From an uncultured Paracoccaceae bacterium (GTDB lineage: Bacteria > Pseudomonadota > Alphaproteobacteria > Rhodobacterales > Rhodobacteraceae): a DNA stretch of 64,000 bases. The first letter of the stretch is position 1, and every line of letters begins with the position of its first letter. The position numbers and the translations under genes are program-made. Below the pieces are notes generated by a model, which saw only the letters and a program-made list of their open reading frames with translations, searched no databases and was not told where the DNA came from. The stretch is taken from positions 1 to 64,000 of the forward strand of contig CAKZOU010000069.1 in assembly GCA_937138255.1 (NCBI GenBank), given 5' to 3'. Below are positions 1 to 64,000 of the stretch, one piece after another.

Positions 1-530
1 AGCGCCGAGAGAGCCTCGGGCTGGGCCATGCTGGCCTTCGGTGCGGGGGCGCGCTTGGGGCGGGCGGGCTCGATCACCTCGTCATCGCCTTCCACGGCCT
101 TGGCCAGCGTGCCGCCCATCGCCATGACGGCGGGGGCCTTGTCTTTCAGTTCGATCACCACCCGCTGCGCTGTTTTCGGTCCAACACCCTTGGCCTTGGC
201 GATGGCGTTCCAGTCGCCAAGCGCAATCGCCCGGCTCACCCCATCGGCGCCCAGCGCCCCGAGGATCGCGGTCGAGGCCTTGGCGCCAATGCCTTGCACG
301 CCCATCAGGAGACGGTGCCATTCCTTCTCGACAAGGCTGGTGAAGCCGAAGAGCTGCAACAAGTCTTCGCGCACGAGGAGATCGGTATAAAGCGCCACCG
401 CCTCGCCCACAGGCGGCAGCGCGGCCATGGTTCGGTCGGAGACATAGACGAGATAGCCCACCCCTCGCACGTCGATCAGAACATGGTCGGTGGCGCGATG
501 CTCGAGGCGACCGGAGATCTTGCCGATCAT
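1..530 (-). CDS. ruvA: Holliday junction branch-migration protein RuvA (partial)
   Basis: RuvA binds four-way junctions as a tetramer and loads the RuvB motor during recombinational repair. Translating back from the ATG at 530 gives [11 protein letters not shown], an OB-fold start typical of RuvA, then two helix-hairpin-helix motifs (VQGIGAKAS and [10 protein letters not shown]) in the DNA-binding domain II. About 176 codons are open to the window edge. E. coli RuvA has 203 residues, so only the C-terminal RuvB-contacting domain III is missing, because of the window boundary and not a mutation. The start codon overlaps the ruvC stop by 4 nt, which points to translational coupling in a ruvC-ruvA operon. 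ruvB is expected just outside the window. Confidence 0.95.
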
Positions 531-1036
531 GACGCAGCCCTCGCCACGGCGCGGGCAAGGTGCCCGGCCGATTGGCAATGATGGGCATGACAGATGGCAA
601 TGGCGAGCGCGTCGGCGGCATCTGGTCCGGCGATCTTCACGCCCGGAAGCTGCAGCCGCACCATATGGTCGATCTGGCGCTTGTCGGCGTGGCCAACGCC
701 CACCACGGCCTTCTTGACCGCGTTGGGGAGATATTCGCCAACCGCGATCCCCGCGTGCGCCGGCACCAGAAGGGCGATGCCCCGCGCCTGTCCAAGTTTG
801 AGCGTCGCCACAGCGTCTTTGTTGACGAAGGTCTGCTCAACTGCGGCGGCATTGGGCCGGTAGGTCGCGAAAACGGCGGAAAGCTGCGTGAACAGATCCA
901 GCAGACGCTCTGCCAGATCGGCGCCGCCGTCCGATTTGCAGGTGCCGTTCGCCACATGGGACAACCGCGAACCATCGACGTCGATGATTCCCCAACCCAT
1001 GTTCCGAAGGCCCGGATCGATGCCGATGACCCTCAT
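527..1036 (-). CDS. ruvC: Crossover junction endodeoxyribonuclease RuvC
   Basis: RuvC resolves Holliday junctions by paired cuts. The 169-residue protein has the family length and start ([16 protein letters not shown]). The four acidic metal ligands of the RNase H fold can be placed at D7, E67 (in AAVEQTF), D139 and D142 (in GPDAADAL). It is the first gene of the visible ruvCA unit and its stop overlaps the ruvA start. No LexA-type GAAC-N7-GAAC box was found by eye in the upstream region. Confidence 0.96.
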
Positions 1037-1353
1037 GCTCGCCCCTGTTCTTGATCACTTTGCGCTCAATTAGCACAAAAAGAGAACAAACGCCAAGAAG
1101 CTTTCACGAATGCTGCGCCGCAGAAAAGCCACAATTGCGGTCGCAACCCGCCTCTCGAAAGCGTCAAAGCGACATTCAAGACCACCATCTATGCCTTTTA
1201 TAATAGGGCTTTGGGATAGACCCCAAACCCATGATCCAATTGCATAGGACCTATGCAAAATCATCTCTGGAAATGTGGATTTGCCGGCTCTATCTGCCGC
1301 TCATCAAGATTTTCTCGCTGCGATGCAGCAGCCCCGACATAAGGATGTTTATC
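1037..1353. other. Intergenic region between ruvC and the DUF1127 gene
   Basis: About 317 bases without a convincing gene. The stretch is AT-richer than its surroundings and holds a perfect 19-bp palindrome (annotated separately) about 100 bases before the DUF1127 start. An open frame begins inside it at 1231, but the family match starts only at 1354, where there is a good ribosome-binding site, so the upstream codons are probably leader. No tRNA or recognisable riboswitch is visible. Confidence 0.6.
1240..1258. promoter_or_regulatory. Perfect 19-bp inverted repeat, candidate operator
   Basis: The sequence TTGCATAGGACCTATGCAA consists of two perfect 9-base arms around a single central A. It lies 95 bases upstream of the DUF1127 start at 1354. 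Size and symmetry fit a dimeric helix-turn-helix regulator such as a MarR-type protein. Which protein binds it cannot be told from the sequence. Confidence 0.45.
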
Positions 1354-1566
1354 ATGGTCGCCATCGACACCACCCGCGCCGCCGCTCCGGCCATCGCAAA
1401 CCGCATCATCTCCGCCATCTATGGCGCATCCGCTTCTTTCGCCGCCTGGAACGAAGCCCGCATGACCCGCAACGCCCTGTCGCGTCTGTCGGCCCGCGAG
1501 CTGGAAGACATCGGCCTGTGCCGTGGCGACATCGAAGAAATCGCCGCCCGCGGCGTTCGGTTCTAA
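1354..1566 (+). CDS. DUF1127 (YjiS-like) small protein
   Basis: A 70-residue protein with a C-terminal DUF1127 core: an arginine-rich helix (MTRNALSRLSARELEDIG) followed by LCRGDIEEIA. Small proteins of this family are often induced by stress in Rhodobacteraceae and some influence RNA turnover or phosphate responses; nothing specific can be assigned here. The ATG at 1354 is chosen because AAGGA at 1341-1345 sits 8 bases before it and the protein then has family length. A longer reading from 1231 would add unrelated residues. A strong intrinsic terminator follows, so the gene is probably monocistronic, and a palindrome upstream may control it. Confidence 0.8.
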   Translation: MVAIDTTRAAAPAIANRIISAIYGASASFAAWNEARMTRNALSRLSARELEDIGLCRGDIEEIAARGVRF

Positions 1567-1585
1567 TCTGAACCCACTCACGAAC

Positions 1586-1625
1586 AAGGCCGCGCCCGGT
1601 TGCCGGACGCGGCCTTTTCTTTTGC
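1586..1625 (+). terminator. Intrinsic terminator of the DUF1127 gene
   Basis: A 9-bp stem, AAGGCCGCG (1586-1594) paired with CGCGGCCTT (1608-1616), is followed by a T-rich run (TTTCTTTT). It lies 20 bases after the DUF1127 stop and before the convergent minus-strand gene. Confidence 0.88.
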
Positions 1626-1638
1626 GAAATACTTCAGT

Positions 1639-1983
1639 TCAGGGAAGAAGAGCTTCGATCTGATCCACGATCCAGATAGTCGCTGGATCGGCTTTCATGA
1701 CGATCGCGCCAATTTTTTCTACCGGCGTGCCTGTCTCAAGAATCGAAACCCGCTGTTCATAGGTGGCCTGCCCTAGGCTCATGAACAAGAACGCCTTGAA
1801 CAATACGGCGCCCACCAAAAGCGTTGCAATGCTGCCGATGGGGAATGCAGACCGCGACCGCCGATGGGTCGCAACCACAGTTCCATCTTCTTTGACCTGA
1901 TACTGAATGCCGTGCTTCATGCTGCCACGACGGGTGGCGATGTGCTCGAGGCGTCTACTAAAATCGGTATCGGCGCTTGTCAT
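1639..1983 (-). CDS. Small single-pass membrane protein, function unknown
   Basis: Reading from the ATG at 1983 gives 114 residues. The N-terminal half is basic and soluble, with a cluster of arginines (HRRSRSAF), followed by one hydrophobic segment (IGSIATLLVGAVLFKAFLFM, roughly residues 53-72) and a short C-terminal part (about 40 residues). I do not recognise a characterised family. A GTG at 2016 would add 11 residues; neither start has a strong ribosome-binding site. The gene lies between the DUF1127 terminator and prmA on the same strand as prmA, about 120 bases downstream of... the prmA start side being further right, so it could be co-transcribed behind prmA. Confidence 0.55.
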   Translation of the reverse strand: MTSADTDFSRRLEHIATRRGSMKHGIQYQVKEDGTVVATHRRSRSAFPIGSIATLLVGAVLFKAFLFMSLGQATYEQRVSILETGTPVEKIGAIVMKADPATIWIVDQIEALLP

Positions 1984-2101
1984 AACAATAACCCATTCGC
2001 AAGGCCCCCACCTCACTCGGCAAAAGTCATCGCCAAATGTGTCAACTTTGTGGCGAACCCCTTGGAAATGAACGAATCCGCCCGATCTCTTGTTCAGATC
2101 G

Positions 2102-2971
2102 TCACATTCGCCGCAGAGTTAGCGTCGACCAGTCAACAATCGATTGGTGTTCAACAAGATTGAAGCCGTGACGCGCATAAACCTCGATCACGGCCTCTGC
2201 CTGTTCATTGAGAATCCCCGAGAGAATCGCGAATCCTCCGGGGGCAAGATGCGCCGCCATGTCGGGCGCCAATGCGACAAGCGGGCCCTTCAGGATATTG
2301 GCGAAGACCAGATCGAAGGGCGCGGCGGCGTGCAGGGCGTCGGAATCAAATCCCGCCGCTTCCAGACAGATCACGCGCCCCTCAAGGCCGTTGAGGCGCA
2401 CATTGGTCTCGGCCACCTCGACCGCCACGGCATCAATATCAGAAGCAAGAACCGGGTTGGGGTAAACCCGCGCCGCGGCCATCCCCAGAACGGCCGTGCC
2501 ACAGCCGATGTCGGCGGTGTTCTGCGCGACAAAGCCCTCGTCGATCAGCCGGTCGAGCGCCCGCAGGCACCCAAGGGTTGTTCCGTGGTGGCCAGTGCCA
2601 AAGGCCATCGCCGCGTCGATCAAAAGGCCGATCCGACCCTCAGGGAGCTTGTCTGCATCATGGCTGCCATAGACGAAGAAGCGGCCCGCCTCGACCGGCG
2701 CGAGATCGCGCCGAACCTTGGCGACCCAGTCCTGATCTGGAACTTCCGAGATGATGAAATCGCGTGCGCCGTGGATCTTGGCCAGCAATGCAAGTGCGGC
2801 AAGGTCGGGCGGCTCGACGAAATAGGCGGCAACCTCCCAAAGCCCCGATCCGTCCTCGATCTCGAAGGTGCCAACGCCGGTCGGCTCCGGCTCGAGCCCT
2901 TCGCAGGCCAGCGCCAGACGGTCGGCGGCGTCGGGGTCAGCGATCTTGGCGATGGCGGAATAGGTCAGCAT
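2102..2971 (-). CDS. prmA: Ribosomal protein L11 methyltransferase PrmA
   Basis: PrmA trimethylates ribosomal protein L11 using S-adenosylmethionine. The 289-residue protein has the class I methyltransferase fold in its second half: FGTGHHGTT at about 124-132, the SAM-binding motif DIGCGTAVLG at 154-163, an acidic ASDID loop near 180, and the substrate motif NILKGPL at 225-231. The N-terminal third corresponds to the L11-recognition domain. Length agrees with the family. It lies 19 bases after the MFS transporter gene on the same strand, and could be read from that promoter. Confidence 0.93.
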   Translation of the reverse strand: MLTYSAIAKIADPDAADRLALACEGLEPEPTGVGTFEIEDGSGLWEVAAYFVEPPDLAALALLAKIHGARDFIISEVPDQDWVAKVRRDLAPVEAGRFFVYGSHDADKLPEGRIGLLIDAAMAFGTGHHGTTLGCLRALDRLIDEGFVAQNTADIGCGTAVLGMAAARVYPNPVLASDIDAVAVEVAETNVRLNGLEGRVICLEAAGFDSDALHAAAPFDLVFANILKGPLVALAPDMAAHLAPGGFAILSGILNEQAEAVIEVYARHGFNLVEHQSIVDWSTLTLRRM

Positions 2972-2990
2972 TTCGGCTCTCCGGTCGGAA

Positions 2991-4223
2991 TTATTCCGCC
3001 GCCTTCAGGAGCGGATTGGAAAAGATGGTCTCGTTTCCCGGACAAGGGTGCCGAGGAATGAAAAGCGCCAGCGTGAACGACACCGAGGCCATGGCCGCCG
3101 CAAGCAGGAACACCGCCGACGGCGAAACAAGCCAGAGATAGCCCAGCGCCGCCGGAAGGAACACCGCCGCGATATGGTTGATGGTGAAGGCCACAGCAGC
3201 GGTCGGCGCGATATCGGCCGGATCGGCGATCTTCTGGAAATAGGTCTTGAGCGCCAGCGCCATGGCAAAGAACAGATGATCAAGAACGTAGAGGGCGGAC
3301 GCGATCAGCACACCCCAGCCAAACCAGTAGATGCCGCCATATGCGAGAAAGACGCAGATCAGACCGGAGTATTCAATCAAAAGAGCCCGCCTCTCGCCAA
3401 AGGCGGAGACAAAACGTCCCATGAGCGGGGCGAAGATCATGTTGGCGACAAGGTTGATGAGAAAGAGCCCCGTCACCTGATGCACCTCGAAGCCGAACTT
3501 CTCGACCATCATGAAACCGGCAAAGACCGTAAAGATCTGGCGGCGCGCTCCGGCCATGAACTGCATGGCATAGTAGAGCCAGTAACGGCGGCGCAGGACC
3601 ATCTTCTTCAGTTGCGGGTTCGGTGCCTCATACTGGGGATAGGCCACCATGCAGAAGATCGCGACGAGAAAGGTAAAGCCGCCCGAGGCCATGAAGACAA
3701 AGTTGTAGGACAGATCGAAGGTCTTCCAGCTCAGGACAATGAGGATATAGGCAACCAGCGTCGCGGCCGAGCCTGCCGCCATGATCCAGCCGATCGTTTG
3801 CGGCGCGCGCTGCCTGTCGATCCACTGCAATTGCAGCGATTGGTTGACCGTCTCGTAATAGTGAAAGCCGATCGACGAGAGCATCGTGATCGTCAGAAGC
3901 CCGCCGAGCGAGGGAAACCACGCGGTGATCGCCGTCGCCGCGCCCAGAAGCGCAAGTGCGACGGTGCCCAGCACCTGCTCGCGCATGAACATAAGGATTG
4001 CGATGACGCCAATCGCCAGAAAGCCCGGGATCTCGCGCACTGTGTGCAGCCAGCCGATGTCGGAGCCATCGAAATCCGCAACCTCGATGACAAAGTTGTT
4101 GAGAAGCGCCGACCAGGTGGAAAAGGCCACAGGCATCGCCGCCGCCATAAGGAAAAGCAGCGTGATCGGCCGTCGCCAGAACGGCATCTGCGAGGCGTTG
4201 TGCAAAGGGACGGTCGATCTCAT
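2991..4223 (-). CDS. MFS transporter
   Basis: A 410-residue membrane protein with about twelve hydrophobic segments, a central cytoplasmic loop around residues 195-215 (PQYEAPNPQLKKMVLRRRYW) and the general layout of the major facilitator superfamily. Its substrate cannot be read from the sequence. It is transcribed divergently from a YeeE/YedE-type sulfur transporter across a 125-base gap that holds an FNR-like box, so a link with low-oxygen or sulfur metabolism is plausible. The ATG at 4223 is accepted; a start at the inner methionine near MPFWRRP (residue 13) is also possible. Confidence 0.85.
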   Translation of the reverse strand: MRSTVPLHNASQMPFWRRPITLLFLMAAAMPVAFSTWSALLNNFVIEVADFDGSDIGWLHTVREIPGFLAIGVIAILMFMREQVLGTVALALLGAATAITAWFPSLGGLLTITMLSSIGFHYYETVNQSLQLQWIDRQRAPQTIGWIMAAGSAATLVAYILIVLSWKTFDLSYNFVFMASGGFTFLVAIFCMVAYPQYEAPNPQLKKMVLRRRYWLYYAMQFMAGARRQIFTVFAGFMMVEKFGFEVHQVTGLFLINLVANMIFAPLMGRFVSAFGERRALLIEYSGLICVFLAYGGIYWFGWGVLIASALYVLDHLFFAMALALKTYFQKIADPADIAPTAAVAFTINHIAAVFLPAALGYLWLVSPSAVFLLAAAMASVSFTLALFIPRHPCPGNETIFSNPLLKAAE

Positions 4224-4280
4224 GGGCGCCGCTTACGCCGTTTTCGCTCCACAGGCGAGGCCAAAACACATTGTCATATT

Positions 4281-4294
4281 ATGATCTATATCAA
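4281..4294. promoter_or_regulatory. FNR/FnrL-like box
   Basis: ATGATCTATATCAA matches nine of the ten fixed bases of the FNR consensus TTGAT-N4-ATCAA; only the first base differs. It lies 58 bases upstream of the MFS start and 55 bases upstream of the YeeE-type gene start, in a short divergent promoter region. In Rhodobacteraceae, FnrL and related Crp/Fnr proteins use this sequence. Binding is inferred. Confidence 0.55.
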
Positions 4295-4348
4295 TGACGG
4301 TCCGGCGTCGTTCGAACATAACCGCTTCAAACCGATTCCGAGGCGAAG

Positions 4349-5461
4349 ATGACCTTCATTGATTTTGTCGAATGGCTGGGCGAAGCGCCCGTTTCCATGC
4401 TCATGGGCGCCGCGACAGGCATTACCTTCGGCGTCGCGGCACAGCGTTCCCGATTTTGCCTGCGTGCCGCGACCGTCGAATTCGCGCGGCGCAAACTTGG
4501 CCCCAGCGTCGCGGTCTGGCTCCTGACCTTTTCGACAGCCGTAGTCTGGGTTCAGGCCGCTAACCTTTCAGGGCTCATCAATGTGCAAGACGCCCGGATG
4601 ATGGCCGTGGCCGGCAGTTGGTCGGGCGCCATCATTGGCGGGCTGATGTTTGGCGTCGGCATGGTGCTGGCGCGGGGCTGCTCGGGGCGGCTCCTCGTCC
4701 TTGCCGCCACCGGAAACCTTAGATCGGTGGTATCGGGGCTGATCTTTGCGGTGGTCGCTCAGATGACAATCGGCGGCTGGCTCTCGCCCTTGCGCGACTG
4801 GATCGCCGCCCTGTGGGTCACACCGGGGGGCCGCAACATTGATCTTCTCGCGGCCCTGCATCTTCCCGACTATGCGGGGCTCGCCCTCGGCGTCGTGACG
4901 GCATTTCTTGCGCTCGAAATCTCGCGCCGCAACAAGATCGGCGCCTCGCGTCTGATCTTTGCCTCGGGGGTCGGCTTTTCGGTGGCGCTCGGCTGGGCGT
5001 TGACCTCGGCGCTTGCCCGTATCTCCTTTGAACCTATGCCCATCGAAAGCGCGACCTTCACTGGCCCGTCGGCGCATACGCTCATGTATTTCCTAGACCG
5101 CAATGCCGTTCTGGAATTCGACATCGGGCTGGTTCCGGGCGTCTTCATCGGCGCGTTCCTTTCTTCGATCCTCGCCAAGGAATTCACGTTTCAGGGCTTT
5201 GAAGGCGAGGCCAACATGCGCCGCGCGATGACCGGCGCGGCGATGATGGGCTTTGGCGGGATGCTCGCCGGCGGTTGTGCGATCGGCGCGGGCGTCACTG
5301 CCAGTTCGATCTTCACCGGCACGGCTTGGGTGGCGCTCACCTCGTTCTGGATCGGTGGAATGATTGCCGACTGGTTGATTGACCAGCCTCACGCCACCTG
5401 GCGGCCGCGTGCCGCCACGACCGCGTCCGCGGAGATGGCTTCGGCATCCAGCCCCGACTGA
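4349..5461 (+). CDS. YeeE/YedE family (TsuA-like) transporter
   Basis: A 370-residue polytopic membrane protein of the YeeE/YedE family, whose best-studied members (TsuA) import thiosulfate through cysteine relay sites. The conserved cysteines are visible: C37 in SRFCLRA, C111 in ARGCSGR and a third near residue 310 in AGGCAIGAG. Two pseudo-symmetric halves with glycine-rich membrane segments are apparent. Thiosulfate is the likely but unproven substrate. It is divergent from an MFS transporter, and an FNR-like box lies in the shared promoter. The last 73 bases overlap, tail to tail, the coding end of the flavin monooxygenase on the other strand. Confidence 0.85.
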   Translation: MTFIDFVEWLGEAPVSMLMGAATGITFGVAAQRSRFCLRAATVEFARRKLGPSVAVWLLTFSTAVVWVQAANLSGLINVQDARMMAVAGSWSGAIIGGLMFGVGMVLARGCSGRLLVLAATGNLRSVVSGLIFAVVAQMTIGGWLSPLRDWIAALWVTPGGRNIDLLAALHLPDYAGLALGVVTAFLALEISRRNKIGASRLIFASGVGFSVALGWALTSALARISFEPMPIESATFTGPSAHTLMYFLDRNAVLEFDIGLVPGVFIGAFLSSILAKEFTFQGFEGEANMRRAMTGAAMMGFGGMLAGGCAIGAGVTASSIFTGTAWVALTSFWIGGMIADWLIDQPHATWRPRAATTASAEMASASSPD

Positions 5462-6516
5462 CGCAGCTGCCCGTCTGGCGAGACGTAGTAGGAGCAGAAA
5501 TAAAGCCCATGTGCGGCTGTCCGCCCGCCCGAAACGAGAGGCTTGCCAGCGTCATCAAGAACATCTGGCATCGGCCCAAGGATGGGCCGCAGATCGACCC
5601 TGTAGCCGGTCGCAAAAATCACCGCATCATAGGCCGCCGATGATCCGCCCACGAAATGGCAGGTGCCCCTGGAAAAGCGCTCGGGGCCGGGCCTGATCCC
5701 AATCCTGCCCTTCTTGATCTGGGCCAAGGCGCCAACGTCGATCATCGGAATACGGCCGTCCTCGATCACTTGGGCGTTTGGGCCTTTGGGGGCGGAGCGG
5801 AGGCCATAGTCCTCGTTCCGCCCAAGCTTGAGCCAGAGGATCGGTGCGGTCAGCGCATCGACAATCTTGTAGGGGAGGATCTTGCGGAGGATGCCAAGCG
5901 AGGTCACGGGGATCCCGAAAAGCTCTTTGGGCAAAAGGTTCACCGGCCCACGCACCGCCATATCCACAGCCACGCCCGCCTCGGCGAGATCGAGCGCCAC
6001 GTCGCCCGCCGTATTGCCAAAACCCACCACCAAGACTTTCTTGCCCGCATAGGGCGCGGCGCTCTTGTAGGACGAAGAGTGAACCCAGTTGCCGCCGAAC
6101 TCTGCCAATCCCGTGAACTCGGGGACAAAGGGCGTGCCGTTCAATCCCGTGGCAAAGACAACAACAGGCGCCTCAGACACCCCTTTGGCATGGGTCACGC
6201 GCCAGCCGGAGTTCGAGGGTTTGACCGTTTCCACCGCACAGCCGAATTGCGGGCGCAGATCGAAATGCTCGGCGTAGGTCTGCAGATACTCGACCACCTC
6301 GTCCCGCGAGGGATATCGCGGCCCCCTGGGCATCGGCAGGCCGGGCAGGCCAGAGCGGCCCCGTGCGGTGTGAAGGTGAAGCCGGTCATAATGCCGCCTC
6401 CAACTGTCGCCGATCTTTTTGCCTGCATCAAGAATTTCAGGGGTAAATCCGGCCTTCTTAAGACAAGCCGCAGCGGCGAGCCCCGATGGCCCGGCCCCGA
6501 TTACAATCGCACGCAT
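5389..6516 (-). CDS. Flavin-containing monooxygenase-type FAD/NAD(P) oxidoreductase
   Basis: A 375-residue flavoprotein with an FAD-binding GAGPSG at 7-12, the FMO fingerprint FGGNWVHSSSY at 140-150, and a second Rossmann motif GFGNTAGD at 165-172 for NADPH. This arrangement is that of small bacterial and plant (YUCCA-like) flavin monooxygenases, which oxygenate soft nucleophiles or aromatic acids; the substrate is unknown. It lies 9 bases downstream of priA on the same strand, and its 3' end overlaps the YeeE-type gene by 73 bases. ATG at 6516 gives MRAIVIGAG directly, so the start is well fixed. Confidence 0.86.
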   Translation of the reverse strand: MRAIVIGAGPSGLAAAACLKKAGFTPEILDAGKKIGDSWRRHYDRLHLHTARGRSGLPGLPMPRGPRYPSRDEVVEYLQTYAEHFDLRPQFGCAVETVKPSNSGWRVTHAKGVSEAPVVVFATGLNGTPFVPEFTGLAEFGGNWVHSSSYKSAAPYAGKKVLVVGFGNTAGDVALDLAEAGVAVDMAVRGPVNLLPKELFGIPVTSLGILRKILPYKIVDALTAPILWLKLGRNEDYGLRSAPKGPNAQVIEDGRIPMIDVGALAQIKKGRIGIRPGPERFSRGTCHFVGGSSAAYDAVIFATGYRVDLRPILGPMPDVLDDAGKPLVSGGRTAAHGLYFCSYYVSPDGQLRQSGLDAEAISADAVVAARGRQVA

Positions 6517-6525
6517 GAAACCCCC

Positions 6526-8718
6526 TCAATAGAAACTCTGCGGATCTATATCGATTGTGAGCCGCAGATTCGTTGGCAGTTTGAACTGTCCGACCCATTC
6601 CGCCAAGGCCGCCTGTATCGGAGCCGCCTTGTCGGCCTTGACCAGAAGCCGTACCCGATGCCGCCCGCGAATACGGGCGATGGGCGCAGGCGCGGGGCCA
6701 TAGACCTCGGCCCCGATCCGGCGCAAGGGTTCGATGCGGCGGGCCATCTCGGAGCCAAGGTCAAAAACCTCCTGCACATTTGGGCTCGATAAAACGATCC
6801 CTGCCATGCGCCCGTAGGGCGGCACGCCTGCCGCCTTCCTTGCCGCCGCCTCGGCCGACCAAAACCCCTCTTCATCGCCCGACAGGATCGCCCGAATGAC
6901 GGGGTGTTCGGGTTGATAGGTCTGCAACAGCGCCTCGCCCGGCGTCTCGGCCCGCCCCGCGCGGCCCGCCACCTGTCGCATCAGTTGAAACGTGCGCTCG
7001 GCGGCGCGCAGGTCGGAGCCTTGCAGGCCGAGATCGGCGTCGATCACGCCGACGAGCGTCAGGAGCGGAAAGTTGTGCCCCTTGGCGACAAGCTGGGTCC
7101 CGATGATGATGTCGGTCCCGCCTTCGGCGATATTGGCGATGGCCTCTTTCAGCGCCCGTGCCGAGCCGAAAAGATCGGACGAGAGGACCGTGACCCGCGA
7201 CTCGGGGAAGACCGCCGCCACTTCCTCCGCCATCCGCTCGACCCCCGGCCCCACGGGCGCAAGCTTGCCCTCGACCCCGCAGGAGGGGCAGGCTGCGGGC
7301 ATCGGCTTGGTCTCGCCGCACTGGTGGCAGACGAGGCGCTTGAGAAAGCGGTGCTCGACCATCCGCGCATCGCAGTGATCGCAGCCGATCTGATGGCCAC
7401 AGGCCCGACAGAGCGTCACCGGCGCATAGCCGCGCCGGTTGAGGAAGATGAGCGATTGCTCGCCCTTCTGGGTCCGATCATTGATCGCCGCTTGCAGGCT
7501 CGGCGAGATCCAGCGGCCCGAGGGCACATCCTCGACCCGCATATCAATGGCGCTCATCTTCGGCATCACCGCCGCGCCGAAACGGCTCGTGAGCTCGAGC
7601 TTGCGGTATTTTCCCGCCTCGACATTGGCCCAGCTCTCAAGGCTCGGCGTGGCCGAGGCCAGAACCACCTGCGCTTCGTTCAACGAGGCCCGCAGCACCG
7701 CCATATCGCGGGCATTATACACAACACCATCTTCCTGCTTGTAGGAGGTGTCGTGCTCTTCATCGACGACGATCAGCCCCAGATCGCGGAACGGCAGATA
7801 CAGCGCCGAACGGGCGCCCACGACCAGTTGCGCCGCCCCTTGCCCCACCATGCGCCAGCAGCGGCGGCGTTCGGTCAGGGTCACGCCCGAATGCCATTCG
7901 GCGGGCGGCATGCCGAAGCGGGCCTCGACGCGATGGATGAATTCGTTGGTCAGGGCGATTTCCGGCAGAAGGACCAGCGCCTGCCGCCCTTGCCGCAGAC
8001 ATTCGGCCACCGCTTCGAGATAGACCTCGGTTTTGCCGGAACCGGTCACGCCCTGAAGAAGGGTGGTGCCATAGCGGCCTGACCGCACGCCCTCGCGCAG
8101 GATCTCGGCCGAGGCGGCCTGATCGTCGGCCAGAGACTTGCCGGCAAGGTCGGGATCAAGCGCGGGATAGGGCGTGTCGCGGGGGGTATCTTCCTCGCGC
8201 ACTGCGCCTTGTGTCACGAGGCCCTTGACGACAGAGGTGCCAACACCCGCCGCCTCGGCCAGTTCGCCAAGGGTGAACGACAACCCGCCGTAATCCCGCA
8301 AGACCTCGAGAACCCGCGCCCGCGCCTCGGTCAGCCGTTCGGGGGCGGCATCGCCCAGCCGATAGACCTTGCGCATAGAGGGCGCATCGCCAAGGCCCGG
8401 TGCACGGGTGGCAAGGCGCAGCATGGCGGGCATGGGCGTGAGGGTATAATCGGCCACCCGGCCAAGGAAATTCCGCATCTCCTCGCGCATGGGCGCGGCC
8501 TCGAGAACGCGGTTCACCGAGCGGATCTTGGAGAGATCGAAGTTGCCCTGCCCCGCCCCCCAAACCACACCCAAAACCTTGCGTGGCCCAAGCGGCACCT
8601 CGACGAATGCGCCGAGCCAGCAGCCCCCCTCTGGCGCCTTGTAGTCCAGAAGGCGATCGAGCGGCTGGGTGGTCAAGACCCCCACCAACTGGCCTTCATG
8701 GAAAAAATCCGCCGTCAT
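6526..8718 (-). CDS. priA: Primosomal protein N' (replication restart helicase PriA)
   Basis: PriA recognises stalled forks and reloads the replicative helicase. The 730-residue protein shows the N-terminal 3'-binding domain (MTADFFHEGQ onward), Walker A GVTGSGKTE at 223-231, a DEEH Walker B at 319-322 and the cysteine-rich zinc region (CRACGHQIGCDHC ... CHQCGETKPMPAACPSCG, about 425-470) inside the helicase core. The start at 8718 is preceded by GAGGG and matches the family N-terminus; an upstream in-frame start at 8808 would add 30 unrelated residues and overlap the transaldolase promoter. It is divergent from the transaldolase gene. Confidence 0.95.
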   Translation of the reverse strand: MTADFFHEGQLVGVLTTQPLDRLLDYKAPEGGCWLGAFVEVPLGPRKVLGVVWGAGQGNFDLSKIRSVNRVLEAAPMREEMRNFLGRVADYTLTPMPAMLRLATRAPGLGDAPSMRKVYRLGDAAPERLTEARARVLEVLRDYGGLSFTLGELAEAAGVGTSVVKGLVTQGAVREEDTPRDTPYPALDPDLAGKSLADDQAASAEILREGVRSGRYGTTLLQGVTGSGKTEVYLEAVAECLRQGRQALVLLPEIALTNEFIHRVEARFGMPPAEWHSGVTLTERRRCWRMVGQGAAQLVVGARSALYLPFRDLGLIVVDEEHDTSYKQEDGVVYNARDMAVLRASLNEAQVVLASATPSLESWANVEAGKYRKLELTSRFGAAVMPKMSAIDMRVEDVPSGRWISPSLQAAINDRTQKGEQSLIFLNRRGYAPVTLCRACGHQIGCDHCDARMVEHRFLKRLVCHQCGETKPMPAACPSCGVEGKLAPVGPGVERMAEEVAAVFPESRVTVLSSDLFGSARALKEAIANIAEGGTDIIIGTQLVAKGHNFPLLTLVGVIDADLGLQGSDLRAAERTFQLMRQVAGRAGRAETPGEALLQTYQPEHPVIRAILSGDEEGFWSAEAAARKAAGVPPYGRMAGIVLSSPNVQEVFDLGSEMARRIEPLRRIGAEVYGPAPAPIARIRGRHRVRLLVKADKAAPIQAALAEWVGQFKLPTNLRLTIDIDPQSFY

Positions 8719-8807
8719 AGGCCCTCGCGTTTTCCGGGGTTTCCGCTTCACCCTCCTTGAGGTAAACGCTGGCCCAATCCCTGCCAACCCGCCTTTAGGA
8801 GCACGCA

Positions 8808-9461
8808 ATGAAATTCTTCGTCGATACCGCCGAGATCGACCAGATCAAGGAACTCAATGAGCTGGGCATGGTCGATGGTGTGACCACCAACCCCTCGCTC
8901 ATCGCCAAGTCGGGGCGCGATATCCTCGAGGTGACCAAGGAAATCTGCTCGATCGTGTCGGGTCCGGTTTCGGCCGAGGTAACTGCGCTCAAGGCCGACG
9001 AGATGATCGCCGAGGGCCGCAAGCTCGCCAAGATCGCGCCGAACATCGCCGTCAAGGTGCCGCTGACCTGGGATGGCCTCAAGGCCTGCAAGGTGCTGTC
9101 GGACGAGGGCAATATGGTCAACGTGACCCTTTGCTTCTCGGCCAATCAGGCGCTTCTGGCCGCCAAGGCGGGGGCGACCTTCATCAGCCCCTTTGTTGGC
9201 CGGCTTGACGATATCAACCTCGATGGCCTCGATCTGATCGCCGATATCCGCCAGATCTATGACAACTATGGCTTCAAGACCCAGATCCTTGCCGCCTCGA
9301 TCCGCTCGGTCAACCATATGTCGGAGTGCGCCAAGATCGGTGCCGACGTAGCGACCGCGCCGGCGAGCGTCATCAAGGCGATGGCCAACCACATCCTGAC
9401 CGACAAGGGCCTTGCCGGTTTCCTCGCCGATATCGAGAAGGCCAAGATCAAGATCCTCTAA
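8808..9461 (+). CDS. Small transaldolase (fructose-6-phosphate aldolase family)
   Basis: A 217-residue protein beginning [10 protein letters not shown], the signature start of the TalC/FSA branch of transaldolases, with [14 protein letters not shown] at 23-36 and the Schiff-base lysine in NIAVKVPLT (about residue 84). It would transfer dihydroxyacetone units between sugar phosphates in the non-oxidative pentose phosphate pathway; true aldolase activity is possible but bacterial members with this pattern are usually transaldolases. AGGAG at 8797-8801 lies 6 bases before the start. It is divergent from priA and precedes a DUF484 gene. Confidence 0.93.
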
Positions 9462-9481
9462 TCGCCCGACGACAAGAATTT

Positions 9482-9509
9482 CCGCGCGCGGCCAGTTGTT
9501 CGCGCGCGG
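9482..9509 (+). terminator. Hairpin after the transaldolase gene
   Basis: CCGCGCGCG (9482-9490) pairs with CGCGCGCGG (9501-9509) around a 10-base loop, 20 bases after the transaldolase stop. The following bases are A-rich with no T run, so this is a stable hairpin that may protect the 3' end or terminate weakly, not a textbook intrinsic terminator. Confidence 0.45.
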
Positions 9510-9576
9510 CAACAAAAAAGAAGAAATCCCTCAAGCTTGATGCTAAAGTGCCAAAAAAAGCAGGCACGAGAAACTC

Positions 9577-10284
9577 ATGAGCAGCACCCCCCTGATCGAA
9601 CCCTCGGTCCGCGAGAAGATCATCGCCGACCCCAATACTCTTCTGGAAGACGCCGATATCATGCGTGCGCTGGTGGCCGCGAACGAGCGGTCAATGGGCA
9701 ACAATGTCGTCGATCTGCGCGGCATCGCGATGGAGCGGCTTGAGGCCCGGCTCGACCGGCTGGAGGATACGCACCGTTCGGTGATCGCCGCCGCCTATGA
9801 AAACCTTGCCGGCACCAACCAGATTCACCGCGCCGTTCTGAAGCTCATGGATTCGACGAAGTTCGAGGAATTTCTGCATGATCTGGGGGCAGAAGTCGCC
9901 GAGATCCTGCGCGTCGACGTCATGCGCCTTGTGCTGGAATCCGAGATCTCGACCCCCGACCCCTCGCTTGCCAAAGTGGGCGATGTGCTCTCGGTGGCCG
10001 CGCCGGGGTTTATCGCCGACTACCTCACGCAAGGGCGCAGCCAACATTTACGTCAGGTCACGCTTCGTCAGGTTCAGCCCGAGGCGGCTACAATTTACGG
10101 CGACAAGGCCGAATATATCCGCTCGGAGGCCTGCCTTCTTCTGGATTTGGGAGCCGGGCGCCTGCCGGGTATGCTTGTCATGGGTGCGGAAGATCCTCAT
10201 CAGTTCTCGGCCCAGCAGGGCACCGACCTTTTGGCCTTCCTCGCGGGTGTGTTCGAACGCACCATGCGGCGTTGGCTGTCTTGA
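9577..10284 (+). CDS. DUF484 family protein
   Basis: A 235-residue protein of the DUF484 family, predicted to have a GAF-like fold and usually found immediately upstream of xerC or xerD, as here. Visible features are a helical N-terminal part (residues about 45-75, with LEARLDRLEDTHRSVI) and an alpha/beta domain from about residue 85 ending in VFERTMRRWLS. Its biochemical role is not established. The xerC GTG start follows 4 bases after its stop, so the two are almost certainly co-transcribed and coupled. Confidence 0.85.
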   Translation: MSSTPLIEPSVREKIIADPNTLLEDADIMRALVAANERSMGNNVVDLRGIAMERLEARLDRLEDTHRSVIAAAYENLAGTNQIHRAVLKLMDSTKFEEFLHDLGAEVAEILRVDVMRLVLESEISTPDPSLAKVGDVLSVAAPGFIADYLTQGRSQHLRQVTLRQVQPEAATIYGDKAEYIRSEACLLLDLGAGRLPGMLVMGAEDPHQFSAQQGTDLLAFLAGVFERTMRRWLS

Positions 10285-10288
10285 GCCG

Positions 10289-11203
10289 GTGATTTCCGCG
10301 GGCCTGACCGACGCTCTGGATCGCTGGCTCGACCATGCCCGCGCCCTCGACGCCGTAGCCGACAACACGATCAAGGCCTATAGGGCCGATGTCTTGGGGT
10401 TTCTCGCCTTCATGCAGGGCCATTTCGGCGAGGCACAAGGGCTTGGCGCGATCTCTCGCATCGGCGTGGGCGATATGCGGGCATGGATGGCGCACGAACG
10501 CAGCAGGGGCATCGCGCCCCGTTCGCTTGCGCGGGCGCTGTCGGCGGTCAAATCCTTCTATCGCTGGCTTTCCGAGCGCGAAGGCTTCGAGCCGACCGCC
10601 GTGCTCTCCGCCCGCGCGCCCAAGTTTCACCGCAAGCTTCCCCGCCCTCTTGCCGAAGACGCCGCCCGCGAGATGATCGACCGCGTGGGCCTTCAGGCCA
10701 GCGAGCCTTGGGTCGCCGCCCGCGACGAGGCGGTGGTGACGCTCCTCTACGGCTGCGGTCTGCGGATTTCCGAGGCGCTCGGCCTGACGGGCCGCGATCT
10801 GCCGCTGCCCGAGGTGCTGCGCATCCGTGGCAAGGGCGGCAAGGAGCGGATCGTTCCGGTGATCCCCGCCGCGCGCGAGGCGGTGGCACGATATGTGGAG
10901 TTGAGCCCTTTCGAGCCCGAGCCGAACGCTACGGTTTTTCGCGGCGCTCGTGGTGGGGCGCTTTCCCCCCGCGCCATCCAGAAGGTCATGGAACAGGCCC
11001 GGCTTCAGCTAGGCCTTCCCGCCACCGCCACCCCCCACGCCATGCGCCACAGCTTCGCCACCCACCTTCTCGCCCGTGGCGGAGACCTCCGCGCCATTCA
11101 AGAGCTTTTGGGCCACGCCTCGCTCTCGACAACGCAGGCCTATACTGCGGTGGACGCCGCGCACTTGATGGATGTCTACGAACGCGCCCACCCACGTAGC
11201 TAG
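10289..11203 (+). CDS. xerC: Site-specific tyrosine recombinase XerC
   Basis: XerC acts with XerD at dif to resolve chromosome dimers. Starting at the GTG at 10289 gives 304 residues, the usual XerC length. The N-terminal SAM-like DNA-binding domain covers about 1-95. The catalytic set is complete: R159 (GCGLRISE), the lysine of GKGGKER (182-185), H250 and R253 (PHAMRHSFATHLL), H276 (LLGHASL) and the nucleophile Y285 (STTQAY). The gene begins 4 bases after the DUF484 stop. A longer in-frame extension into the DUF484 gene exists but is only overlap. XerC rather than XerD is assigned from the DUF484 neighbour and motif wording. Confidence 0.92.
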   Translation: MISAGLTDALDRWLDHARALDAVADNTIKAYRADVLGFLAFMQGHFGEAQGLGAISRIGVGDMRAWMAHERSRGIAPRSLARALSAVKSFYRWLSEREGFEPTAVLSARAPKFHRKLPRPLAEDAAREMIDRVGLQASEPWVAARDEAVVTLLYGCGLRISEALGLTGRDLPLPEVLRIRGKGGKERIVPVIPAAREAVARYVELSPFEPEPNATVFRGARGGALSPRAIQKVMEQARLQLGLPATATPHAMRHSFATHLLARGGDLRAIQELLGHASLSTTQAYTAVDAAHLMDVYERAHPRS

Positions 11204-11250
11204 GCAATTGAGATATTGCCGCCGCGTCAGCTTTCCGCCATGAGGGGCGA

Positions 11251-11946
11251 ATGACCATCACTCAAAAAGCCCTCGCCGTTCATCTTCTCACCGCCACGGG
11301 CGCGGTTTTCGCCATGCTGGCGATGCTCGCAGCCGTCGATGAGAAATGGAGCCTCATGTTTGTCTGGCTCGTCGTGGCCTTTTTCGTCGATGGCATCGAC
11401 GGCCCCCTCGCCCGGCGCTATGACGTCAGGAAAAACGCGCCAATCTTTGACGGCGTGCTTCTCGATCTGATCATCGACTATCTGACCTATGTCTTCGTGC
11501 CAGCCTATGCGCTTTTCAAGTCGGGCCTTTTGCCGGGCTGGACCGGCTGGATCGCGATTATCATCATCACCTTCACTTCGGCCATGTATTTCGCCGACAG
11601 CCGTATGAAAACAAAAGATTATTCCTTTTCCGGCTTTCCCGGTTGCTGGAACATGGTGGTGCTGGTTCTCTTTGCGCTTCAACCGAGTTTCTGGGTCAGC
11701 CTCGGCTTCGTAGCGCTTTTGGCGGCGGCGATGTTTGTTCCTGTTCGCTTTGTTCATCCGATGCGGACCCAACGGTGGAGAATGATCACCATTCCCATGG
11801 CCCTTGGCTGGACCTTCTTTGCCGGATGGGCGGCATGGGTCGATTTTCACCCCGAAAGCTGGGCCCATTATGGCCTGATCATCACCTCGGTCTATCTGCT
11901 CGCGGCAGGCGCAATCCAGCAGCTGATCTACGGCCTCGACGGCTAG
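11251..11946 (+). CDS. pcs: Phosphatidylcholine synthase
   Basis: Pcs makes phosphatidylcholine directly from CDP-diacylglycerol and free choline, a route found in alphaproteobacteria that associate with eukaryotes or use choline. The 231-residue protein has several membrane segments and the CDP-alcohol phosphotransferase motif DGIDGPLARRYDVRK...FDGVLLDLIID (about residues 47-76), with the aspartates and the FDG replacement that distinguish Pcs. The ATG at 11251 is preceded by GAGGGGCGA. It converges with the EamA transporter gene, overlapping its stop by 4 bases. Confidence 0.92.
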   Translation: MTITQKALAVHLLTATGAVFAMLAMLAAVDEKWSLMFVWLVVAFFVDGIDGPLARRYDVRKNAPIFDGVLLDLIIDYLTYVFVPAYALFKSGLLPGWTGWIAIIIITFTSAMYFADSRMKTKDYSFSGFPGCWNMVVLVLFALQPSFWVSLGFVALLAAAMFVPVRFVHPMRTQRWRMITIPMALGWTFFAGWAAWVDFHPESWAHYGLIITSVYLLAAGAIQQLIYGLDG

Positions 11947-12779
11947 AGCCGCGTCAGGATCATCCCGCCAACGATCAGGGTGGCGGCAATCATCTTGGCC
12001 CTGTCGAGCCTTTCACCGAAGAAGAACACTCCTATCGCCACGGCAAACAGGATCGACGTTTCCCTCAGCGCTGCCACAAGCGCGATCGGCGCCTGCGTCA
12101 TGGCCCAGACCGCGATCGCATAGGCCCCGTAGGAACCCGCAGCCGCCAGTGCGCCCAGCCCCCAAGACCGCAAGGACGCACGAAAGATTGCCGTGCCGCG
12201 GAGCGCCGCTGCGGTCGGAAGCATCAGCGCCGCATCAATCGCGAAGAGCCATGCCACGAACGTTGCCGCATCTCCGGCAACCCGGGCGCCCATGCCATCG
12301 ACGAGCGAATAGCCTGCGGTCGCCATGGCCGAGAACAGAGCAAAGGGGATCAACCGCCGATTTTCGCCGGAACCCAAGGCACCATTTGCCATCAGGAGAA
12401 TGCCGAGCCCGAGGACCATGACGCCCACATAGGCCGCCACAGAGATCACGTCTGCCAAGAGAACCGCCCCGACGACGAGGACGATCAAAGGCGCAACCCC
12501 TCGGGCGATCGGATAGACACGGCTCAGATCGCCGTGCTCATAGGCATAGGCGAGGAAGAGCTTGTAGGCCGCATGTAGCGCGCCAGAGGCCAGAAGCCAG
12601 AGCCAGACCGCCCCCTCGGGAAAGGGCCTCCCCAGCGCGATCAGGAGCCCCGCCCCACCCTGAACCGCCGTCATGATGACCATTCCGGTCATCTTCGAGG
12701 CTCCGAGTTTGATGAGCGCGTTCCATGAGGCGTGGAGCAGGGCTGCGCCGAGGACGGCGAAGAAGACGAAAAGGCTCAT
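11943..12779 (-). CDS. EamA/DMT family transporter
   Basis: A 278-residue protein with about ten hydrophobic segments arranged as two EamA repeats, characteristic of drug/metabolite exporters. It begins MSLFVFFAVLGAALLHASWNA and ends in an IAATLIVGGMIL helix. Substrate is unknown. The ATG at 12779 is preferred over the adjacent GTG at 12782 because AAGAG lies 6 bases before it. It is downstream of ogt on the same strand (34 bases apart) and may be read with it. Confidence 0.85.
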   Translation of the reverse strand: MSLFVFFAVLGAALLHASWNALIKLGASKMTGMVIMTAVQGGAGLLIALGRPFPEGAVWLWLLASGALHAAYKLFLAYAYEHGDLSRVYPIARGVAPLIVLVVGAVLLADVISVAAYVGVMVLGLGILLMANGALGSGENRRLIPFALFSAMATAGYSLVDGMGARVAGDAATFVAWLFAIDAALMLPTAAALRGTAIFRASLRSWGLGALAAAGSYGAYAIAVWAMTQAPIALVAALRETSILFAVAIGVFFFGERLDRAKMIAATLIVGGMILTRL

Positions 12780-12813
12780 CACGCGCTCTTATTGGGATTC
12801 ATCAACTTAATCA

Positions 12814-13284
12814 TCAAATCAGCAAGGATGCCGCCGATTCAAGTCGTAAAAGTGCTACCTTGGTTTCGATCCCTCGCCCGCCGGAAAAGCCCCCGAGACC
12901 GCATTGAGCCAGAACGCGGTGGCAAGGAACGATGATCGGGATCGAGTTCGCCCCGCATCCCTGCCCGACCGCCTGCGCGGTGACGCCAAGATCGCGGGCG
13001 ATCTCGCCATAGGTGCGGGTCCGGCCGAGGGGGATGTCGATCATCGCCTGCCGCATCGCCTGCGCGAAATTGCCGGAGGCGGGTTTGAGGGGCAGATCGA
13101 ACTCCGTCAGGCGGCGCTCGAAATAGGCGTCGATCTGGCGCGCCACCTCGGCGGCGAGTGTGTCATCCGGCGCAGCTGGGAGAGCCTCACCCCAAGCAAG
13201 GCCAGCCACCGCTTCGCCCTCAAGCGTGACGACAATCGGCCCTGTCGGGGTGTCGAGCCCGAAGCGGCGCTCGCTAGTAGACAT
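12814..13284 (-). CDS. ogt: Methylated-DNA-[protein]-cysteine S-methyltransferase
   Basis: Suicide repair protein that removes alkyl groups from O6-alkylguanine. The 156-residue protein carries the active-site motif IIVPCHRV with the acceptor cysteine at C121, preceded by the helix-turn-helix segment (YGEIARDLGVTAQAVGQGCGAN, about 92-113) and followed by GGFSGG. It lacks an AdaA-type regulatory domain, so it is the constitutive Ogt type. Its first 11 bases overlap the end of the GreA-like gene, so the two are translationally coupled. Confidence 0.92.
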   Translation of the reverse strand: MSTSERRFGLDTPTGPIVVTLEGEAVAGLAWGEALPAAPDDTLAAEVARQIDAYFERRLTEFDLPLKPASGNFAQAMRQAMIDIPLGRTRTYGEIARDLGVTAQAVGQGCGANSIPIIVPCHRVLAQCGLGGFSGGRGIETKVALLRLESAASLLI

Positions 13285-13726
13285 CTTTGAGCTTCACGGC
13301 GCGGCCGTTCTGCTCGAACGTGTCACCTTTGCCGAGGCCCGCGATCTTTTGCGCCACGGGGCTGTCCATCGCGATGCCCATGAAGGTCTGGCCGCCGGCC
13401 TCGAAGGTTCCGGTCGCGACCGAGAGAACGAAGTTCCGGCCGCCAAAGCTCACCACGGCGCCAGCCTCGGCCTCGGCCTTGGGGCCGAAATCCATCGCGC
13501 GGATCGCCGCGATCTTGGCCTCGTGGATCGCCGCCGGCCCTTCGAGCGCGTGGGCAATATCCGCGGTCCCTCGGGCAACGGAGATCTCGTCGGTGGTAAA
13601 GGCTTCCTGATCGTCGAGCTGCGAATCCTTGAGATAGGCTTCGTATTGCTCGCGGGCAGCCTCAAGATCGGCGGATTCGAGGGCGAGCATCCGCTCGCGG
13701 ATCAGGGTCTTGTCGACGCGGGTCAT
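13274..13726 (-). CDS. GreA/GreB-family transcription factor-like protein
   Basis: A 150-residue protein with an N-terminal helical part (IRERMLALESADLEAAREQYEAY) resembling the GreA coiled coil and a C-terminal FKBP-like domain ending GIAMDSPVAQKIAGLGKGDTFEQNG, the typical Gre C-terminal wording (SPLGRALLGK... in GreA). It is similar to GreA/GreB-type cleavage factors, but the N-terminal coiled coil appears shortened and the acidic tip is not obvious (ALEGPAAIHEAKIAA follows), so true RNA polymerase cleavage stimulation is uncertain. It overlaps ogt by 11 bases. Confidence 0.75.
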   Translation of the reverse strand: MTRVDKTLIRERMLALESADLEAAREQYEAYLKDSQLDDQEAFTTDEISVARGTADIAHALEGPAAIHEAKIAAIRAMDFGPKAEAEAGAVVSFGGRNFVLSVATGTFEAGGQTFMGIAMDSPVAQKIAGLGKGDTFEQNGRAVKLKDVY

Positions 13727-13738
13727 GGCAAATCCTGC

Positions 13739-13770
13739 TCTGGTTACAAGGCAAACGCCTCATAACCAGA
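13739..13770. repeat. Nested inverted repeat between ileS and the GreA-like gene
   Basis: TCTGGTTA (13739-13746) pairs perfectly with TAACCAGA (13763-13770), and an inner GGC/GCC pair sits symmetrically within it. It falls 12 bases upstream of the GreA-like start and 17 bases downstream of the ileS stop. No T run follows on either strand. It could be an operator or a processing hairpin in an ileS-gre-ogt transcript. Confidence 0.4.
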
Positions 13771-13787
13771 TTTAAGAACTTTCCGGC

Positions 13788-16730
13788 CTATGCCAAGGCC
13801 TCGTCGCAGCGATAGCAGACGCCGGCGTGCGAATGGGTGCCGACATCGGGCAGGATTTTCCAGCAGCGCTGGCATTTCTCGCCTTCGGCCATCTCGAAGA
13901 CCACGCCCACACCTTCGACCTCGGGCAAGCGGAAGGCCTCCGAAGGGCTCGGATCGGTGCTGACGTCGATCGCCGAGGTGATGCAGAGATCGTCGAAAGC
14001 GACGGTCTTGAGGATCGCCGCGGTGGCTGCATCGACGTGAACCACCGGCGCCGCCTCGAGCGAGGCGCCGATCACCTTGTCGGTCCGCTGGATTTCAAGC
14101 GCGCCGGTCACGACACGCCGCACGCGGCGCACGGTTGCCCATTTGGCGGCCAATGCCTCGTCGCGCCACTCGGCCGGAGTTTCCGGCATATCGACGAGGT
14201 GCACCGACGATGCCTCGCCGGGGAACCGCTCGAGCCAGACCTCTTCCATGGTGAAGACGAGGATCGGCGCAAGCCAGGTGGTCAGGCGGTGGAACAGGAT
14301 ATCAAGCACCGTCCGCGCGGCGCGGCGGCGCGGCGTGTCGCCATCGCAATAGAGCGCGTCCTTGCGGATATCGAAGTAGAAGGCCGAAAGATCGACAGTC
14401 GCGAAATTGAAGACCGCCGAGAAAACCCCTTGGAAATCGTAGGATTTATAGCCCTCGCGCACGGTCTGATCGAGCTCGGACAAACGATGCAGAACCCAGC
14501 GCTCAAGCTCGGGCATCTGCGAAGGATCAACGCGGTCGGCCTCGGTGAAATCGGCAAGGCTCCCCAGCATATAGCGCATGGTATTGCGCAGGCGGCGATA
14601 GCTGTCGGCCACGCCTTTGAGGATCTCGTCACCGATCCGCTGATCGACCGTGTAATCCGTCTGGGCCACCCAAAGGCGCAGGATATCGGCGCCGTATTGC
14701 TTGATGACCTTGTCGGGCGCGATGATGTTGCCAAGCGATTTGGACATCTTCATGCCCTTCTCGTCGAGCGTGAAGCCGCAGGTCACAACTCCGCGATAGG
14801 GCGCGCGGCCGATGGTGCCACAGCCCTGAAGCATCGAGGAATGGAACCAGCCGCGGTGCTGGTCGGTGCCTTCGAGATAGACATCGGCAAGCCCGTCTTC
14901 CGAGCCATCCTCGCGGTCGCGCAGAACGAAAGCGTGGGTCGAGCCGGAATCGAACCAGACGTCAAGGATATCAAAGACCTGGTTATAGTCCTCGGGGTTG
15001 ACGATGCCGCCGAGGAACCGCTCTTTCGCGCCCTCGACATACCAGCAATCGGCACCCTCGGCTTCAAAGGCCGCAACGATGCGGGCGTTGACCTGCGGAT
15101 CGCGCAGAAGGAAATCCGCGTCAGTCGGCAGGGCGCCCTTCTTGGTGAAACAGGTCAGCGGCACACCCCAGGCGCGCTGGCGCGACAAGACCCAGTCGGG
15201 CCGCGCTTCGATCATGTTGTAAAGGCGGTTGCGGCCAGCAACGGGCGTCCATTCCACCAGTTTGTCGATCGAGGTGAGCGCCCTCTCGCGGATCGTCTTG
15301 CCATAGGCGTCCTGCCCGTCGCCCACGGCGCGGTCGATGGCGGCAAACCACTGCGGCGTATTGCGGAAGATGACCGGAGCCTTGGAACGCCACGAATGGG
15401 GGTAGCTATGGGTGACACGGCCACGAGCGATGATGCCGCCCGCTTCGACCAGCTTTTCGATCACCGCGGCATTCGCCTTGCCCTCTTTGCCCTTGGCATC
15501 AAAGACCTGAAGCCCAGCAAAGAAGGGAACATGCGGCAGGAATTCGGATTCCTCGCCCACGTTGTGGGTCATCCGGTCCTGCCAGCCGCGCTTGACGAAA
15601 CAGTCGTAGTCATCCGCACCATGGCTCGGCGCGGTGTGGACAAATCCGGTGCCGGCGTCGTCGGTCACGTGCTCGCCGTCGATCATCGGAACGTCGTAGT
15701 CCCAGAAGCCATTGGCACCTTCGAGGCCGCGGAAGGGGTGATCACAAACCAAACCTTCAAACTCGCTAGTCTTAACGTCCCTAATTTTCTCGAACTTAGT
15801 AACTCGTGCCTTTGCAAGAGAATCTTCAGCCAAAGCATTGGCAAACAAGAAGAGTTCATTAGGCGAGACCCAGCTCTCCTCTTGTGTTTCTAGGACCCGA
15901 TACAGGCCATAAGAAATCGCCGAGTTATAGGCGACAGCCTTGTTTGAGGGAATGGTCCATGGAGTAGTCGTCCAAATGACCACTCTTGCATTCAACAGCT
16001 CAAGGTCTCGGAAAACCGGAGTTTGATCATTACCGAAATCCCGAACTGGAGCGTGCAGCTTAAACGGAACCCAGATCGTGTGGCTCTTGTGGTCGTGATA
16101 CTCGATCTCGGCCTCGGCCAGCGCGGTCTTTTCAACGGGCGACCACATGACGGGCTTGGATCCCTGATAGAGCGTGCCGGTCATGAGGAACTTCATGAAC
16201 TCCTCGGCGATCACCCGCTCGGCGTGGAAATCCATCGTCAGATAGGGGCGATCCCAAGTGCCGGTGACGCCAAGACGCTTGAACTCTTCGCGCTGGATAT
16301 CGACCCAGCCCTCGGCAAACTTGCGGCATTCCTGCCGGAAGGCGACGACATCGACATCGTCCTTGTTGAGGCCCTTGGCGCGGTATTGCTCTTCGATCTT
16401 CCACTCGATGGGAAGGCCGTGGCAATCCCAACCGGGGATATAGCGGGCATCGCGGCCCATCATCTGCTGGCTGCGGACAACCATATCCTTGAGGATCTTG
16501 TTCAGCGCGTGGCCGATGTGCAGGTGGCCGTTGGCGTAAGGAGGGCCATCGTGCAGGGTAAAGGGCTTGCGCCCGCCCGCCTTGGCCTTTTCGCGCAGCT
16601 TCTCGTAAACGCCGATCTGGTTCCACCGCTCGAGCCAGGCAGGCTCGCGCTGGGGCAGGCCCGCGCGCATCGGGAAATCGGTTTTCGGCAGGTTCAGCGT
16701 GGCTTTGTAGTCAGGTGTCTCGGCGCACAT
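13788..16730 (-). CDS. ileS: Isoleucyl-tRNA synthetase
   Basis: Class I synthetase that charges tRNA-Ile and edits valine. The 980-residue protein has the HIGH motif (HLHIGHAL, 69-76), the editing-domain motif [11 protein letters not shown] (253-263) and [16 protein letters not shown] (about 360-375), the KMSKS loop (MKMSKSLGN, near 660) and a C-terminal zinc finger with two CxxC pairs (CQRCW ... CYRC). All signature elements are intact. An internal tract encoding about residues 218-330 has much lower GC than the rest (annotated separately), suggesting recombination, but the reading frame is unbroken. A possible leader hairpin lies upstream. Confidence 0.96.
15740..16075. other. Low-GC tract inside ileS
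   Basis: By hand count, successive 60-base lines across this tract are about 40-52% GC (24, 30, 29, 30 and 30 G/C of 60), while the next line (16081-16140) is 37 of 60 and the flanking gene is typical of the high-GC window. The codons here favour A/T third positions. The tract encodes roughly residues 218-330 of the connective/editing domain. The frame is open and conserved motifs are kept, so this looks like an imported allele segment and not decay. Confidence 0.7.
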
Positions 16731-16796
16731 CTCTTGCGTCCTTCAATCGGAAGTCAGGTCTGGATTTGGGGCGGTGCGAGGTCTCAGACACCTTGG

Positions 16797-16824
16797 CCCG
16801 GCGACTCTGTCTCAGAGCGCCGGG
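16797..16824 (-). promoter_or_regulatory. Hairpin in the ileS upstream region
   Basis: CCCGGCG (16797-16803) pairs with CGCCGGG (16818-16824), extended by CTCT/AGAG after a one-base bulge. It lies about 67 bases upstream of the ileS start in the 230-base gap between ileS and the divergent haemoglobin gene. It may be a leader RNA structure; no T-box features are visible. Confidence 0.3.
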
Positions 16825-16960
16825 TGCGTAATTCGGGCGATGATCACATATGCGAAAACCATGCGGCGCTTATAGGCGCGGGCGCAGGCAGGGTAAAGCC
16901 TTTGCAACTGCGGCAGGCTGCCGGCTTGCAAGCGGCGCGGCGCAGGCAGAGGATCGGCGC

Positions 16961-17365
16961 ATGAGCACATCCATCCCGCCCCGCTTTCCGATCACCGAAG
17001 ACCAGATCGACTGGGTCGTCTTCCGCTTTTATGCCCGCGTCCGGGCGCATCCGGTTCTTGGGCCGATCTTCTGGAAACACGTCCGCAACTGGGATGCCCA
17101 CGAGGCCAAGATCGCCCGCTTCTGGCGCAATGCGATCCTGTTCGAGAAGAGCTATGACGGCAATCCGATGGCCGCGCATATGGCGGCTGGCAACGTCGAA
17201 GGGCCGCATTTCGCCATTTGGCTCGGGCTTTTCGACGAGGTCTTGAACGCCGAGCTGCCACCCGATCTGGCCGCCGCGTGGTCGGCGCTGGCGCACCGCA
17301 TCGGGCGCGGTCTTCGGCTTGGCATCGAAGGGGCCGCGAGCGACGGCCCTCCCAAGCTCGACTAG
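16961..17365 (+). CDS. Group III truncated haemoglobin
   Basis: A 134-residue 2-on-2 haemoglobin of the cyanoglobin-unlike group III type. Recognisable elements are a B-helix tyrosine (FRFYARVRAHPVLGPIF, Y24), the short linker instead of an E-F loop with glycine motifs, and a proximal histidine at H83 in GPHFAIWLGLFDEVL. Group III globins probably handle oxygen, nitric oxide or peroxide; the function is not settled. The ATG at 16961 gives family length; upstream in-frame codons to 16850 would add residues with no match. Its end overlaps the YcjF-like gene end by 4 bases. Confidence 0.88.
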   Translation: MSTSIPPRFPITEDQIDWVVFRFYARVRAHPVLGPIFWKHVRNWDAHEAKIARFWRNAILFEKSYDGNPMAAHMAAGNVEGPHFAIWLGLFDEVLNAELPPDLAAAWSALAHRIGRGLRLGIEGAASDGPPKLD

Positions 17366-18366
17366 TCTTTCGACGACCCGAACAGCCCCTTGAGCGCCCG
17401 CCCCACAACGGCCGTCACCGAGGCGCGTTTGCCGGGGGCCAAGGGGATCGGGCGGCAGACGTCGATCGCGGCAAGGCCCACGCGGGCGGTCAGCGCGCCG
17501 TTGATAACGCCCTCGCCGAACCGGCGTGAGACCTTGGAGAGAACCCCGCCCCCCGCGACCGAGCCGATCAGATCGTCGCCCACCGCCACCGCGCCCGTGG
17601 CGACAAGGTGGCCGAGGACAGAGCGGGCGAGCCGCCAGCTGCCGAGCGTCCCGGCCCTGCCGCCGTAGATTTCCGCGATGCGCCGGATCATCCGCAGGTT
17701 GGCGGCAAGGGCTGTGGCCACGTCCGCCAGCGCTAATGGCACAATGGCTGTCACCGCCGCGACCTGCCGCGAGGCGGCTTCGACCTCGGCCATGGCGCGG
17801 GCATCAAGCGGATCGAGGAGGGTATGCGAGGCCAGCAGCAACAGGCCATCGGCGTCAAACATCTCGCCCCGCTGGTCCTTCAGCCGCGCCAAGCCCCAGC
17901 GCATATCCTCGCGCCCTTGGTAAAGGCGGGTCAGGTCATCGACCACCGCCTGCGCGCCGGAAAGGCTCGCCTCGGATGCGGCGATCTTGGCTTCCGTCTG
18001 AATCTTGTCGAGGCGGCGGAGGCGGCTGAAGGCCGACAGCTCGCGCAGGGAAATCAGCGCCGCAACGCCGAGGAAAATCGCCAAGAGCCCCAGCGCAATC
18101 GCGCCAAGGATTTGATTTCGTTCAAGAAGGGTCGTCACAAAGTTCCACGCCGCGAGCGACAGGGCAAAGCCCAGAAGCGCCGACAGGCTCCCCCAGAACC
18201 ACCGTGCAAGCCGCCCGCCGCGCGGTGCGGCGCCTCGGGCGATCACCCGTTGCATCGAAGTTTCCAGCGGCAGATCGCCGACCGGCGGCGCGGCCTCGGG
18301 GCCATTCTGCGCCGCGCCCGGTTCGATCTCGATCAAGAGCGATTTCCTGCGGTTCAGCTCGGTCAT
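17362..18366 (-). CDS. YcjF-like membrane protein (TIGR01620/DUF697)
   Basis: A 334-residue protein with an N-terminal soluble part, two membrane segments (WFWGSLSALLGFALSLAAW and ILGAIALGLLAIFLGVAALI, about residues 63-115), and a C-terminal DUF697-type domain. In E. coli the homologue YcjF is coded beside YcjX, as here. The start at 18366 overlaps the YcjX stop (ATGA), which supports it over an upstream in-frame codon at 18489 that lies wholly inside the YcjX gene. Function is unknown; in other bacteria the pair is linked to envelope stress. Confidence 0.85.
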   Translation of the reverse strand: MTELNRRKSLLIEIEPGAAQNGPEAAPPVGDLPLETSMQRVIARGAAPRGGRLARWFWGSLSALLGFALSLAAWNFVTTLLERNQILGAIALGLLAIFLGVAALISLRELSAFSRLRRLDKIQTEAKIAASEASLSGAQAVVDDLTRLYQGREDMRWGLARLKDQRGEMFDADGLLLLASHTLLDPLDARAMAEVEAASRQVAAVTAIVPLALADVATALAANLRMIRRIAEIYGGRAGTLGSWRLARSVLGHLVATGAVAVGDDLIGSVAGGGVLSKVSRRFGEGVINGALTARVGLAAIDVCRPIPLAPGKRASVTAVVGRALKGLFGSSKD

Positions 18367-19778
18367 AACTTGTCTCCGATCAGGAACTGCGCGGCCTTGT
18401 CGAGCCGGATATGCGGCGGGCCGTCGCCGGGGCGGAGGGTCAGCGGCGCGGGGGCGAATTGCATGATCTCGTAGTCGGTGTCGAGCCATGCCGTTGCCCC
18501 CTCCCGCGCGGGGGTCAGCAGGTGGGCGGGGTCTTCTGGCAGTTCGCCCGCGTAGAAGGCAGCCAGACGACCGCTATCGAGAAGCCGCCCGCGCACAACG
18601 TCGAGCTTTTCGCCCTCGCGCGTCACCGTGTCTTCGACCGTGGTCCGAAGGGCTGCGATCGACATGGCGGCGGTCTCTGCCCCGGCGAAATCCGCCCGGT
18701 CCTTGGCACCGCGCAAAAGCGCCTCGGTGATCGCTGTCAGGCGCGGGTGCTGGCTGTGATGAAGGTGGTCGGCCTTGGTGGCGGCGAAGAGGATCCTCTC
18801 GATCCGCTTGCCACCCAGAAGGCGGGCGAGAAAGGGGCTTTTGCCGGGGCGGAAGGCCACGAGGATATCGGCCATCGCCTGCCGGAGGTCTTCAACCGCG
18901 CGGGGGCCTGCATGGATCGCGCCAAGCACATCGACCAAGACGATCTGCCGGTCGATCCGGGCGAAATGTTCGCGGAAGAAGGGGCCGACGACCTTTTTCT
19001 TATAGCTTTCAAAGCGACGTTCAAACTCGTGCCAGAGCGAGGCTTTGCCGGCCTTCTCAGGCTTTCTCAGCGGCGCGAAGGAGAGAACGGGCGAGCCCTC
19101 CATCTCGCCCGGCAACAGAAACCGCCCCGGCGAGCAATCGCTATAGCCTGCGTCGCGGGCGGCGTGGAGGTGATCGGTATAGGCCTTAGCCAGATCCTGC
19201 GCTGCTTCTTCGGTGAACTCCGCCGAAGCATCCGTCGCCGACAGCCGCGCAAGGAAATCCGCCGCCAGCGGGCGGTGATCGAGGCGCTGGAGCGTCCGCT
19301 CCGACCATGCCTCGAAGCTCATCTCCATCAGGCCGAGGTCCAAAAGCCACTCGCCCGGGTAATCGACGATATCGAGATGCACCGTCCGCGCACCCCGAAG
19401 ACCCGCGAGCGCCCCTTTGGGCTCGATGCGGAACGACAGGCGCAATTCGCTGATCCGGCGGGTGCCCGAGGGCCAAGTGGGCTCTTTCGCGGTCAGCCGC
19501 GCGAGGTTGGCCTCATAGTCAAAGCGCGGCAGCGTGTCGTCGGGCTGGGGCTGAAGAAATGCCGTGCGGATCGTGCCAGCGGCGGCCGACAGAAGCTGGG
19601 GCATCCGGCCCCGGTCCATGAGGTTGGCGACCAGCGAGGTGATGAAGACCGTCTTGCCCGCCCGCGAAAGGCCGGTCACGCCAAGCCGGACCACGCTCTC
19701 GCCAAAAGGCGCGGTCACGGTCTCGGTGGCGGTCTCGAGCCGCCTGAAAAGTCCATCGGCAATCTGGCTGAGGTCCAA
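18363..19778 (-). CDS. YcjX family P-loop GTPase-like protein
   Basis: A 471-residue protein of the YcjX family, in which a P-loop NTPase fold is predicted. The phosphate-binding loop GLSRAGKTVFITSL is at about residues 35-48. Members are conserved in proteobacteria beside YcjF and often belong to phage-shock or heat-shock regulons; no biochemical role is certain. It is the first gene of a two-gene unit coupled to the YcjF-like gene by a 4-base overlap. The divergent gene is truA. Confidence 0.87.
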   Translation of the reverse strand: MDLSQIADGLFRRLETATETVTAPFGESVVRLGVTGLSRAGKTVFITSLVANLMDRGRMPQLLSAAAGTIRTAFLQPQPDDTLPRFDYEANLARLTAKEPTWPSGTRRISELRLSFRIEPKGALAGLRGARTVHLDIVDYPGEWLLDLGLMEMSFEAWSERTLQRLDHRPLAADFLARLSATDASAEFTEEAAQDLAKAYTDHLHAARDAGYSDCSPGRFLLPGEMEGSPVLSFAPLRKPEKAGKASLWHEFERRFESYKKKVVGPFFREHFARIDRQIVLVDVLGAIHAGPRAVEDLRQAMADILVAFRPGKSPFLARLLGGKRIERILFAATKADHLHHSQHPRLTAITEALLRGAKDRADFAGAETAAMSIAALRTTVEDTVTREGEKLDVVRGRLLDSGRLAAFYAGELPEDPAHLLTPAREGATAWLDTDYEIMQFAPAPLTLRPGDGPPHIRLDKAAQFLIGDKL

Positions 19779-19882
19779 ACCTGCCCCTTTCCTCGTGTTT
19801 CCCTAGATAGATAGGGGCGCATCGGCCCCTTGGGTAGCCCCAGCCGCTTGCCGGATCGCCCGCTCTGGGCTAGGGCAAGGTC

Positions 19883-20656
19883 ATGCCCCGCTATGCTCTC
19901 AGAATAGAATACCACGGCGCGCCCTTTGCCGGCTGGCAAAGGCAGGCCGATCAGCCTTCGGTTCAGGGGGCGATCGAGGCCGCGCTGGCCAAGCTCGAGC
20001 CGCGGGACCACACGATTGCCGCAGCGGGGCGCACCGATGCGGGCGTGCACGCCACCGCACAGGTCGCGCATTGCGACATGGAAAAGGATTGGGAGCCGTT
20101 CCGCCTGTCGGAGGCGCTCAACTGGCATCTCAAGCCCGCGCCCGTGGCCATCACCGCCTGCGCCCGCGTGGCCGACGACTGGCACGCTCGGTTTTCGGCC
20201 ATCGAGCGGCGATATCTCTTCCGGCTCATCAGCCGCCGCGCACCCCTGACCGTCGAGACGGGCCTCGCGTGGCGGGTGAACCACCCCCTGAGCCTCGCGC
20301 CCATGCAGGAAGCGGCCAACCACCTGATCGGCAAGCACGATTTCACCACCTTTCGCTCGTCGATCTGTCAGGCCGAAAGCCCCGTCAAAACACTCGACGA
20401 GCTGCGTATCGAGGAAATCGCCCGCCCTGACGGGGCCGAATTCCGCTTTCACCTGCGGGCGCGGTCGTTCCTGCACAATCAGGTGCGCAGCTTTGTCGGC
20501 ACACTCGAACGGGTCGGCGCCGGTGCTTGGGAGCCTGACGATGTGAAGGCCGCGCTCGAGGCGCGGGATCGTGCCGCCTGTGGCCCGGTCTGCCCGCCAG
20601 ACGGGCTCTATCTTGCCGGCGTCGGCTATCCCGAAGATCCCTTCGCTGGCGCATAG
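19883..20656 (+). CDS. truA: tRNA pseudouridine(38-40) synthase TruA
   Basis: TruA isomerises uridines 38-40 in tRNA anticodon stems. The 257-residue protein starts [21 protein letters not shown], and the catalytic aspartate is D52 in [10 protein letters not shown] (48-57). A conserved [10 protein letters not shown] segment lies near residue 194-203. Length matches the family (about 245-270). The gene stands alone between the YcjX promoter and tamA; 99 bases separate it from tamA. Confidence 0.95.
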
Positions 20657-20755
20657 GCGGGGCTCCGCCGCTCAAGGAATGCGCGTTTTCATTGCCGTCC
20701 TCATCGGCTAGGACAATAGAGCCTGTCTGCCTGATGCCCCGCGAGGAGAATCCCC

Positions 20756-22549
20756 GTGGCCCGTATGGTCCGCCCTGTCGCCGGTATTCTCGCGCTCACC
20801 CTGAGCGCCCTGCCCGCGCTATCGCAAGATATCCGGTTCCGTATCACCGAAAACAGCGCCCTTAGGCCCGCCCTCGAAGCGGCATCGCTACTAGTGGCGC
20901 AAGAAGCGAGCGGCGAGGCGTCGGCTCAGGACATCGTCGCCGCGGCGCGCGCTGATTATCCCCGCCTTCTCGCCGCGCTTTATGCAGAAGGCTATTTTGG
21001 CGCCACGGTGTCGATCCTCGTCGACGGGCGCGAAGCGGCAGGCATCGCGCCGCTTGATGCACCATCAAGCATCCGCGGGGTCGAGATTATCGTCACGCCA
21101 GGGCCAGCCTTCCGTTTTGGAGCAACCGAGGCCTCGCCGCTTCCCGAAGGCGCAGAGATGCCCGCCACGTTCGTCACTGGCCTGCCTGCCAGCACCGACG
21201 CGATCCGCGAGGCTGCGCGAACGGGGATCAACGCGTGGCGCGACGCCGGTCATGCCAAAGCCACGCTCGAGAGCCAGCGCGTGATTGCCGATCACAGGGA
21301 TAGCCAACTCGACGTCAGCCTTGGGTTCGCGCCAGGTGCACAACTGACCTTTGGCCCCGTAGCTGTCGAGGGCAATAGCACCGTTTCCGATGACCGCATC
21401 CGCGAGATCGCTGGCCTCCCTCAAGGTTCTGTATATAGCCCCGCCGAGATCGACCGCGCCCTCGCCCGACTGCGCCGCGCTGGAGCCTTCCGCGCCGCGA
21501 GCCTGACCGAAGCCGACGCGACGACCGTCGATCTTGCCTTGCCTATCACGTTGAATGTCGTAGAGGAAAAGCCGCGCCGCCTTGGCTTTGGTGCCGAGCT
21601 GACCTCGTTCGATGGCCTCGCGCTCAGCGCATATTGGATTCACCGCAATCTCCTTGGCGGATCCGAAAACCTGCGTATCGACGGCTCGGTCGAGGGGATT
21701 GGCGGCGCGACCGGCGCTCTGGATGCGCGTCTTGGCGCGGCCTTTGTGCGGCCAGCAACGCTAGATGCCGACACCGACCTTCTCGCCGGAGCCGAAATCC
21801 TCCACCGCGAAGACCCGCTCTACGGCATGAATTCGGCCAGCCTAGATGTTGGCCTGCGCCGACGGTTTGGTGAAACGCTGCAACTCAGCCTCGCCGTGGG
21901 CGCAAAGACGGCGCAGATCAGCGACGATTTGGGCACCCGCAGCTATACCGTCCTGACCCTTCCCGGCACCGCTACATTCGACAAGCGCGATAATGCCCTA
22001 GACGCGCACAAGGGCTATTTCCTCGACGCCAAAGCGACCCCGTTTCTCAGCCTCTCGGGCGATGCGGCAACCGGCCTTCGGCTCTGGACGGAGGGCCGCG
22101 CCTATTTCACGCCGGGCGCGGCCGGCAATCCGACTTTCGCCCTGCGCGGCCAGCTTGGCACGGTGATGGGGCCCGATCTGTTGTCCGCGCCGCCCGACTA
22201 TCTCTTCTTTTCCGGCGGCGGCGGGACAGTTCGGGGCCAGCCCTATCAATCGCTCGCCATCGATCTGGGCGGTGGCGACCGGATCGGCGGGCTGAGCCTT
22301 GCGGCTCTTTCAGCGGAAGTCCGCGCCAGCGTGACCGATACGATCGGTATCGTCGGTTTTGCCGATGCGGGCTATGTCGGCGCAAGCGCCCTGCCCTTGA
22401 CCAATGGCGATTGGCACGCAGGGGCGGGCATCGGCATTCGCTATCAGACGGGCCTTGGCCCGCTCCGCCTTGACGTGGCGACCCCGATCACCGGCACGGG
22501 CGCTGGCCAGTCGATCAATATCTACATTGGCATCGGACAGGCCTTCTGA
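20756..22549 (+). CDS. tamA: Translocation and assembly module protein TamA
   Basis: An Omp85-family outer-membrane beta-barrel that works with TamB in assembling or inserting outer-membrane components. The 597-residue precursor has a signal peptide (GILALTLSALPALSQ, cleaved about residue 23), two or three POTRA-like domains (about 25-265, including GPVAVEGNSTVSDDRIREIAGLPQGSVYSP) and a C-terminal barrel ending in an aromatic residue (IYIGIGQAF). The start is the GTG at 20756, because GAGGAG at 20743-20748 lies 7 bases upstream; the ATG three codons later is too far. The stop overlaps the tamB start by one base (TGATG). Confidence 0.93.
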   Translation: MARMVRPVAGILALTLSALPALSQDIRFRITENSALRPALEAASLLVAQEASGEASAQDIVAAARADYPRLLAALYAEGYFGATVSILVDGREAAGIAPLDAPSSIRGVEIIVTPGPAFRFGATEASPLPEGAEMPATFVTGLPASTDAIREAARTGINAWRDAGHAKATLESQRVIADHRDSQLDVSLGFAPGAQLTFGPVAVEGNSTVSDDRIREIAGLPQGSVYSPAEIDRALARLRRAGAFRAASLTEADATTVDLALPITLNVVEEKPRRLGFGAELTSFDGLALSAYWIHRNLLGGSENLRIDGSVEGIGGATGALDARLGAAFVRPATLDADTDLLAGAEILHREDPLYGMNSASLDVGLRRRFGETLQLSLAVGAKTAQISDDLGTRSYTVLTLPGTATFDKRDNALDAHKGYFLDAKATPFLSLSGDAATGLRLWTEGRAYFTPGAAGNPTFALRGQLGTVMGPDLLSAPPDYLFFSGGGGTVRGQPYQSLAIDLGGGDRIGGLSLAALSAEVRASVTDTIGIVGFADAGYVGASALPLTNGDWHAGAGIGIRYQTGLGPLRLDVATPITGTGAGQSINIYIGIGQAF

Positions 22550-25500
22550 TGCGACGGCTTCTTCTCCTTTTGGTTCTGCTTTTGCCTTTTACCGCTTTGG
22601 CGCAGGAAGAAACCGACAAGGATTTTCTGACTCGCCTTTTGGAGCGTTCGCTCTCCGGCGGCGGACGTCAGGTCGAGATCGAAGGATTCTCCGGCGCCCT
22701 AAGTTCGGAAGCCCGTTTTGAGCGATTGACTGTCTCAGACACGCAAGGCGAATGGCTTGTAATCGAAGGCGGGCGTCTCAACTGGGACCGTGGCGCTCTT
22801 GTAACCGGCCGCGTCGATATTGACCGGCTTGTAGCGGACGTTGTCCATCTGATCCGCTGGCCAGTTGCCTCGACAGACCCAATCAAGCCCGAAGCGACAC
22901 CCTTCGCCCTACCTGACCTGCCCGTTTCGGTGGATGTGGGCGCATTGAATGTCGAACGCATTTCGATTGCTGAAGGGATTGCCGGGGAGCACGTCGACCT
23001 GAGCCTTTCGGGTGCACTGGCGCTCGGCGGTGGCGAGGGCTCCGCTCAACTCTTGTCGCAACGAATAGATGGAGGGATTGGCGCTTTCGCTCTGGAGGCC
23101 AGCTACTCAAACGAGAGCCGCATTCTCAAAGCCTATCTTGATCTTGACGAGGGCGAAGGTGGACTTGCGGCCAAGGCGCTTGGCATTGCCGGAGCGCCCG
23201 CCCTGCACCTGACCCTCGGCGGTGAGGCGCCGGTCGACGCCTTCGCAGCGACGCTCACGCTCGACACCGAAGGCGTGCGGCGGCTCGAGGGCAGGATCGC
23301 ATTCGGGCTTGGAGAAGAGGCGCAATACGATCTGGCGCTCTCGGGGGATATATCGGCGCTGTTCCTGCCGGAATACCGGCCATTCTTTGGCCGACAGGTC
23401 GAGCTGACAACCTCGGCTATCCGGCGCAGCACCGGACAGCTGGTCTTGTCGGACTTGTCTCTATCAAGTCGCAGCCTTGCTCTCCAAGGATCGGCGAGGC
23501 TCACTCCCGGCGGGTGGCCAGAACGCTTTGATCTAAAGGGCAGACTTGCAGATCCCGAGGGTGCCCCCGTGCTTTTGCCTCTGACAGGCCAGGCCACCAC
23601 TGTCGCCTCGGCCGACCTGTCTCTGGCCTATGATGCCGGCAAGGGGGATACTTGGGCCGCAACGCTCCGCGCCGATCAAATTGGTCGCCCCGGTTTCTCT
23701 GCGACCACGGCTTTGATCGAGGGCAGCGGCACCATCACCCAAGGCGAGGACGAAGCCCCGCGCCGCTTTGACGGCACGATTGCCTATCGCGCCGAGGGCG
23801 CTGCCTTTGCCGATCAAGAGCTTTCGGCTGCGCTCGGCGACCGGCTCAGCGGAGGCGTGCAGCTGTCGCACATCGACGGCGAGCCATTCCGCATTCGGGG
23901 CCTGTCACTGGAAGGGCCGGGGATTGGCCTAAGTGCCAATGCGGAAATCTCCGGAGCGGGTGAGGATTTCATGGTTCGAACTGAAGCATCGTTCGACATC
24001 GAGAGTCTGGAGCGCTTTTCTCTACTTACTGGTCGCGACCTGTCGGGCGCGGTAAAGGCCTCCCTCAGCGGGAACATTCAGCCCACCGACCTGTCGTTCA
24101 ACCTGTGGCTCAACGCCGAGACCAATGGGCTGGCGGTCGGTCTTACTAACCTTGATCCACTCTTGACCGGGCGGACAGCAGGGAGCGCGCGCCTCATCCG
24201 CGATGGGTCCGGCGTCCGAATCGAAGGACTTAATTCCCAGGGCGGCACGTTCGCGGCCAAAGGGGCGCTTTCGCTCACCAGTCAAAGCCTCGAGGCCGAC
24301 CTGCGGCTTGATCTTGCAGACCTTGCGCTGGTCGTTCCGGGTGTGGATGGCCCGGCAACCTTCGAGATCATCGCCCGGCCAGAGGCTGACGGTGCAACAT
24401 CCCTTGCCCTATCTGCCGCCGGGGCGGGCGAGGAATTGGCGCTGACGGGCCAAATCTCTGCCGATGCCCCCCGCGAGTTCCGTGGCACGGCGAAGGCGAC
24501 TTCCCGGGATCTTTCACGCCTTGCTTCCCTTGCCGGCATCCAGATCGGCGGGCAGGCGGAAGCAACGGTAAACGGCCGCTCCACTCTGGATTTCTCGGAT
24601 TTTGCGATCGCCGCCGAAGCAACAACGTCAAATCTGGAGCTGGCAACCGACATTCTGAACCCGCTTCTCGCAGGCGCAGGCAAAATTCAGACTGTCGTGG
24701 AACGGCGCGAAGGGACGGCAATCATCGTTCCATCCCTTTCGGCAGAAACGGCCAACCTGTCCCTCTCTGGCAGCCTCACCCAGATGACGGACGGACCCAA
24801 GGCCGAATTCAGCACCCGCATCGCTGATATGGCGCTGATCGCATCGGACTTTGCCGGGCCACTTGAGGCCGGTGGCGCCGCCACCCGCAGCGAGGATGGT
24901 CTATGGTCGCTCGAAAGCGCCAAGGTGACTGGCCCAGGCGGTTTGCAGGCGGATATCAGCGGCAGCGTGGGAGAAGATCTGCCTGCCGATCTCCGGCTTT
25001 CAGGGGCCCTGCCTCTTGGCCTATTGAACCAAATACTAGAGCCTCGCCGCGCCGCTGGCATGGTGCGCTTTGATCTGGGGCTACGGGGCAGTTTGGACGG
25101 CAATATCCTCGGCGGTTTGAGTGGCACGCTATCTCTTGCCGAGGGCCGGCTTGCCGATCCTCTTCTGGGGCAATCCATCGAAGGGCTAAGTGGTGCTGCC
25201 AGCTTCGAAGGCGGAAGTGTCAGGATCGACCTCTCGGGAACATCTCCGGCAGGCGGCGACGCACGGCTGAGCGGGGTGGTGGGCCTTTCAGCCCCGATCT
25301 CTGCAGATCTTGGCCTGCAGCTATCCGGCTGGGTGCTGCGCGATCCGGCATTGTATCAGACCACGCTCGACGGCGCGGTGGGGATCTCGGGTCCGTTGAC
25401 AGGCGGTGCGCTCATCTCGGGCGAGGTTCGGCTTGGAACAACAGAGCTGCGTGTTCCATCGTCCAGCATCAGTGCCGCAGGCGATATCCCGGAGATCACC

Positions 25501-26286
25501 CATATCGGGGCTTCACCAGACATCACAGAGTCCCTTGCGCGGGCAGGTCTGACCAAAGCGGCCAACACCGGCGGCGGCCGAGGTGTTTCCTACGACCTCG
25601 ATATCCGCATCCTTGCGCCCGAACAGGTTTTTGTGCGGGGGCGAGGGCTCGACGCCGAGCTTGGGGGCGCCCTGACGTTGGGAGGATCGACAGCTGATAT
25701 CGCGCCAGTGGGCCGCCTTGATCTGATCCGGGGCAGGCTTGATATCCTGCAGCAACGCTTCGACCTTACTCAAGGCTCGGCCGATATCCGTGGCGACCTG
25801 ATGCCCGAGATTCAGCTTGCCGCAACCACGACCGCGCGAAGCGGAACGATCGTCAACCTGAGCGTTGAGGGAAGACTCGATTCACCCGATTTTGTGTTGT
25901 CGTCGACGCCTGATCTGCCGCAGGACGAGATCATTTCACAGCTTCTTTTCGGCCGCGGCCTCGATCAGATATCGCCGCTCCAGGCGGTTCAACTTGCCTC
26001 CGCGGTCGCGACCCTCGCTGGTCGTGGCGGTGCCGGTCTTGTCGACAACCTTCGACAGCGGTTTGGCCTCGATGATCTGGACATCAGTTCGAACCCCGAA
26101 GGAGACACGACCTTCCGGGTTGGCAGATATTTTGGCGAAAACTTGTATTCCGATGTCGCCGTCTCGAGCGGCGGCCAGAGTGAGCTCAGCCTCAATCTCG
26201 ATCTGTCGGAAACGCTGACAGCCAAGGGCAGTATCGACAGCGAGGGTCAGACCAGCCTCGGTATCTTCTTCGAGCGCGACTACTGA
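22549..26286 (+). CDS. tamB: Translocation and assembly module protein TamB
   Basis: A 1245-residue inner-membrane-anchored periplasmic protein of the AsmA-like group, shaped as a long beta-groove thought to move phospholipid or assist barrel assembly together with TamA. It begins with a hydrophobic anchor (LLLLLVLLLPFTALAQ), continues as a long repetitive beta-rich region with many L-S-G and A-x-L-S-L elements, and ends in the conserved DUF490 domain (DEIISQLLFGRGLDQISPLQAVQLASAVA ... DISSNPEGDTTFRVGRYFGENLY, final aromatic FERDY). The tamA overlap shows they are one operon. Confidence 0.93.
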   Translation: MRRLLLLLVLLLPFTALAQEETDKDFLTRLLERSLSGGGRQVEIEGFSGALSSEARFERLTVSDTQGEWLVIEGGRLNWDRGALVTGRVDIDRLVADVVHLIRWPVASTDPIKPEATPFALPDLPVSVDVGALNVERISIAEGIAGEHVDLSLSGALALGGGEGSAQLLSQRIDGGIGAFALEASYSNESRILKAYLDLDEGEGGLAAKALGIAGAPALHLTLGGEAPVDAFAATLTLDTEGVRRLEGRIAFGLGEEAQYDLALSGDISALFLPEYRPFFGRQVELTTSAIRRSTGQLVLSDLSLSSRSLALQGSARLTPGGWPERFDLKGRLADPEGAPVLLPLTGQATTVASADLSLAYDAGKGDTWAATLRADQIGRPGFSATTALIEGSGTITQGEDEAPRRFDGTIAYRAEGAAFADQELSAALGDRLSGGVQLSHIDGEPFRIRGLSLEGPGIGLSANAEISGAGEDFMVRTEASFDIESLERFSLLTGRDLSGAVKASLSGNIQPTDLSFNLWLNAETNGLAVGLTNLDPLLTGRTAGSARLIRDGSGVRIEGLNSQGGTFAAKGALSLTSQSLEADLRLDLADLALVVPGVDGPATFEIIARPEADGATSLALSAAGAGEELALTGQISADAPREFRGTAKATSRDLSRLASLAGIQIGGQAEATVNGRSTLDFSDFAIAAEATTSNLELATDILNPLLAGAGKIQTVVERREGTAIIVPSLSAETANLSLSGSLTQMTDGPKAEFSTRIADMALIASDFAGPLEAGGAATRSEDGLWSLESAKVTGPGGLQADISGSVGEDLPADLRLSGALPLGLLNQILEPRRAAGMVRFDLGLRGSLDGNILGGLSGTLSLAEGRLADPLLGQSIEGLSGAASFEGGSVRIDLSGTSPAGGDARLSGVVGLSAPISADLGLQLSGWVLRDPALYQTTLDGAVGISGPLTGGALISGEVRLGTTELRVPSSSISAAGDIPEITHIGASPDITESLARAGLTKAANTGGGRGVSYDLDIRILAPEQVFVRGRGLDAELGGALTLGGSTADIAPVGRLDLIRGRLDILQQRFDLTQGSADIRGDLMPEIQLAATTTARSGTIVNLSVEGRLDSPDFVLSSTPDLPQDEIISQLLFGRGLDQISPLQAVQLASAVATLAGRGGAGLVDNLRQRFGLDDLDISSNPEGDTTFRVGRYFGENLYSDVAVSSGGQSELSLNLDLSETLTAKGSIDSEGQTSLGIFFERDY

Positions 26287-26314
26287 AAGAAAAACGGCGG
26301 CCCAGAGGCCGCCG
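26286..26314 (-). terminator. Intrinsic terminator of the opp operon
   Basis: An 8-bp stem, CGGCGGCC (26295-26302) with GGCCGCCG (26307-26314), has a 4-base loop. Read on the minus strand it is followed by TTTTTCTTT, making it a strong terminator for the oppABCDF transcript. On the plus strand it could weakly end the tamAB transcript. Confidence 0.85.
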
Positions 26315-26335
26315 CTTTGATCAATGCTGTTGGCC

Positions 26336-27349
26336 TCAAGCCGTCACTTCAAGAAGCGCCTCGGCTTCGTGGAACGGGCAGGCCACCTTGTGATCCTCGC
26401 CCGGAATCGTGATCATTTTCGGACGCTCGCCCGCGCAGCTCGCCTGCGCCTTGCGGCAGCGGGTGCGGAAGACACAGCCCGAGGGCGGGTTCATCGGCGA
26501 GGGCAATTCGCCTACGATCACCTCGCGCGGGCGCGCCTTCTCCAGCTTGGGATCGGGGATCGGCACCGACGAGATGAGCGCTTGCGTATAGGGGTGCTCG
26601 GGCCGCGTCGTCAGGCGATCGGCGTCGCCCTCTTCCATGATCCGGCCCAGATACATCACGCCGATCCGGTCGGAGATATGCTTCACCACTGACAGATCGT
26701 GGGCGATGAAGATCATCGACAGGCCCATGTCGCGCTGCAACTCCATCAGGAGGTTGATCACCTGCGCCTGCACCGACACGTCGAGAGCCGACACCGGCTC
26801 GTCACAGATCACGAGTTTGGGCTCGAGGATCAGGGCGCGGGCGATGCCGATGCGCTGGCACTGGCCGCCCGAAAACTCGTGCGGATAGCGGTTGATGAGG
26901 TTCGGCAGAAGGCCCACACGCTCCATCAGCTTGGCGACGCGCTGCTTCACCTCGGCGCGGGGCGTCTTGGGGAAGTGCGTGACCAGGGGCTCGGCGATGA
27001 TCTCGCCCACCGTCATTCGCGGGTTGAGCGCGGCCAGCGGATCCTGAAAGATCATCTGCACATCGCGGCGATGGGCGCGGCGCTCGCCAGGCTCCATTTC
27101 CGCAAGGTCTTTGCCTTCGAACCGGATCTTGCCGCCCGAGGTCGGCACAGTGCCGATGATCGCACGGGCCAGCGTTGATTTGCCTGAGCCGCTTTCGCCG
27201 ACGATACCAAGGCATTCGCCCGCCGCCAGATCAAGGCTCACGCCATTCACAGCATGGAGTTGGCGCGGCGGCGTCCAAGGCCAGGAGCCGGGGCGGCGGA
27301 TCTCAAACGTAACCTGCAGGTTCTCAAGTGTGAGGAATGGGGTCGCCAT
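26336..27349 (-). CDS. oppF: Oligopeptide ABC transporter ATP-binding protein OppF
   Basis: The second ATPase of a peptide importer. The 337-residue protein has Walker A (GESGSGKST near residue 50), the signature SGGQCQR, Walker B (LVICDEPVSALD) and the C-terminal oligopeptide/dipeptide transporter cysteine domain (GCVFRTRCRKAQASC), which may hold an iron-sulfur cluster. AGGAGG lies 7 bases before the ATG at 27349, which overlaps the oppD stop; the neighbouring ATG at 27352 is nearly as possible. It is the last gene of the operon, followed by a strong terminator. Confidence 0.93.
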   Translation of the reverse strand: MATPFLTLENLQVTFEIRRPGSWPWTPPRQLHAVNGVSLDLAAGECLGIVGESGSGKSTLARAIIGTVPTSGGKIRFEGKDLAEMEPGERRAHRRDVQMIFQDPLAALNPRMTVGEIIAEPLVTHFPKTPRAEVKQRVAKLMERVGLLPNLINRYPHEFSGGQCQRIGIARALILEPKLVICDEPVSALDVSVQAQVINLLMELQRDMGLSMIFIAHDLSVVKHISDRIGVMYLGRIMEEGDADRLTTRPEHPYTQALISSVPIPDPKLEKARPREVIVGELPSPMNPPSGCVFRTRCRKAQASCAGERPKMITIPGEDHKVACPFHEAEALLEVTA

Positions 27350-28314
27350 CATGCCACCTCCTTGACCGGGACGTGGCAGGCACGACGGCGGCCGTCCATC
27401 GTCGTGAGTTGGGGCCGGGTCTGAGCGCACTCGGCGCGAACATTGGCACAACGCGGGCTAAACGGGCAGCCCGCCGGCAAATGCGACATATCGGGCGGCT
27501 CGCCGGCGATAGTAATGAGCATCTCGTCGTCGCGGTCGAGGCGCGGAACGGCGGAGAGAAGGCCGCGGGTATAGGGATGTGTCGGCTTCTCGAACAGCTC
27601 TTCGGTCACGCCCTCTTCCATGATCTGCCCGCCATACATGACGAGGGTCCGGTCACAGAAACCGGCCACAACGCCAAGATCGTGGGTGATCAGGATCACA
27701 GCAGTTCCAAACTCGTAGCGGATATCGCCCAGAAGCTCCATGATCTGCGCCTGCACCGTCACGTCGAGCGCGGTGGTCGGCTCGTCGGCGATCAGAAGGC
27801 GGGGGCGACACAGAAGCGACATGGCGATCATCACGCGTTGGCGCATCCCGCCCGAAAACTCGTGCGGATACTGGCGCACGCGCTGGTTCGCCTCGGGGAT
27901 CCGCACCGCGTCGAGCATCTTGGCGGCTTCCTTGACGGCGTCGGACTTGGACATCCCCTTGTGCAGGACAAGCACCTCGGCCATCTGGTCGCTCACCCGC
28001 ATATAGGGATTGAGCGAGGTCATCGGGTCTTGGAAGATCATCGCGATCTCGTCGGAGCGGACCTTGTTCAGCTCGCGCTGCGAGAGCTTCAGAAGATCCT
28101 TGCCGTCGAACTTGACCGAGCCCGTGGCGCTGCCGTTCTGGGCGAGAAGGCCCATCGCGGCGAACGCCGTCTGGCTCTTGCCCGAGCCGCTCTCGCCGAC
28201 GATGGCGAGGGTCTCGCCCTTGTCGATGTTGAACGACACGCCGTTGACCGCGTTTACCGGGCCGTCGTTCGTGCGGAAAGTGACCTTGAGGTCGTTGATT
28301 TCTAGCAAACTCAT
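27349..28314 (-). CDS. oppD: Oligopeptide ABC transporter ATP-binding protein OppD
   Basis: A 321-residue ATPase that pairs with OppF. Motifs are Walker [11 protein letters not shown] (about 41-50), signature SGGMRQRV, Walker [13 protein letters not shown] and the C-terminal [15 protein letters not shown] region. The start [11 protein letters not shown] at 28314 lies 2 bases beyond the oppC stop; upstream in-frame codons are inside oppC and lack family similarity. The oppF start overlaps its stop. Confidence 0.93.
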
Positions 28315-28315
28315 A

Positions 28316-29242
28316 TCAGCGGTCCTTCGGGTCGAGCGCATCGCGCAGGCCGTCGCCGACGAAGGTGAAGGCGAAAAGCGTGGCGAGGAAGAAGAAGAGC
28401 GGGAAGGCGATCTGCCACCAGGCGCCATAGAGCATCTGCTTGGAACCGGCTTGGATCAGGGCGCCGAGCGAGGTCATCGGCTCTTGCACGCCTAGGCCGA
28501 GGAAGCTGATGAAGCTTTCCGCCATGATCAGGCCCGGGATCAGTAGCGTCGCATAGACCACGACGATGCCCAGAAGGTTCGGCACGATGTGGCGCAGGAT
28601 GATCGTGAAGGGGCTCACGCCCACCGCGATCGCCGCCTCGACGAATTCCTTGTTCTTGATGGTCAGCGTCTGGCCGCGCACGATCCGCGCCATGTCGAGC
28701 CAGCTGATAAGGCCGATGCCCACGAAAAGCATGGTGATCGAGCGGCCCCAGATGACGAGCATCAGGATCAGAACGAACATGAAGGGGATCGACATCAAGA
28801 CGTCGACGGTCCGCATCATGATATTGTCGATCCGGCCACCGAAGAATCCGGCGGTCGCGCCATATAGCGTGCCGACGATCACCGCGACGAGCGAGCCGAC
28901 CACGCCGACCATGATCGAGATGCCGGTGCCTTGAACGACGCGGGCATAAAGATCGCGGCCCAGTTCGTCGGCGCCGAAATAGTGGCCGTTCTCGACACTC
29001 GGACCGCCGATCTGGGCCACTCGGCCCATAAGCTTCCAGTCGATCGCTTCATAGGTCCAAGCCTGAAAGAAAGAACCGAGCAGGGCGAAAAGCAAGATCG
29101 CAATCAAAACGACGAGCCCCCCGACCGCAGCTTTGTTGCGCGCAAAGCGGGTTCGCGCATCGCTCCAGAGCGAGCGGCCCTTCACCTCGGCGAGATTGGT
29201 TGCCTCGGCGAGCGATTCCATTTTGGTTTTGTCAGGATACAT
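28316..29242 (-). CDS. oppC: Oligopeptide ABC transporter permease OppC
   Basis: A 308-residue inner-membrane permease with an N-terminal OppC-type segment ([23 protein letters not shown]), six predicted helices and the EAA loop ([21 protein letters not shown]) that contacts the ATPases. The ATG at 29242 is preceded by GAGGGG at a spacing of 6. It lies 10 bases after oppB. Confidence 0.93.
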
Positions 29243-29252
29243 GGTCAGCCCC

Positions 29253-30176
29253 TCAGTACCGGATCTTCGGGTCGATCCACGCGTAGAGCACGTCGACAAG
29301 AAGGTTGAAGATGATCGTCAGGGTGCCGACGAGGATGGTGATGCCCATCATGGTCGAATAGTCCCGGTTGAAGGCCGAGTTGACGAAAAACTGGCCGATG
29401 CCGCCGGTCGAGAAATACTGGTCGATGATCACCGAGCCAGTAACCATGCCGACAAAGGCGGGCCCGAGGTAGGACAGAACCGGCAGGAGCGCCGGCTTGA
29501 GTGCATGCTTGAGGATCACGCGGCTCATCGGCAGGCCCTTGGCCTTGGCCGTGCGGATGAAGCCCGAATTCAACACTTCAAGCATCGACGAGCGGGTAAT
29601 CCGCGCGATGGAGGCGAAATACGAGGTCGAAAGCGCAATCACCGGCATGATGATGTGATCCCATGTCCCGCCTTCCCAGCCACCGCCCGGCAGCCATCCG
29701 AGCCAGAGGGTGAATACCAGAACGAGGATTGGCGCCATGACATAGTTCGGGATCGACTGCGAGCCGATGGCGAAACCAACCGACAGGTAGTCGAGCCATG
29801 TGTTGTGGCGGATGGCCGCTGTGACGCCGAGACCGACGCCAAAGATCACGGCGACGATAAACGACCAAAAGCCATAGGTCAGTGTGACCGGGAAACCCTG
29901 CGCGATAATGTCGTTGACCGTGCGATCCTTAAACTTGAACGACGGGCCGAAGTCGAAGTGGAAGATCACGTTCGTCAGATAATCGACGTATTGCTTCCAG
30001 TAGGGCTGATCTAGCCCATACTTGGCTTCGAGATTTGCCATCACTTCCGGTGGCGGAAGCTTTTCGCCCATGAACGGGCTGCCAGGAGCAGACCACATAA
30101 GAACGAACGAGATCGTGATCAGGATCAGGATCGTCGGGACAGCCACCGTAAGGCGGCGTGCGATATAGGTGAACAT
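29253..30176 (-). CDS. oppB: Oligopeptide ABC transporter permease OppB
   Basis: A 307-residue permease starting MFTYIARRLTVAVPTILILITISF, the classic DppB/OppB N-terminus, with an EAA-like loop (RTAKAKGLPMSRVILKHALKPALLPVLS) and the ending WIDPKIRY. It forms the membrane channel with OppC. An attenuator-like hairpin lies between the upstream oppA and this gene, which would give more binding protein than permease. Confidence 0.94.
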   Translation of the reverse strand: MFTYIARRLTVAVPTILILITISFVLMWSAPGSPFMGEKLPPPEVMANLEAKYGLDQPYWKQYVDYLTNVIFHFDFGPSFKFKDRTVNDIIAQGFPVTLTYGFWSFIVAVIFGVGLGVTAAIRHNTWLDYLSVGFAIGSQSIPNYVMAPILVLVFTLWLGWLPGGGWEGGTWDHIIMPVIALSTSYFASIARITRSSMLEVLNSGFIRTAKAKGLPMSRVILKHALKPALLPVLSYLGPAFVGMVTGSVIIDQYFSTGGIGQFFVNSAFNRDYSTMMGITILVGTLTIIFNLLVDVLYAWIDPKIRY

Positions 30177-30200
30177 CAGGGGATCCCTATCGGAGTAGAG

Positions 30201-30234
30201 ATTAAAAGTTCCGCGCCCCCGTTTGGGGGCGCGG
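30201..30234 (-). terminator. Partial terminator between oppA and oppB
   Basis: CCGCGCCCCC (30211-30220) pairs with GGGGGCGCGG (30225-30234) around a GTTT loop. On the minus strand the 10-bp stem is followed by AACTTTTAAT, a short T run. Such elements commonly let most transcripts end after the binding-protein gene, or protect its 3' end. Confidence 0.7.
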
Positions 30235-30256
30235 CTGGTTTAGATCGGCTTGTCGA

Positions 30257-31876
30257 TTACTCGACCTTGTACAGGTCGCGAGCGTACCAAGCGTTCTCGA
30301 CGTTGTTGTCCGGCCAACCCTTGAGGGTTGCCTGACGTGCGCCAACCGAGGTGTAGAAGTAGATCGGGATGATCGGTGCGTCAGCGGCAGCGATGGTTTC
30401 GATCTGGTTGTAGAGAGACTGCGGATCTTCTGCGGTCTTTGCCTCGGCGAGAAGGGCGTCAACTTCGGCGCTGTTGTAGCCAGCGTCGTTGTATCCCGAG
30501 CCCGAACCATAAAGATCGAGGAAGGTCGAGGCTTCGTTGTAGTCACCACACCAACCGGCACGGGAGATCTCGAACTGGCCAGCACCGCGGGCCTCGAGGA
30601 AGGTCCCCCATTCCATGTTGTTGATGGTGGATTCGATCCCGAGGTTCTCTTTCCACATCTGGCTAACCGCGATGGCGATCGACTTGTGACCTTCCGAGGT
30701 GTTGTAGAGGATTTCGGCACTGATCGGATTATCGGGGCCATAGCCAGCTTCAGCCATAAGCGACTTGGCAAGCTCGTTACGCTCGTCCTGGGTCATGGCA
30801 GCAGATTCGACAACCGGGACGGTAAACCCAGCGGTGGTCGGCGGCGTGAAGGTGTAGGCCGGGATCTGGCCAGCCTGCAGGATGCCGTCGGTGATAACCG
30901 TGCGGTCGAAGCCAAGGTTCAGAGCCTGACGCACCCGAACGTCCTTCATCCATTCCGGTGCGTTATCCCGCATGTTGAAGTTGTAGTAGTAGGTGCAGAG
31001 ACGCGGGTTCGAGTAGATCTCGGCCGGATACTGCTCCTTGAGCGAGAGATACTGACCGGTCGGAACACCGACGAGGTCAAGCTCGCCTGCCTGCCAACGG
31101 GTGAAGGCCTGGGTCTCGTCGTTGATGATGAGACGGACGACCTTGTTGATGACGGTCTCGCCATCGTTCCAGTAGTTGGCGTTGCGCTCCATGACCATAC
31201 GCTCCTGCGGAACGTGCTCGGTCAGAACATAGGCGCCGTTGCCGACGATGTTCTCGGGGCGGGTCCACTCGGCACCATGAGCTTCGACAACGGCCTGCGG
31301 CACCGGGAACATGGTGGCGTGGGTCACGGTCTGGGCGAAGTAGGGAACCGGGCGCTCGAGGTGGACGACGAGGGTTTGATCGTCGGCAGCTTCAACACCG
31401 AGGGTGTCGGGAGCAGCATCGCCCGAACCAACGGCGCCAGCACCCTTGATGCCGGTGATGTCGGTCACGAACCAGGCATAGGGCGAAGCGGTGGCCGGAT
31501 CGGCCGCGCGGCGCCATGCGTAGACGAAGTCACCAGCGGTGACCGGATCACCGTTCGACCACTTCGCGTCGGCGCGCAGGTGGAAGGTGTAGGTCATCTT
31601 GTCGTCGGAGAGGTCGTAGCCGGTGGCTACGCCGGGGATCAGGTTGCCGTCGGCATCCTGGTTCATCAGGCCTTCGAACAGGTTGCGAACAACGGCCGAA
31701 CCAGAAACGTCTTCGACCATGCCCGGATCAATCGAGGGGCTCTCGTCAATGTCCTGATAGGTGAAGGTCTGGTCGGCGGCCAGCGTCTCGCCAGCCATCG
31801 GGCTTGCAGCAAAGGCTGCGCCCGAAAGCACGAGCAGCGCGGCGGTCGACGCCATGAGGGTCGTTTTGATTTTCAT
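30257..31876 (-). CDS. oppA: Periplasmic oligopeptide-binding protein OppA
   Basis: A 539-residue type II-C substrate-binding protein that delivers peptides to OppBCDF. A signal peptide of about 23 residues (MKIKTTLMASTAALLVLSGAAFA) precedes the mature chain. The wording RAGWCGDYNEASTFLDLYGSGSGYNDAGY near the C-terminus is typical of the OppA/MppA branch and not of DppA. It is first in the operon, with GGGAG before the ATG and a small hairpin in its leader. Substrate length preference cannot be read. Confidence 0.93.
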   Translation of the reverse strand: MKIKTTLMASTAALLVLSGAAFAASPMAGETLAADQTFTYQDIDESPSIDPGMVEDVSGSAVVRNLFEGLMNQDADGNLIPGVATGYDLSDDKMTYTFHLRADAKWSNGDPVTAGDFVYAWRRAADPATASPYAWFVTDITGIKGAGAVGSGDAAPDTLGVEAADDQTLVVHLERPVPYFAQTVTHATMFPVPQAVVEAHGAEWTRPENIVGNGAYVLTEHVPQERMVMERNANYWNDGETVINKVVRLIINDETQAFTRWQAGELDLVGVPTGQYLSLKEQYPAEIYSNPRLCTYYYNFNMRDNAPEWMKDVRVRQALNLGFDRTVITDGILQAGQIPAYTFTPPTTAGFTVPVVESAAMTQDERNELAKSLMAEAGYGPDNPISAEILYNTSEGHKSIAIAVSQMWKENLGIESTINNMEWGTFLEARGAGQFEISRAGWCGDYNEASTFLDLYGSGSGYNDAGYNSAEVDALLAEAKTAEDPQSLYNQIETIAAADAPIIPIYFYTSVGARQATLKGWPDNNVENAWYARDLYKVE

Positions 31877-31893
31877 TGAGTACTCTCCCTTTT

Positions 31894-31918
31894 GTGAGCC
31901 GGTTTATCCGGCAATCAC
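31894..31918 (-). promoter_or_regulatory. Small hairpin just upstream of the oppA ribosome-binding site
   Basis: On the minus strand GTGA and GCCGG pair with CCGGC and TCAC around an AT-rich loop, ending about six bases before the GGGAG ribosome-binding site. It may influence translation or stability of the oppA message; in some proteobacteria opp leaders are targets of small RNAs. Confidence 0.3.
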
Positions 31919-32526
31919 GTCGGTTTCTTCTCGCGGCAAGCGCGACAATGCAGGGATTATTTTTTTGTCTGCACCAAATTAGCAAGAGCAGATTTCAAGT
32001 TGACCATGGGTAAGCCTTGAAAATTCAGGCGAATTTCAGTGATGTGGCGAAATTTTGTCAAAAAGTGCCAATTCGGGTCACTGCCGCGCAATAAAGTTTC
32101 GCGGTTTTTTCGCGGTTTCTCAGAACTTCTGGCCGATAGGGCAATCAATCAGACCGATTCGGACCTAATGCTTGCGATTCCTTACCCTCGACACCGGATT
32201 CGGAAAATTTGACCATGCGCAGAAGGCCCCCTTCCAGAACGCAGCTTCTTGCACTGTTCAGGGACAGAAAACGCGCATCTTCGCTTTCAGCCTTGCATGA
32301 GCAGGGTCAGACAACCGGCAGATTTGGGCTTTGTCGGTTATTTCTCAATATATTATCGATTTTCCCGGCCCAGCCTTCGATGCTTTCCCTTTCCTTCCGC
32401 TCTGCATCGAAGCCCAGTGCATGTCGCTACCGTGCACCGCTTAAGGCCATGAGATGGATTGGATTTGATCAATTCTCCAACCCTTGCCATTATGGGTTGT
32501 CTGGTTAAACGAATTGAGGTCTTCGA
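31919..32526. other. Intergenic region between oppA and the GntR regulator
   Basis: About 600 bases, AT-richer than the genes around, with divergent promoters expected at each side. Short frames exist (for example a 99-codon frame starting at TTG 32209), but they lack a ribosome-binding site and any recognisable protein pattern. One TTGATCAA-centred dyad (annotated separately) lies 50-60 bases before the GntR start. No RNA gene was recognised. Confidence 0.55.
32462..32475. promoter_or_regulatory. TTGATCAA dyad upstream of the GntR gene, candidate operator
   Basis: GATTTGATCAATTC is an inverted repeat with one mismatched pair around the core TTGATCAA, 52 bases upstream of the GntR start. The same core occurs twice in the promoter region shared by the polyamine genes. 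An autoregulatory operator of the GntR protein is the simplest reading. Confidence 0.4.
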
Positions 32527-33177
32527 TTGAACAACACGGCCAACAAGCCCCCCGCACATGAGCTGGTTTATCGCAAGCTGCGGGAGATGATCCTGTGTGG
32601 TGAACTTGAGCCGGGGCAAGCCATAACGATCCAGGGCCTTGTTGCATCTCTCGGGGCCGGCATGACACCGGTTCGCGAAGCCATCCGCAGGCTTACTTCT
32701 GAAAGTGCGCTCGTTTTCCAAGGCAACCGGCGGGTGTCGGTCCCCGTTCTTACCCTCGATCAAATCGACGAACTGGCCTTTGCTCGTTTGGCGCTTGAGC
32801 CTCAGCTTGCCTTTTGGGCAACAGAGAATGTCACGGCCAAAGACATTTCCAAGCTGGAAGCGATCGACGCCGAGATGAACAAGGCCATCGCTCGCGGCGA
32901 TGTGCGCTCCTACCTCTTCCGCAATCACGAGTTTCATTCGGCCCTCTATGCCATTTCCGGCGCGCAAATCATGATCTCGCTGGCTGATGAACTTTGGCTT
33001 CGCATGGGCCCCTCGCTTCGGGTCATGGGCGGCCGGTTCGGCACCTCAAATCTGCCCGACAAGCACATCGACGCCATCGCGGGCCTTCGCGCTGGCGATC
33101 CAAAAGTGGTCAGCCGCGCCATTCACGACGATATCGAGCAAGGTTTCGAGCAGATCCGCAAATCGCTCGAGAAATAG
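32527..33177 (+). CDS. GntR family (FCD-type) transcriptional regulator
   Basis: A 216-residue regulator with a winged helix at about residues 8-75 (HELVYRKLREMILCGELEPGQAIT ... TPVREAIRRLTSESALV) and a helical FCD ligand domain (FRNHEFHSALY, with histidines that may bind a metal or acid ligand). The start is the TTG at 32527, supported by GAGG seven bases upstream and the absence of a nearer ATG. It converges on the PuuB-like gene and adjoins the polyamine genes, so it probably senses a polyamine-derived acid or related metabolite. That link is inference. Confidence 0.87.
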   Translation: MNNTANKPPAHELVYRKLREMILCGELEPGQAITIQGLVASLGAGMTPVREAIRRLTSESALVFQGNRRVSVPVLTLDQIDELAFARLALEPQLAFWATENVTAKDISKLEAIDAEMNKAIARGDVRSYLFRNHEFHSALYAISGAQIMISLADELWLRMGPSLRVMGGRFGTSNLPDKHIDAIAGLRAGDPKVVSRAIHDDIEQGFEQIRKSLEK

Positions 33178-33180
33178 CGC

Positions 33181-34491
33181 CTAGAGACGATCCCGAAGCG
33201 AGAACCACAGCATCGCCGCGGCCAGAAGGGGCTCGCGCAGGAGTGCTCCACCAGGAAAGCGTTGCGTCGGCACGCTGGCCATCAGGTCAAACTTTTCGGC
33301 CTGCCCTGCGATCGCATCGGCGGCCATCTTGCCCCCCATCGTCGCCATCGCCACCCCATGGCCGGAATAGCCCGAGGCGGTCAGGATATTGCCCGAGAGC
33401 CGCTCGAAATGCGGCATCCGGTTCATCGTGATCCCGAGCGTGCCGCCCCAGGCATAGTCGATCCTGACGCCCTTGAGCTGAGGATAGATCTCTTCCATCG
33501 GTTTGCGGACGTTGCCGGCGATATCGCGCGGGAAACGGTAGCCATAGCTTTCGGTGCCGCCAAAGAGCATCCGGTTGTCTTCGGACAGGCGGAAATAGTT
33601 GATGACAAACTTGCTGTCGGCAACGGCGTGGTTTTCACGGATCAGGTCGCGGGCGCGATCCTCGCTCAGGGGTTCGGTCGCCACGATGAAATTGTTGATT
33701 GGCATGACCCGCGCCGCCACGCGGCCCTGCATATGCCCGAGATAGCCATTGGCGCCCAGCACGACGAACTTGGCCCTGATCCGCGCGCCTTCCGTCCGCA
33801 CCGTCGCCGGCTCGCCTTCGTCAACACCGAGAACGCGGCTCTTCTCGAAGATCCGCACGCCCTTGGCGAGGCAGGCCTCGGCCAGACCGAAGGCAAATCG
33901 CAGGGGATGGATATGGCCCGCCCCCATGTCGAGGGTGCCGCCGTGGTAGGCATCCGAGCCGACAAGATTGCGAATTTCCGACTTGTCGAGCGCCCGGATC
34001 AGGCCATAGCCGTAATCTTCTTGCAGTTTTTCTGCATAGGCTTTGCTATGGGCCACAAACCGCGCCCGATGGTCGGCGTGGATCACACCAGACACCCAGC
34101 GGGCGTCGATCTTGTGCGCGTCGATCAGCCCGCGAAGAACCTTGACCGAGTCCTGCCCTATCTCCCAAAGCCCGCGTGCGGCGTCGAGCCCGACCATCTT
34201 CTCAAGCTCGTCCTGATCAAGACGCTGCGTGCCCGACACCTGCCCGCCATTGCGGCCCGAGGCACCAAAGCCCGCGCGATGGGCGTCGAGCAGGATCACG
34301 TCATAGCCGCGCTCTGCAAGATGCAACGCTGCGGAAAGGCCGGTAAACCCCGCGCCAACGACACAAACATCACAGGACAGATCGCCCTTGGCCTGCGGCT
34401 GCTCGGCGGGCGGCGTGGCGGTTGCGGCATACCACGAGGCCGGATAGGCTCCGACCTCGTCGTTGGCAGTGAGGATATCGAGGCGGGCCAT
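33181..34491 (-). CDS. puuB: PuuB-like FAD-dependent oxidoreductase
   Basis: A 436-residue DAO-family flavoprotein similar to gamma-glutamylputrescine oxidase, which oxidises the free amino end of gamma-glutamylputrescine to an aldehyde. FAD binding is seen in CVVGAGFTGLSAALHLAERG (about 43-62) and FGASGRNGGQVSG; the C-terminal SGYSGHGVAMATMGG closes the flavin site. The ATG at 34491 overlaps the aminotransferase stop by one base, indicating co-transcription. Its PuuA partners lie in the divergent operon. Other amine substrates are possible. Confidence 0.85.
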   Translation of the reverse strand: MARLDILTANDEVGAYPASWYAATATPPAEQPQAKGDLSCDVCVVGAGFTGLSAALHLAERGYDVILLDAHRAGFGASGRNGGQVSGTQRLDQDELEKMVGLDAARGLWEIGQDSVKVLRGLIDAHKIDARWVSGVIHADHRARFVAHSKAYAEKLQEDYGYGLIRALDKSEIRNLVGSDAYHGGTLDMGAGHIHPLRFAFGLAEACLAKGVRIFEKSRVLGVDEGEPATVRTEGARIRAKFVVLGANGYLGHMQGRVAARVMPINNFIVATEPLSEDRARDLIRENHAVADSKFVINYFRLSEDNRMLFGGTESYGYRFPRDIAGNVRKPMEEIYPQLKGVRIDYAWGGTLGITMNRMPHFERLSGNILTASGYSGHGVAMATMGGKMAADAIAGQAEKFDLMASVPTQRFPGGALLREPLLAAAMLWFSLRDRL

Positions 34492-35885
34492 CAGGCCGCC
34501 TTGAGCAGATCGTCCGCCTTGAGGCCCGCATAACATTCGTCAAGCGACTTGCGAGCACGCTTGACGAGTTCGTCAACATCGTCGTGGCTGAAGATCAGCG
34601 GCGGCGAGATGATCATGCGGTCGCCCACATGGCGCATCACAAGATCGTTGGCAAAGCAACGCTCGCGGCAACGATAGCCCACCGTGCCTTCCGGCGAGGC
34701 AAAAGGCTTGCGCGTGCCGGTTTCCGGCGTCAGCGCCAACGTGCCCATCATGCCGACGGTGCGGGCTTCGCCGACCAACGGATGATCGGCCAGTTCGGCC
34801 CAGCGCTTGGCAAGGTAGGGGCCGATATCGTCCTGCACGCGCTCGATCAGCTTTTCTTCCTGAATGATCCGCAGGTTCTCAAGGGCAACGGCGGCGGCGA
34901 CAGGGTGGGCCGAATAGGTATAGCCGTGGTTGAAATCACCGTTCTCGCCGACGACCTTCGCCACCTCGTCGCAAACGATCGAGCCACCGATCGGCACATA
35001 GCCCGACGACAGGCCCTTGGCGATCGTCATGATATGCGGCTTGATGCCGAAGGTTTGCGAGCCGAACCAGTTGCCGGTGCGGCCAAAGCCGGTGATGACC
35101 TCGTCGGCGATCAAGAGGATGCCGTATTTGTCGACGATGCGCTGGATTTCGGGCCAGTAGGTGCTCGGCGGGATGACAACCCCGCCCGCTCCTTGAACCG
35201 GCTCACCGATGAAGGCGGCCACGCGATCGACGCCCAGCTCGAGGATCTTGTCCTCAAGCTCGCGGGCGCGCATCAGGCCAAACTCCTCGGGCGTCATGTC
35301 GCCGCCTTCCATATACCAATGCGGCTGGCCGATATGTTCGATGTTGGCGATGATGCCGCCCTGCTCGTGCATCCCGCTCATGCCGCCAAGGCTGCGGCCG
35401 GCATAGGTCGAGCCGTGATAGGCGTTTTTTCGGGCGATGACGATGTTCTTCTCGGGATGGCCGAGCGCCTGCCAGTAGCGGCGCACCATCAGAAGGTTGG
35501 TGTCGTTCGATTCCGAACCCGAGCCGGCAAAGAAAACGTGGTTGAGATCGCCCGGCGCCAGCTCGGCCAGCTTGGCGGACAGCGCAATCGCCGGAACGTG
35601 AGTTGTCTGGAAGAAGGTGTTGTAATAGGGCAGCTCGCGCATTTGACGGGCGGCCACATCTGCCATCGAGTCCCGGCCATAGCCGATGTTCATGCACCAC
35701 AGGCCCGCCATACCGTCGAGAATGCGGTGGCCTTCGCTGTCGGTCAGATAGACGCCCTCTGCGCGAGTAATCACCCGCGCGCCCTTCTTCGCCAGCTCGG
35801 CATTGGCGGTGAAAGGGTGCATGTGGTGAGCTGCGTCAAGCGCCTGAAGCTGCTTGGTCGGCAGGTTGTTGGTAATCATCGTCAT
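34491..35885 (-). CDS. Class III (omega) aminotransferase, polyamine type
   Basis: A 464-residue PLP enzyme of the SpuC-like putrescine/diamine:pyruvate transaminase group. K290 in MTIAKGLSSGYVPIG is the PLP lysine, D261 (LIADEVITGFGRTG) contacts the pyridine nitrogen, and GSGSESNDTN (about 121-130) binds the phosphate. AGGAG lies 6 bases before the ATG at 35885. It heads a two-gene unit with the PuuB-like oxidase. It may convert putrescine directly to 4-aminobutanal, giving a second route beside glutamylation; beta-alanine or taurine type substrates cannot be excluded. Confidence 0.85.
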   Translation of the reverse strand: MTMITNNLPTKQLQALDAAHHMHPFTANAELAKKGARVITRAEGVYLTDSEGHRILDGMAGLWCMNIGYGRDSMADVAARQMRELPYYNTFFQTTHVPAIALSAKLAELAPGDLNHVFFAGSGSESNDTNLLMVRRYWQALGHPEKNIVIARKNAYHGSTYAGRSLGGMSGMHEQGGIIANIEHIGQPHWYMEGGDMTPEEFGLMRARELEDKILELGVDRVAAFIGEPVQGAGGVVIPPSTYWPEIQRIVDKYGILLIADEVITGFGRTGNWFGSQTFGIKPHIMTIAKGLSSGYVPIGGSIVCDEVAKVVGENGDFNHGYTYSAHPVAAAVALENLRIIQEEKLIERVQDDIGPYLAKRWAELADHPLVGEARTVGMMGTLALTPETGTRKPFASPEGTVGYRCRERCFANDLVMRHVGDRMIISPPLIFSHDDVDELVKRARKSLDECYAGLKADDLLKAA

Positions 35886-36048
35886 GACATTCTCCTGAAC
35901 AGGCGGGTCAGACGCCTTTGGCCGCAAGTCTGCCGGCTATATCCGGTTTCCTCCGCGGTAGCGTCGGGGTGTTTCGGTGTTTCGCGGCGCCCTGCCTCGC
36001 GATCAGAAGCCAGCGCTCTCGAATTTGAGCATAATATTGGGGGCGCAG

Positions 36049-36080
36049 GTGTCAACTATTTTGATCAAATCTTTGGACAC
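36049..36080. promoter_or_regulatory. Extended dyad GTGTC-N6-TTTGATCAAA-N6-GACAC, candidate operator
   Basis: A perfect 10-bp palindrome TTTGATCAAA (36060-36069) is flanked at equal distance by GTGTC (36049-36053) and GACAC (36076-36080); all three share one centre. It lies about 165 bases upstream of the aminotransferase start. The symmetry suggests binding by a dimeric regulator, most simply the nearby GntR protein. Confidence 0.5.
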
Positions 36081-36401
36081 GGCAGAAATCATCGCCCCGA
36101 CCACCCCATCGGAGAGAAAAAACAGAGGATTACAGCCACCTTTTCCGCTCGGATCTTTGGCGCAGCGCCCGGAAGGTCAAATGCATGAGCGTCAAAAGCG
36201 AGGGCCGGTTGATTCGGGGCCGCCGCCGCCCGTTCGGGCACAAGTCGACAAAATCTTTTGCAGGCATGATATTTCTTGCCCAAATTGGCGCAATATTCAG
36301 TCTTCACAGGGTTTTTGCGCCCGGCCCCTTGAATTTGCGGGGATGCCGTGGCCCCATTCTGCGCGGCTCTGATGAAGATAAATGTTGCCAAACGCCCAAC
36401 G

Positions 36402-36411
36402 TTTGATCAAA
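36402..36411. promoter_or_regulatory. Second TTTGATCAAA palindrome, upstream of potF-like gene
   Basis: A perfect 10-bp palindrome identical to the one at 36060-36069, ending 43 bases before the binding-protein start, a position compatible with repression. Unlike the first copy it has no outer arms. Confidence 0.45.
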
Positions 36412-36454
36412 TTTACCTCAATAAGACCAAAAACCAACTCTGGGAGACCAAACC

Positions 36455-37540
36455 ATGAAGAAGACCTGGCTGCTAAGTGCAGCAACAGTCGCCCTTGTGG
36501 CGAGCGCCGCCACGGCCGACGAAGTCCGCGTTTACAACTGGTCGGACTATATCGACGAAGAACTGCTGACGAAGTTCGAAGAAGAGACCGGCCTCGATCT
36601 GATCTACGACGTCTTCGATTCGAACGAAGTTCTCGAGACCAAGATGCTGGCCGGCGGTTCCGGTTATGATGTCGTGGTTCCCTCGGGCACCTTCCTGCAG
36701 CGCCAGATTTCTGCCGGCGCTTTCCAGAAGCTCGACTATTCGAAGCTCTCGAACGCGGGCAACCTCTGGGATGTCATCAAGGACCGCACCGCGCAGTATG
36801 ATCCCGGCAACGAATACGCCATCAACTATATGTGGGGCACCACCGGTATCGGTGTGAACGTCGGCAAGGTTCAGGAAGTCCTCGGCGCCGATGCTCCGAT
36901 CGACAGCCTCGCGCTGATCTTCGATCCGGCCAACATGGAAAAGCTCGCCTCCTGCGGCGTGCAGCTGCTTGATGCCCCGACCGAGATCATCCCGGCCGCG
37001 CTCAAGTATATCGGCGAAGACCCTGCCAGCGTCGATCCCGACGTCATCGCCAAGGCCGAGCCCGTGCTGATGGCCATTCGCCCCTATGTTCAGAAGTTCC
37101 ACTCGTCGGAGTACATCAACGCTCTCGCCAACGGCGAGATCTGCGTGGCCTTCGGCTGGTCGGGCGATATCCTGCAATCGCGTGACCGCGCTTGGGAAGC
37201 CGACAACGGCAACGAAATCGCCTATAATGCGCCGAAGGAAGGCGCCCTGATGTGGTTCGACATGATGGCCATTCCGGTCGATGCTCCGAACCCGGACGGC
37301 GCCCACCAGTTCCTGAACTTCATCATGGATGCTCAGAACATGGCGGCAGCGTCGAACTACGTCTACTACGCCAACGGCAACAAGGCCTCGCAAGAGTTCC
37401 TGGTGGAAGACGTGATCGGCGATCCTGCGATCTATCCGGACGAAGCCACTCTGGAGAACCTCTACACCACCCTGCCCTATGACGCCGCAGTTCAACGTGT
37501 CGTCACCCGGCTCTGGACCCGCGTCAAGTCGGGCACCTAA
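36455..37540 (+). CDS. potF: Periplasmic polyamine-binding protein (PotF/SpuD-like)
   Basis: A 361-residue substrate-binding protein for a putrescine/spermidine importer. A signal peptide of 21 residues (MKKTWLLSAATVALVASAATA) is followed by DEVRVYNWSDYIDEELLTKFE, the standard PotD/PotF start in which WSDYI lines the amine pocket. VVPSGTFLQRQI and AINYMWGTTGIGVN are also typical. It is the first gene of a seven-gene plus-strand run and is separated from the ATPase gene by a strong hairpin, giving extra binding protein. Putrescine is favoured by the neighbouring catabolic genes. Confidence 0.92.
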   Translation: MKKTWLLSAATVALVASAATADEVRVYNWSDYIDEELLTKFEEETGLDLIYDVFDSNEVLETKMLAGGSGYDVVVPSGTFLQRQISAGAFQKLDYSKLSNAGNLWDVIKDRTAQYDPGNEYAINYMWGTTGIGVNVGKVQEVLGADAPIDSLALIFDPANMEKLASCGVQLLDAPTEIIPAALKYIGEDPASVDPDVIAKAEPVLMAIRPYVQKFHSSEYINALANGEICVAFGWSGDILQSRDRAWEADNGNEIAYNAPKEGALMWFDMMAIPVDAPNPDGAHQFLNFIMDAQNMAAASNYVYYANGNKASQEFLVEDVIGDPAIYPDEATLENLYTTLPYDAAVQRVVTRLWTRVKSGT

Positions 37541-37558
37541 ACACCAATCAAGACATTG

Positions 37559-37587
37559 CCCCGCGCCGAAACCGGCGCGGGGTTTTT
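37559..37587 (+). terminator. Intrinsic (partial) terminator between potF and potG
   Basis: CCCCGCGCCG (37559-37568) pairs perfectly with CGGCGCGGGG (37573-37582) around an AAAC loop and is followed by TTTTT. It starts 18 bases after the binding-protein stop and ends 18 bases before the ATPase start. Partial read-through would set the ratio of binding protein to transporter. Confidence 0.88.
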
Positions 37588-37605
37588 CTGTGATACGAGG
37601 ACATT

Positions 37606-38748
37606 ATGGCGAAGCCATCCAAGACCCCTGTTGTGTTTGCCCCTTGGGAAGACGAGACCCAGAAGCCGATCATTCAGTTCAAGAATGTCACCAAGCGCTT
37701 CGGCAATTTCACGGCGATCGACAATCTCAGCCTCGACATCTTCGAGCGTGAGTTCTTTGCCCTTCTCGGCCCGTCGGGCTGCGGCAAGACCACGATCATG
37801 CGGATGCTCGCCGGTTTCGAGGCTGTGACGGAGGGAACCATTCTTCTTGGCGGCAAAGACATCAGCCCGGTTCCGCCGAACAAGCGGCCTGTGAACATGA
37901 TGTTCCAGTCCTACGCTCTTTTCCCGCATCTCTCCGTCTGGGACAACATCGCCTTTGGCCTGCGTCGCTCTTCGATGCCCAAGGACGAGATCGGCGCCCG
38001 TGTTGACGAGATGCTCCGCCTGACGCGCATGGAGAAATTTGCCAAGCGCAAACCGCACCAGATTTCCGGCGGCCAGCGCCAGCGCGTGGCCCTTGCCCGC
38101 AGCCTCGCCAAGGCGCCCAAGCTCCTCCTCCTCGACGAACCGCTCGGCGCGCTCGACAAGAAGCTGCGCCACGACACTCAGTTCGAGCTGATGGACATTC
38201 AGGAAAAGACCGGCACCACATTCGTGATCGTGACCCACGATCAGGAAGAGGCGATGACCGTGGCAAGCCGCGTGGCCGTCATGGACCACGGCAAGCTCAT
38301 TCAAGTTGCCACACCGGCCGCGATTTACGAGACCCCCAACTGCGTCTACGTCGCCGACTTTATCGGCGACGTGAACCTGATCGAGGGCAATTCCAAAAAG
38401 GTTGGCTCTGACAAATATGAAGTCAGCTGGGCCGAGGGCCAAGCCGCCCTGCACGGCTCCTGCCCGCGCGAGATCGCCGATGGCACCCGAGTGACCTATG
38501 CCATCCGCCCCGAAAAGGTGGCGATTTCTGCCGACAAGCCCAAAGACGCGGCCAACGCCATTCAGGGCACGGTCCATGATATCGCCTACCTCGGCAATAT
38601 CTCGACCTATCACGTGATGCTGCCCAACGGTCAGGTCATCAAGGCGCAGGAATCCAACACCCGCCGCCTCGCCAACCGCCACTTCACTTGGGAAGACCCC
38701 GTCTGGCTTTCGTTCACCGACACCGCCGGTGTCATCTTGACGGAATAG
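37606..38748 (+). CDS. potG: Polyamine ABC transporter ATP-binding protein (PotG-like)
   Basis: A 380-residue ATPase of the PotA/PotG family: Walker A GPSGCGKTT at 55-63, signature ISGGQRQRVALARSL, Walker B LLLLDEPLGALD and a C-terminal TOBE domain (YAIRPEKVAIS onward). Length and the N-terminal extension before the ABC domain fit PotG. It lies 9 bases before the first permease gene. Confidence 0.92.
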   Translation: MAKPSKTPVVFAPWEDETQKPIIQFKNVTKRFGNFTAIDNLSLDIFEREFFALLGPSGCGKTTIMRMLAGFEAVTEGTILLGGKDISPVPPNKRPVNMMFQSYALFPHLSVWDNIAFGLRRSSMPKDEIGARVDEMLRLTRMEKFAKRKPHQISGGQRQRVALARSLAKAPKLLLLDEPLGALDKKLRHDTQFELMDIQEKTGTTFVIVTHDQEEAMTVASRVAVMDHGKLIQVATPAAIYETPNCVYVADFIGDVNLIEGNSKKVGSDKYEVSWAEGQAALHGSCPREIADGTRVTYAIRPEKVAISADKPKDAANAIQGTVHDIAYLGNISTYHVMLPNGQVIKAQESNTRRLANRHFTWEDPVWLSFTDTAGVILTE

Positions 38749-38757
38749 GGGCGCGCC

Positions 38758-39654
38758 ATGAACTATCGCCGCCTGTTTCTGATCGGTGTCCCGTATGTCT
38801 GGCTTCTGGCGCTGTTTCTGGTGCCGTTCATCATCGTTCTGAAGATTTCGCTGTCCGATATCGCGCTGTCGATCCCGCCCTATACTCCGACCCTCGATCT
38901 TTCAGAGGGCTGGGCCGGCATCAAGGATTTCTTCAGCAAGCTCGACTTTGACAACTTCCTCTTCCTCAAGACCGATCCGCTCTATTGGAAGGCCTATGTC
39001 TCGAGCCTTCAGATCGCAATTTTTTCGACAGCCATCACGCTGCTCGTCGGCTATCCCATCGCCTATGGAATGGCCCGCGCGCCGGAAGAATGGCGCGCAA
39101 CATTGATGATGATGGTGATCCTGCCCTTCTGGACCTCGTTCCTGATCCGCGTCTATTCGTGGATGGGCATTCTCGGCAAAGAGGGCTTTCTAAATTCGGC
39201 GCTCATGTGGCTGGGGATCGTCGACGAGCCCCTGACGATCCTGAACACCAACACCGCCGTCTATATCGGCATCGTCTATACCTACCTGCCGTTCATGATC
39301 CTGCCGATCTATGCCGCGCTCGACAAACTCGACATCTCGCTCCTCGAGGCCGCGGAAGACCTCGGCTGCACCCGCACATCCGCCTTCTGGCTGGTGACTC
39401 TGCCGCTCTCGCGGCCAGGCATCGTGGCGGGCAGCTTTCTTGTCTTCATTCCGGTGATCGGCGAGTTCGTGATCCCCTCGCTCCTCGGCGGGTCCAACAC
39501 GCTGATGATCGGCAAGATTCTCTTTGAAGAATTCAGTTCCAACCGCGACTGGCCGGTGGCCAGCGCCGTGGCCGTGCTCCTGCTGTTGATCGTCGTCGTG
39601 CCGATCGTGCTCTTCCAGCGCAGCCAGGAACGTCAGGCGGAGGCCCAGAAATGA
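38758..39654 (+). CDS. potH: Polyamine ABC transporter permease (PotH-like)
   Basis: A 298-residue permease with six predicted helices, starting MNYRRLFLIGVPYVWLLALFL and carrying the EAA loop LEAAEDLGCTRTSAFWLVTLPLS (about 197-219). Its stop overlaps the next permease start by 4 bases. It forms the channel with PotI. Confidence 0.92.
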   Translation: MNYRRLFLIGVPYVWLLALFLVPFIIVLKISLSDIALSIPPYTPTLDLSEGWAGIKDFFSKLDFDNFLFLKTDPLYWKAYVSSLQIAIFSTAITLLVGYPIAYGMARAPEEWRATLMMMVILPFWTSFLIRVYSWMGILGKEGFLNSALMWLGIVDEPLTILNTNTAVYIGIVYTYLPFMILPIYAALDKLDISLLEAAEDLGCTRTSAFWLVTLPLSRPGIVAGSFLVFIPVIGEFVIPSLLGGSNTLMIGKILFEEFSSNRDWPVASAVAVLLLLIVVVPIVLFQRSQERQAEAQK

Positions 39655-40466
39655 GACGCTTTAGCTGGTTCAACGCGACATCTCTTACGCTCGGCTTTGC
39701 CTTCCTCTATCTGCCGATGCTGATCCTGATCATCTATTCGTTCAATGGCGGCCGCAACGTCGCCATCTGGGCCGGGTTCTCGACCAAATGGTATGGCGAG
39801 CTGTTCCGCGATCAGGCCTTCCTTGATGCGGCCTGGGTGACCCTTCGGGTTGGACTGATGTCCTCGACCCTGGCCACCATCCTCGGCACGATGGCGGCCT
39901 ATGTCATCGTCCGCGGCGGACGCTTTAAGGGCCGCACAGTCATGTCGGGTATGCTTTATGCACCGATCGTGATGCCCGAGGTGATCACCGGCCTGTCGCT
40001 TCTCTTGCTGTTCATCGCCATCGGCCTTGACCGCGGCCTTGTCACCATCGTTCTGGCGCATACGACCTTCACGATGTGCTTTGTCTCGGTGGTCGTTTCC
40101 TCGCGCCTTGTCACTTTCGACCAATCGCTCGAAGAGGCCGCGCTCGACCTCGGCTGCACCCCGTGGGACGCGTTCAAATCCGTCACCCTGCCGATCATTG
40201 CGCCTGCAGTGATCTCGGGCTGGCTTCTGGCCTTCACCCTCTCGCTCGACGATCTGGTTCTGGCGAGCTTTGTCTCGGGCCCGTCCTCGACCACGCTGCC
40301 GATCAAGATCTTCTCGGCCGTGCGTCTGGGCGTCAGCCCCAAGATCAACGCGCTGTCGACCCTGATGATCGCGATCGTCGCCATCGGCGTGATCAGCGCC
40401 TCGCTCATCAACAAGCGCAGCGTGACCAAACGGCTTAAGGACGAGCAAGAGGCCGCCGCATCATGA
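39651..40466 (+). CDS. potI: Polyamine ABC transporter permease (PotI-like)
   Basis: A 271-residue permease with the EAA loop EEAALDLGCTPWDAFKSVTLPII and the FTLSLDDLVLASFVSGP segment typical of PotC/PotI. Start and stop both overlap neighbouring genes by 4 bases, so translation of potH, potI and the following ligase is coupled. Confidence 0.92.
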   Translation: MRRFSWFNATSLTLGFAFLYLPMLILIIYSFNGGRNVAIWAGFSTKWYGELFRDQAFLDAAWVTLRVGLMSSTLATILGTMAAYVIVRGGRFKGRTVMSGMLYAPIVMPEVITGLSLLLLFIAIGLDRGLVTIVLAHTTFTMCFVSVVVSSRLVTFDQSLEEAALDLGCTPWDAFKSVTLPIIAPAVISGWLLAFTLSLDDLVLASFVSGPSSTTLPIKIFSAVRLGVSPKINALSTLMIAIVAIGVISASLINKRSVTKRLKDEQEAAAS

Positions 40467-41803
40467 CCAGCTTCAAAGCCGAGTATGACGCGTACTGCGC
40501 GTCTTTCGGCGTGCCCGATCGCATCGAAGCCATGTTCTTCGACGCCAATGCGATCCCTCGGGGCAAATGGGTTCCGGGCAAGGATGTTGGCAAGTTGATC
40601 AAGGGAGGGCTTCGGATTCCCGAGGCCGCCTATGCGCCCAACATCTTTGGAGAAGAGGTGGATGCCACCGGCCTTGGCAGCATCAAAGGCGACCCTGACG
40701 GGCATCTCGTCCCGGTTGCCGGAACGCTCAAGCCCGTGCCGTGGCTCGAGGGTAACGTCGCGCAAGTCTTGATCGAGATGACAGACGCGGCGGGCACTAC
40801 GAGCGTCCTGTCGCCGCGTGGCATTCTTGCGAAGATCGTGGATCATTTTGCCGCGCTCGGCCTGCGCCCGGTCGTGGCGACCGAGCTCGAGTTCTATATC
40901 TGTCGCGCCCGCGAGGATTCCGACGAAGCCCCCGAGCCGCCCGTCGGCCTTGGCCGCGCTCGAAATTACGAGATGGGCGCGCTTGTCCGGCAAGAAGAGA
41001 TCATGGCCGAGATCATCTCGGCCGCGCAGACCCAAGGGATGCCGACCGACGCCCTCATCGCCGAATATGGCCCCGGCCAGTTCGAGGTGAATTTCAACCA
41101 TACCGACGATGTGCTGTTTGCAGCCGACACGGCTGTCTTGTTTCGCAAGCTTGTCAGCGGCGTGGTGCACCAGCACGACCTCGAAGCCACCTTCATGGCC
41201 AAGCCCTATGCCGACCACCCCGGCAACGGGATGCACGTTCATGTCTCGCTGATCGACGAGGCGGGCGAGAACGTTCTTTCCGCCGACAAAGGCGTGAGCG
41301 AAAACCTCGGCCATGCGGTTTCCGGTGTCTTGAAGACCATGCGCGAATTGCACCTCGTCTTTGCCCCGCACCTCAATTCCTTCCGCCGCTTCCAACCGGC
41401 TAGCTTCGCGCCGACCTCGCCCGACTGGGGCATAGATCACCGCGGCGTCGCTATCCGCCTGCCCGATACCCGCGGGCCGGCGGCACGCCTTGAACACCGG
41501 ATCTCGGGCGCCGACGTGAACCCCTACCTCGTTCTGGCGGCCATTCTCGGCGGCATCCTGCACGGCCTTGAAACCAAGCCCGATTTGCAGCCCGCTCTCG
41601 GCCCGCAAGACACCTCGAGCAAGGCGAAGCTGACCCACGACTGGATCGCCGCCATCGAAGGCTTTGCCGCCTCCGAGGTCGCCCGTGATATCTTCGGACC
41701 AACCTTCCACCACGTCTTTACCGAGATCAAACGCGACGAAGCCATGACGCTGACCCGCATCATCCCGCCCTCTGAATACCGGGCCTACCTCAGCCGACTG
41801 TGA
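40463..41803 (+). CDS. puuA: Glutamine synthetase-like ligase 1 (gamma-glutamylputrescine synthetase type)
   Basis: A 446-residue type I glutamine-synthetase fold protein of the PuuA group, which joins glutamate to putrescine with ATP. The GS metal and nucleotide motifs are visible: ATELEFYI, GPGQFEVNFNH, HVHVSLIDEAG, APHLNSFRRF and the RLEHRISGADVNPYL segment. Its position straight after the importer genes (4-base overlap) supports use of imported polyamine. A second paralogue lies two genes downstream, so the exact amine of each is uncertain. Confidence 0.87.
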   Translation: MTSFKAEYDAYCASFGVPDRIEAMFFDANAIPRGKWVPGKDVGKLIKGGLRIPEAAYAPNIFGEEVDATGLGSIKGDPDGHLVPVAGTLKPVPWLEGNVAQVLIEMTDAAGTTSVLSPRGILAKIVDHFAALGLRPVVATELEFYICRAREDSDEAPEPPVGLGRARNYEMGALVRQEEIMAEIISAAQTQGMPTDALIAEYGPGQFEVNFNHTDDVLFAADTAVLFRKLVSGVVHQHDLEATFMAKPYADHPGNGMHVHVSLIDEAGENVLSADKGVSENLGHAVSGVLKTMRELHLVFAPHLNSFRRFQPASFAPTSPDWGIDHRGVAIRLPDTRGPAARLEHRISGADVNPYLVLAAILGGILHGLETKPDLQPALGPQDTSSKAKLTHDWIAAIEGFAASEVARDIFGPTFHHVFTEIKRDEAMTLTRIIPPSEYRAYLSRL

Positions 41804-43173
41804 ACCCCATGACCCAGACCGCCGGTGTTCCCGACACCCGTATCGCCGCCCTCGCCGCCCGCGAGGCCGAGGCCTATTCCGCCGCACGGCCCAAGACCCG
41901 CGCCGCCCTTCAGGCTGGCGCCGCCGCCTATCTCGACGGCGTGCCGCTGCATTGGATGAAAGACTGGCCCCAGCCCTTCCCGATGCTCGTCGCCCAAGCC
42001 AAAGGCGCAACCCTCGTCGATATCGACGGCAACGAGCTTGATGATTTCTGCCTCGGCGACACGGGCTCGATGTTCGGCCATTCCCCCGCGCCCATCGCCC
42101 GCGCCATCAAGCAGCAGGCCGGAAACGGCCTGACCTATATGCTGCCCACCGAGGACGCCCTCGCCGCCGGTGCCCTTTTGTCCGAGACCTTCGGCGATAT
42201 GCGCTGGCAGATCGCCACCACCGCGACCGACGCCAACCGTTTCGCCCTGCGCGTGGCCCGCGCCGTCACCGGCCGCCCCAAGGTCCTCGTGTTCAACGGC
42301 TGCTATCACGGCACCATCGACGAGGCGATGGTCACGCTGGATGAGGGCGGCACCACGATCACCCGCCCCGGCCTATTGGGGCAGGCCGCCGATCTGACGC
42401 TCACCGGCGTGTGTTGCGAATTCAACGATCTGGCCGCTGTCGAAGCCGCGCTCGCCAAAGGCGATGTCGCCGCGATCCTGACCGAGCCGGTGATGACCAA
42501 CTCCTGCATGGTCCTGCCCGAGCCTGGCTTCCACGAGGGCCTGCGCGCACTGGCAACCAAATACGGCACGCTCCTGATGATCGACGAGACCCACACGATC
42601 TCGTCCGGCCACGGCGGCTATACCCGTGTCCACGGGCTTCAACCCGATATCTTCGTCGTCGGCAAATGCGTCGCGGGCGGAATGCCCACCAGTGTCTGGG
42701 GCCTTGGCCCCTCGGTCGCCCAGCGCTATCTTGAGGTGAACGCCGGCCGCGCCTCGGGCCATTCCGGCATGGGCACCACCCTGTCTGCCAACCCGATGCA
42801 ATTCGCCTGCCTCAAGGCCACGCTCGGCGAGGTTATGACCGAGAAGAACTATGCCAAGATGGAAAAGGGCGCCGCCCGCCTCCACCGCGGGCTTGCCAAG
42901 GCGATCAAGGCCCACAAAGCCCCCTGGCACGTTGTCCGCGTTGGCGCCCGAGTTGAATTTATCTGCTATCCAACCCCCCTTCGCGACGGGAAAGAGGCCG
43001 CCCAAGCGCACAAATCAAACCTCGAGGCCGCGATCCATCAAGCTCTCCTCAATCGCGGCTGCCTCATCGCTCCGTTCCATAATATGATGCTCGTATCGCC
43101 CGCGACCAAACCGGACCAGATCGACCGGCTGGTGGCGGCGTTCAACGACGTCCTCGATACGCTCTTTGCCTGA
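41800..43173 (+). CDS. Class III aminotransferase (glutamate-1-semialdehyde mutase-like)
   Basis: A 457-residue PLP enzyme resembling HemL-type aminotransferases (LGDTGSMFGHSPAPIARAI, FNGCYHGTIDEAM). K289 (FVVGKCVAGGMPTS) is the PLP lysine and D262 (MIDETHTISSG) its pyridine partner. It differs clearly from the minus-strand aminotransferase of the cluster. Lying between two PuuA-type ligases, it probably works on a polyamine-derived amine or aldehyde. The start is taken as the GTG at 41800, overlapping the previous stop; an ATG at 41809 is an alternative. Neither has a strong ribosome-binding site. Confidence 0.83.
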   Translation: MNPMTQTAGVPDTRIAALAAREAEAYSAARPKTRAALQAGAAAYLDGVPLHWMKDWPQPFPMLVAQAKGATLVDIDGNELDDFCLGDTGSMFGHSPAPIARAIKQQAGNGLTYMLPTEDALAAGALLSETFGDMRWQIATTATDANRFALRVARAVTGRPKVLVFNGCYHGTIDEAMVTLDEGGTTITRPGLLGQAADLTLTGVCCEFNDLAAVEAALAKGDVAAILTEPVMTNSCMVLPEPGFHEGLRALATKYGTLLMIDETHTISSGHGGYTRVHGLQPDIFVVGKCVAGGMPTSVWGLGPSVAQRYLEVNAGRASGHSGMGTTLSANPMQFACLKATLGEVMTEKNYAKMEKGAARLHRGLAKAIKAHKAPWHVVRVGARVEFICYPTPLRDGKEAAQAHKSNLEAAIHQALLNRGCLIAPFHNMMLVSPATKPDQIDRLVAAFNDVLDTLFA

Positions 43174-43184
43174 AAGCCCTTTCC

Positions 43185-44570
43185 ATGACGACCTGCCCCT
43201 CGGGCGCCACGCCCGCCGAAGCCGAAGCCTTCCTCTCCGCCCACCCCGAGATCGAGGCCATCGACATTGTCTTGCATGACGGCAACGGCATCGGCCGCGG
43301 CAAGATCATCCGCCGCCACGAGCTCATGTCGCTCTATACTGGCGGGCGGCATATGCCGATCTCGATCCTCGGCCTCGATATCTGCGGCGAGGATGTGCAC
43401 GAGACGGGCCTCATCTGGGATCAGGGCGATGGCGATCTGCGCGCCTGGCCGATCCCCGGCACACTGAAGCCCCTGCACAACACCACCCCGCCCCGCGCCG
43501 AGGTCTTCATGTCGCTCTACGAGCTTGATGGCCGCCCCATGACCTCCGACCCGCGCCACGCGCTGCAACGTCAGGTCGATGCCTTTGCCGAAAAGGGCCT
43601 CCACCCCGCCGGCGCTTTCGAGCTTGAATTCTTCCTCCTCGCCAACGACCGCGACGCAAACGGCAAGGTCCGCCCCGCCGCCGATGTGCTCGATGGCCGC
43701 CATAGCTCCAAGACCGAGGTCTATTCCGTCGATCACCTGCACGGGATGCTGCCCCTCTTCTCCGATATCTACGCAGGCGCCGAAAAGGCAGGGATCAAGG
43801 CCGAGACGATGATCTCGGAATATGCGCCGGGCCAGTATGAGCTGACCCTGCACTACCGCGAAGACGTGATGCAGGCCGCCGACGATCTGATGCGCCTCAA
43901 GCGTATCGTCCGCGCCCAGGCCCGCGCCCATGGCGTCACCGCCTGTTTCATGGCCAAACCGGTCGAGGAATACGCAGGCTCGGGCATGCACTTCCACGTC
44001 TCGATGCTGGATGACGATGGCCGCAACGTCTTTGTCGAAGAAACCGAAGGCGAGTGGAACGAAACCCTCCTCCACGCCCTCGGCGGCCTTCGCGTCACTA
44101 TGGGCGAGGCGATGCTCGTCTTCGCCCCCCACGCCAACAGCTGGCGCCGCTTCTCCTCGCAATCCTACGCGCCGGTCTCGCCCTCCTGGGGCGTCAATAA
44201 CCGCTCGGTGGCCCTGCGCGTCCCCGCCGGCTCGAAACAAGCCCGCCGCATCGAACACCGCCCCTCGGGCGTCGATGCCAACCCCTACCTCGTCGCCGCC
44301 ACCGTCCTCGCCGGCATCCGCCACGGGCTTGAGGGCCGGATCGACCCCGGCCCCGAGACCACCGGCAACGGCTATGAAGGCGACGATACCCTCTCGGTCC
44401 CGCGCGACTGGAACGAAGCCATCGCCGCCGCCACCAAGTCAGATTTTCTGAAAGACGCCCTCGGCGTGGATATGCACCGCACCTTCACCGCCGTCAAAGC
44501 CGCCGAATACGCCCGCGTGGCCCGCACCATCTCCAACGTCGACTTCGACCTCTACCTCTACACAGTCTAG
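43185..44570 (+). CDS. Glutamine synthetase-like ligase 2 (PuuA type)
   Basis: A 461-residue paralogue of the ligase at 40463, with the same fold (FELEFFLLAND, APGQYELTLHY, HFHVSMLDDDG, APHANSWRRF, RRIEHRPSGVDANPYL) but a different N-terminus and many substitutions. It lies 11 bases after the aminotransferase and ends the operon before a double-hairpin element. It may glutamylate a different amine, for instance a longer polyamine or ethanolamine; the sequence does not decide. Confidence 0.85.
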   Translation: MTTCPSGATPAEAEAFLSAHPEIEAIDIVLHDGNGIGRGKIIRRHELMSLYTGGRHMPISILGLDICGEDVHETGLIWDQGDGDLRAWPIPGTLKPLHNTTPPRAEVFMSLYELDGRPMTSDPRHALQRQVDAFAEKGLHPAGAFELEFFLLANDRDANGKVRPAADVLDGRHSSKTEVYSVDHLHGMLPLFSDIYAGAEKAGIKAETMISEYAPGQYELTLHYREDVMQAADDLMRLKRIVRAQARAHGVTACFMAKPVEEYAGSGMHFHVSMLDDDGRNVFVEETEGEWNETLLHALGGLRVTMGEAMLVFAPHANSWRRFSSQSYAPVSPSWGVNNRSVALRVPAGSKQARRIEHRPSGVDANPYLVAATVLAGIRHGLEGRIDPGPETTGNGYEGDDTLSVPRDWNEAIAAATKSDFLKDALGVDMHRTFTAVKAAEYARVARTISNVDFDLYLYTV

Positions 44571-44600
44571 GCTTCTTTTGGCCCGAAATACTCCGGGGGA

Positions 44601-44637
44601 GACCCCGCCGTCAGGCGGGGTCGGGGGCAGAGCCCCC
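44601..44637. repeat. GC-rich double hairpin, REP-like, at operon end
   Basis: GACCCCGCC (44601-44609) pairs with GGCGGGGTC (44614-44622), directly followed by GGGGGC (44623-44628) pairing with GCCCCC (44632-44637). Sequences of this style (CCGGGGG...GGGGGCAGAGCCCCC) recur between genes in Rhodobacteraceae. It may serve as the end signal of the polyamine operon; there is no T run. The right half encodes the C-terminus of the convergent DUF2478 gene. Confidence 0.6.
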
Positions 44638-45153
44638 TCTTCTGGCCGCCGCAAGGCACCAACGGGCAATCTCTTCCGCTCCGCCTGTGATGGCCTCGCC
44701 CAACCCTTCGGCGAAGGCATCAAACGCCGCAAGGCTGGCCGAAGGAACAATCACAAAAACCGGCATATCCACCGCCATCGCCGCGCCGATCGCAGGGCGA
44801 AACCCGCGGCCCTCGATCTCCTGCTTGCCAAACTTGTTGACAATCAGGATCTCGGGGCCTTCGACACCGCCCGCATGGATCGCCGCAATCACCTCGCCAA
44901 CCGCCTCTTCCAGCGCCCCGGGATCAAGCCGACAGCCCCTCGCGTGTGGCCCCAGATCCTGACTGATCCGCACCACCCGCTCGCCTGTCAGGATCTCGAG
45001 GTCCATATGACAACGCCCGTTCGAGGCCGCCCCGTGATTGTGCTGGATCGCCCCGGCCACGCGCACCCCCTGCGCCAGAAGCAATTGGGCGACCTGCACC
45101 AAAACCGTATCCGCCGTCACGCTTTCGCCGGGAACCATGTAGCCGAGCCGCAT
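44611..45153 (-). CDS. DUF2478 protein, probable molybdenum-related NTPase-like
   Basis: A 180-residue protein of the DUF2478 family, which is commonly found beside molybdenum-enzyme genes and resembles P-loop nucleotide-binding folds although a canonical Walker A is not apparent. Typical wording is MRLGYMVPGESVTADTVLVQVA and EILIVNKFGKQEIEGRGFR, where NKFGKQE is conserved. The start at 45153 is chosen by family start; upstream in-frame codons run into the fdhD region. It is divergent from fdhD by 64 bases. Its last residues (GGSAPDPA) are encoded by the REP-like element. Confidence 0.8.
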   Translation of the reverse strand: MRLGYMVPGESVTADTVLVQVAQLLLAQGVRVAGAIQHNHGAASNGRCHMDLEILTGERVVRISQDLGPHARGCRLDPGALEEAVGEVIAAIHAGGVEGPEILIVNKFGKQEIEGRGFRPAIGAAMAVDMPVFVIVPSASLAAFDAFAEGLGEAITGGAEEIARWCLAAARRGGSAPDPA

Positions 45154-45217
45154 CGTCCATCCTCTTGCAACTGCTGCCCCCCGCTTACAGTATGCCCGCA
45201 GACGAGGAAAGCGCCCC

Positions 45218-46087
45218 ATGCCGCCTGAGCTGCCCATCCTGCCCGATCCCAAAGCCCCCGGCCTGACCCGCAAGGTCAGGGGCATCGACCATAACGGCGC
45301 CGAGGCCGAAATATCGGTCGTCGAAGAGCGGCCTCTGACGATCTTTCTCAACTCTCAAGAAATCGTCACGGCCATGACCATCGGCGACTATCCCGACTAT
45401 CTGGCCGTCGGCTTCCTGCGCAACCAGCGGATGCTGCGCGACGACGATGTGATCACCGCCATCGACCATGCGCCCGAGATCGACACCATCGTCGTCCGCA
45501 CCGAGCGGCGCACCGCCTATGAGGAAAAGGTCCGCAAGAAAACCCGCACCTCGGGCTGTGCGGTGGGCACTGTCTTCGGCGACATGATGGAGGGGATCGA
45601 GGGGCTGACCCTGCCCGAAGCCGAGGTCAGAACCAGCTGGCTCTATCCCCTTGCTAAGACCATCAACACCTTGCCTTCGCTCTATCTCGAAGCGGGGGCG
45701 ATCCACGGCACGGTCCTCTGCCAAGGCGACAAGCCCTTGGTCTATATGGAAGATGTGGGCCGCCACAACGCGGTCGACAAGATCGCTGGCTTCATGTTCC
45801 GCCATCAGGTGAGCGGCGCTGACAAGATCCTCTACACCACCGGCCGCCTCACCTCGGAGATGGTCATCAAGACCGCGCAGATGGGGATACCCGTTCTGGT
45901 CTCCCGCTCGGGGTTCACCGCCTGGGGGGTCGAAATCGCCCGTCAGGTCGGCCTCACGCTCATCGGGCGGATGCGCGGCCAGCGGTTCGTCTGCCTGTCG
46001 GGCGAAGAGCGGCTGATCCGCGACGCGGCGCTCTCGGGCGAAGACGAAGACCGCAAGCACCGGCGCAAGGGGGCGGAGAATGACTAG
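45218..46087 (+). CDS. fdhD: Formate dehydrogenase accessory sulfurtransferase FdhD
   Basis: FdhD transfers sulfur onto the molybdenum cofactor of formate dehydrogenase and is needed for its activity. The 289-residue protein shows family segments VRKKTRTSGCAVG (a single cysteine, where E. coli has CxxC), VYMEDVGRHNAVDKIAG and TTGRLTSEMVIKTAQMGIPVLVSRSGFTAWGVE. Its gene overlaps mobA by 8 bases and leads a four-gene run to moeA. In Rhodobacter capsulatus the equivalent (fdsC) lies after fdsA; here it is upstream. Confidence 0.93.
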   Translation: MPPELPILPDPKAPGLTRKVRGIDHNGAEAEISVVEERPLTIFLNSQEIVTAMTIGDYPDYLAVGFLRNQRMLRDDDVITAIDHAPEIDTIVVRTERRTAYEEKVRKKTRTSGCAVGTVFGDMMEGIEGLTLPEAEVRTSWLYPLAKTINTLPSLYLEAGAIHGTVLCQGDKPLVYMEDVGRHNAVDKIAGFMFRHQVSGADKILYTTGRLTSEMVIKTAQMGIPVLVSRSGFTAWGVEIARQVGLTLIGRMRGQRFVCLSGEERLIRDAALSGEDEDRKHRRKGAEND

Positions 46088-46691
46088 TCCCCCCGCCATC
46101 ATCCTGGCCGGTGGCCGAGCAACCCGGATGGGTGGCGGCGACAAGGGCCTGCGCGAGGTCGGGGGCGAGCGCCTGATCGACCGCGTGATCGACCGCATCG
46201 CCCCCCAATGCGGGCCCATTGCCTTGAACGCCAATGGCGACCCTTCGCGCTTTGCTGATCTTGGCCTGCCGGTTCTGCCCGATAGCCTCCCCGATCACCC
46301 CGGCCCCCTTGCCGGAGTGCTCGCCGGAATGGACTGGGCCGCCAGCCTTGGCGCCGAGGCGGTCGTTTCGGTTGCCGCCGATACGCCCTTCTTCCCCCGT
46401 GATCTCGTGGAGCGCCTTCAGGCCGCCGCTGGCCCTTCTGGCCTTGCCCTCGCTGCCTCGCCCGACGCGACCGGCAAGCTCTGGCATCACCCGACTTTTG
46501 GCCTCTGGCCCGTGGCCCTGCGCGATAATCTGCGCGAGGCTCTCCAAGGTGGCCTGCGCAAGGTCGTTCTCTGGACCGACCGGCACGGGGCGGGCACGGC
46601 CAGCTTTCCCGCCTCGCCCTTCGATCCCTTCTTCAACATCAACACGCCCGACGATATCGCCGAGGCCGAGAAACTCGCGGAGCTCGCATGA
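46080..46691 (+). CDS. mobA: Molybdenum cofactor guanylyltransferase MobA
   Basis: MobA attaches GMP to molybdopterin, giving the guanine dinucleotide cofactor used by formate dehydrogenase. The 203-residue protein has the nucleotide-binding start IILAGGRATRMGGGDKGL (residues 7-24) and VAADTPFFP with the metal aspartate. The end FFNINTPDDIAEAE is typical. Start overlaps fdhD, and the stop overlaps mobB by 4 bases. Confidence 0.94.
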   Translation: MTSPPAIILAGGRATRMGGGDKGLREVGGERLIDRVIDRIAPQCGPIALNANGDPSRFADLGLPVLPDSLPDHPGPLAGVLAGMDWAASLGAEAVVSVAADTPFFPRDLVERLQAAAGPSGLALAASPDATGKLWHHPTFGLWPVALRDNLREALQGGLRKVVLWTDRHGAGTASFPASPFDPFFNINTPDDIAEAEKLAELA

Positions 46692-47182
46692 AGGTCTATG
46701 GCGTCACCGGCTGGAAGAACGCGGGCAAGACAACCCTCGTGGAACGCTTGGTCACCGAAATCTCCGGCCGAGGCCTCACGGTCTCAACCATCAAGCACGC
46801 CCACCATTCCGCCGATATCGACGAGCCGGGCCGCGACAGCTTCCGCCACCGCGAGGCGGGCGCGCGCGAGGTGATCCTCGCCACGCCCGAGCGCTGGGCC
46901 TTGATGCACGAGCTGCGCGGCGCGCCCGAACCGAAGGTCGAAGCCCTGATCGAGCGGCTCGCGCCTGTCGATCTGGTGCTGATCGAAGGTTTCAAACGCG
47001 CCCCGCACCCCAAGATCGAGGCGCACCGCGAGGAGATGGGCCATCCCCTGATGGCGAATGACAACCCGACCATCCGCGCCGTCGCCTCCGACATCTCGCA
47101 TATCCCGGTCGATGTGCCGGTTTTCGATCTCGACGATATCCGCGGCATCGCCGATTTCATCCTGAACGAGTCTGGCCTCTGA
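46688..47182 (+). CDS. mobB: Molybdopterin-guanine dinucleotide biosynthesis protein MobB
   Basis: A 164-residue GTP-binding adaptor that works with MobA. The P-loop is GWKNAGKTTLVERL (residues 6-19); STIKHAHH and LIEGFKRAPHPKIE are also characteristic. It shares its stop with the moeA start by one base, so the gene is tightly placed in the operon. Confidence 0.93.
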   Translation: MKVYGVTGWKNAGKTTLVERLVTEISGRGLTVSTIKHAHHSADIDEPGRDSFRHREAGAREVILATPERWALMHELRGAPEPKVEALIERLAPVDLVLIEGFKRAPHPKIEAHREEMGHPLMANDNPTIRAVASDISHIPVDVPVFDLDDIRGIADFILNESGL

Positions 47183-49317
47183 TGTTCGATCGGGTCGCCA
47201 TCCTCGACTGGTCAGCCTCGGGTGTGCCCAAGACGGGCAAGGATTCGATCTGGATCGGCGTTTCAGACGCGAGTGGCACCTCAAGCCATAACATCGCAAC
47301 GCGGGGCGAGGCTGAAGCCGCCGTCTTAGCGCTTGCGCAAGAGGCAATTCTCACGGGCGAGCGGCTCCTGATTGGGGCCGATCTGAACTTTGGCGCACCC
47401 GCTGGTCTTGCCAGCCACCTGACAGGCAAGGCCGAGGCCATGGCCCTTTGGGCTTGGCTGGCCGAGCGGATCGCCGACGACGCCCGCAACCGCAGCACCT
47501 ATCGCGCCATCGCCGCCGAGATGAACGCCACTCTGCCCGGCGGCGGGCCGTTCTGGGGCAATGGCGGCAAGGCCGATATCGACGGGCTGCCGCGCAAGAA
47601 GCCCGCCCTGCCCGACTGGCTGGCCGAACATCGCCGCTGCGACCAGCAAAGCAAGGCCGAGGGCCTATCCCCCAAGTCGCTTTGGCAACTCGCCGGGGCG
47701 GGCGCTGTGGGGGCGCAGAGCCTTTTGGGGATGCCGATGCTACACCGGCTGAAGGCCGCGCTTGGGGCAGATTGCGCCGTCTGGCCGTTTGACCCGATTG
47801 AGGGCAAGGCCATTGTCATCGCGGAAATCTATGCCGCCTTCATCGGACCTGACGTGAAGGCGCTTGAGGCGCGCGGCAAGATCCGCGACGCGGCGGAGGT
47901 CGAGCTACTGTCCGCCGCACTTTGGAACCTAGCGCAGTCGGATCGCCTCGCGCCCCTGTTCCAAATCGACGCCGCCACCGAAATCTTGCGCGAGGAAGGC
48001 TGGACCCTCGGCACAGGCCACGGCCCCACCTTGCGTGCCGCGATCCCAGCAAGCCAGCTCCCCCCGCGTTTGCGCGACGACTGTTTCGCCATGCCGCAGG
48101 GCGTGGCTTGGGTGCCTGTCGATGAAGCTCTGGAACGTTTGAAAGCCGCGCTTGCACCCGTGACAGGCACCGAGGCCCTCCAGACCAACATCGCCTGTGG
48201 CCGGATCCTCGCAGCCGATTGTATCGCCCGCCGCTCGAACCCGCCACGGCCCAATTCGGCGGTGGATGGCTACGGCTTTGCACATGCCGCGACCAAAGCG
48301 GGCGTCAACCGCCTGCCTCTCGTCGCTGGCCGCGCTGCAGCCGGGCAGCCCTTCGAGGGGACCGTCCCGCCCGGCCACGCCGTCCGCATCCTTACCGGCG
48401 CGATCCTGCCGGAGGGCGTCGATACCGTGGTCCTCGAGGAAGACTGCGCAACCGATAGCGCCAGTGTGACCTTCGACGGGCCGGCGAAGCCCCGCGCCAA
48501 TACCCGCAAGGCGGGCGAAGACGTGGTGGAAGGCGCGGTTGCGCTTAAGGCTGGTCAGCGCCTGCGCGCGCCCGATCTTGCGCTCCTCTCGGCGCTCGGG
48601 ATAGCCGAGGCGACGGTTCACCGCCCTTTGCGGGTGGGCGTCCTCTCGACCGGCGACGAAATCATCGCCACACCCGACAAACCCGCCCTGCCGCATCAGA
48701 TATACGACGCCAACCGGCCCATGCTGTTGGCTCTCGCGCGCCAGTGGGGCCACACGGCGGTGGACCTTGGCCACGCTCCCGACAGGCCCTCTGTGATCAC
48801 CCGCAAGCTCGACCGTGCGGCGCGCGAGGTGGATGTGGTCCTGACCTCGGGCGGCGCTTCGGCGGGCGACGAGGATCACGTCTCGCGCCTTTTGCGCGAG
48901 GAGGGCACGCTCTCAAGCTGGCGCATCGCCATGAAACCGGGCCGGCCCTTGGCGCTGGCGCTCTGGAAGGGCGTTCCCGTTATCGGCCTTCCCGGCAATC
49001 CGGTGGCCGCCTTGGTCTGTGCCCTGATCTTCGGCCGCCCCGCCCTTTCGAAACTCGCGGGCGGCGACTGGACTTCGCCGCAGGGATTTACCGTGCCTTC
49101 CGCTTTCACCAAATCCAAGAAGCCGGGCCGCCGCGAATACCTCCGGGCCCGTATCAATGCCGACGGCGCGGCCGAGGTCTTTGCCTCGGAAGGCTCGGGC
49201 CGGATCAGTGGGCTGTCATGGGCAGACGGGATCGTCGAGCTTCCCGATGGTGGGGCCGAGATCGCGCCGGGAACGCCCGTGCGCTATATCCCCTACGCCT
49301 CGTTCGGCCTGACCTAG
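47182..49317 (+). CDS. moeA: MoeA-type molybdopterin molybdotransferase with extra N-terminal domain
   Basis: Residues about 300-711 form a full MoeA that inserts molybdate into adenylated molybdopterin: NSAVDGYGFA near 360, ILTGAILPEGVDTVVLEED, STGDEI, DANRPMLLALARQWG, TSGGASAGDEDHV and MKPGRPLALALWKGVPVIGLPGNPVAA. Residues 1 to about 285 are an additional domain starting FDRVAILDWSASGVPKTGKDSIWIG. It resembles DUF429/RNase H-like proteins in style, but I do not recognise it with certainty. The total of 711 residues is about 300 longer than ordinary MoeA. Start overlaps the mobB stop; the end overlaps tusA by 4 bases tail to tail. Confidence 0.88.
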   Translation: MFDRVAILDWSASGVPKTGKDSIWIGVSDASGTSSHNIATRGEAEAAVLALAQEAILTGERLLIGADLNFGAPAGLASHLTGKAEAMALWAWLAERIADDARNRSTYRAIAAEMNATLPGGGPFWGNGGKADIDGLPRKKPALPDWLAEHRRCDQQSKAEGLSPKSLWQLAGAGAVGAQSLLGMPMLHRLKAALGADCAVWPFDPIEGKAIVIAEIYAAFIGPDVKALEARGKIRDAAEVELLSAALWNLAQSDRLAPLFQIDAATEILREEGWTLGTGHGPTLRAAIPASQLPPRLRDDCFAMPQGVAWVPVDEALERLKAALAPVTGTEALQTNIACGRILAADCIARRSNPPRPNSAVDGYGFAHAATKAGVNRLPLVAGRAAAGQPFEGTVPPGHAVRILTGAILPEGVDTVVLEEDCATDSASVTFDGPAKPRANTRKAGEDVVEGAVALKAGQRLRAPDLALLSALGIAEATVHRPLRVGVLSTGDEIIATPDKPALPHQIYDANRPMLLALARQWGHTAVDLGHAPDRPSVITRKLDRAAREVDVVLTSGGASAGDEDHVSRLLREEGTLSSWRIAMKPGRPLALALWKGVPVIGLPGNPVAALVCALIFGRPALSKLAGGDWTSPQGFTVPSAFTKSKKPGRREYLRARINADGAAEVFASEGSGRISGLSWADGIVELPDGGAEIAPGTPVRYIPYASFGLT

Positions 49318-49541
49318 CCCCGCCGGATCAGATAGGCGCGGGTGCCTTCGAGTTCGTTCATGCCCTGAAACTCGTGCCCCGCCTCAGTGCAGAAATGCGG
49401 CACGTCCACCACCGCCATCGGATCGCTGGCCAGAAGCCGCAGCACTTGCCCCGATTGCATTGCAGAAAGCCGTTTGCGCGCCTTCAGCACAGGCAGCGGG
49501 CACAATAGCCCGGTCGCGTCGATTTCCTGATCCCACGTCAT
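49314..49541 (-). CDS. TusA-like sulfur carrier protein
   Basis: A 75-residue protein of the TusA/SirA family. The active cysteine lies in the signature ATGLLCPLPVLKARKRL (C14), and the protein ends GTRAYLIRRG. TusA proteins carry persulfide sulfur between cysteine desulfurases and acceptors, including molybdenum cofactor routes. It is convergent with moeA and divergent (101 bases) from the formate dehydrogenase genes, so a role in sulfur delivery to FdhD is plausible but not shown. The ATG at 49541 is chosen by family length. Confidence 0.87.
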   Translation of the reverse strand: MTWDQEIDATGLLCPLPVLKARKRLSAMQSGQVLRLLASDPMAVVDVPHFCTEAGHEFQGMNELEGTRAYLIRRG

Positions 49542-49642
49542 GGCGCAAAAGTTATGCAAAGGGTCAGAAACTGTCCATTGTCGGGCGCGGCAATCTGTCA
49601 GAAAGTCGGCAGGTTCTATGCGCCGCGGATAAGGAAAACGAT

Positions 49643-51328
49643 ATGGCCCTCGACGATGGCAAAGGTGTTTGGAAATCGGGCCGTGGCAAGGGCCGCAAAA
49701 CGCCGAAGGGGCGCCAGCTTGACGATGCCGCTTGGGCCGAGGTCCGCGCACTTTTGGGCGACCGGCCGCGCAGCCGCGATCTGTTGATCGAGCATCTGCA
49801 CCTCATTCAAGACGCCCACGGCCACCTTTCTGCCCCGCATCTGCGGGCGCTGGCCGAAGAAATGCGCCTGTCGATGGCCGAGGTCTGGGAAGTGGCGACG
49901 TTTTACGCCCATTTCGATCCGGTCCGCGAAGGCGAAGTGAGCCCGCCCGACCTGACCATCCGCGTTTGCGAGTCGCTGTCTTGCGAACTGGCAGGTTCCG
50001 AGCAACTGATCGCCGCGCTCGAGGCCGGGATGGACCCGGCCAAGGTCCGCGTTCTGCGCGCGCCCTGTATGGGCCATTGCGATACCGCGCCGGTTCTCGA
50101 GATCGGGCATCATCACATCGACCATGCCACGCCGGAAAAGGTCGAAGCGGCCATCGCGGCCTCCGACACCCACGCCCATATCCCCGCCTATGAAACCCTT
50201 GCCGCCTATCGCGCGGCGGGCGGCTACGCCAAACTCCTCGATCTGCGTGTAAACGGCGATTGGGAGAAGGTTCAGGAAACCATCCTCGCCTCGGGCCTGC
50301 GCGGCCTTGGTGGCGCGGGTTTCCCCTCGGGCCGTAAGTGGGGCTTTGTCCGCGCGAATGCCGGCCCGCGCTATCTGGCCGTGAACGGCGACGAGGGCGA
50401 GCCGGGCACGTTCAAGGACCGCTTCTATCTCGAGCGCACGCCGCACCTGATGCTCGAGGGCATGCTAATCGCCGCCTGGGCGGTCGAGGCGGATAAGTGT
50501 TTTATCTACATGCGCGACGAATATCCCGCCGTGCTGCACATCCTGCGCGCCGAGATCGCCGCGCTTGAGGCGGCTGGCCTCGTCGGGCCGGGCTATATCG
50601 ACCTGCGCCGTGGCGCCGGGGCCTATATCTGCGGCGAAGAAAGCGCGATGATCGAGTCGATCGAAGGCAAGCGCGGAATCCCGCGCCAGCGCCCGCCCTA
50701 TGTGGCGCAGGTCGGCATTTTTGATCGTCCCACCCTCGTCCACAACGTCGAGACGCTGCACTGGGTCGCCCGCATCTGCCGCGAGGGGCCGGAGATTCTG
50801 AGTTCGACAGAGAAGAACGGCCGCAAGGGGCTGCGCAGCTATTCCGTCTCAGGCCGCGTGGCCAAGCCGGGGGTTTATCTCCTGCCCGCAGGCTCGACCA
50901 TCACCGATATCATCACCGCCGCAGGCGGCATGGCCGAGGGGCACGACTTCAAAGCCTACCAGCCGGGCGGCCCTTCCTCGGGCCTTCTCCCCGCCTCGAT
51001 GAGCGATATCCCCCTCGATTTCGACACGCTCCAGCCGCACGGAACCTTCATCGGCTCTGCCGCCGTTGTCGTCCTTGGCCACAAAGACAGCATCCGCGAT
51101 GCCGCGCTGAACATGCTGCGCTTCTTTGAAAGCGAGAGCTGCGGGCAATGCACACCCTGCCGGGTCGGCTGTGAGAAGGCTGTCAAGCTGATGCAGGCGC
51201 CGAAATGGGATGCCGACCTTTTGGGAGACCTGTGCACCGTGATGACCGACGCCTCGATCTGCGGCCTTGGCCAAGCGGCGCCGAACCCGATCAAACTTAC
51301 GCTGAAACATTTTCCGGACGAGGTCTGA
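49643..51328 (+). CDS. NAD-dependent formate dehydrogenase, fused FdsG-FdsB (NuoE-NuoF-like) subunit
   Basis: A 561-residue protein that takes electrons from FdsA to NAD. Residues about 25-180 form a NuoE/FdsG thioredoxin-like domain with a [2Fe-2S] set at C109, C114, C142 and C146. Residues about 200-561 are NuoF/FdsB: FMN site GLGGAGFPSGRKW (221-233), NAD-binding GAGAYICGEESA, and the [4Fe-4S] motif ESCGQCTPCRVGC. The two are separate genes (fdsG, fdsB) in Rhodobacter capsulatus. AAGGA precedes the ATG at 49643, which gives the family start. fdsA follows after 3 bases. Confidence 0.92.
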   Translation: MALDDGKGVWKSGRGKGRKTPKGRQLDDAAWAEVRALLGDRPRSRDLLIEHLHLIQDAHGHLSAPHLRALAEEMRLSMAEVWEVATFYAHFDPVREGEVSPPDLTIRVCESLSCELAGSEQLIAALEAGMDPAKVRVLRAPCMGHCDTAPVLEIGHHHIDHATPEKVEAAIAASDTHAHIPAYETLAAYRAAGGYAKLLDLRVNGDWEKVQETILASGLRGLGGAGFPSGRKWGFVRANAGPRYLAVNGDEGEPGTFKDRFYLERTPHLMLEGMLIAAWAVEADKCFIYMRDEYPAVLHILRAEIAALEAAGLVGPGYIDLRRGAGAYICGEESAMIESIEGKRGIPRQRPPYVAQVGIFDRPTLVHNVETLHWVARICREGPEILSSTEKNGRKGLRSYSVSGRVAKPGVYLLPAGSTITDIITAAGGMAEGHDFKAYQPGGPSSGLLPASMSDIPLDFDTLQPHGTFIGSAAVVVLGHKDSIRDAALNMLRFFESESCGQCTPCRVGCEKAVKLMQAPKWDADLLGDLCTVMTDASICGLGQAAPNPIKLTLKHFPDEV

Positions 51329-51331
51329 ACC

Positions 51332-54088
51332 ATGACCGATCAGATCAAATTCACCCTCGACGGGCGCGAAGTTTCGGCCAATGCGGACGAGACCATCTGG
51401 GACGTGGCCAAGCGCCACGGCACCGATATCCCGCACCTTTGCCACAAGGATCAGGCCGGCTATCGCGCCGACGGCAATTGCCGCGCCTGCGTGGTCGAGA
51501 TCGAGGGCGAGCGCGTGCTGGCCGCCTCCTGCTGCCGCAATGCGACGAGCGGGATGGTCGTCAAAACCGAGAGCGAGCGGGCCACGAAATCCCGCGCGCT
51601 GGTGATGGAGCTTCTCTTGGCCGATCAGCCTGAACAGGCCGCCGCGCATGACAAATCAAGCCACCTGTGGGACATGGCCGCCGCCAATGGTGTGAGCGAG
51701 AGCCGCTTTCCCACAGTCGAGGCCGAGCGCATCCCGCTCCTTGACGACAGCCACGTCGCAATGCGCGTCAACCTTGATGCCTGCATCCAGTGCGGCCTTT
51801 GCGTGCGGGCCTGCCGCGAGGTTCAGGTCAACGACGTGATCGGCATGGCGGGGCGTGGGCACGATGCCTATCCGACCTTCGATTTTGCCGATCCGATGGG
51901 GCAATCGACCTGTGTCGCCTGCGGCGAATGCGTGCAGGCCTGCCCGACCGGCGCGCTGATGCCCGCGACCGTTCTCGATAGCGCCGAAGTCGGCGACCGC
52001 GCCGATATCGACAGCGAGACGCTGAGCATTTGCCCCTTCTGCGGCGTGGGCTGTCAGGTGAGCCTCAAGGTCAAGGATGGCAAGGTCAAATACGTCGAGG
52101 GCGTCAATGGTCCTGCCAATGAGGGGCGTCTTTGCGTCAAGGGCCGCTTTGGCTTTGACTATATCCATCACCCCCACCGCCTGACCAAACCGCTGATCCG
52201 CAAGGAGGGCGCGCCCAAGGGGCTCAATGTCGATCCGGCCAACCCCTTCACCCATTTCCGCGAAGCGACTTGGGACGAGGCGCTAGATTTCGCCGCCGGC
52301 GGCATGGCGCGGCTCGCGCAGGCGCATGGCGGGCGGGCGATTGCCGGCTTTGGCTCGGCCAAATGCTCCAATGAAGAGGCTTATCTCTTCCAGAAACTGA
52401 TCCGGCAGGGTTTCGGCCATAACAACGTCGATCACTGCACGCGCCTGTGCCACGCCTCATCCGTAGCGGCACTGATGGAGAACGTGGGCTCCGCCGCCGT
52501 TACGGCGACCTTCAACCAGATCGAAAACGCCGATGTTGCTATCGTCATTGGCGCCAACCCGATCGAGAACCATCCCGTCGCCGCGACCTATTTCAAACAA
52601 TTCACCAAACGCGGCGGAAAACTTATCGTCATGGACCCGCGCGGGGTCGGCCTGCGCCGTTTCGCGACGCATATGCTGCAATTCCGCCCCGGTGCGGATG
52701 TCTCGATGCTGAATGCGATCATGCACGTCATCGTCGAAGAGGGCCTCTACGATCAGGCCTATATCGAGAAGTTCACCGAAAACTGGGAGGCCGAGAAGGC
52801 CCACCTCGCCGCCTTTGCCCCCGAGAAGATGGAGGCGATCTGCGGCATCCCCGCCGAGACCCTCCGCGCCGTGGCCCGCGACTTCGCCACCGCCAAGGCG
52901 GGGATGATCTTCTGGGGCATGGGCGTGAGCCAGCACATCCACGGAACCGACAATTCCCGCTGCCTCATCGCGCTGGCGCTGATGACCGGTAATGTCGGCA
53001 AACCCGGCGCAGGCCTTCACCCGCTGCGCGGCCAGAACAACGTTCAGGGCGCATCCGACGCGGGCCTCATCCCGATGTTCCTGCCCGATTATCAGACAGT
53101 CACCTCCGACGACATTCGCGGCAAGTTCTCCTCAGTTTGGGGCTCGGGCGACTGGTCGGCCGAAAAGGGCCTGACCGTGACCGAAATCCTCGACGCGGTT
53201 CACCATGGCGATATCAAGGGGATGTATATCCTCGGCGAAAACCCCGCCATGTCGGACCCTGACGTAACCCACGCCCGCGAGGCGCTGGCGAGCCTTGAGC
53301 ACCTTGTCGTGCAGGATATTTTCCTCACGGAAACCGCGAACTATGCCGACGTGATCCTGCCCGCCGCCGCTTTCTATGAGAAATCGGGCACCGTGACCAA
53401 CACCAACCGGCAGGTCCAGATGGGCCGCCCCGCTGTCACGCCTCCGGGCGAGGCGCGCGAGGATTGGGCGATCACGGTTGAACTGGCCAACCGGCTCGAC
53501 CTTGGTTGGCGCTATGCCAGCCCTGCGGACGTGTTTGCCGAAATGAAGCTCACCATGAAGTCGCTCGACAACATCACTTGGGAGCGTCTTGAGGCGGAAA
53601 ATGCGGTGACTTATCCCAGCCTCTCGCCCGGCGATCCGGGGCAGGCGATCGTCTTCGCCGATGGCTTCCCCCGTGCCGAGGGCCGCGCGCGGTTTGCGCC
53701 CGCTTCGGTCATCTCGCCCGACGAAACGCCGGACGCCGATTATCCGATGGTCGTCACCACCGGCCGCCAGCTTGAGCACTGGCACACGGGCTCGATGACC
53801 CGCCGCTCGAACGTGCTTGACGCGATCGAGCCCGAGGCCAATTGCTCGCTCCATCCTGATACGCTGCGCGAGATGGGCGTCGAACCCGGCGGCATGGTCC
53901 GGCTCGAGACGCGGCGCGGCACCATTACCATGCTGGCGCGGGCCGACAGGGCGGTGGCGCGAGATATGGTTTTCGTGCCCTTCGCCTATGTCGAGGCGGC
54001 GGCCAACGTTCTGACCAACCCTGCCCTTGATCCCTATGGCAAGATCCCCGAGTTCAAGTTTGCCGCCGTGAGGGTAACGGCGGCCTAG
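51332..54088 (+). CDS. fdsA: Formate dehydrogenase alpha subunit FdsA (molybdenum catalytic subunit)
   Basis: A 918-residue catalytic subunit that oxidises formate to CO2 at a bis-MGD molybdenum. The N-terminal [2Fe-2S] domain has C37, C50, C53 and C67/C68; two [4Fe-4S] sets are at 151-161 and 194-204; the NarG-like cluster is at C234, C237, C241 and C268. The molybdenum ligand is most likely C373 with H374 (RLCHASS), encoded by TGC, so this is not a selenoprotein. The gene follows the FdsG-B fusion; no small delta subunit (fdsD) is found after it. Confidence 0.94.
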   Translation: MTDQIKFTLDGREVSANADETIWDVAKRHGTDIPHLCHKDQAGYRADGNCRACVVEIEGERVLAASCCRNATSGMVVKTESERATKSRALVMELLLADQPEQAAAHDKSSHLWDMAAANGVSESRFPTVEAERIPLLDDSHVAMRVNLDACIQCGLCVRACREVQVNDVIGMAGRGHDAYPTFDFADPMGQSTCVACGECVQACPTGALMPATVLDSAEVGDRADIDSETLSICPFCGVGCQVSLKVKDGKVKYVEGVNGPANEGRLCVKGRFGFDYIHHPHRLTKPLIRKEGAPKGLNVDPANPFTHFREATWDEALDFAAGGMARLAQAHGGRAIAGFGSAKCSNEEAYLFQKLIRQGFGHNNVDHCTRLCHASSVAALMENVGSAAVTATFNQIENADVAIVIGANPIENHPVAATYFKQFTKRGGKLIVMDPRGVGLRRFATHMLQFRPGADVSMLNAIMHVIVEEGLYDQAYIEKFTENWEAEKAHLAAFAPEKMEAICGIPAETLRAVARDFATAKAGMIFWGMGVSQHIHGTDNSRCLIALALMTGNVGKPGAGLHPLRGQNNVQGASDAGLIPMFLPDYQTVTSDDIRGKFSSVWGSGDWSAEKGLTVTEILDAVHHGDIKGMYILGENPAMSDPDVTHAREALASLEHLVVQDIFLTETANYADVILPAAAFYEKSGTVTNTNRQVQMGRPAVTPPGEAREDWAITVELANRLDLGWRYASPADVFAEMKLTMKSLDNITWERLEAENAVTYPSLSPGDPGQAIVFADGFPRAEGRARFAPASVISPDETPDADYPMVVTTGRQLEHWHTGSMTRRSNVLDAIEPEANCSLHPDTLREMGVEPGGMVRLETRRGTITMLARADRAVARDMVFVPFAYVEAAANVLTNPALDPYGKIPEFKFAAVRVTAA

Positions 54089-54231
54089 CCCGCCGCCGCA
54101 AGCCCAAACAGGGGTACCTTGTGCTTCCGCTCTGCCCCGCTAGTCTTTAGCGATAACCCGACGACCGCGTTGCAAGCGGGCACGGGAAAAGCCGATTTTT
54201 CGGCCACCAAGTGGAACTGAAAGGCTAGCCT

Positions 54232-55062
54232 ATGACCGAACCCCTGATTATCTGCGTGGCGATCACCGGCTCCTTGCCGACCAAGGAAAGCAACCCCGCC
54301 GTGCCGATCACGGTCGAGGAGCAGATCGAGAGCACGCAGGAGGCCTTTGAGGCCGGCGCGACCATCGCCCATTGCCATGTGCGCGATGCCGAAGGCAAGC
54401 CGACCTCGGACCCCGAGCGCTTTGCCCGCCTCAAGGAAGGGCTCGAGGCGCACTGCCCCGGTATGATCATCCAGCTTTCGACCGGGGGGCGCTCCGGTGC
54501 GGGGCAAGCGCGGGGCGGGATGCTGCCCCTGCGGCCCGACATGGCCTCGCTTTCGGTGGGGTCGAACAACTTCCCGACCCGTGTTTATGAAAACCCGCCC
54601 GACCTCGTCGATTGGCTCGCGGCCGAGATGATCAAGTATGACGTGAAGCCCGAGATCGAGGCCTTCGACCTGAGCCACATCCTCAGGGCCGCCGAGATGC
54701 AACAAAAGGGGCAGATCAAGGATACGCCCTATGTCCAGTTCGTCATGGGTGTGAAAAACGCCATGCCGGCCGACAAATACGTGTTCGATTTCTACGTTGA
54801 AACCGTCCACCGCCTATTCCCCGGTGCGCCATGGTGTGCGGCGGGGATTGGGCCGAACCAGATCGTTCTTAATGAATGGGCCATTGCCGCAGGCGGGCAC
54901 GCCCGCACGGGCCTTGAGGATAACGTGCGGCTGGACCGTAACACGCTTGCGCCCTCAAACGCTGCACTGGTGCGCCGGACGGTCGAGATTGCGGAAAGGC
55001 ACGAGCGCCCGATTGCTTCGTGGCAGGAGGCGCGCAGGCTTTTGGGGCTACGCGCCGCCTGA
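54232..55062 (+). CDS. BKACE family enzyme (3-keto-5-aminohexanoate cleavage-like)
   Basis: A 276-residue TIM-barrel protein of the BKACE family, zinc enzymes that exchange acetyl groups between beta-keto acids and acetyl-CoA. H47 and H49 in AHCHVRD are the usual metal ligands, and the later GLEDN near residue 225-229 supplies a conserved glutamate. The exact beta-keto acid is not predictable. It lies alone between fdsA (143 bases upstream, no clear signals in that gap) and the convergent helicase gene. Confidence 0.88.
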   Translation: MTEPLIICVAITGSLPTKESNPAVPITVEEQIESTQEAFEAGATIAHCHVRDAEGKPTSDPERFARLKEGLEAHCPGMIIQLSTGGRSGAGQARGGMLPLRPDMASLSVGSNNFPTRVYENPPDLVDWLAAEMIKYDVKPEIEAFDLSHILRAAEMQQKGQIKDTPYVQFVMGVKNAMPADKYVFDFYVETVHRLFPGAPWCAAGIGPNQIVLNEWAIAAGGHARTGLEDNVRLDRNTLAPSNAALVRRTVEIAERHERPIASWQEARRLLGLRAA

Positions 55063-55068
55063 AGGCGG

Positions 55069-57297
55069 TCAGGGCTTTTTGCGGCCCGGCGCAGACGAGC
55101 TACCCGGCTTGCGCGGCGAGGTCTTTACGCCCGGCGGGGTGAACCGCTTGGACGCATCCGCCGCGCGGCTCGGCTTGGCGGGCTTGTCCTTGGGCGTGAA
55201 GTCGCCTTTGCGCCCCGGCTTGCCCTCAGACTTGGCATAGGGCTTGCGGTCCGCCTTGTCGTAGGGCTTGCGGCCCTCTTTGTCGAAAGGCTTCCGGTCT
55301 GCTTTGTCATAGGGCTTGCGCTCTGACTTCTCGTAGGGTTTCCGCTCCGCCTTGTCATAGGGCTTGCGCTCGGGCTTTGGGCCGCGCTTTTCATAGGGCT
55401 TACTGTCGTCACGCTCGCGGCGCGGGCGGTCTTCCTTGGCCTCGGGCTTCTTCCAGACCGGCTTTGCGGCCGGGCGATCCGAGGCCTTGTGGCGCGGCTT
55501 GCGCTCGGTGCGCGGTTCGGCGGCTGTCTCTGTCTCAACGTGCGCGGGCCGTTCTACACGGGCGGGGCGATCCTCCCGAGGTTTGTAGCTTTCACGCGGT
55601 TTGTAGTCATCACGCGGCTTGCGATCCTCGCGGGGCTTGTAATCCTCGCGGGGCTTTCGGGCGGGGCGATCCTCGCGGGACGGACGATCTTCGCGCGGAG
55701 CGCGCGGGCGAGCAGGACCGAAATCCGGGGCGGTGTCGAGCGCGGCAACCTTGATTCCGTCTTCAAGGGTCATGCCCGGCCCGATGGCTGCAACGAAACC
55801 GTCAGCGGCGCTTTCGGCAATCTCGACAAAGCTCTCGTTGTCGCGCACTCGGATCGCGCCGATGGCCGTCTTGTCGAAACCGCCCGCCTTGCACACAAGC
55901 GGCAAGAGCCAGCGCGGCTCGGCCTTGGCATCGCGCCCGACCGAGAGCGAGAACCAGCGGCTGGGGCCAAACTCCTGCTTTTCCTTGCGTGGCGCGGGCG
56001 TGTCGACAGGTGCGAGCTCTTCCGGCGCGGAGCGGCGCGATTTGTAGAGCTTGAGATAGGCCGCAGCGATCCGCTCGGCGCTGTGCATTCCGGCCAGCTG
56101 GGCGGCGAATTCGGCCACCTCGTCCGACACCTCGTCGGTCCAGACCGGATCGTTCAGAAGGCGCTCTTGCTCTTGCGCGGCAATCTCGTCGGCGGTGGCG
56201 GCAAGGCGCCAGTCGGCAACAACACGGGCGGTTTTCAACAGGCGGTCGGCCTTGTTGCGCAGCTTCGGCGTGACGATCAGGGCGCTGACGCCCTTGCGGC
56301 CAGCGCGGCCAGTGCGGCCCGAACGGTGCAGGAGGGTCTCGCCATTCGAGGGAAGCTCGGCGTGGATCACCAACTCGAGGTTCGGCAGGTCGATCCCGCG
56401 GGCGGCAACGTCGGTCGCCACGCAAACGCGGGCGCGGCCATCGCGCATCGCTTGCAGGGCGTGGGTGCGCTCCTTTTGGGTCAGCTCGCCCGAGAGGGCG
56501 ACCACATGGAAGCCGCGGTTCGACAGGCGGGCGGTCAGGTGGGTCACCGCCGCGCGCGTATTGCAGAAGACGATGGCGTTCTGGCTGTCGTGATAGAGAA
56601 GCGTGTTGATGATTGCGTGTTCGGAGTCGAAGGGTGAGACGGTCAGCGCCTGATAGGCGATGTCGGCGTGCTGCTCGCGGCCAGAGGTGGTCTGAACCCG
56701 CACGGCGTCGCGCTGATACTGGGTGGCAAGCCGTGCAATGGCGGGCGGCACGGTGGCCGAGAACATAAGGGTGCGGCGATCCTCGGGGGCCTCGGCCAGC
56801 ATGAATTCAAGGTCTTCGCGGAAGCCGAGGTCGAGCATCTCGTCGGCCTCGTCGAGAACGATGGCGCGGAGAGACCCCATTTGCAGCGAGCCGCGCTGGA
56901 TATGGTCGCGCAGGCGGCCGGGGGTGCCCACAACAAGATGCGCCCCGCGATCCAGCGCCCGGCGCTCGTCGCGCATATCGGTGCCGCCCACGCAAGAGGC
57001 AACGACAGCGCCGGTCTTGGCGTAAAGCCAGCCAAGCTCGCGCATCACCTGCAGCGCCAGTTCGCGGGTCGGCGCCACGATCAGGGCAAGCGGCGCGCCC
57101 GCTGCGCCAAGGCGCGTTTCGCCCGCCAGCAGCGTGTCACCAATGGCAAGGCCAAAGCCCACCGTCTTGCCCGATCCGGTCTGCGCCGAAACCAGAAGGT
57201 CGGCCCCGGCCAATTCTGGCTTGGTCACGGCCTCCTGAACGGCGGTCATGGTGTCGTATCCGCGCTCGGCGAGCGCATCGAGAAGGGGCTGGATCAT
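55069..57297 (-). CDS. DEAD-box RNA helicase with repetitive basic C-terminal tail
   Basis: A 742-residue DEAD-box helicase similar to CsdA/DeaD. Helicase core: AQTGSGKT (38-45), PTREL, GTPGR, DEAD (149-152), SAT (180-182) and HRSGRTGRAG. A DbpA-type RNA-binding domain follows (WLLPLVCKAGGFDKTAIGAIRV, about 475-545). The last 180 residues are charged low-complexity sequence built from REDR/KPRED and RKPYDKAD-type units; six 24-base repeats underlie part of it. The start at 57297 gives MIQPLLDALAERGYDTMT, a DEAD-box start; upstream in-frame codons overlap the GMC gene. Cold-shock or ribosome-assembly roles are likely. Confidence 0.92.
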   Translation of the reverse strand: MIQPLLDALAERGYDTMTAVQEAVTKPELAGADLLVSAQTGSGKTVGFGLAIGDTLLAGETRLGAAGAPLALIVAPTRELALQVMRELGWLYAKTGAVVASCVGGTDMRDERRALDRGAHLVVGTPGRLRDHIQRGSLQMGSLRAIVLDEADEMLDLGFREDLEFMLAEAPEDRRTLMFSATVPPAIARLATQYQRDAVRVQTTSGREQHADIAYQALTVSPFDSEHAIINTLLYHDSQNAIVFCNTRAAVTHLTARLSNRGFHVVALSGELTQKERTHALQAMRDGRARVCVATDVAARGIDLPNLELVIHAELPSNGETLLHRSGRTGRAGRKGVSALIVTPKLRNKADRLLKTARVVADWRLAATADEIAAQEQERLLNDPVWTDEVSDEVAEFAAQLAGMHSAERIAAAYLKLYKSRRSAPEELAPVDTPAPRKEKQEFGPSRWFSLSVGRDAKAEPRWLLPLVCKAGGFDKTAIGAIRVRDNESFVEIAESAADGFVAAIGPGMTLEDGIKVAALDTAPDFGPARPRAPREDRPSREDRPARKPREDYKPREDRKPRDDYKPRESYKPREDRPARVERPAHVETETAAEPRTERKPRHKASDRPAAKPVWKKPEAKEDRPRRERDDSKPYEKRGPKPERKPYDKAERKPYEKSERKPYDKADRKPFDKEGRKPYDKADRKPYAKSEGKPGRKGDFTPKDKPAKPSRAADASKRFTPPGVKTSPRKPGSSSAPGRKKP
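55228..55371 (-). repeat. Six tandem 24-bp units in the helicase gene
   Basis: Imperfect direct repeats of 24 bases encode the 8-residue unit RKPYDKAD and variants (RKPYEKSE, RKPFDKEG, RKPYAKSE). The period is kept exactly, so copy number could change without breaking the frame. More diverged REDRKPR-type units continue at about 55560-55710. Confidence 0.85.
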
Positions 57298-57415
57298 GGC
57301 GGGTCTCGGTCTCATGCAAGGTTTGGAACGGCAAATGAGCGCACCGGACCATGGATCGGTGCGCCTATACCCCTCTTTGGCCTTTGTATAGTGCAGATCG
57401 CCGGGAAACGGGCGA

Positions 57416-59032
57416 TTAACTGCGGGCCAGTATCCGCTCGGCCCCGATCCAGCCCACAAGGATCGACGGCGCGTTGGTATTGCCCGCGATCAGGGTCGGG
57501 AAGATCGAGGCGTCGCAGACGCGCAGCCCCTCGATCCCGTGGACCTTGAGATCGGGCCCCACGACCGAAGTAGCCGCATCCCGCCCCATCCGCGCGGTGC
57601 AGGAGGGGTGATAGACTGTGCCGGACCGGTTGCGGAAATCGGCGATCATCGCCTCGTCGCTCTGCGTCTCTGGGCCGGGGCGCAGTTCCTTGACGATCAG
57701 ATCCTGCAACGGCGGCTTGCTGGCGATATGGCGCAGCTCCTTCACCGCGGCCAGCATCTCGGCCACGTCTTCGTCGGTGGAAAGCGCATTGGCGACAATC
57801 TTCGGCGGCGCGAAGGGATCGGCGCTGCGCAGGTGAAGCGAGCCGCGGCTCGTCGGGCGACAGTTCGACAGGCCAATGGAAAGGCCCGCGAAGGGATCGG
57901 GCGTCAGAAGCGGGCGCTCGCCCACGCGGGGGACCAGCGTCGAGAAGGCCTGGAAGTAAAGCTGCATATTCGGGCGCGGCTGATCCCCGCTCGTGCGGAA
58001 GAACCCGCCACCATGGTTGATCGACTTCGCCAGCGGGCCGCGCCCGCCGAGGAAATAGCGCATGCCGACCCAAAGCTTGCCCCACCAAGGGCGGAGAATA
58101 TTGTTATAGGTCGGAACGCTGACTTCCCAGGTGTAGTTGATCCCCACATGGTCATTCATGTGCTGCCCGACGTTGGGGTTGTCGGTCACGACCTCGATCC
58201 CCAAAGGTGCAAGCTCGGCCTTCGGACCTATCCCTGAAAGCATCAGAAGCTGGGGCGAGTTCACCGCACCTCCGGCGAGGATCACATCGCGGGCCGCTCG
58301 CACCTCGTGATCGCGCCCGCCCTTGCGGTAGACCACACCCACGGCCTTTTTGCCCTCGATCAGAACGCGGGTCGCATGGGCGCGGGTGATCACGTTCACG
58401 TTCGGGCGCTTCATCGCACGGCGCAGGAAGGCACGGGCCGAGGAATTGCGGCGGGCGTTCTTGATCGTCATCTGATAGATCCCAACGCCCTCCTGATCCT
58501 CGCCGTTGAAATCGGGGTTGCGCCTGTGGCCCGCCGCCTCGGCCGAGGCGAGATAGGTTTCCACGAGGGGATGCAGGTCGGTCTTGTTGGCCGAGATGAA
58601 CAAGGGGCCGCCCGTGCCGCGATAGGCGTTGCCGCCCGCCTCGTTATCTTCAAGCGCCCGATAAGCGGTGCGCACGGCCTCCCAGCCCCAGTTCTCACCC
58701 GCGATCCGGCCCCAATCCTCATAGTCCGTCCGGTGGCCGCGCGCCCAGACCATCGCGTTAATCGAACTCGATCCGCCAAGGATCTTGCCGCGCGGCCAGT
58801 AATCACGATTGCCGCCTAGGCCGGGATCGGCCTCGGTCTCGTAGGCCCAGTTCACGCCTTTGTCGTAGAAGAGCTTGCCATAGCCCAAGGGCAGCGTGAC
58901 GTAAAAGCGCCGGTCCGATCCCCCCGCCTCGAGCACCAGCACCGAATGCTTGCCGCTTTCGGATAGCCTGTCGGCCAGAACGCAGCCAGCCGAGCCGGCG
59001 CCAACGATCACATAGTCATAGGTCTGGGTCAT
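57416..59032 (-). CDS. GMC family FAD-dependent oxidoreductase (choline/alcohol dehydrogenase-like)
   Basis: A 538-residue glucose-methanol-choline oxidoreductase. It begins TYDYVIVGAGSAGCVLADRLSE (FAD site), has the GMC signature 1 GGSSSINAMVWARGH (about 84-98), signature 2 LAGGAVNSPQLLMLSGIG, and a C-terminal catalytic histidine region (GTVYHPSCTARMG). Similarity is to BetA-like alcohol dehydrogenases, but no betaine aldehyde dehydrogenase or BetI gene is nearby, so choline is not certain. It lies 3 bases after the enolase-superfamily gene on the same strand. Confidence 0.9.
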   Translation of the reverse strand: MTQTYDYVIVGAGSAGCVLADRLSESGKHSVLVLEAGGSDRRFYVTLPLGYGKLFYDKGVNWAYETEADPGLGGNRDYWPRGKILGGSSSINAMVWARGHRTDYEDWGRIAGENWGWEAVRTAYRALEDNEAGGNAYRGTGGPLFISANKTDLHPLVETYLASAEAAGHRRNPDFNGEDQEGVGIYQMTIKNARRNSSARAFLRRAMKRPNVNVITRAHATRVLIEGKKAVGVVYRKGGRDHEVRAARDVILAGGAVNSPQLLMLSGIGPKAELAPLGIEVVTDNPNVGQHMNDHVGINYTWEVSVPTYNNILRPWWGKLWVGMRYFLGGRGPLAKSINHGGGFFRTSGDQPRPNMQLYFQAFSTLVPRVGERPLLTPDPFAGLSIGLSNCRPTSRGSLHLRSADPFAPPKIVANALSTDEDVAEMLAAVKELRHIASKPPLQDLIVKELRPGPETQSDEAMIADFRNRSGTVYHPSCTARMGRDAATSVVGPDLKVHGIEGLRVCDASIFPTLIAGNTNAPSILVGWIGAERILARS

Positions 59033-59035
59033 GGC

Positions 59036-60193
59036 TTATCGGGGCTTGTTGGTGTCGTAGAGGGCGCCATAGGCGCTCGGGGCCCAGTCGCCAAGTTCGG
59101 CCACGGCATAGGTCGCTTTTTCCAGCCATGCGGGATTGACCTCGACGCCCCATCCCGGCGCGTCCGGCACGGTCACGCAGCCGCCTTCGACCGCAAAGGG
59201 ATCACCGAGGAAGAGGCCATTTTGCCACGGGTAGTAATCCTCACCCTCGATCGACAACTCGAGATACTTGCCCGCATTCGGGATCGCCTTGAGAAGGTGC
59301 ATCGTGCACATGGTCACAAGCGACAGGTTGGCCGCGTGCGGCGTGCAGGGCATCCCCGCCTTGGCCGCCATTGCCGCCACCTCGAGCGTGCGGCAGATGC
59401 CGCCCATATACATCACGTCCGGCTGAACCACATCGACCGCGTGCATCGCGATCATCCGCTTCCATGTGGCCAGATCCCAGTCCTGCTCGCCGCCGGTCAC
59501 GTCAATCTCGAGCGCGGCGGTGACTTCGGCGGTCGCCTCAAGATCCCAATAGGCGACGGGTTCCTCATAGTGGCTGATGCCGTGATCCTGAAGCATATGG
59601 CCCACCTCGATCGCCCGCTTCACATGAAAGCCCGAGTTGGCATCGACCAAAAGATCGGCCCGCCCGCGCAGGGCCTTGGACATGGTGGGAATGATCTCTT
59701 CGGTGCGGCCCGGCCATTCGTCGATATTGTCGCCGCACTCGGCACCAATGCGAAACTTGACCGCGTCAAAGCCCTTTTCGTCGCACAGGCGCGACAGGCG
59801 CGCGGCCTCGTCCTTCGGAGTAATGTCGCGCTTCATCGAGCTTGCGTAGGCGCGGAGCTTGCCCGGTGTGCCGCCCAGAAGCTCGACCACCGACTTGCCC
59901 TCGCGCCGCCCCTTGAGATCCCAAAGTGCGGTATCAAGCCCCGCCAGCGCCCGCGCCCGATAGCTTCCCGGAAACTTGTGCTCGCGCCGCTGCACGACGT
60001 CGATCAGGCGGGGGATATCCTCGCTGTCGTTGCCCAAGACCCACGGGACGAGCTGGCGGTGAAAGACTTGCGCCGTGATATCGGCGTTATAGGTCGAGGT
60101 CTGGCCCCAGCCGAAATGCCCATCCTCGGTTGTCGCCCTGACGAAGCAGACGAACTCGGTGGCAAAAGTCTCAAGTTTGACGATACGCGGCAC
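59036..60193 (-). CDS. Enolase superfamily (mandelate racemase/muconate lactonizing) enzyme
   Basis: A 385-residue protein with a capping domain and a TIM barrel that forms an enolate intermediate on a magnesium site. Likely residues are K146 (VKFR), the metal ligands D184, E210 and E236 (VDANSG, YEEP, GGEQD), D259 and H286 (TPHAAN), an arrangement of the mandelate racemase subgroup, many of which dehydrate sugar acids. Substrate is unknown. It is followed 3 bases later by the GMC oxidoreductase, so the two could oxidise and then dehydrate a sugar-derived compound in one pathway. Confidence 0.88.
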   Translation of the reverse strand: MPRIVKLETFATEFVCFVRATTEDGHFGWGQTSTYNADITAQVFHRQLVPWVLGNDSEDIPRLIDVVQRREHKFPGSYRARALAGLDTALWDLKGRREGKSVVELLGGTPGKLRAYASSMKRDITPKDEAARLSRLCDEKGFDAVKFRIGAECGDNIDEWPGRTEEIIPTMSKALRGRADLLVDANSGFHVKRAIEVGHMLQDHGISHYEEPVAYWDLEATAEVTAALEIDVTGGEQDWDLATWKRMIAMHAVDVVQPDVMYMGGICRTLEVAAMAAKAGMPCTPHAANLSLVTMCTMHLLKAIPNAGKYLELSIEGEDYYPWQNGLFLGDPFAVEGGCVTVPDAPGWGVEVNPAWLEKATYAVAELGDWAPSAYGALYDTNKPR

Positions 60194-60294
60194 GGCATTC
60201 TCCGATCATTCGGCGATCTTCGGCAATTGCTAGCCGGTCAAGCAGAGTTGTGCCTGACCCAAACGACATTTCCCTGACGTTTTCGGCCCTTGGC

Positions 60295-61332
60295 CTAACT
60301 TCCCAGCGCCTCGATATAGGCGCGGATCAGGGCCACGCCCTCTTGGTCAATCGTCGAACGCCCAAGTTCGGGCATCATGATCCCCGGATCGGTGCTGTCG
60401 AGCCTGTAGAGCAGGATCGAATGATCGGGATCGCCGGGAACGATGTCATAGTCGAACCCGCCCGAACCACGACCCGCCGCCACCGGAGGCTTCATGATCC
60501 CGCGATGAATGGCACGGTCCTCGTCCCAGTTGAGATACAGGCCCGATGTATCCGCTGGCCGCCCCGGTGCGTGGCAATGGCCGCAGTTGGCGTCGAGATA
60601 GGCACGGGCGCGGGCTTCAAGTGGCACGGCCTCATCGGTGAACGAGGGAGTTGCCGGGATCGAGGCACGGTCGGCGGGCAATTCGGCGATGATCCCCGCC
60701 GCCAAAAGCCGGTCAAGCTGGTTGCCGCCCTCTTCCAAGAGATTGAGGTTGCGGACCTTCGGCCCGATCGGGCGGAAGGCGCCATCGGTCCCCACATGGC
60801 AGCCCTTGCACTGGTTTACGTTGGGAACGTGGTAGGCCACATCGACGGTGCTGCCATCTGGCCGCGTGGCCGTCAGCGCCAGATCCTTGCCGGCCACCTT
60901 CAGCTCTGCCTCGTCCTGAGCCTCGTTCCAGACATAGGGCCAGGCTTTCCAGCCGGCCTCCTGGTGGATCAAAAGCCGCGTCTCGACGCGGTGGATGCCG
61001 CCCGCCCCGTCGGGGTAGGCGAAGGTCTTGACCAAGACCGATCCGACCGGAAGGTCGAGCACATCCTCGCCTTGATAGGCCGCCGGGCCAGCCGAGGCAG
61101 GCACATAGACGAAGCGGTATTTGAGCGCATAGTCGGTGAAGAGGGGCGCGCTGATCGTATAGGGCACGACCGCCGCGTTGGGCGTCATCGCGGCCATATC
61201 ATCGAAAAGGCCAATCTCGGAAAGGTTGGCCGGCGGCCGCGAAGCCGCCAGAGCCCCATCGTTCACCTCTGCTGCAACCGGCCCTGCAAGGAGGGCCAGC
61301 GCAACCGCCAGCGCCTTAGAACGTCTGGTCAT
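60295..61332 (-). CDS. Exported diheme c-type cytochrome (SO2930-like)
   Basis: A 345-residue protein with a signal peptide (MTRRSKALAVALALLAGPVAA) and two CXXCH heme sites, C175-H179 (QCKGCHVG) and C250-H254 (NCGHCHAPG), in a family related to SO2930 of Shewanella. The N-terminal 160 residues are a non-heme beta domain. The family usually sits next to the exported beta-helix protein, as here; the two genes overlap by 17 bases. Probable location is the periplasm. Its electron partner and purpose are unknown. Confidence 0.85.
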   Translation of the reverse strand: MTRRSKALAVALALLAGPVAAEVNDGALAASRPPANLSEIGLFDDMAAMTPNAAVVPYTISAPLFTDYALKYRFVYVPASAGPAAYQGEDVLDLPVGSVLVKTFAYPDGAGGIHRVETRLLIHQEAGWKAWPYVWNEAQDEAELKVAGKDLALTATRPDGSTVDVAYHVPNVNQCKGCHVGTDGAFRPIGPKVRNLNLLEEGGNQLDRLLAAGIIAELPADRASIPATPSFTDEAVPLEARARAYLDANCGHCHAPGRPADTSGLYLNWDEDRAIHRGIMKPPVAAGRGSGGFDYDIVPGDPDHSILLYRLDSTDPGIMMPELGRSTIDQEGVALIRAYIEALGS

Positions 61333-62575
61333 TTACATCGACCCCACGGATGACAACACTGACCGGCCCGAGAGACGGATAGGTCTCGGAGGCGTCTTTC
61401 ATACTCAGGCTGGGCTTATGCAGCCAACGAGCAGCGAAATACATGATCAGGTTGGCATTTCCGAAGGGCGGATTGGCCTCATAGACGTTGTCGTGGATCG
61501 AGTGGCGGCCGCCCTCTTCGATCCCCCAGAGGAAGAAGTTGGGCAGCGGCATCACGCCGTCCCAGATGATATTGGGCAAGGGCGTTCCAAGCGCGCCGGT
61601 GACGATCTCGGCAAACTCGCTGGTGTCGGGGTTGCCGCCCGAAACACCAAAGACGTTGTCGTGGATATGGATGCGCTTGGGCGTCGGGTCGTAGGTCTCG
61701 TCCTCAAACCCCTCGACATAGCTCATGATCGCCACGTTCACCGTGTCATTGTCGCGCATATCGTTGCCGAAAACCTCGACATCCCTATTGGCCATGATGA
61801 GCATCCCCGTTCCGCGCGGGACAAGGCCGACGATATTGCCCTGCGGGGCGAAATTGTCGGTGTTGTTGGCATAGCTCTTGTTATCGAAGACGCGGATCGT
61901 ATGGCCGCCCTGCTGCGGCAGGTTGGGCAGATCGAAGATCAGGATGCCGCCGGTGTTGTTGGTCAGTTCGTTGGCATAGACATCGGCATAGTAGCTGTTC
62001 TCGATCTCGAGGCCCGCCACGTTGTATTCACCACGGCTGTTGCGGACGATGATGTTTTCCGACTGGCCGACATAGATGCCCGCGTCCGAAGCCCCGATGG
62101 CAACCGAGCCGTCGATATAGACGTTCTTGGTTTGCACCGGATAAAGGCCGTAGGCGCCGTTGGTCTCGTCGGGGCCATTGGTCCATTCGGCGCGAACCCG
62201 AACGATGGCCACACCATCGACACCCTTGATCTTGATCGCATCGCCCTTGGTATCCTCGACCGCGAAATCCTTGAGGATCGCGCCGCCTGCGGTGATCAAA
62301 AGTCCCTCGGCTCCACCGCTTTGGTTCTTGAACGACAGGATCGAGCGGTCCATGCCGCCGCCGACGATCGTCACATCTGGATTGTCGAGCGAAAGGCCGT
62401 TGCGGATGTCATAGACCCCGTCGGCCAGAATGATCGTGTCGCCTGGCTCTGCAAGGATCAGCGCCTCTTGCAACTGCTCCTCGGCCGCATCGCCGGGAAA
62501 AATATGATATTCGTTGCCTGCAAAGGCGGATTGGCCCCAAAGGACAACGGTTGCGGCGGCAAAATGTCTAATCAT
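61316..62575 (-). CDS. Exported parallel beta-helix repeat protein
   Basis: A 419-residue secreted protein starting with a signal peptide (MIRHFAAATVVLWGQSAFA) and continuing as a right-handed parallel beta-helix with many G-I-x-V/I-x-N/D turns (for example AGIYVGQSENIIVRNSRGEY and DVYANELTNNTGGILIFD). No polysaccharide-lyase catalytic set is obvious. Such proteins regularly pair with the SO2930-like cytochrome; function unknown. GGGAG seven bases before the ATG at 62575 sets the start; a codon 7 residues earlier is in frame but less well placed. Confidence 0.85.
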   Translation of the reverse strand: MIRHFAAATVVLWGQSAFAGNEYHIFPGDAAEEQLQEALILAEPGDTIILADGVYDIRNGLSLDNPDVTIVGGGMDRSILSFKNQSGGAEGLLITAGGAILKDFAVEDTKGDAIKIKGVDGVAIVRVRAEWTNGPDETNGAYGLYPVQTKNVYIDGSVAIGASDAGIYVGQSENIIVRNSRGEYNVAGLEIENSYYADVYANELTNNTGGILIFDLPNLPQQGGHTIRVFDNKSYANNTDNFAPQGNIVGLVPRGTGMLIMANRDVEVFGNDMRDNDTVNVAIMSYVEGFEDETYDPTPKRIHIHDNVFGVSGGNPDTSEFAEIVTGALGTPLPNIIWDGVMPLPNFFLWGIEEGGRHSIHDNVYEANPPFGNANLIMYFAARWLHKPSLSMKDASETYPSLGPVSVVIRGVDVNDQTF

Positions 62576-62760
62576 GAATCCACTCCCTTTGGCCAAAACC
62601 GAAGCCGACCTGACCCTCGAATGTCAAGGCACGGTTGACCTTGACGTAAGGGAAGATCGCCGGGGTTATCGCCCTATACCGACAAGGCGGCCCGGTTCAT
62701 CCTGTTTCCTTTGCGAAATGCCCCACATTTTGACAAGATGACGACAGGGGGGAGAGTCTT

Positions 62761-64000
62761 ATGGGATCGGAAGCGCAGATCCGGATCGGCGACCGGGAAG
62801 AACTCATCTTCATGCTCGCCGAAGCTGCCGCCATCGAGCATAACGTCATGTGCGGCTATCTCTATGGCGCATGGAGCCTCAAGCGGGGTGAACGTGACGG
62901 GCTGACGCCCGATCAGGCAAGGGTCGTCGCAGAGTGGAAGCGGCTCATCACGCAGGTCGCCATCGAGGAGATGACGCACCTGACGCTGGTGGGCAACCTT
63001 GCCATTTCCATTGGCGGAGCGCCGCATCTCTCAAGGCCGGAATTCCCGATCCCGGCGGGCGAGCATCCAGCGGCCATCGACCTCGAACTGGCCGGTTTTT
63101 GCCACGCGCTTCTCGACCACGCGATCTTTCTCGAGCGGCCCGAGGGCGTCGATCTGGCCGATGCTCCGGGCTTTGTCCCGCCAGCAGAATATTCCCGCGC
63201 TGCACCGAAGGGCACGATCATGCCCTCGTCGCAGGATTACAGCACCATCGGCCATCTCTATCGCGGCATCTATCATGGCTTCGAGGTTCTGACCCGCCGC
63301 TACGGTGAAGAGGATCTGTTCTGCGGCACGATTGAAGATCAGATCACTCCGTCCGACGCGCCCCTGCCCGGCCTTTCGGTCGTCAAGGACCTTGCCAGTG
63401 CCCATGACGCCATCGAGACCATCGTCGAACAGGGCGAAGGCGCGCCGCAGCATTCCGAAGACTCGCACTACGCCCGTTTCCTCGCGGTCAAGGCCCAGCT
63501 CGAGGAAATGGTCGCCAAGGATCCGACCTTCCAGCCCGCCTGGCCCGTGGCCCGCAACCCCTGCGCCAAGACGCCGATCCCCGGCAGCAATCGCATCCAG
63601 ATCACCGACCCCGAGGCGGCGCAGGTGCTCGACCTTGGCAATTCGCTCTACAACCTCATGCTGCGTTGTCTCGCGCAGGCTTGGGGCCGCGCACCGGGCG
63701 AGGCGGCGACCAAGCAACTGATGGTCACCCTTGCTCGCGAGGCCATGTGGGCGCTCGTGTCGGTGGGCGAATACCTTGCCTCGCTTCCGGCGGGGCCCGA
63801 GCATCCGGGCCTGCACGCAGGGCTTTCCTTCTCGACCCTTCGGGATGTGCGGAGCCTGCCTGAAGGGCGCGGCGAGATGCTGTTCCTCTCCGAACGGATG
63901 GAAGAGATCGCCAAACACGCCGAGCGGCTCTTTCCCGAGGGGCACGAGCTTTGCAAGATCCCAAGCGCCGTTCGCAAGATGGCGCGAAAGATCGTGGTGC
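62761..64000 (+). CDS. Ferritin-like domain protein, VioB/RebD-related (partial, 3' end beyond window)
   Basis: About 413 residues are visible before the window ends. The N-terminal region carries a diiron-type pattern: E26-H27 (AAIEHNVMCGYLYGAW), E70 and H73 (EEMTHL), and later E219, E223 and H236 (AIETIVEQGEGAPQHSEDSHYARF), wording typical of the ferritin-like part of iminophenyl-pyruvate dimer synthases (VioB, RebD). Those make tryptophan-derived pigments, but many relatives are not in pigment clusters and no partner genes are visible. GGGAG lies seven bases upstream of the ATG. It is divergent from the beta-helix gene by 185 bases. Confidence 0.8.
   Translation, partial: MGSEAQIRIGDREELIFMLAEAAAIEHNVMCGYLYGAWSLKRGERDGLTPDQARVVAEWKRLITQVAIEEMTHLTLVGNLAISIGGAPHLSRPEFPIPAGEHPAAIDLELAGFCHALLDHAIFLERPEGVDLADAPGFVPPAEYSRAAPKGTIMPSSQDYSTIGHLYRGIYHGFEVLTRRYGEEDLFCGTIEDQITPSDAPLPGLSVVKDLASAHDAIETIVEQGEGAPQHSEDSHYARFLAVKAQLEEMVAKDPTFQPAWPVARNPCAKTPIPGSNRIQITDPEAAQVLDLGNSLYNLMLRCLAQAWGRAPGEAATKQLMVTLAREAMWALVSVGEYLASLPAGPEHPGLHAGLSFSTLRDVRSLPEGRGEMLFLSERMEEIAKHAERLFPEGHELCKIPSAVRKMARKIVV

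Follow-up and report, generated by a model that had tools for sequence, protein, structure and literature searches.

The window analysed here is a stretch of 64,000 nucleotides from an uncultured Paracoccaceae bacterium (assembly GCA_937138255.1, contig CAKZOU010000069.1, positions 1 to 64,000 of the forward strand). On its plus strand, an fdhD-like gene (45218..46087) that stays below both relevant cut-offs (TIGR00129, 122.9 bits against 140.9; NF001943, 140.7 bits against 269) is followed by mobA (46080..46691; TIGR02665, 195.8 bits, cut-off 151.85) and by mobB (46688..47182; TIGR00176, 171.5 bits, cut-off 76.2). Directly downstream of mobB, whose TGA overlaps the next ATG (TGATG at 47180-47184), a single open reading frame of the same strand runs from ATG to stop (47182-49317) and encodes a protein of 711 residues. 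Further downstream lies the gene of a formate dehydrogenase alpha subunit (51332..54088, plus strand; TIGR01591, 745.5 bits, cut-off 666.25), the presumed client of the cluster. The original prediction had singled out this frame as a MoeA carrying an additional N-terminal domain of about 285 residues within a Mob/Fdh block, and both the fusion and its setting are borne out: the MoeA_N (311-473), MoCF_biosynth (486-623) and MoeA_C (643-704) domains follow one another in this order with 132.7, 99.7 and 48.5 bits, all above the Pfam cut-offs, so that a whole MoeA lies downstream of the additional domain, hereafter X.

The limits of X can be drawn from the MoeA side. A MoeA-type start of the form PPxLRxDCFAxPxGVxWxPVxEAL begins at residue 294 and is common to the MoeA proteins of relatives devoid of X, and a full-length model of the fusion has low confidence at residues 291-314; X therefore comprises residues 1 to about 290 (47182..48051, plus strand), close to the boundary first proposed at 48040 (residue 286). 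The joining segment PPRLRDDCFAMPQG (residues 294-307, 48061..48102) corresponds to the N-terminus of this MoeA subfamily, with or without X, and the Pfam-defined MoeA including its stop codon occupies 48112..49317. The full-length model (pLDDT 68, pTM 0.46, 11 sequences) is good in its X part and poor in its MoeA part, and thus gives no reading on how the two are arranged. Among five close copies (the window, L068, L069, L070 and L077), pairwise dN/dS ranges from 0.12 to 0.20 for X and from 0.09 to 0.18 for MoeA; as judged by these sequence comparisons, X is under purifying selection. The low ratios, along with relatives in 56 of the 289 genomes sampled from the class, argue that X is a real part of the gene rather than a chance extension. 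The window's genome encodes a second MoeA, in a frame of 392 codons; the X-MoeA protein is thus probably the one reserved for the neighbouring formate dehydrogenase.

X lacks a Pfam family but is already present in NCBIfam as an “unknown domain”. Residues 1-286 match no Pfam family at E<=10, nor do residues 1-300 at E<=1, and X was accordingly rejected as a known Pfam enzyme. The profile search that had been proposed for the N-terminal part thus failed with Pfam but succeeded with PRK14495 (NF011066), a putative fusion of MobB with an unknown domain, whose positions 167-450 match X residues 2-287 (E 9.6e-57 to 1.4e-55). All 23 X domains of alignment A1 match this entry, which gives no function, and the mobB gene of the window matches its MobB half. 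In PRK14495, however, X is fused to MobB, whereas in the window its partner is MoeA, with MobB encoded separately; no MobB-X fusion was noticed among the loci looked at. The window protein scores 189 bits against the whole-protein cut-off of 596. A related architecture, the bifunctional MobB/MoeA of PRK14491 (NF011060), has a MoeA half that matches residues 297-707 at 415 bits, short of the cut-off of 532, but carries MobB in the place of X. Likewise, the score against the gephyrin-like molybdotransferase Glp (NF045515), the name used in plasmid records, is 239.4 bits, below the cut-off of 475. Sequence searches against the PDB returned hits at E 0.74 (sequence) and at E 0.068 and 0.89 (profile), which were taken as chance. 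Since neither PADLOC nor PHROGs contains a match for X at E<=0.1, a defence or phage origin is without support. No mention of X was found in the open-access literature, subscription papers being outside the scope of the search, and the available portions of PMC3597751, PMC5566576, PMC4429107 and PMC3985635 do not mention it.

An AlphaFold model of residues 1-300, computed with the 23 X sequences of alignment A1, reaches a pLDDT of 93.4 and a pTM of 0.91, in agreement with the earlier view of X as an independent globular domain. DSSP assigns to this model strands at 4-9, 23-29, 32-38 and 62-66, with a helix at 41-57 before the last of these, and, beyond a large insert at about residues 76-160, a helix at 176-197, strands at 198-201 and 211-215, and helices at 218-230 and 235-252. 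The resulting order, b1-b2-b3-a-b4-a-b5-a, is that of the RNase H-like superfamily. In comparisons with VIA-align, the best neighbour is a phage RuvC (Z 7.0, 128 residues, 3.6 A), and the best 50 of 1000 chains are nearly all RuvC, Tex/Spt6, phage TerL nuclease, MOC1, IS621, Cas9, MutS, YqgF or actin-like ATPases, the rows 8qwd and 8v9k being left unclassified. We take these neighbours (RuvC, Tex/Spt6, TerL, YqgF and so on) to be members of the RNase H-like fold. None of the 1000 chains reaches Z >=8, and models without a clear match often score 7-8; the best Foldseek hit is HIV integrase at E 0.067, and a library of viral structures yields E 0.12 at best. Thus, although every single score is modest, the list of neighbours of the predicted model points toward an RNase H-like fold, which X very probably adopts.

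The conservation of acidic residues was followed in an alignment of 85 rows, i.e., the window and 84 relatives, of which 73 belong to X proper and 12 to a divergent branch linked to RarA, X' (L109, which duplicates the genome of L081, was left out). An hhalign probability of 99.9 shows the two branches to be homologous. The motif DWSASG, expected near the start of the domain, is found at residues 9-14 (47206..47223), at the end of strand 1, with D9 in 84 and W10 in 85 of the 85 rows. D67, just after strand 4 (47380..47382), E215 at the end of strand 211-215 (47824..47826) and R151 (47632..47634) are invariant in all 85, and E272 of an EEGW motif near the end of the domain (47995..47997) is kept in 84, the remaining row having a gap. 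D236, at the start of helix 235-252 (47887..47889), is present in 73/73 X rows and in 6/12 rows of X', a branch that has DDHxxDA instead. More variable is D21, in the KTGKDSIW motif between strands 1 and 2 (residues 17-24, 47230..47253), with 67/73 X rows and 0/12 rows of X'. With D9, D67, E215 and E272, X possesses the carboxylate pattern of RNase H-like proteins (strand 1, strand 4 and C-terminal), and the alignment indicates that this acidic set is intact across highly divergent copies. In known RNase H-like members, sites of this kind hydrolyse phosphodiesters with bound Mg or Mn; by analogy, D9, D67, E215, D236 and E272, as candidate ligands, may bind one or two divalent metal ions.

The predicted fold and its acids raise the question of genuine ribonuclease H or R-loop nuclease activity, with fusions to cofactor enzymes that are incidental and were fixed by drift or operon coupling. 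This is the main rival explanation, and precedents exist. In M. smegmatis, MSMEG_5849 (RelZ) owes an RNase HII activity to a DUF429 domain, according to PMC4429107, and PMC7591505 describes RelZ as active on RNA-DNA hybrids and R-loops and its separate domains as inactive. DUF429 (PF04250) has itself been assigned to the RNase H-like superfamily, in clade D with RuvC, YqgF and Tex (PMC3985635). Compared by eye, its motif order (GxDG, DxPIG, R, ExHPE) resembles that of X (DWSA, DFPFG, R, AEIYP), and its DDxxDA resembles the DDHxxDA of X'. However, the Pfam profile of DUF429 recognizes 0/23 X domains above its cut-off of 23 (best 15.2 bits, E 0.018, in 1/23) and 0/11 of X', and hhalign comparisons with 14 DUF429 sequences, in which the profiles are shallow, give probabilities of 4.7 (A1), 17.4 (A3) and 0.3 (A4). 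The second precedent is Rv2228c/MSMEG_4305 of mycobacteria, where an RNase H-fold domain likewise precedes a cobalamin enzyme. In that case the domain is a classical RNase HI and the partner is CobC, whereas X is joined to CobH or MoeA; its authors (PMC7466739) consider the fusion to the B12 enzyme most probably fixed by genetic drift and the domains dissociated in vivo.

A nuclease function would also fit the X' branch, next to which a gene for the RarA/MgsA ATPase is found in 11 loci. Nevertheless, RNase HI is encoded in 29/30 genomes (the exception, G004, being a draft) and RNase HII in 30/30, irrespective of X; X as a replacement for a missing RNase H was therefore rejected. In addition, drift poorly explains how X came to be placed in two cofactor pathways and, as a separate gene, beside mobA and cobU. 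Purifying selection also speaks against a drifting appendage, though a working nuclease would show the same. Taken together, a true RNase H appears unlikely, without being far-fetched. Coupling of X to RNA processing through riboswitches is not supported: at the Rfam gathering score no family is found in the window, and a single cobalamin riboswitch (L095) among 8 sources, in a search that left out L093, L098 and L113.

The evidence on the role of X comes mainly from its genomic contexts. Searches detected X in 18/41 genomes (the window's own included), in 56/289 of a class sample and in 30/299 of a phylum sample, for a total of 88 distinct genomes; by profile search, the phylum sample contains X in 37/299 genomes, three of them outside the class. 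Named copies that are 82–87 % identical point to the genus Marivivens. Outside the window's genus there were 83 genomes, and stretches of <=14 kb were taken for 60 of them; the other 23, with mostly weak matches, were left out, which thinned the divergent X' branch. A further 25 loci of named contigs were added, giving 85 unevenly sampled loci. Context here means the genes within 2.5 kb, distances are measured from the end of one BLAST match to that of the next, and profiles were run on example partners, the remaining partner calls resting on BLAST to these. On this basis, 18 loci are molybdenum clusters, 18 (17 distinct) are cobalamin loci and 3 have mobA alone. Recurrent neighbours of another kind are a Gfo/Idh oxidoreductase and/or a MATE protein (13 loci), rarA (11) and a CCA tRNA nucleotidyltransferase (4), while 18 loci have no scored recurrent context, one of them, L132, having fdhD only.

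In the 18 molybdenum loci, mobB precedes X by 3-30 nt and moeA follows, X and MoeA being in frame in 15/18 (in one of these fusions, L094, moeA is spread over two frames). The cobalamin placements, found in other Alphaproteobacteria, put X between cbiX and cobH or directly behind cobU. The arrangement cbiX-X-cobH occurs in 12 distinct loci, 9 of them with X fused to CobH; cobU-X occurs in 3, with a spacing of 15-21 nt, cobQ-X in one (18 nt), and in one more locus cobD lies 224 nt from X on the other strand. The partners were identified as CobH/CbiC (PF02570, E 3.1e-65 or lower in 5/5 fusions tested) and CobU (above the equivalog cut-off in 3/3 cobU-X loci); MobA was confirmed by profile, above its cut-off, in the one of the 3 mobA-X loci tested and in the window, and the profile check covered CbiX, CobL/CbiE, CobI, CbiG-CobJ, CobQ and CobD in one copy each. 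X is also found unfused, as a gene of its own immediately downstream of mobB or mobA, an arrangement that the original prediction had suggested looking for; in Ruegeria sp. TM1040, for instance, it is TM1040_RS04220 (WP_011537357.1), which lies between mobB and the moeA-type gene. Long frames upstream of X in L018, L022, L035 and L081 (369-530 codons) are GC-rich and of low complexity and were judged by eye to be chance.

The position of X between two pathway genes invites a further explanation, namely that it is a non-catalytic carrier or scaffold passing molybdopterin or corrin intermediates from one neighbour to the next (MobB to MoeA, CbiX to CobH). The mobB-X-moeA and cbiX-X-cobH arrangements, in which X is so placed, make up 30 distinct loci, 24 of which have X fused to the second enzyme, and a physical relay would fit with the fusion of mobB and moeA into one open frame in 5/15 clusters without full X. 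On the other hand, a scaffold has no need for acidic residues and an R151 that are kept across branches with quite different partners, and no scored pathway gene lies downstream of X in the cobU-X and mobA-X loci. We consider such a relay rather improbable.

X is not a fixed part of the molybdenum cluster. Thirteen related loci have fdhD-mobA-mobB-moeA without full X (including L269, with a possible relic), and two more have mobA-mobB-moeA without it. Only 4 of the genomes of the thirteen are known to hold X elsewhere, so that X is optional and dispensable. Within the window's family, full-length X occurs in 20 of 39 genomes, exactly once in each; 13 of these copies belong to the molybdenum cluster, 3 stand beside mobA only, 2 are at cobH and 2 elsewhere. 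One further genome (G468) has only a weak partial match. G005, G011 and G018 have a molybdenum cluster without X and X elsewhere. In the molybdenum cluster of G015, a shortened front domain stands before MoeA; it has about 130 residues, and by BLAST its match to the X-MoeA fusions is confined to roughly the final 24. This is perhaps a relic of X. Conversely, the cobalamin operon of the window's genome (L275) is without X. These patterns are suggestive of mutual exclusion between the molybdenum and cobalamin placements, for which the family provides just two cobH cases.

Clusters that do without X are also compatible with X being a passenger of some unrelated housekeeping function in well-expressed operons, as are the 18/85 loci devoid of scored recurrent context and the 28 more with recurrent unrelated neighbours. 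However, a mere passenger would hardly be joined in frame to MoeA in 15/18 and to CobH in 9/12 loci, downstream of a gene of the same orientation, and this explanation seems very improbable. The gene azlC is found beside the cluster in 8/18 molybdenum loci, and also in 3/3 mobA-X loci and next to X in an X-only locus (L096); X thus persists there with mobA or alone, where mobB and moeA are absent. In a tree of 84 rows, X' and X are separated with full support, and the molybdenum loci, the mobA-only loci and two other loci of the family share one branch with moderate support (91/65). Along its branches the cobalamin label has to change seven times, and five of these changes are forced; judging from this sequence tree, X was likely recruited repeatedly to cobalamin operons, and the changes may be losses as well as gains.

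In our preferred reading, X is probably an accessory of cofactor assembly in the molybdenum and B12 loci. The role in molybdenum cofactor handling that was initially proposed captures a real link (18 loci) but is too narrow, because the family occurs about as often in cobalamin operons (17 distinct loci), with 46/85 loci in none of the molybdenum, cobalamin and mobA contexts; the role of X is not molybdenum-specific. Fusions without molybdenum, which the original prediction would have counted against itself had X been a known unrelated enzyme, are common (CobH, 9 loci), but X is no known enzyme. Against the accessory reading itself stand the 46/85 loci outside all three cofactor contexts (molybdenum, cobalamin and mobA), the dispensability of X and the modest fold scores. 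The sampling passed over mainly weak matches, and the real proportion of loci outside any cofactor context is therefore probably larger.

What X might do as an accessory is suggested by the genes next to it. MobA and CobU each use GTP to place GMP on a cofactor precursor, and because these guanylyl-transfer enzymes adjoin unfused X, a hydrolase acting on a nucleotide-linked molecule is proposed. To our knowledge, the chemistry of CobH involves no nucleotide, and the X-CobH fusion therefore gives no help to this idea. In the window, X is tethered to a second MoeA in the formate dehydrogenase cluster and translated directly after MobB, and MobA, MobB, X and MoeA would handle molybdopterin jointly. 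X would hydrolyse a phosphate bond of a nucleotide-bearing molecule of the pathway and so clear or recycle a nucleotide-linked intermediate or by-product. That X is an accessory of metallocofactor assembly and, as such, probably hydrolyses a nucleotide-linked intermediate in a metal-dependent way is put forward tentatively, somewhat short of an even chance, its chemistry being deduced from fold and neighbours. Taken for itself, the activity of a phosphohydrolase on a small nucleotide-linked molecule, equally deduced, is possible but rather doubtful. A bolder version, which we regard as speculative and unlikely, sees in X a single-copy RNase H-fold enzyme for a step common to molybdenum cofactor and cobalamin assembly, most likely acting on a nucleotide-linked cofactor from MobA or CobU and parked in one operon per genome, fused to MoeA or CobH. 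If this shared step were real, X would be, as far as we know, the first RNase H-like domain in the nuclease-type branch to be devoted to a small-molecule cofactor as its substrate.

Every step of the molybdenum cofactor and cobalamin pathways is usually taken to be known. Should X turn out to be a plain nuclease, it would be a second case, beside RNase HI-CobC, of cofactor enzymes with a nuclease domain attached, and would counsel caution in reading function from fusions. X is a single, deletable gene, and natural relatives without it provide the controls. That enzymes of both pathways are joined to one conserved domain, its acidic site intact, may indicate a step that has been overlooked, a repair reaction or a control common to the two.

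X, the uncharacterised domain of about 290 residues with a predicted RNase H-like fold that precedes MoeA in the window (ORF 47182-49317), and its divergent homologue X' are also found beside genes other than moeA. At 11 loci (L104, L105, L130, L134-L138 and L140-L142), X', which carries a DDHxxDA motif, adjoins a gene for the RarA/MgsA AAA+ ATPase. One branch of X adjoins a CCA tRNA nucleotidyltransferase gene (L126, L129, L131 and L133), the two copies scanned, those of L126 and L133, matching the model of this enzyme below its cut-off. An azlC-type gene is a recurrent neighbour of the molybdenum cluster and adjoins mobA-X, or the lone X of L096, where the rest of the cluster is absent (L093, L094, L096, L098, L100, L107, L111, L143, L144-L146 and L148).

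In the window, the cluster is flanked on the opposite strand by a DUF2478 protein gene (44614-45351, minus strand; PF10649, 156 bits), oriented divergently from fdhD. Since its longest ORF runs into the start of fdhD, the real start probably lies further in. The same neighbour is seen in the plasmid-borne copies of the cluster in Salipiger and Alloyangia. A gene for a TusA-type sulfurtransferase (49317-49751, minus strand) separates moeA from the genes of the formate dehydrogenase, and it is present in several relatives too. FdsG and FdsB are fused in a single ORF (49460-51328), with the 2Fe-2S thioredoxin-like (NuoE-type) portion first and the NuoF-type portion second; a gene of similar length in Salipiger and Alloyangia is named "subunit E".

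Public records of the X-MoeA fusion bear the name "gephyrin-like molybdotransferase Glp" (L254, 5995-8163; L257, 5995-8157) and make no mention of X. The window protein scores 239 bits against the Glp model, whose cut-off is 475.

In genome G013, moeA matches as two pieces in different frames (L094, 5594-6798) and the RNase HII gene is likewise split (G013:C3:3118787-3119316), which together suggests base-level errors in this assembly. The X copy of L079 lies on a contig labelled as an Ilumatobacter (Actinomycetota) MAG, beyond the mainly alphaproteobacterial range of the domain, and may reflect either a binning error or transfer.

Finally, the moeA of genome G015 has a shortened front domain of only about 130 residues (L269, 5764-6151, minus strand), the end of which is similar to that of the X-MoeA fusions, and a full X is present elsewhere in this genome. 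The shortened domain is possibly a relic.
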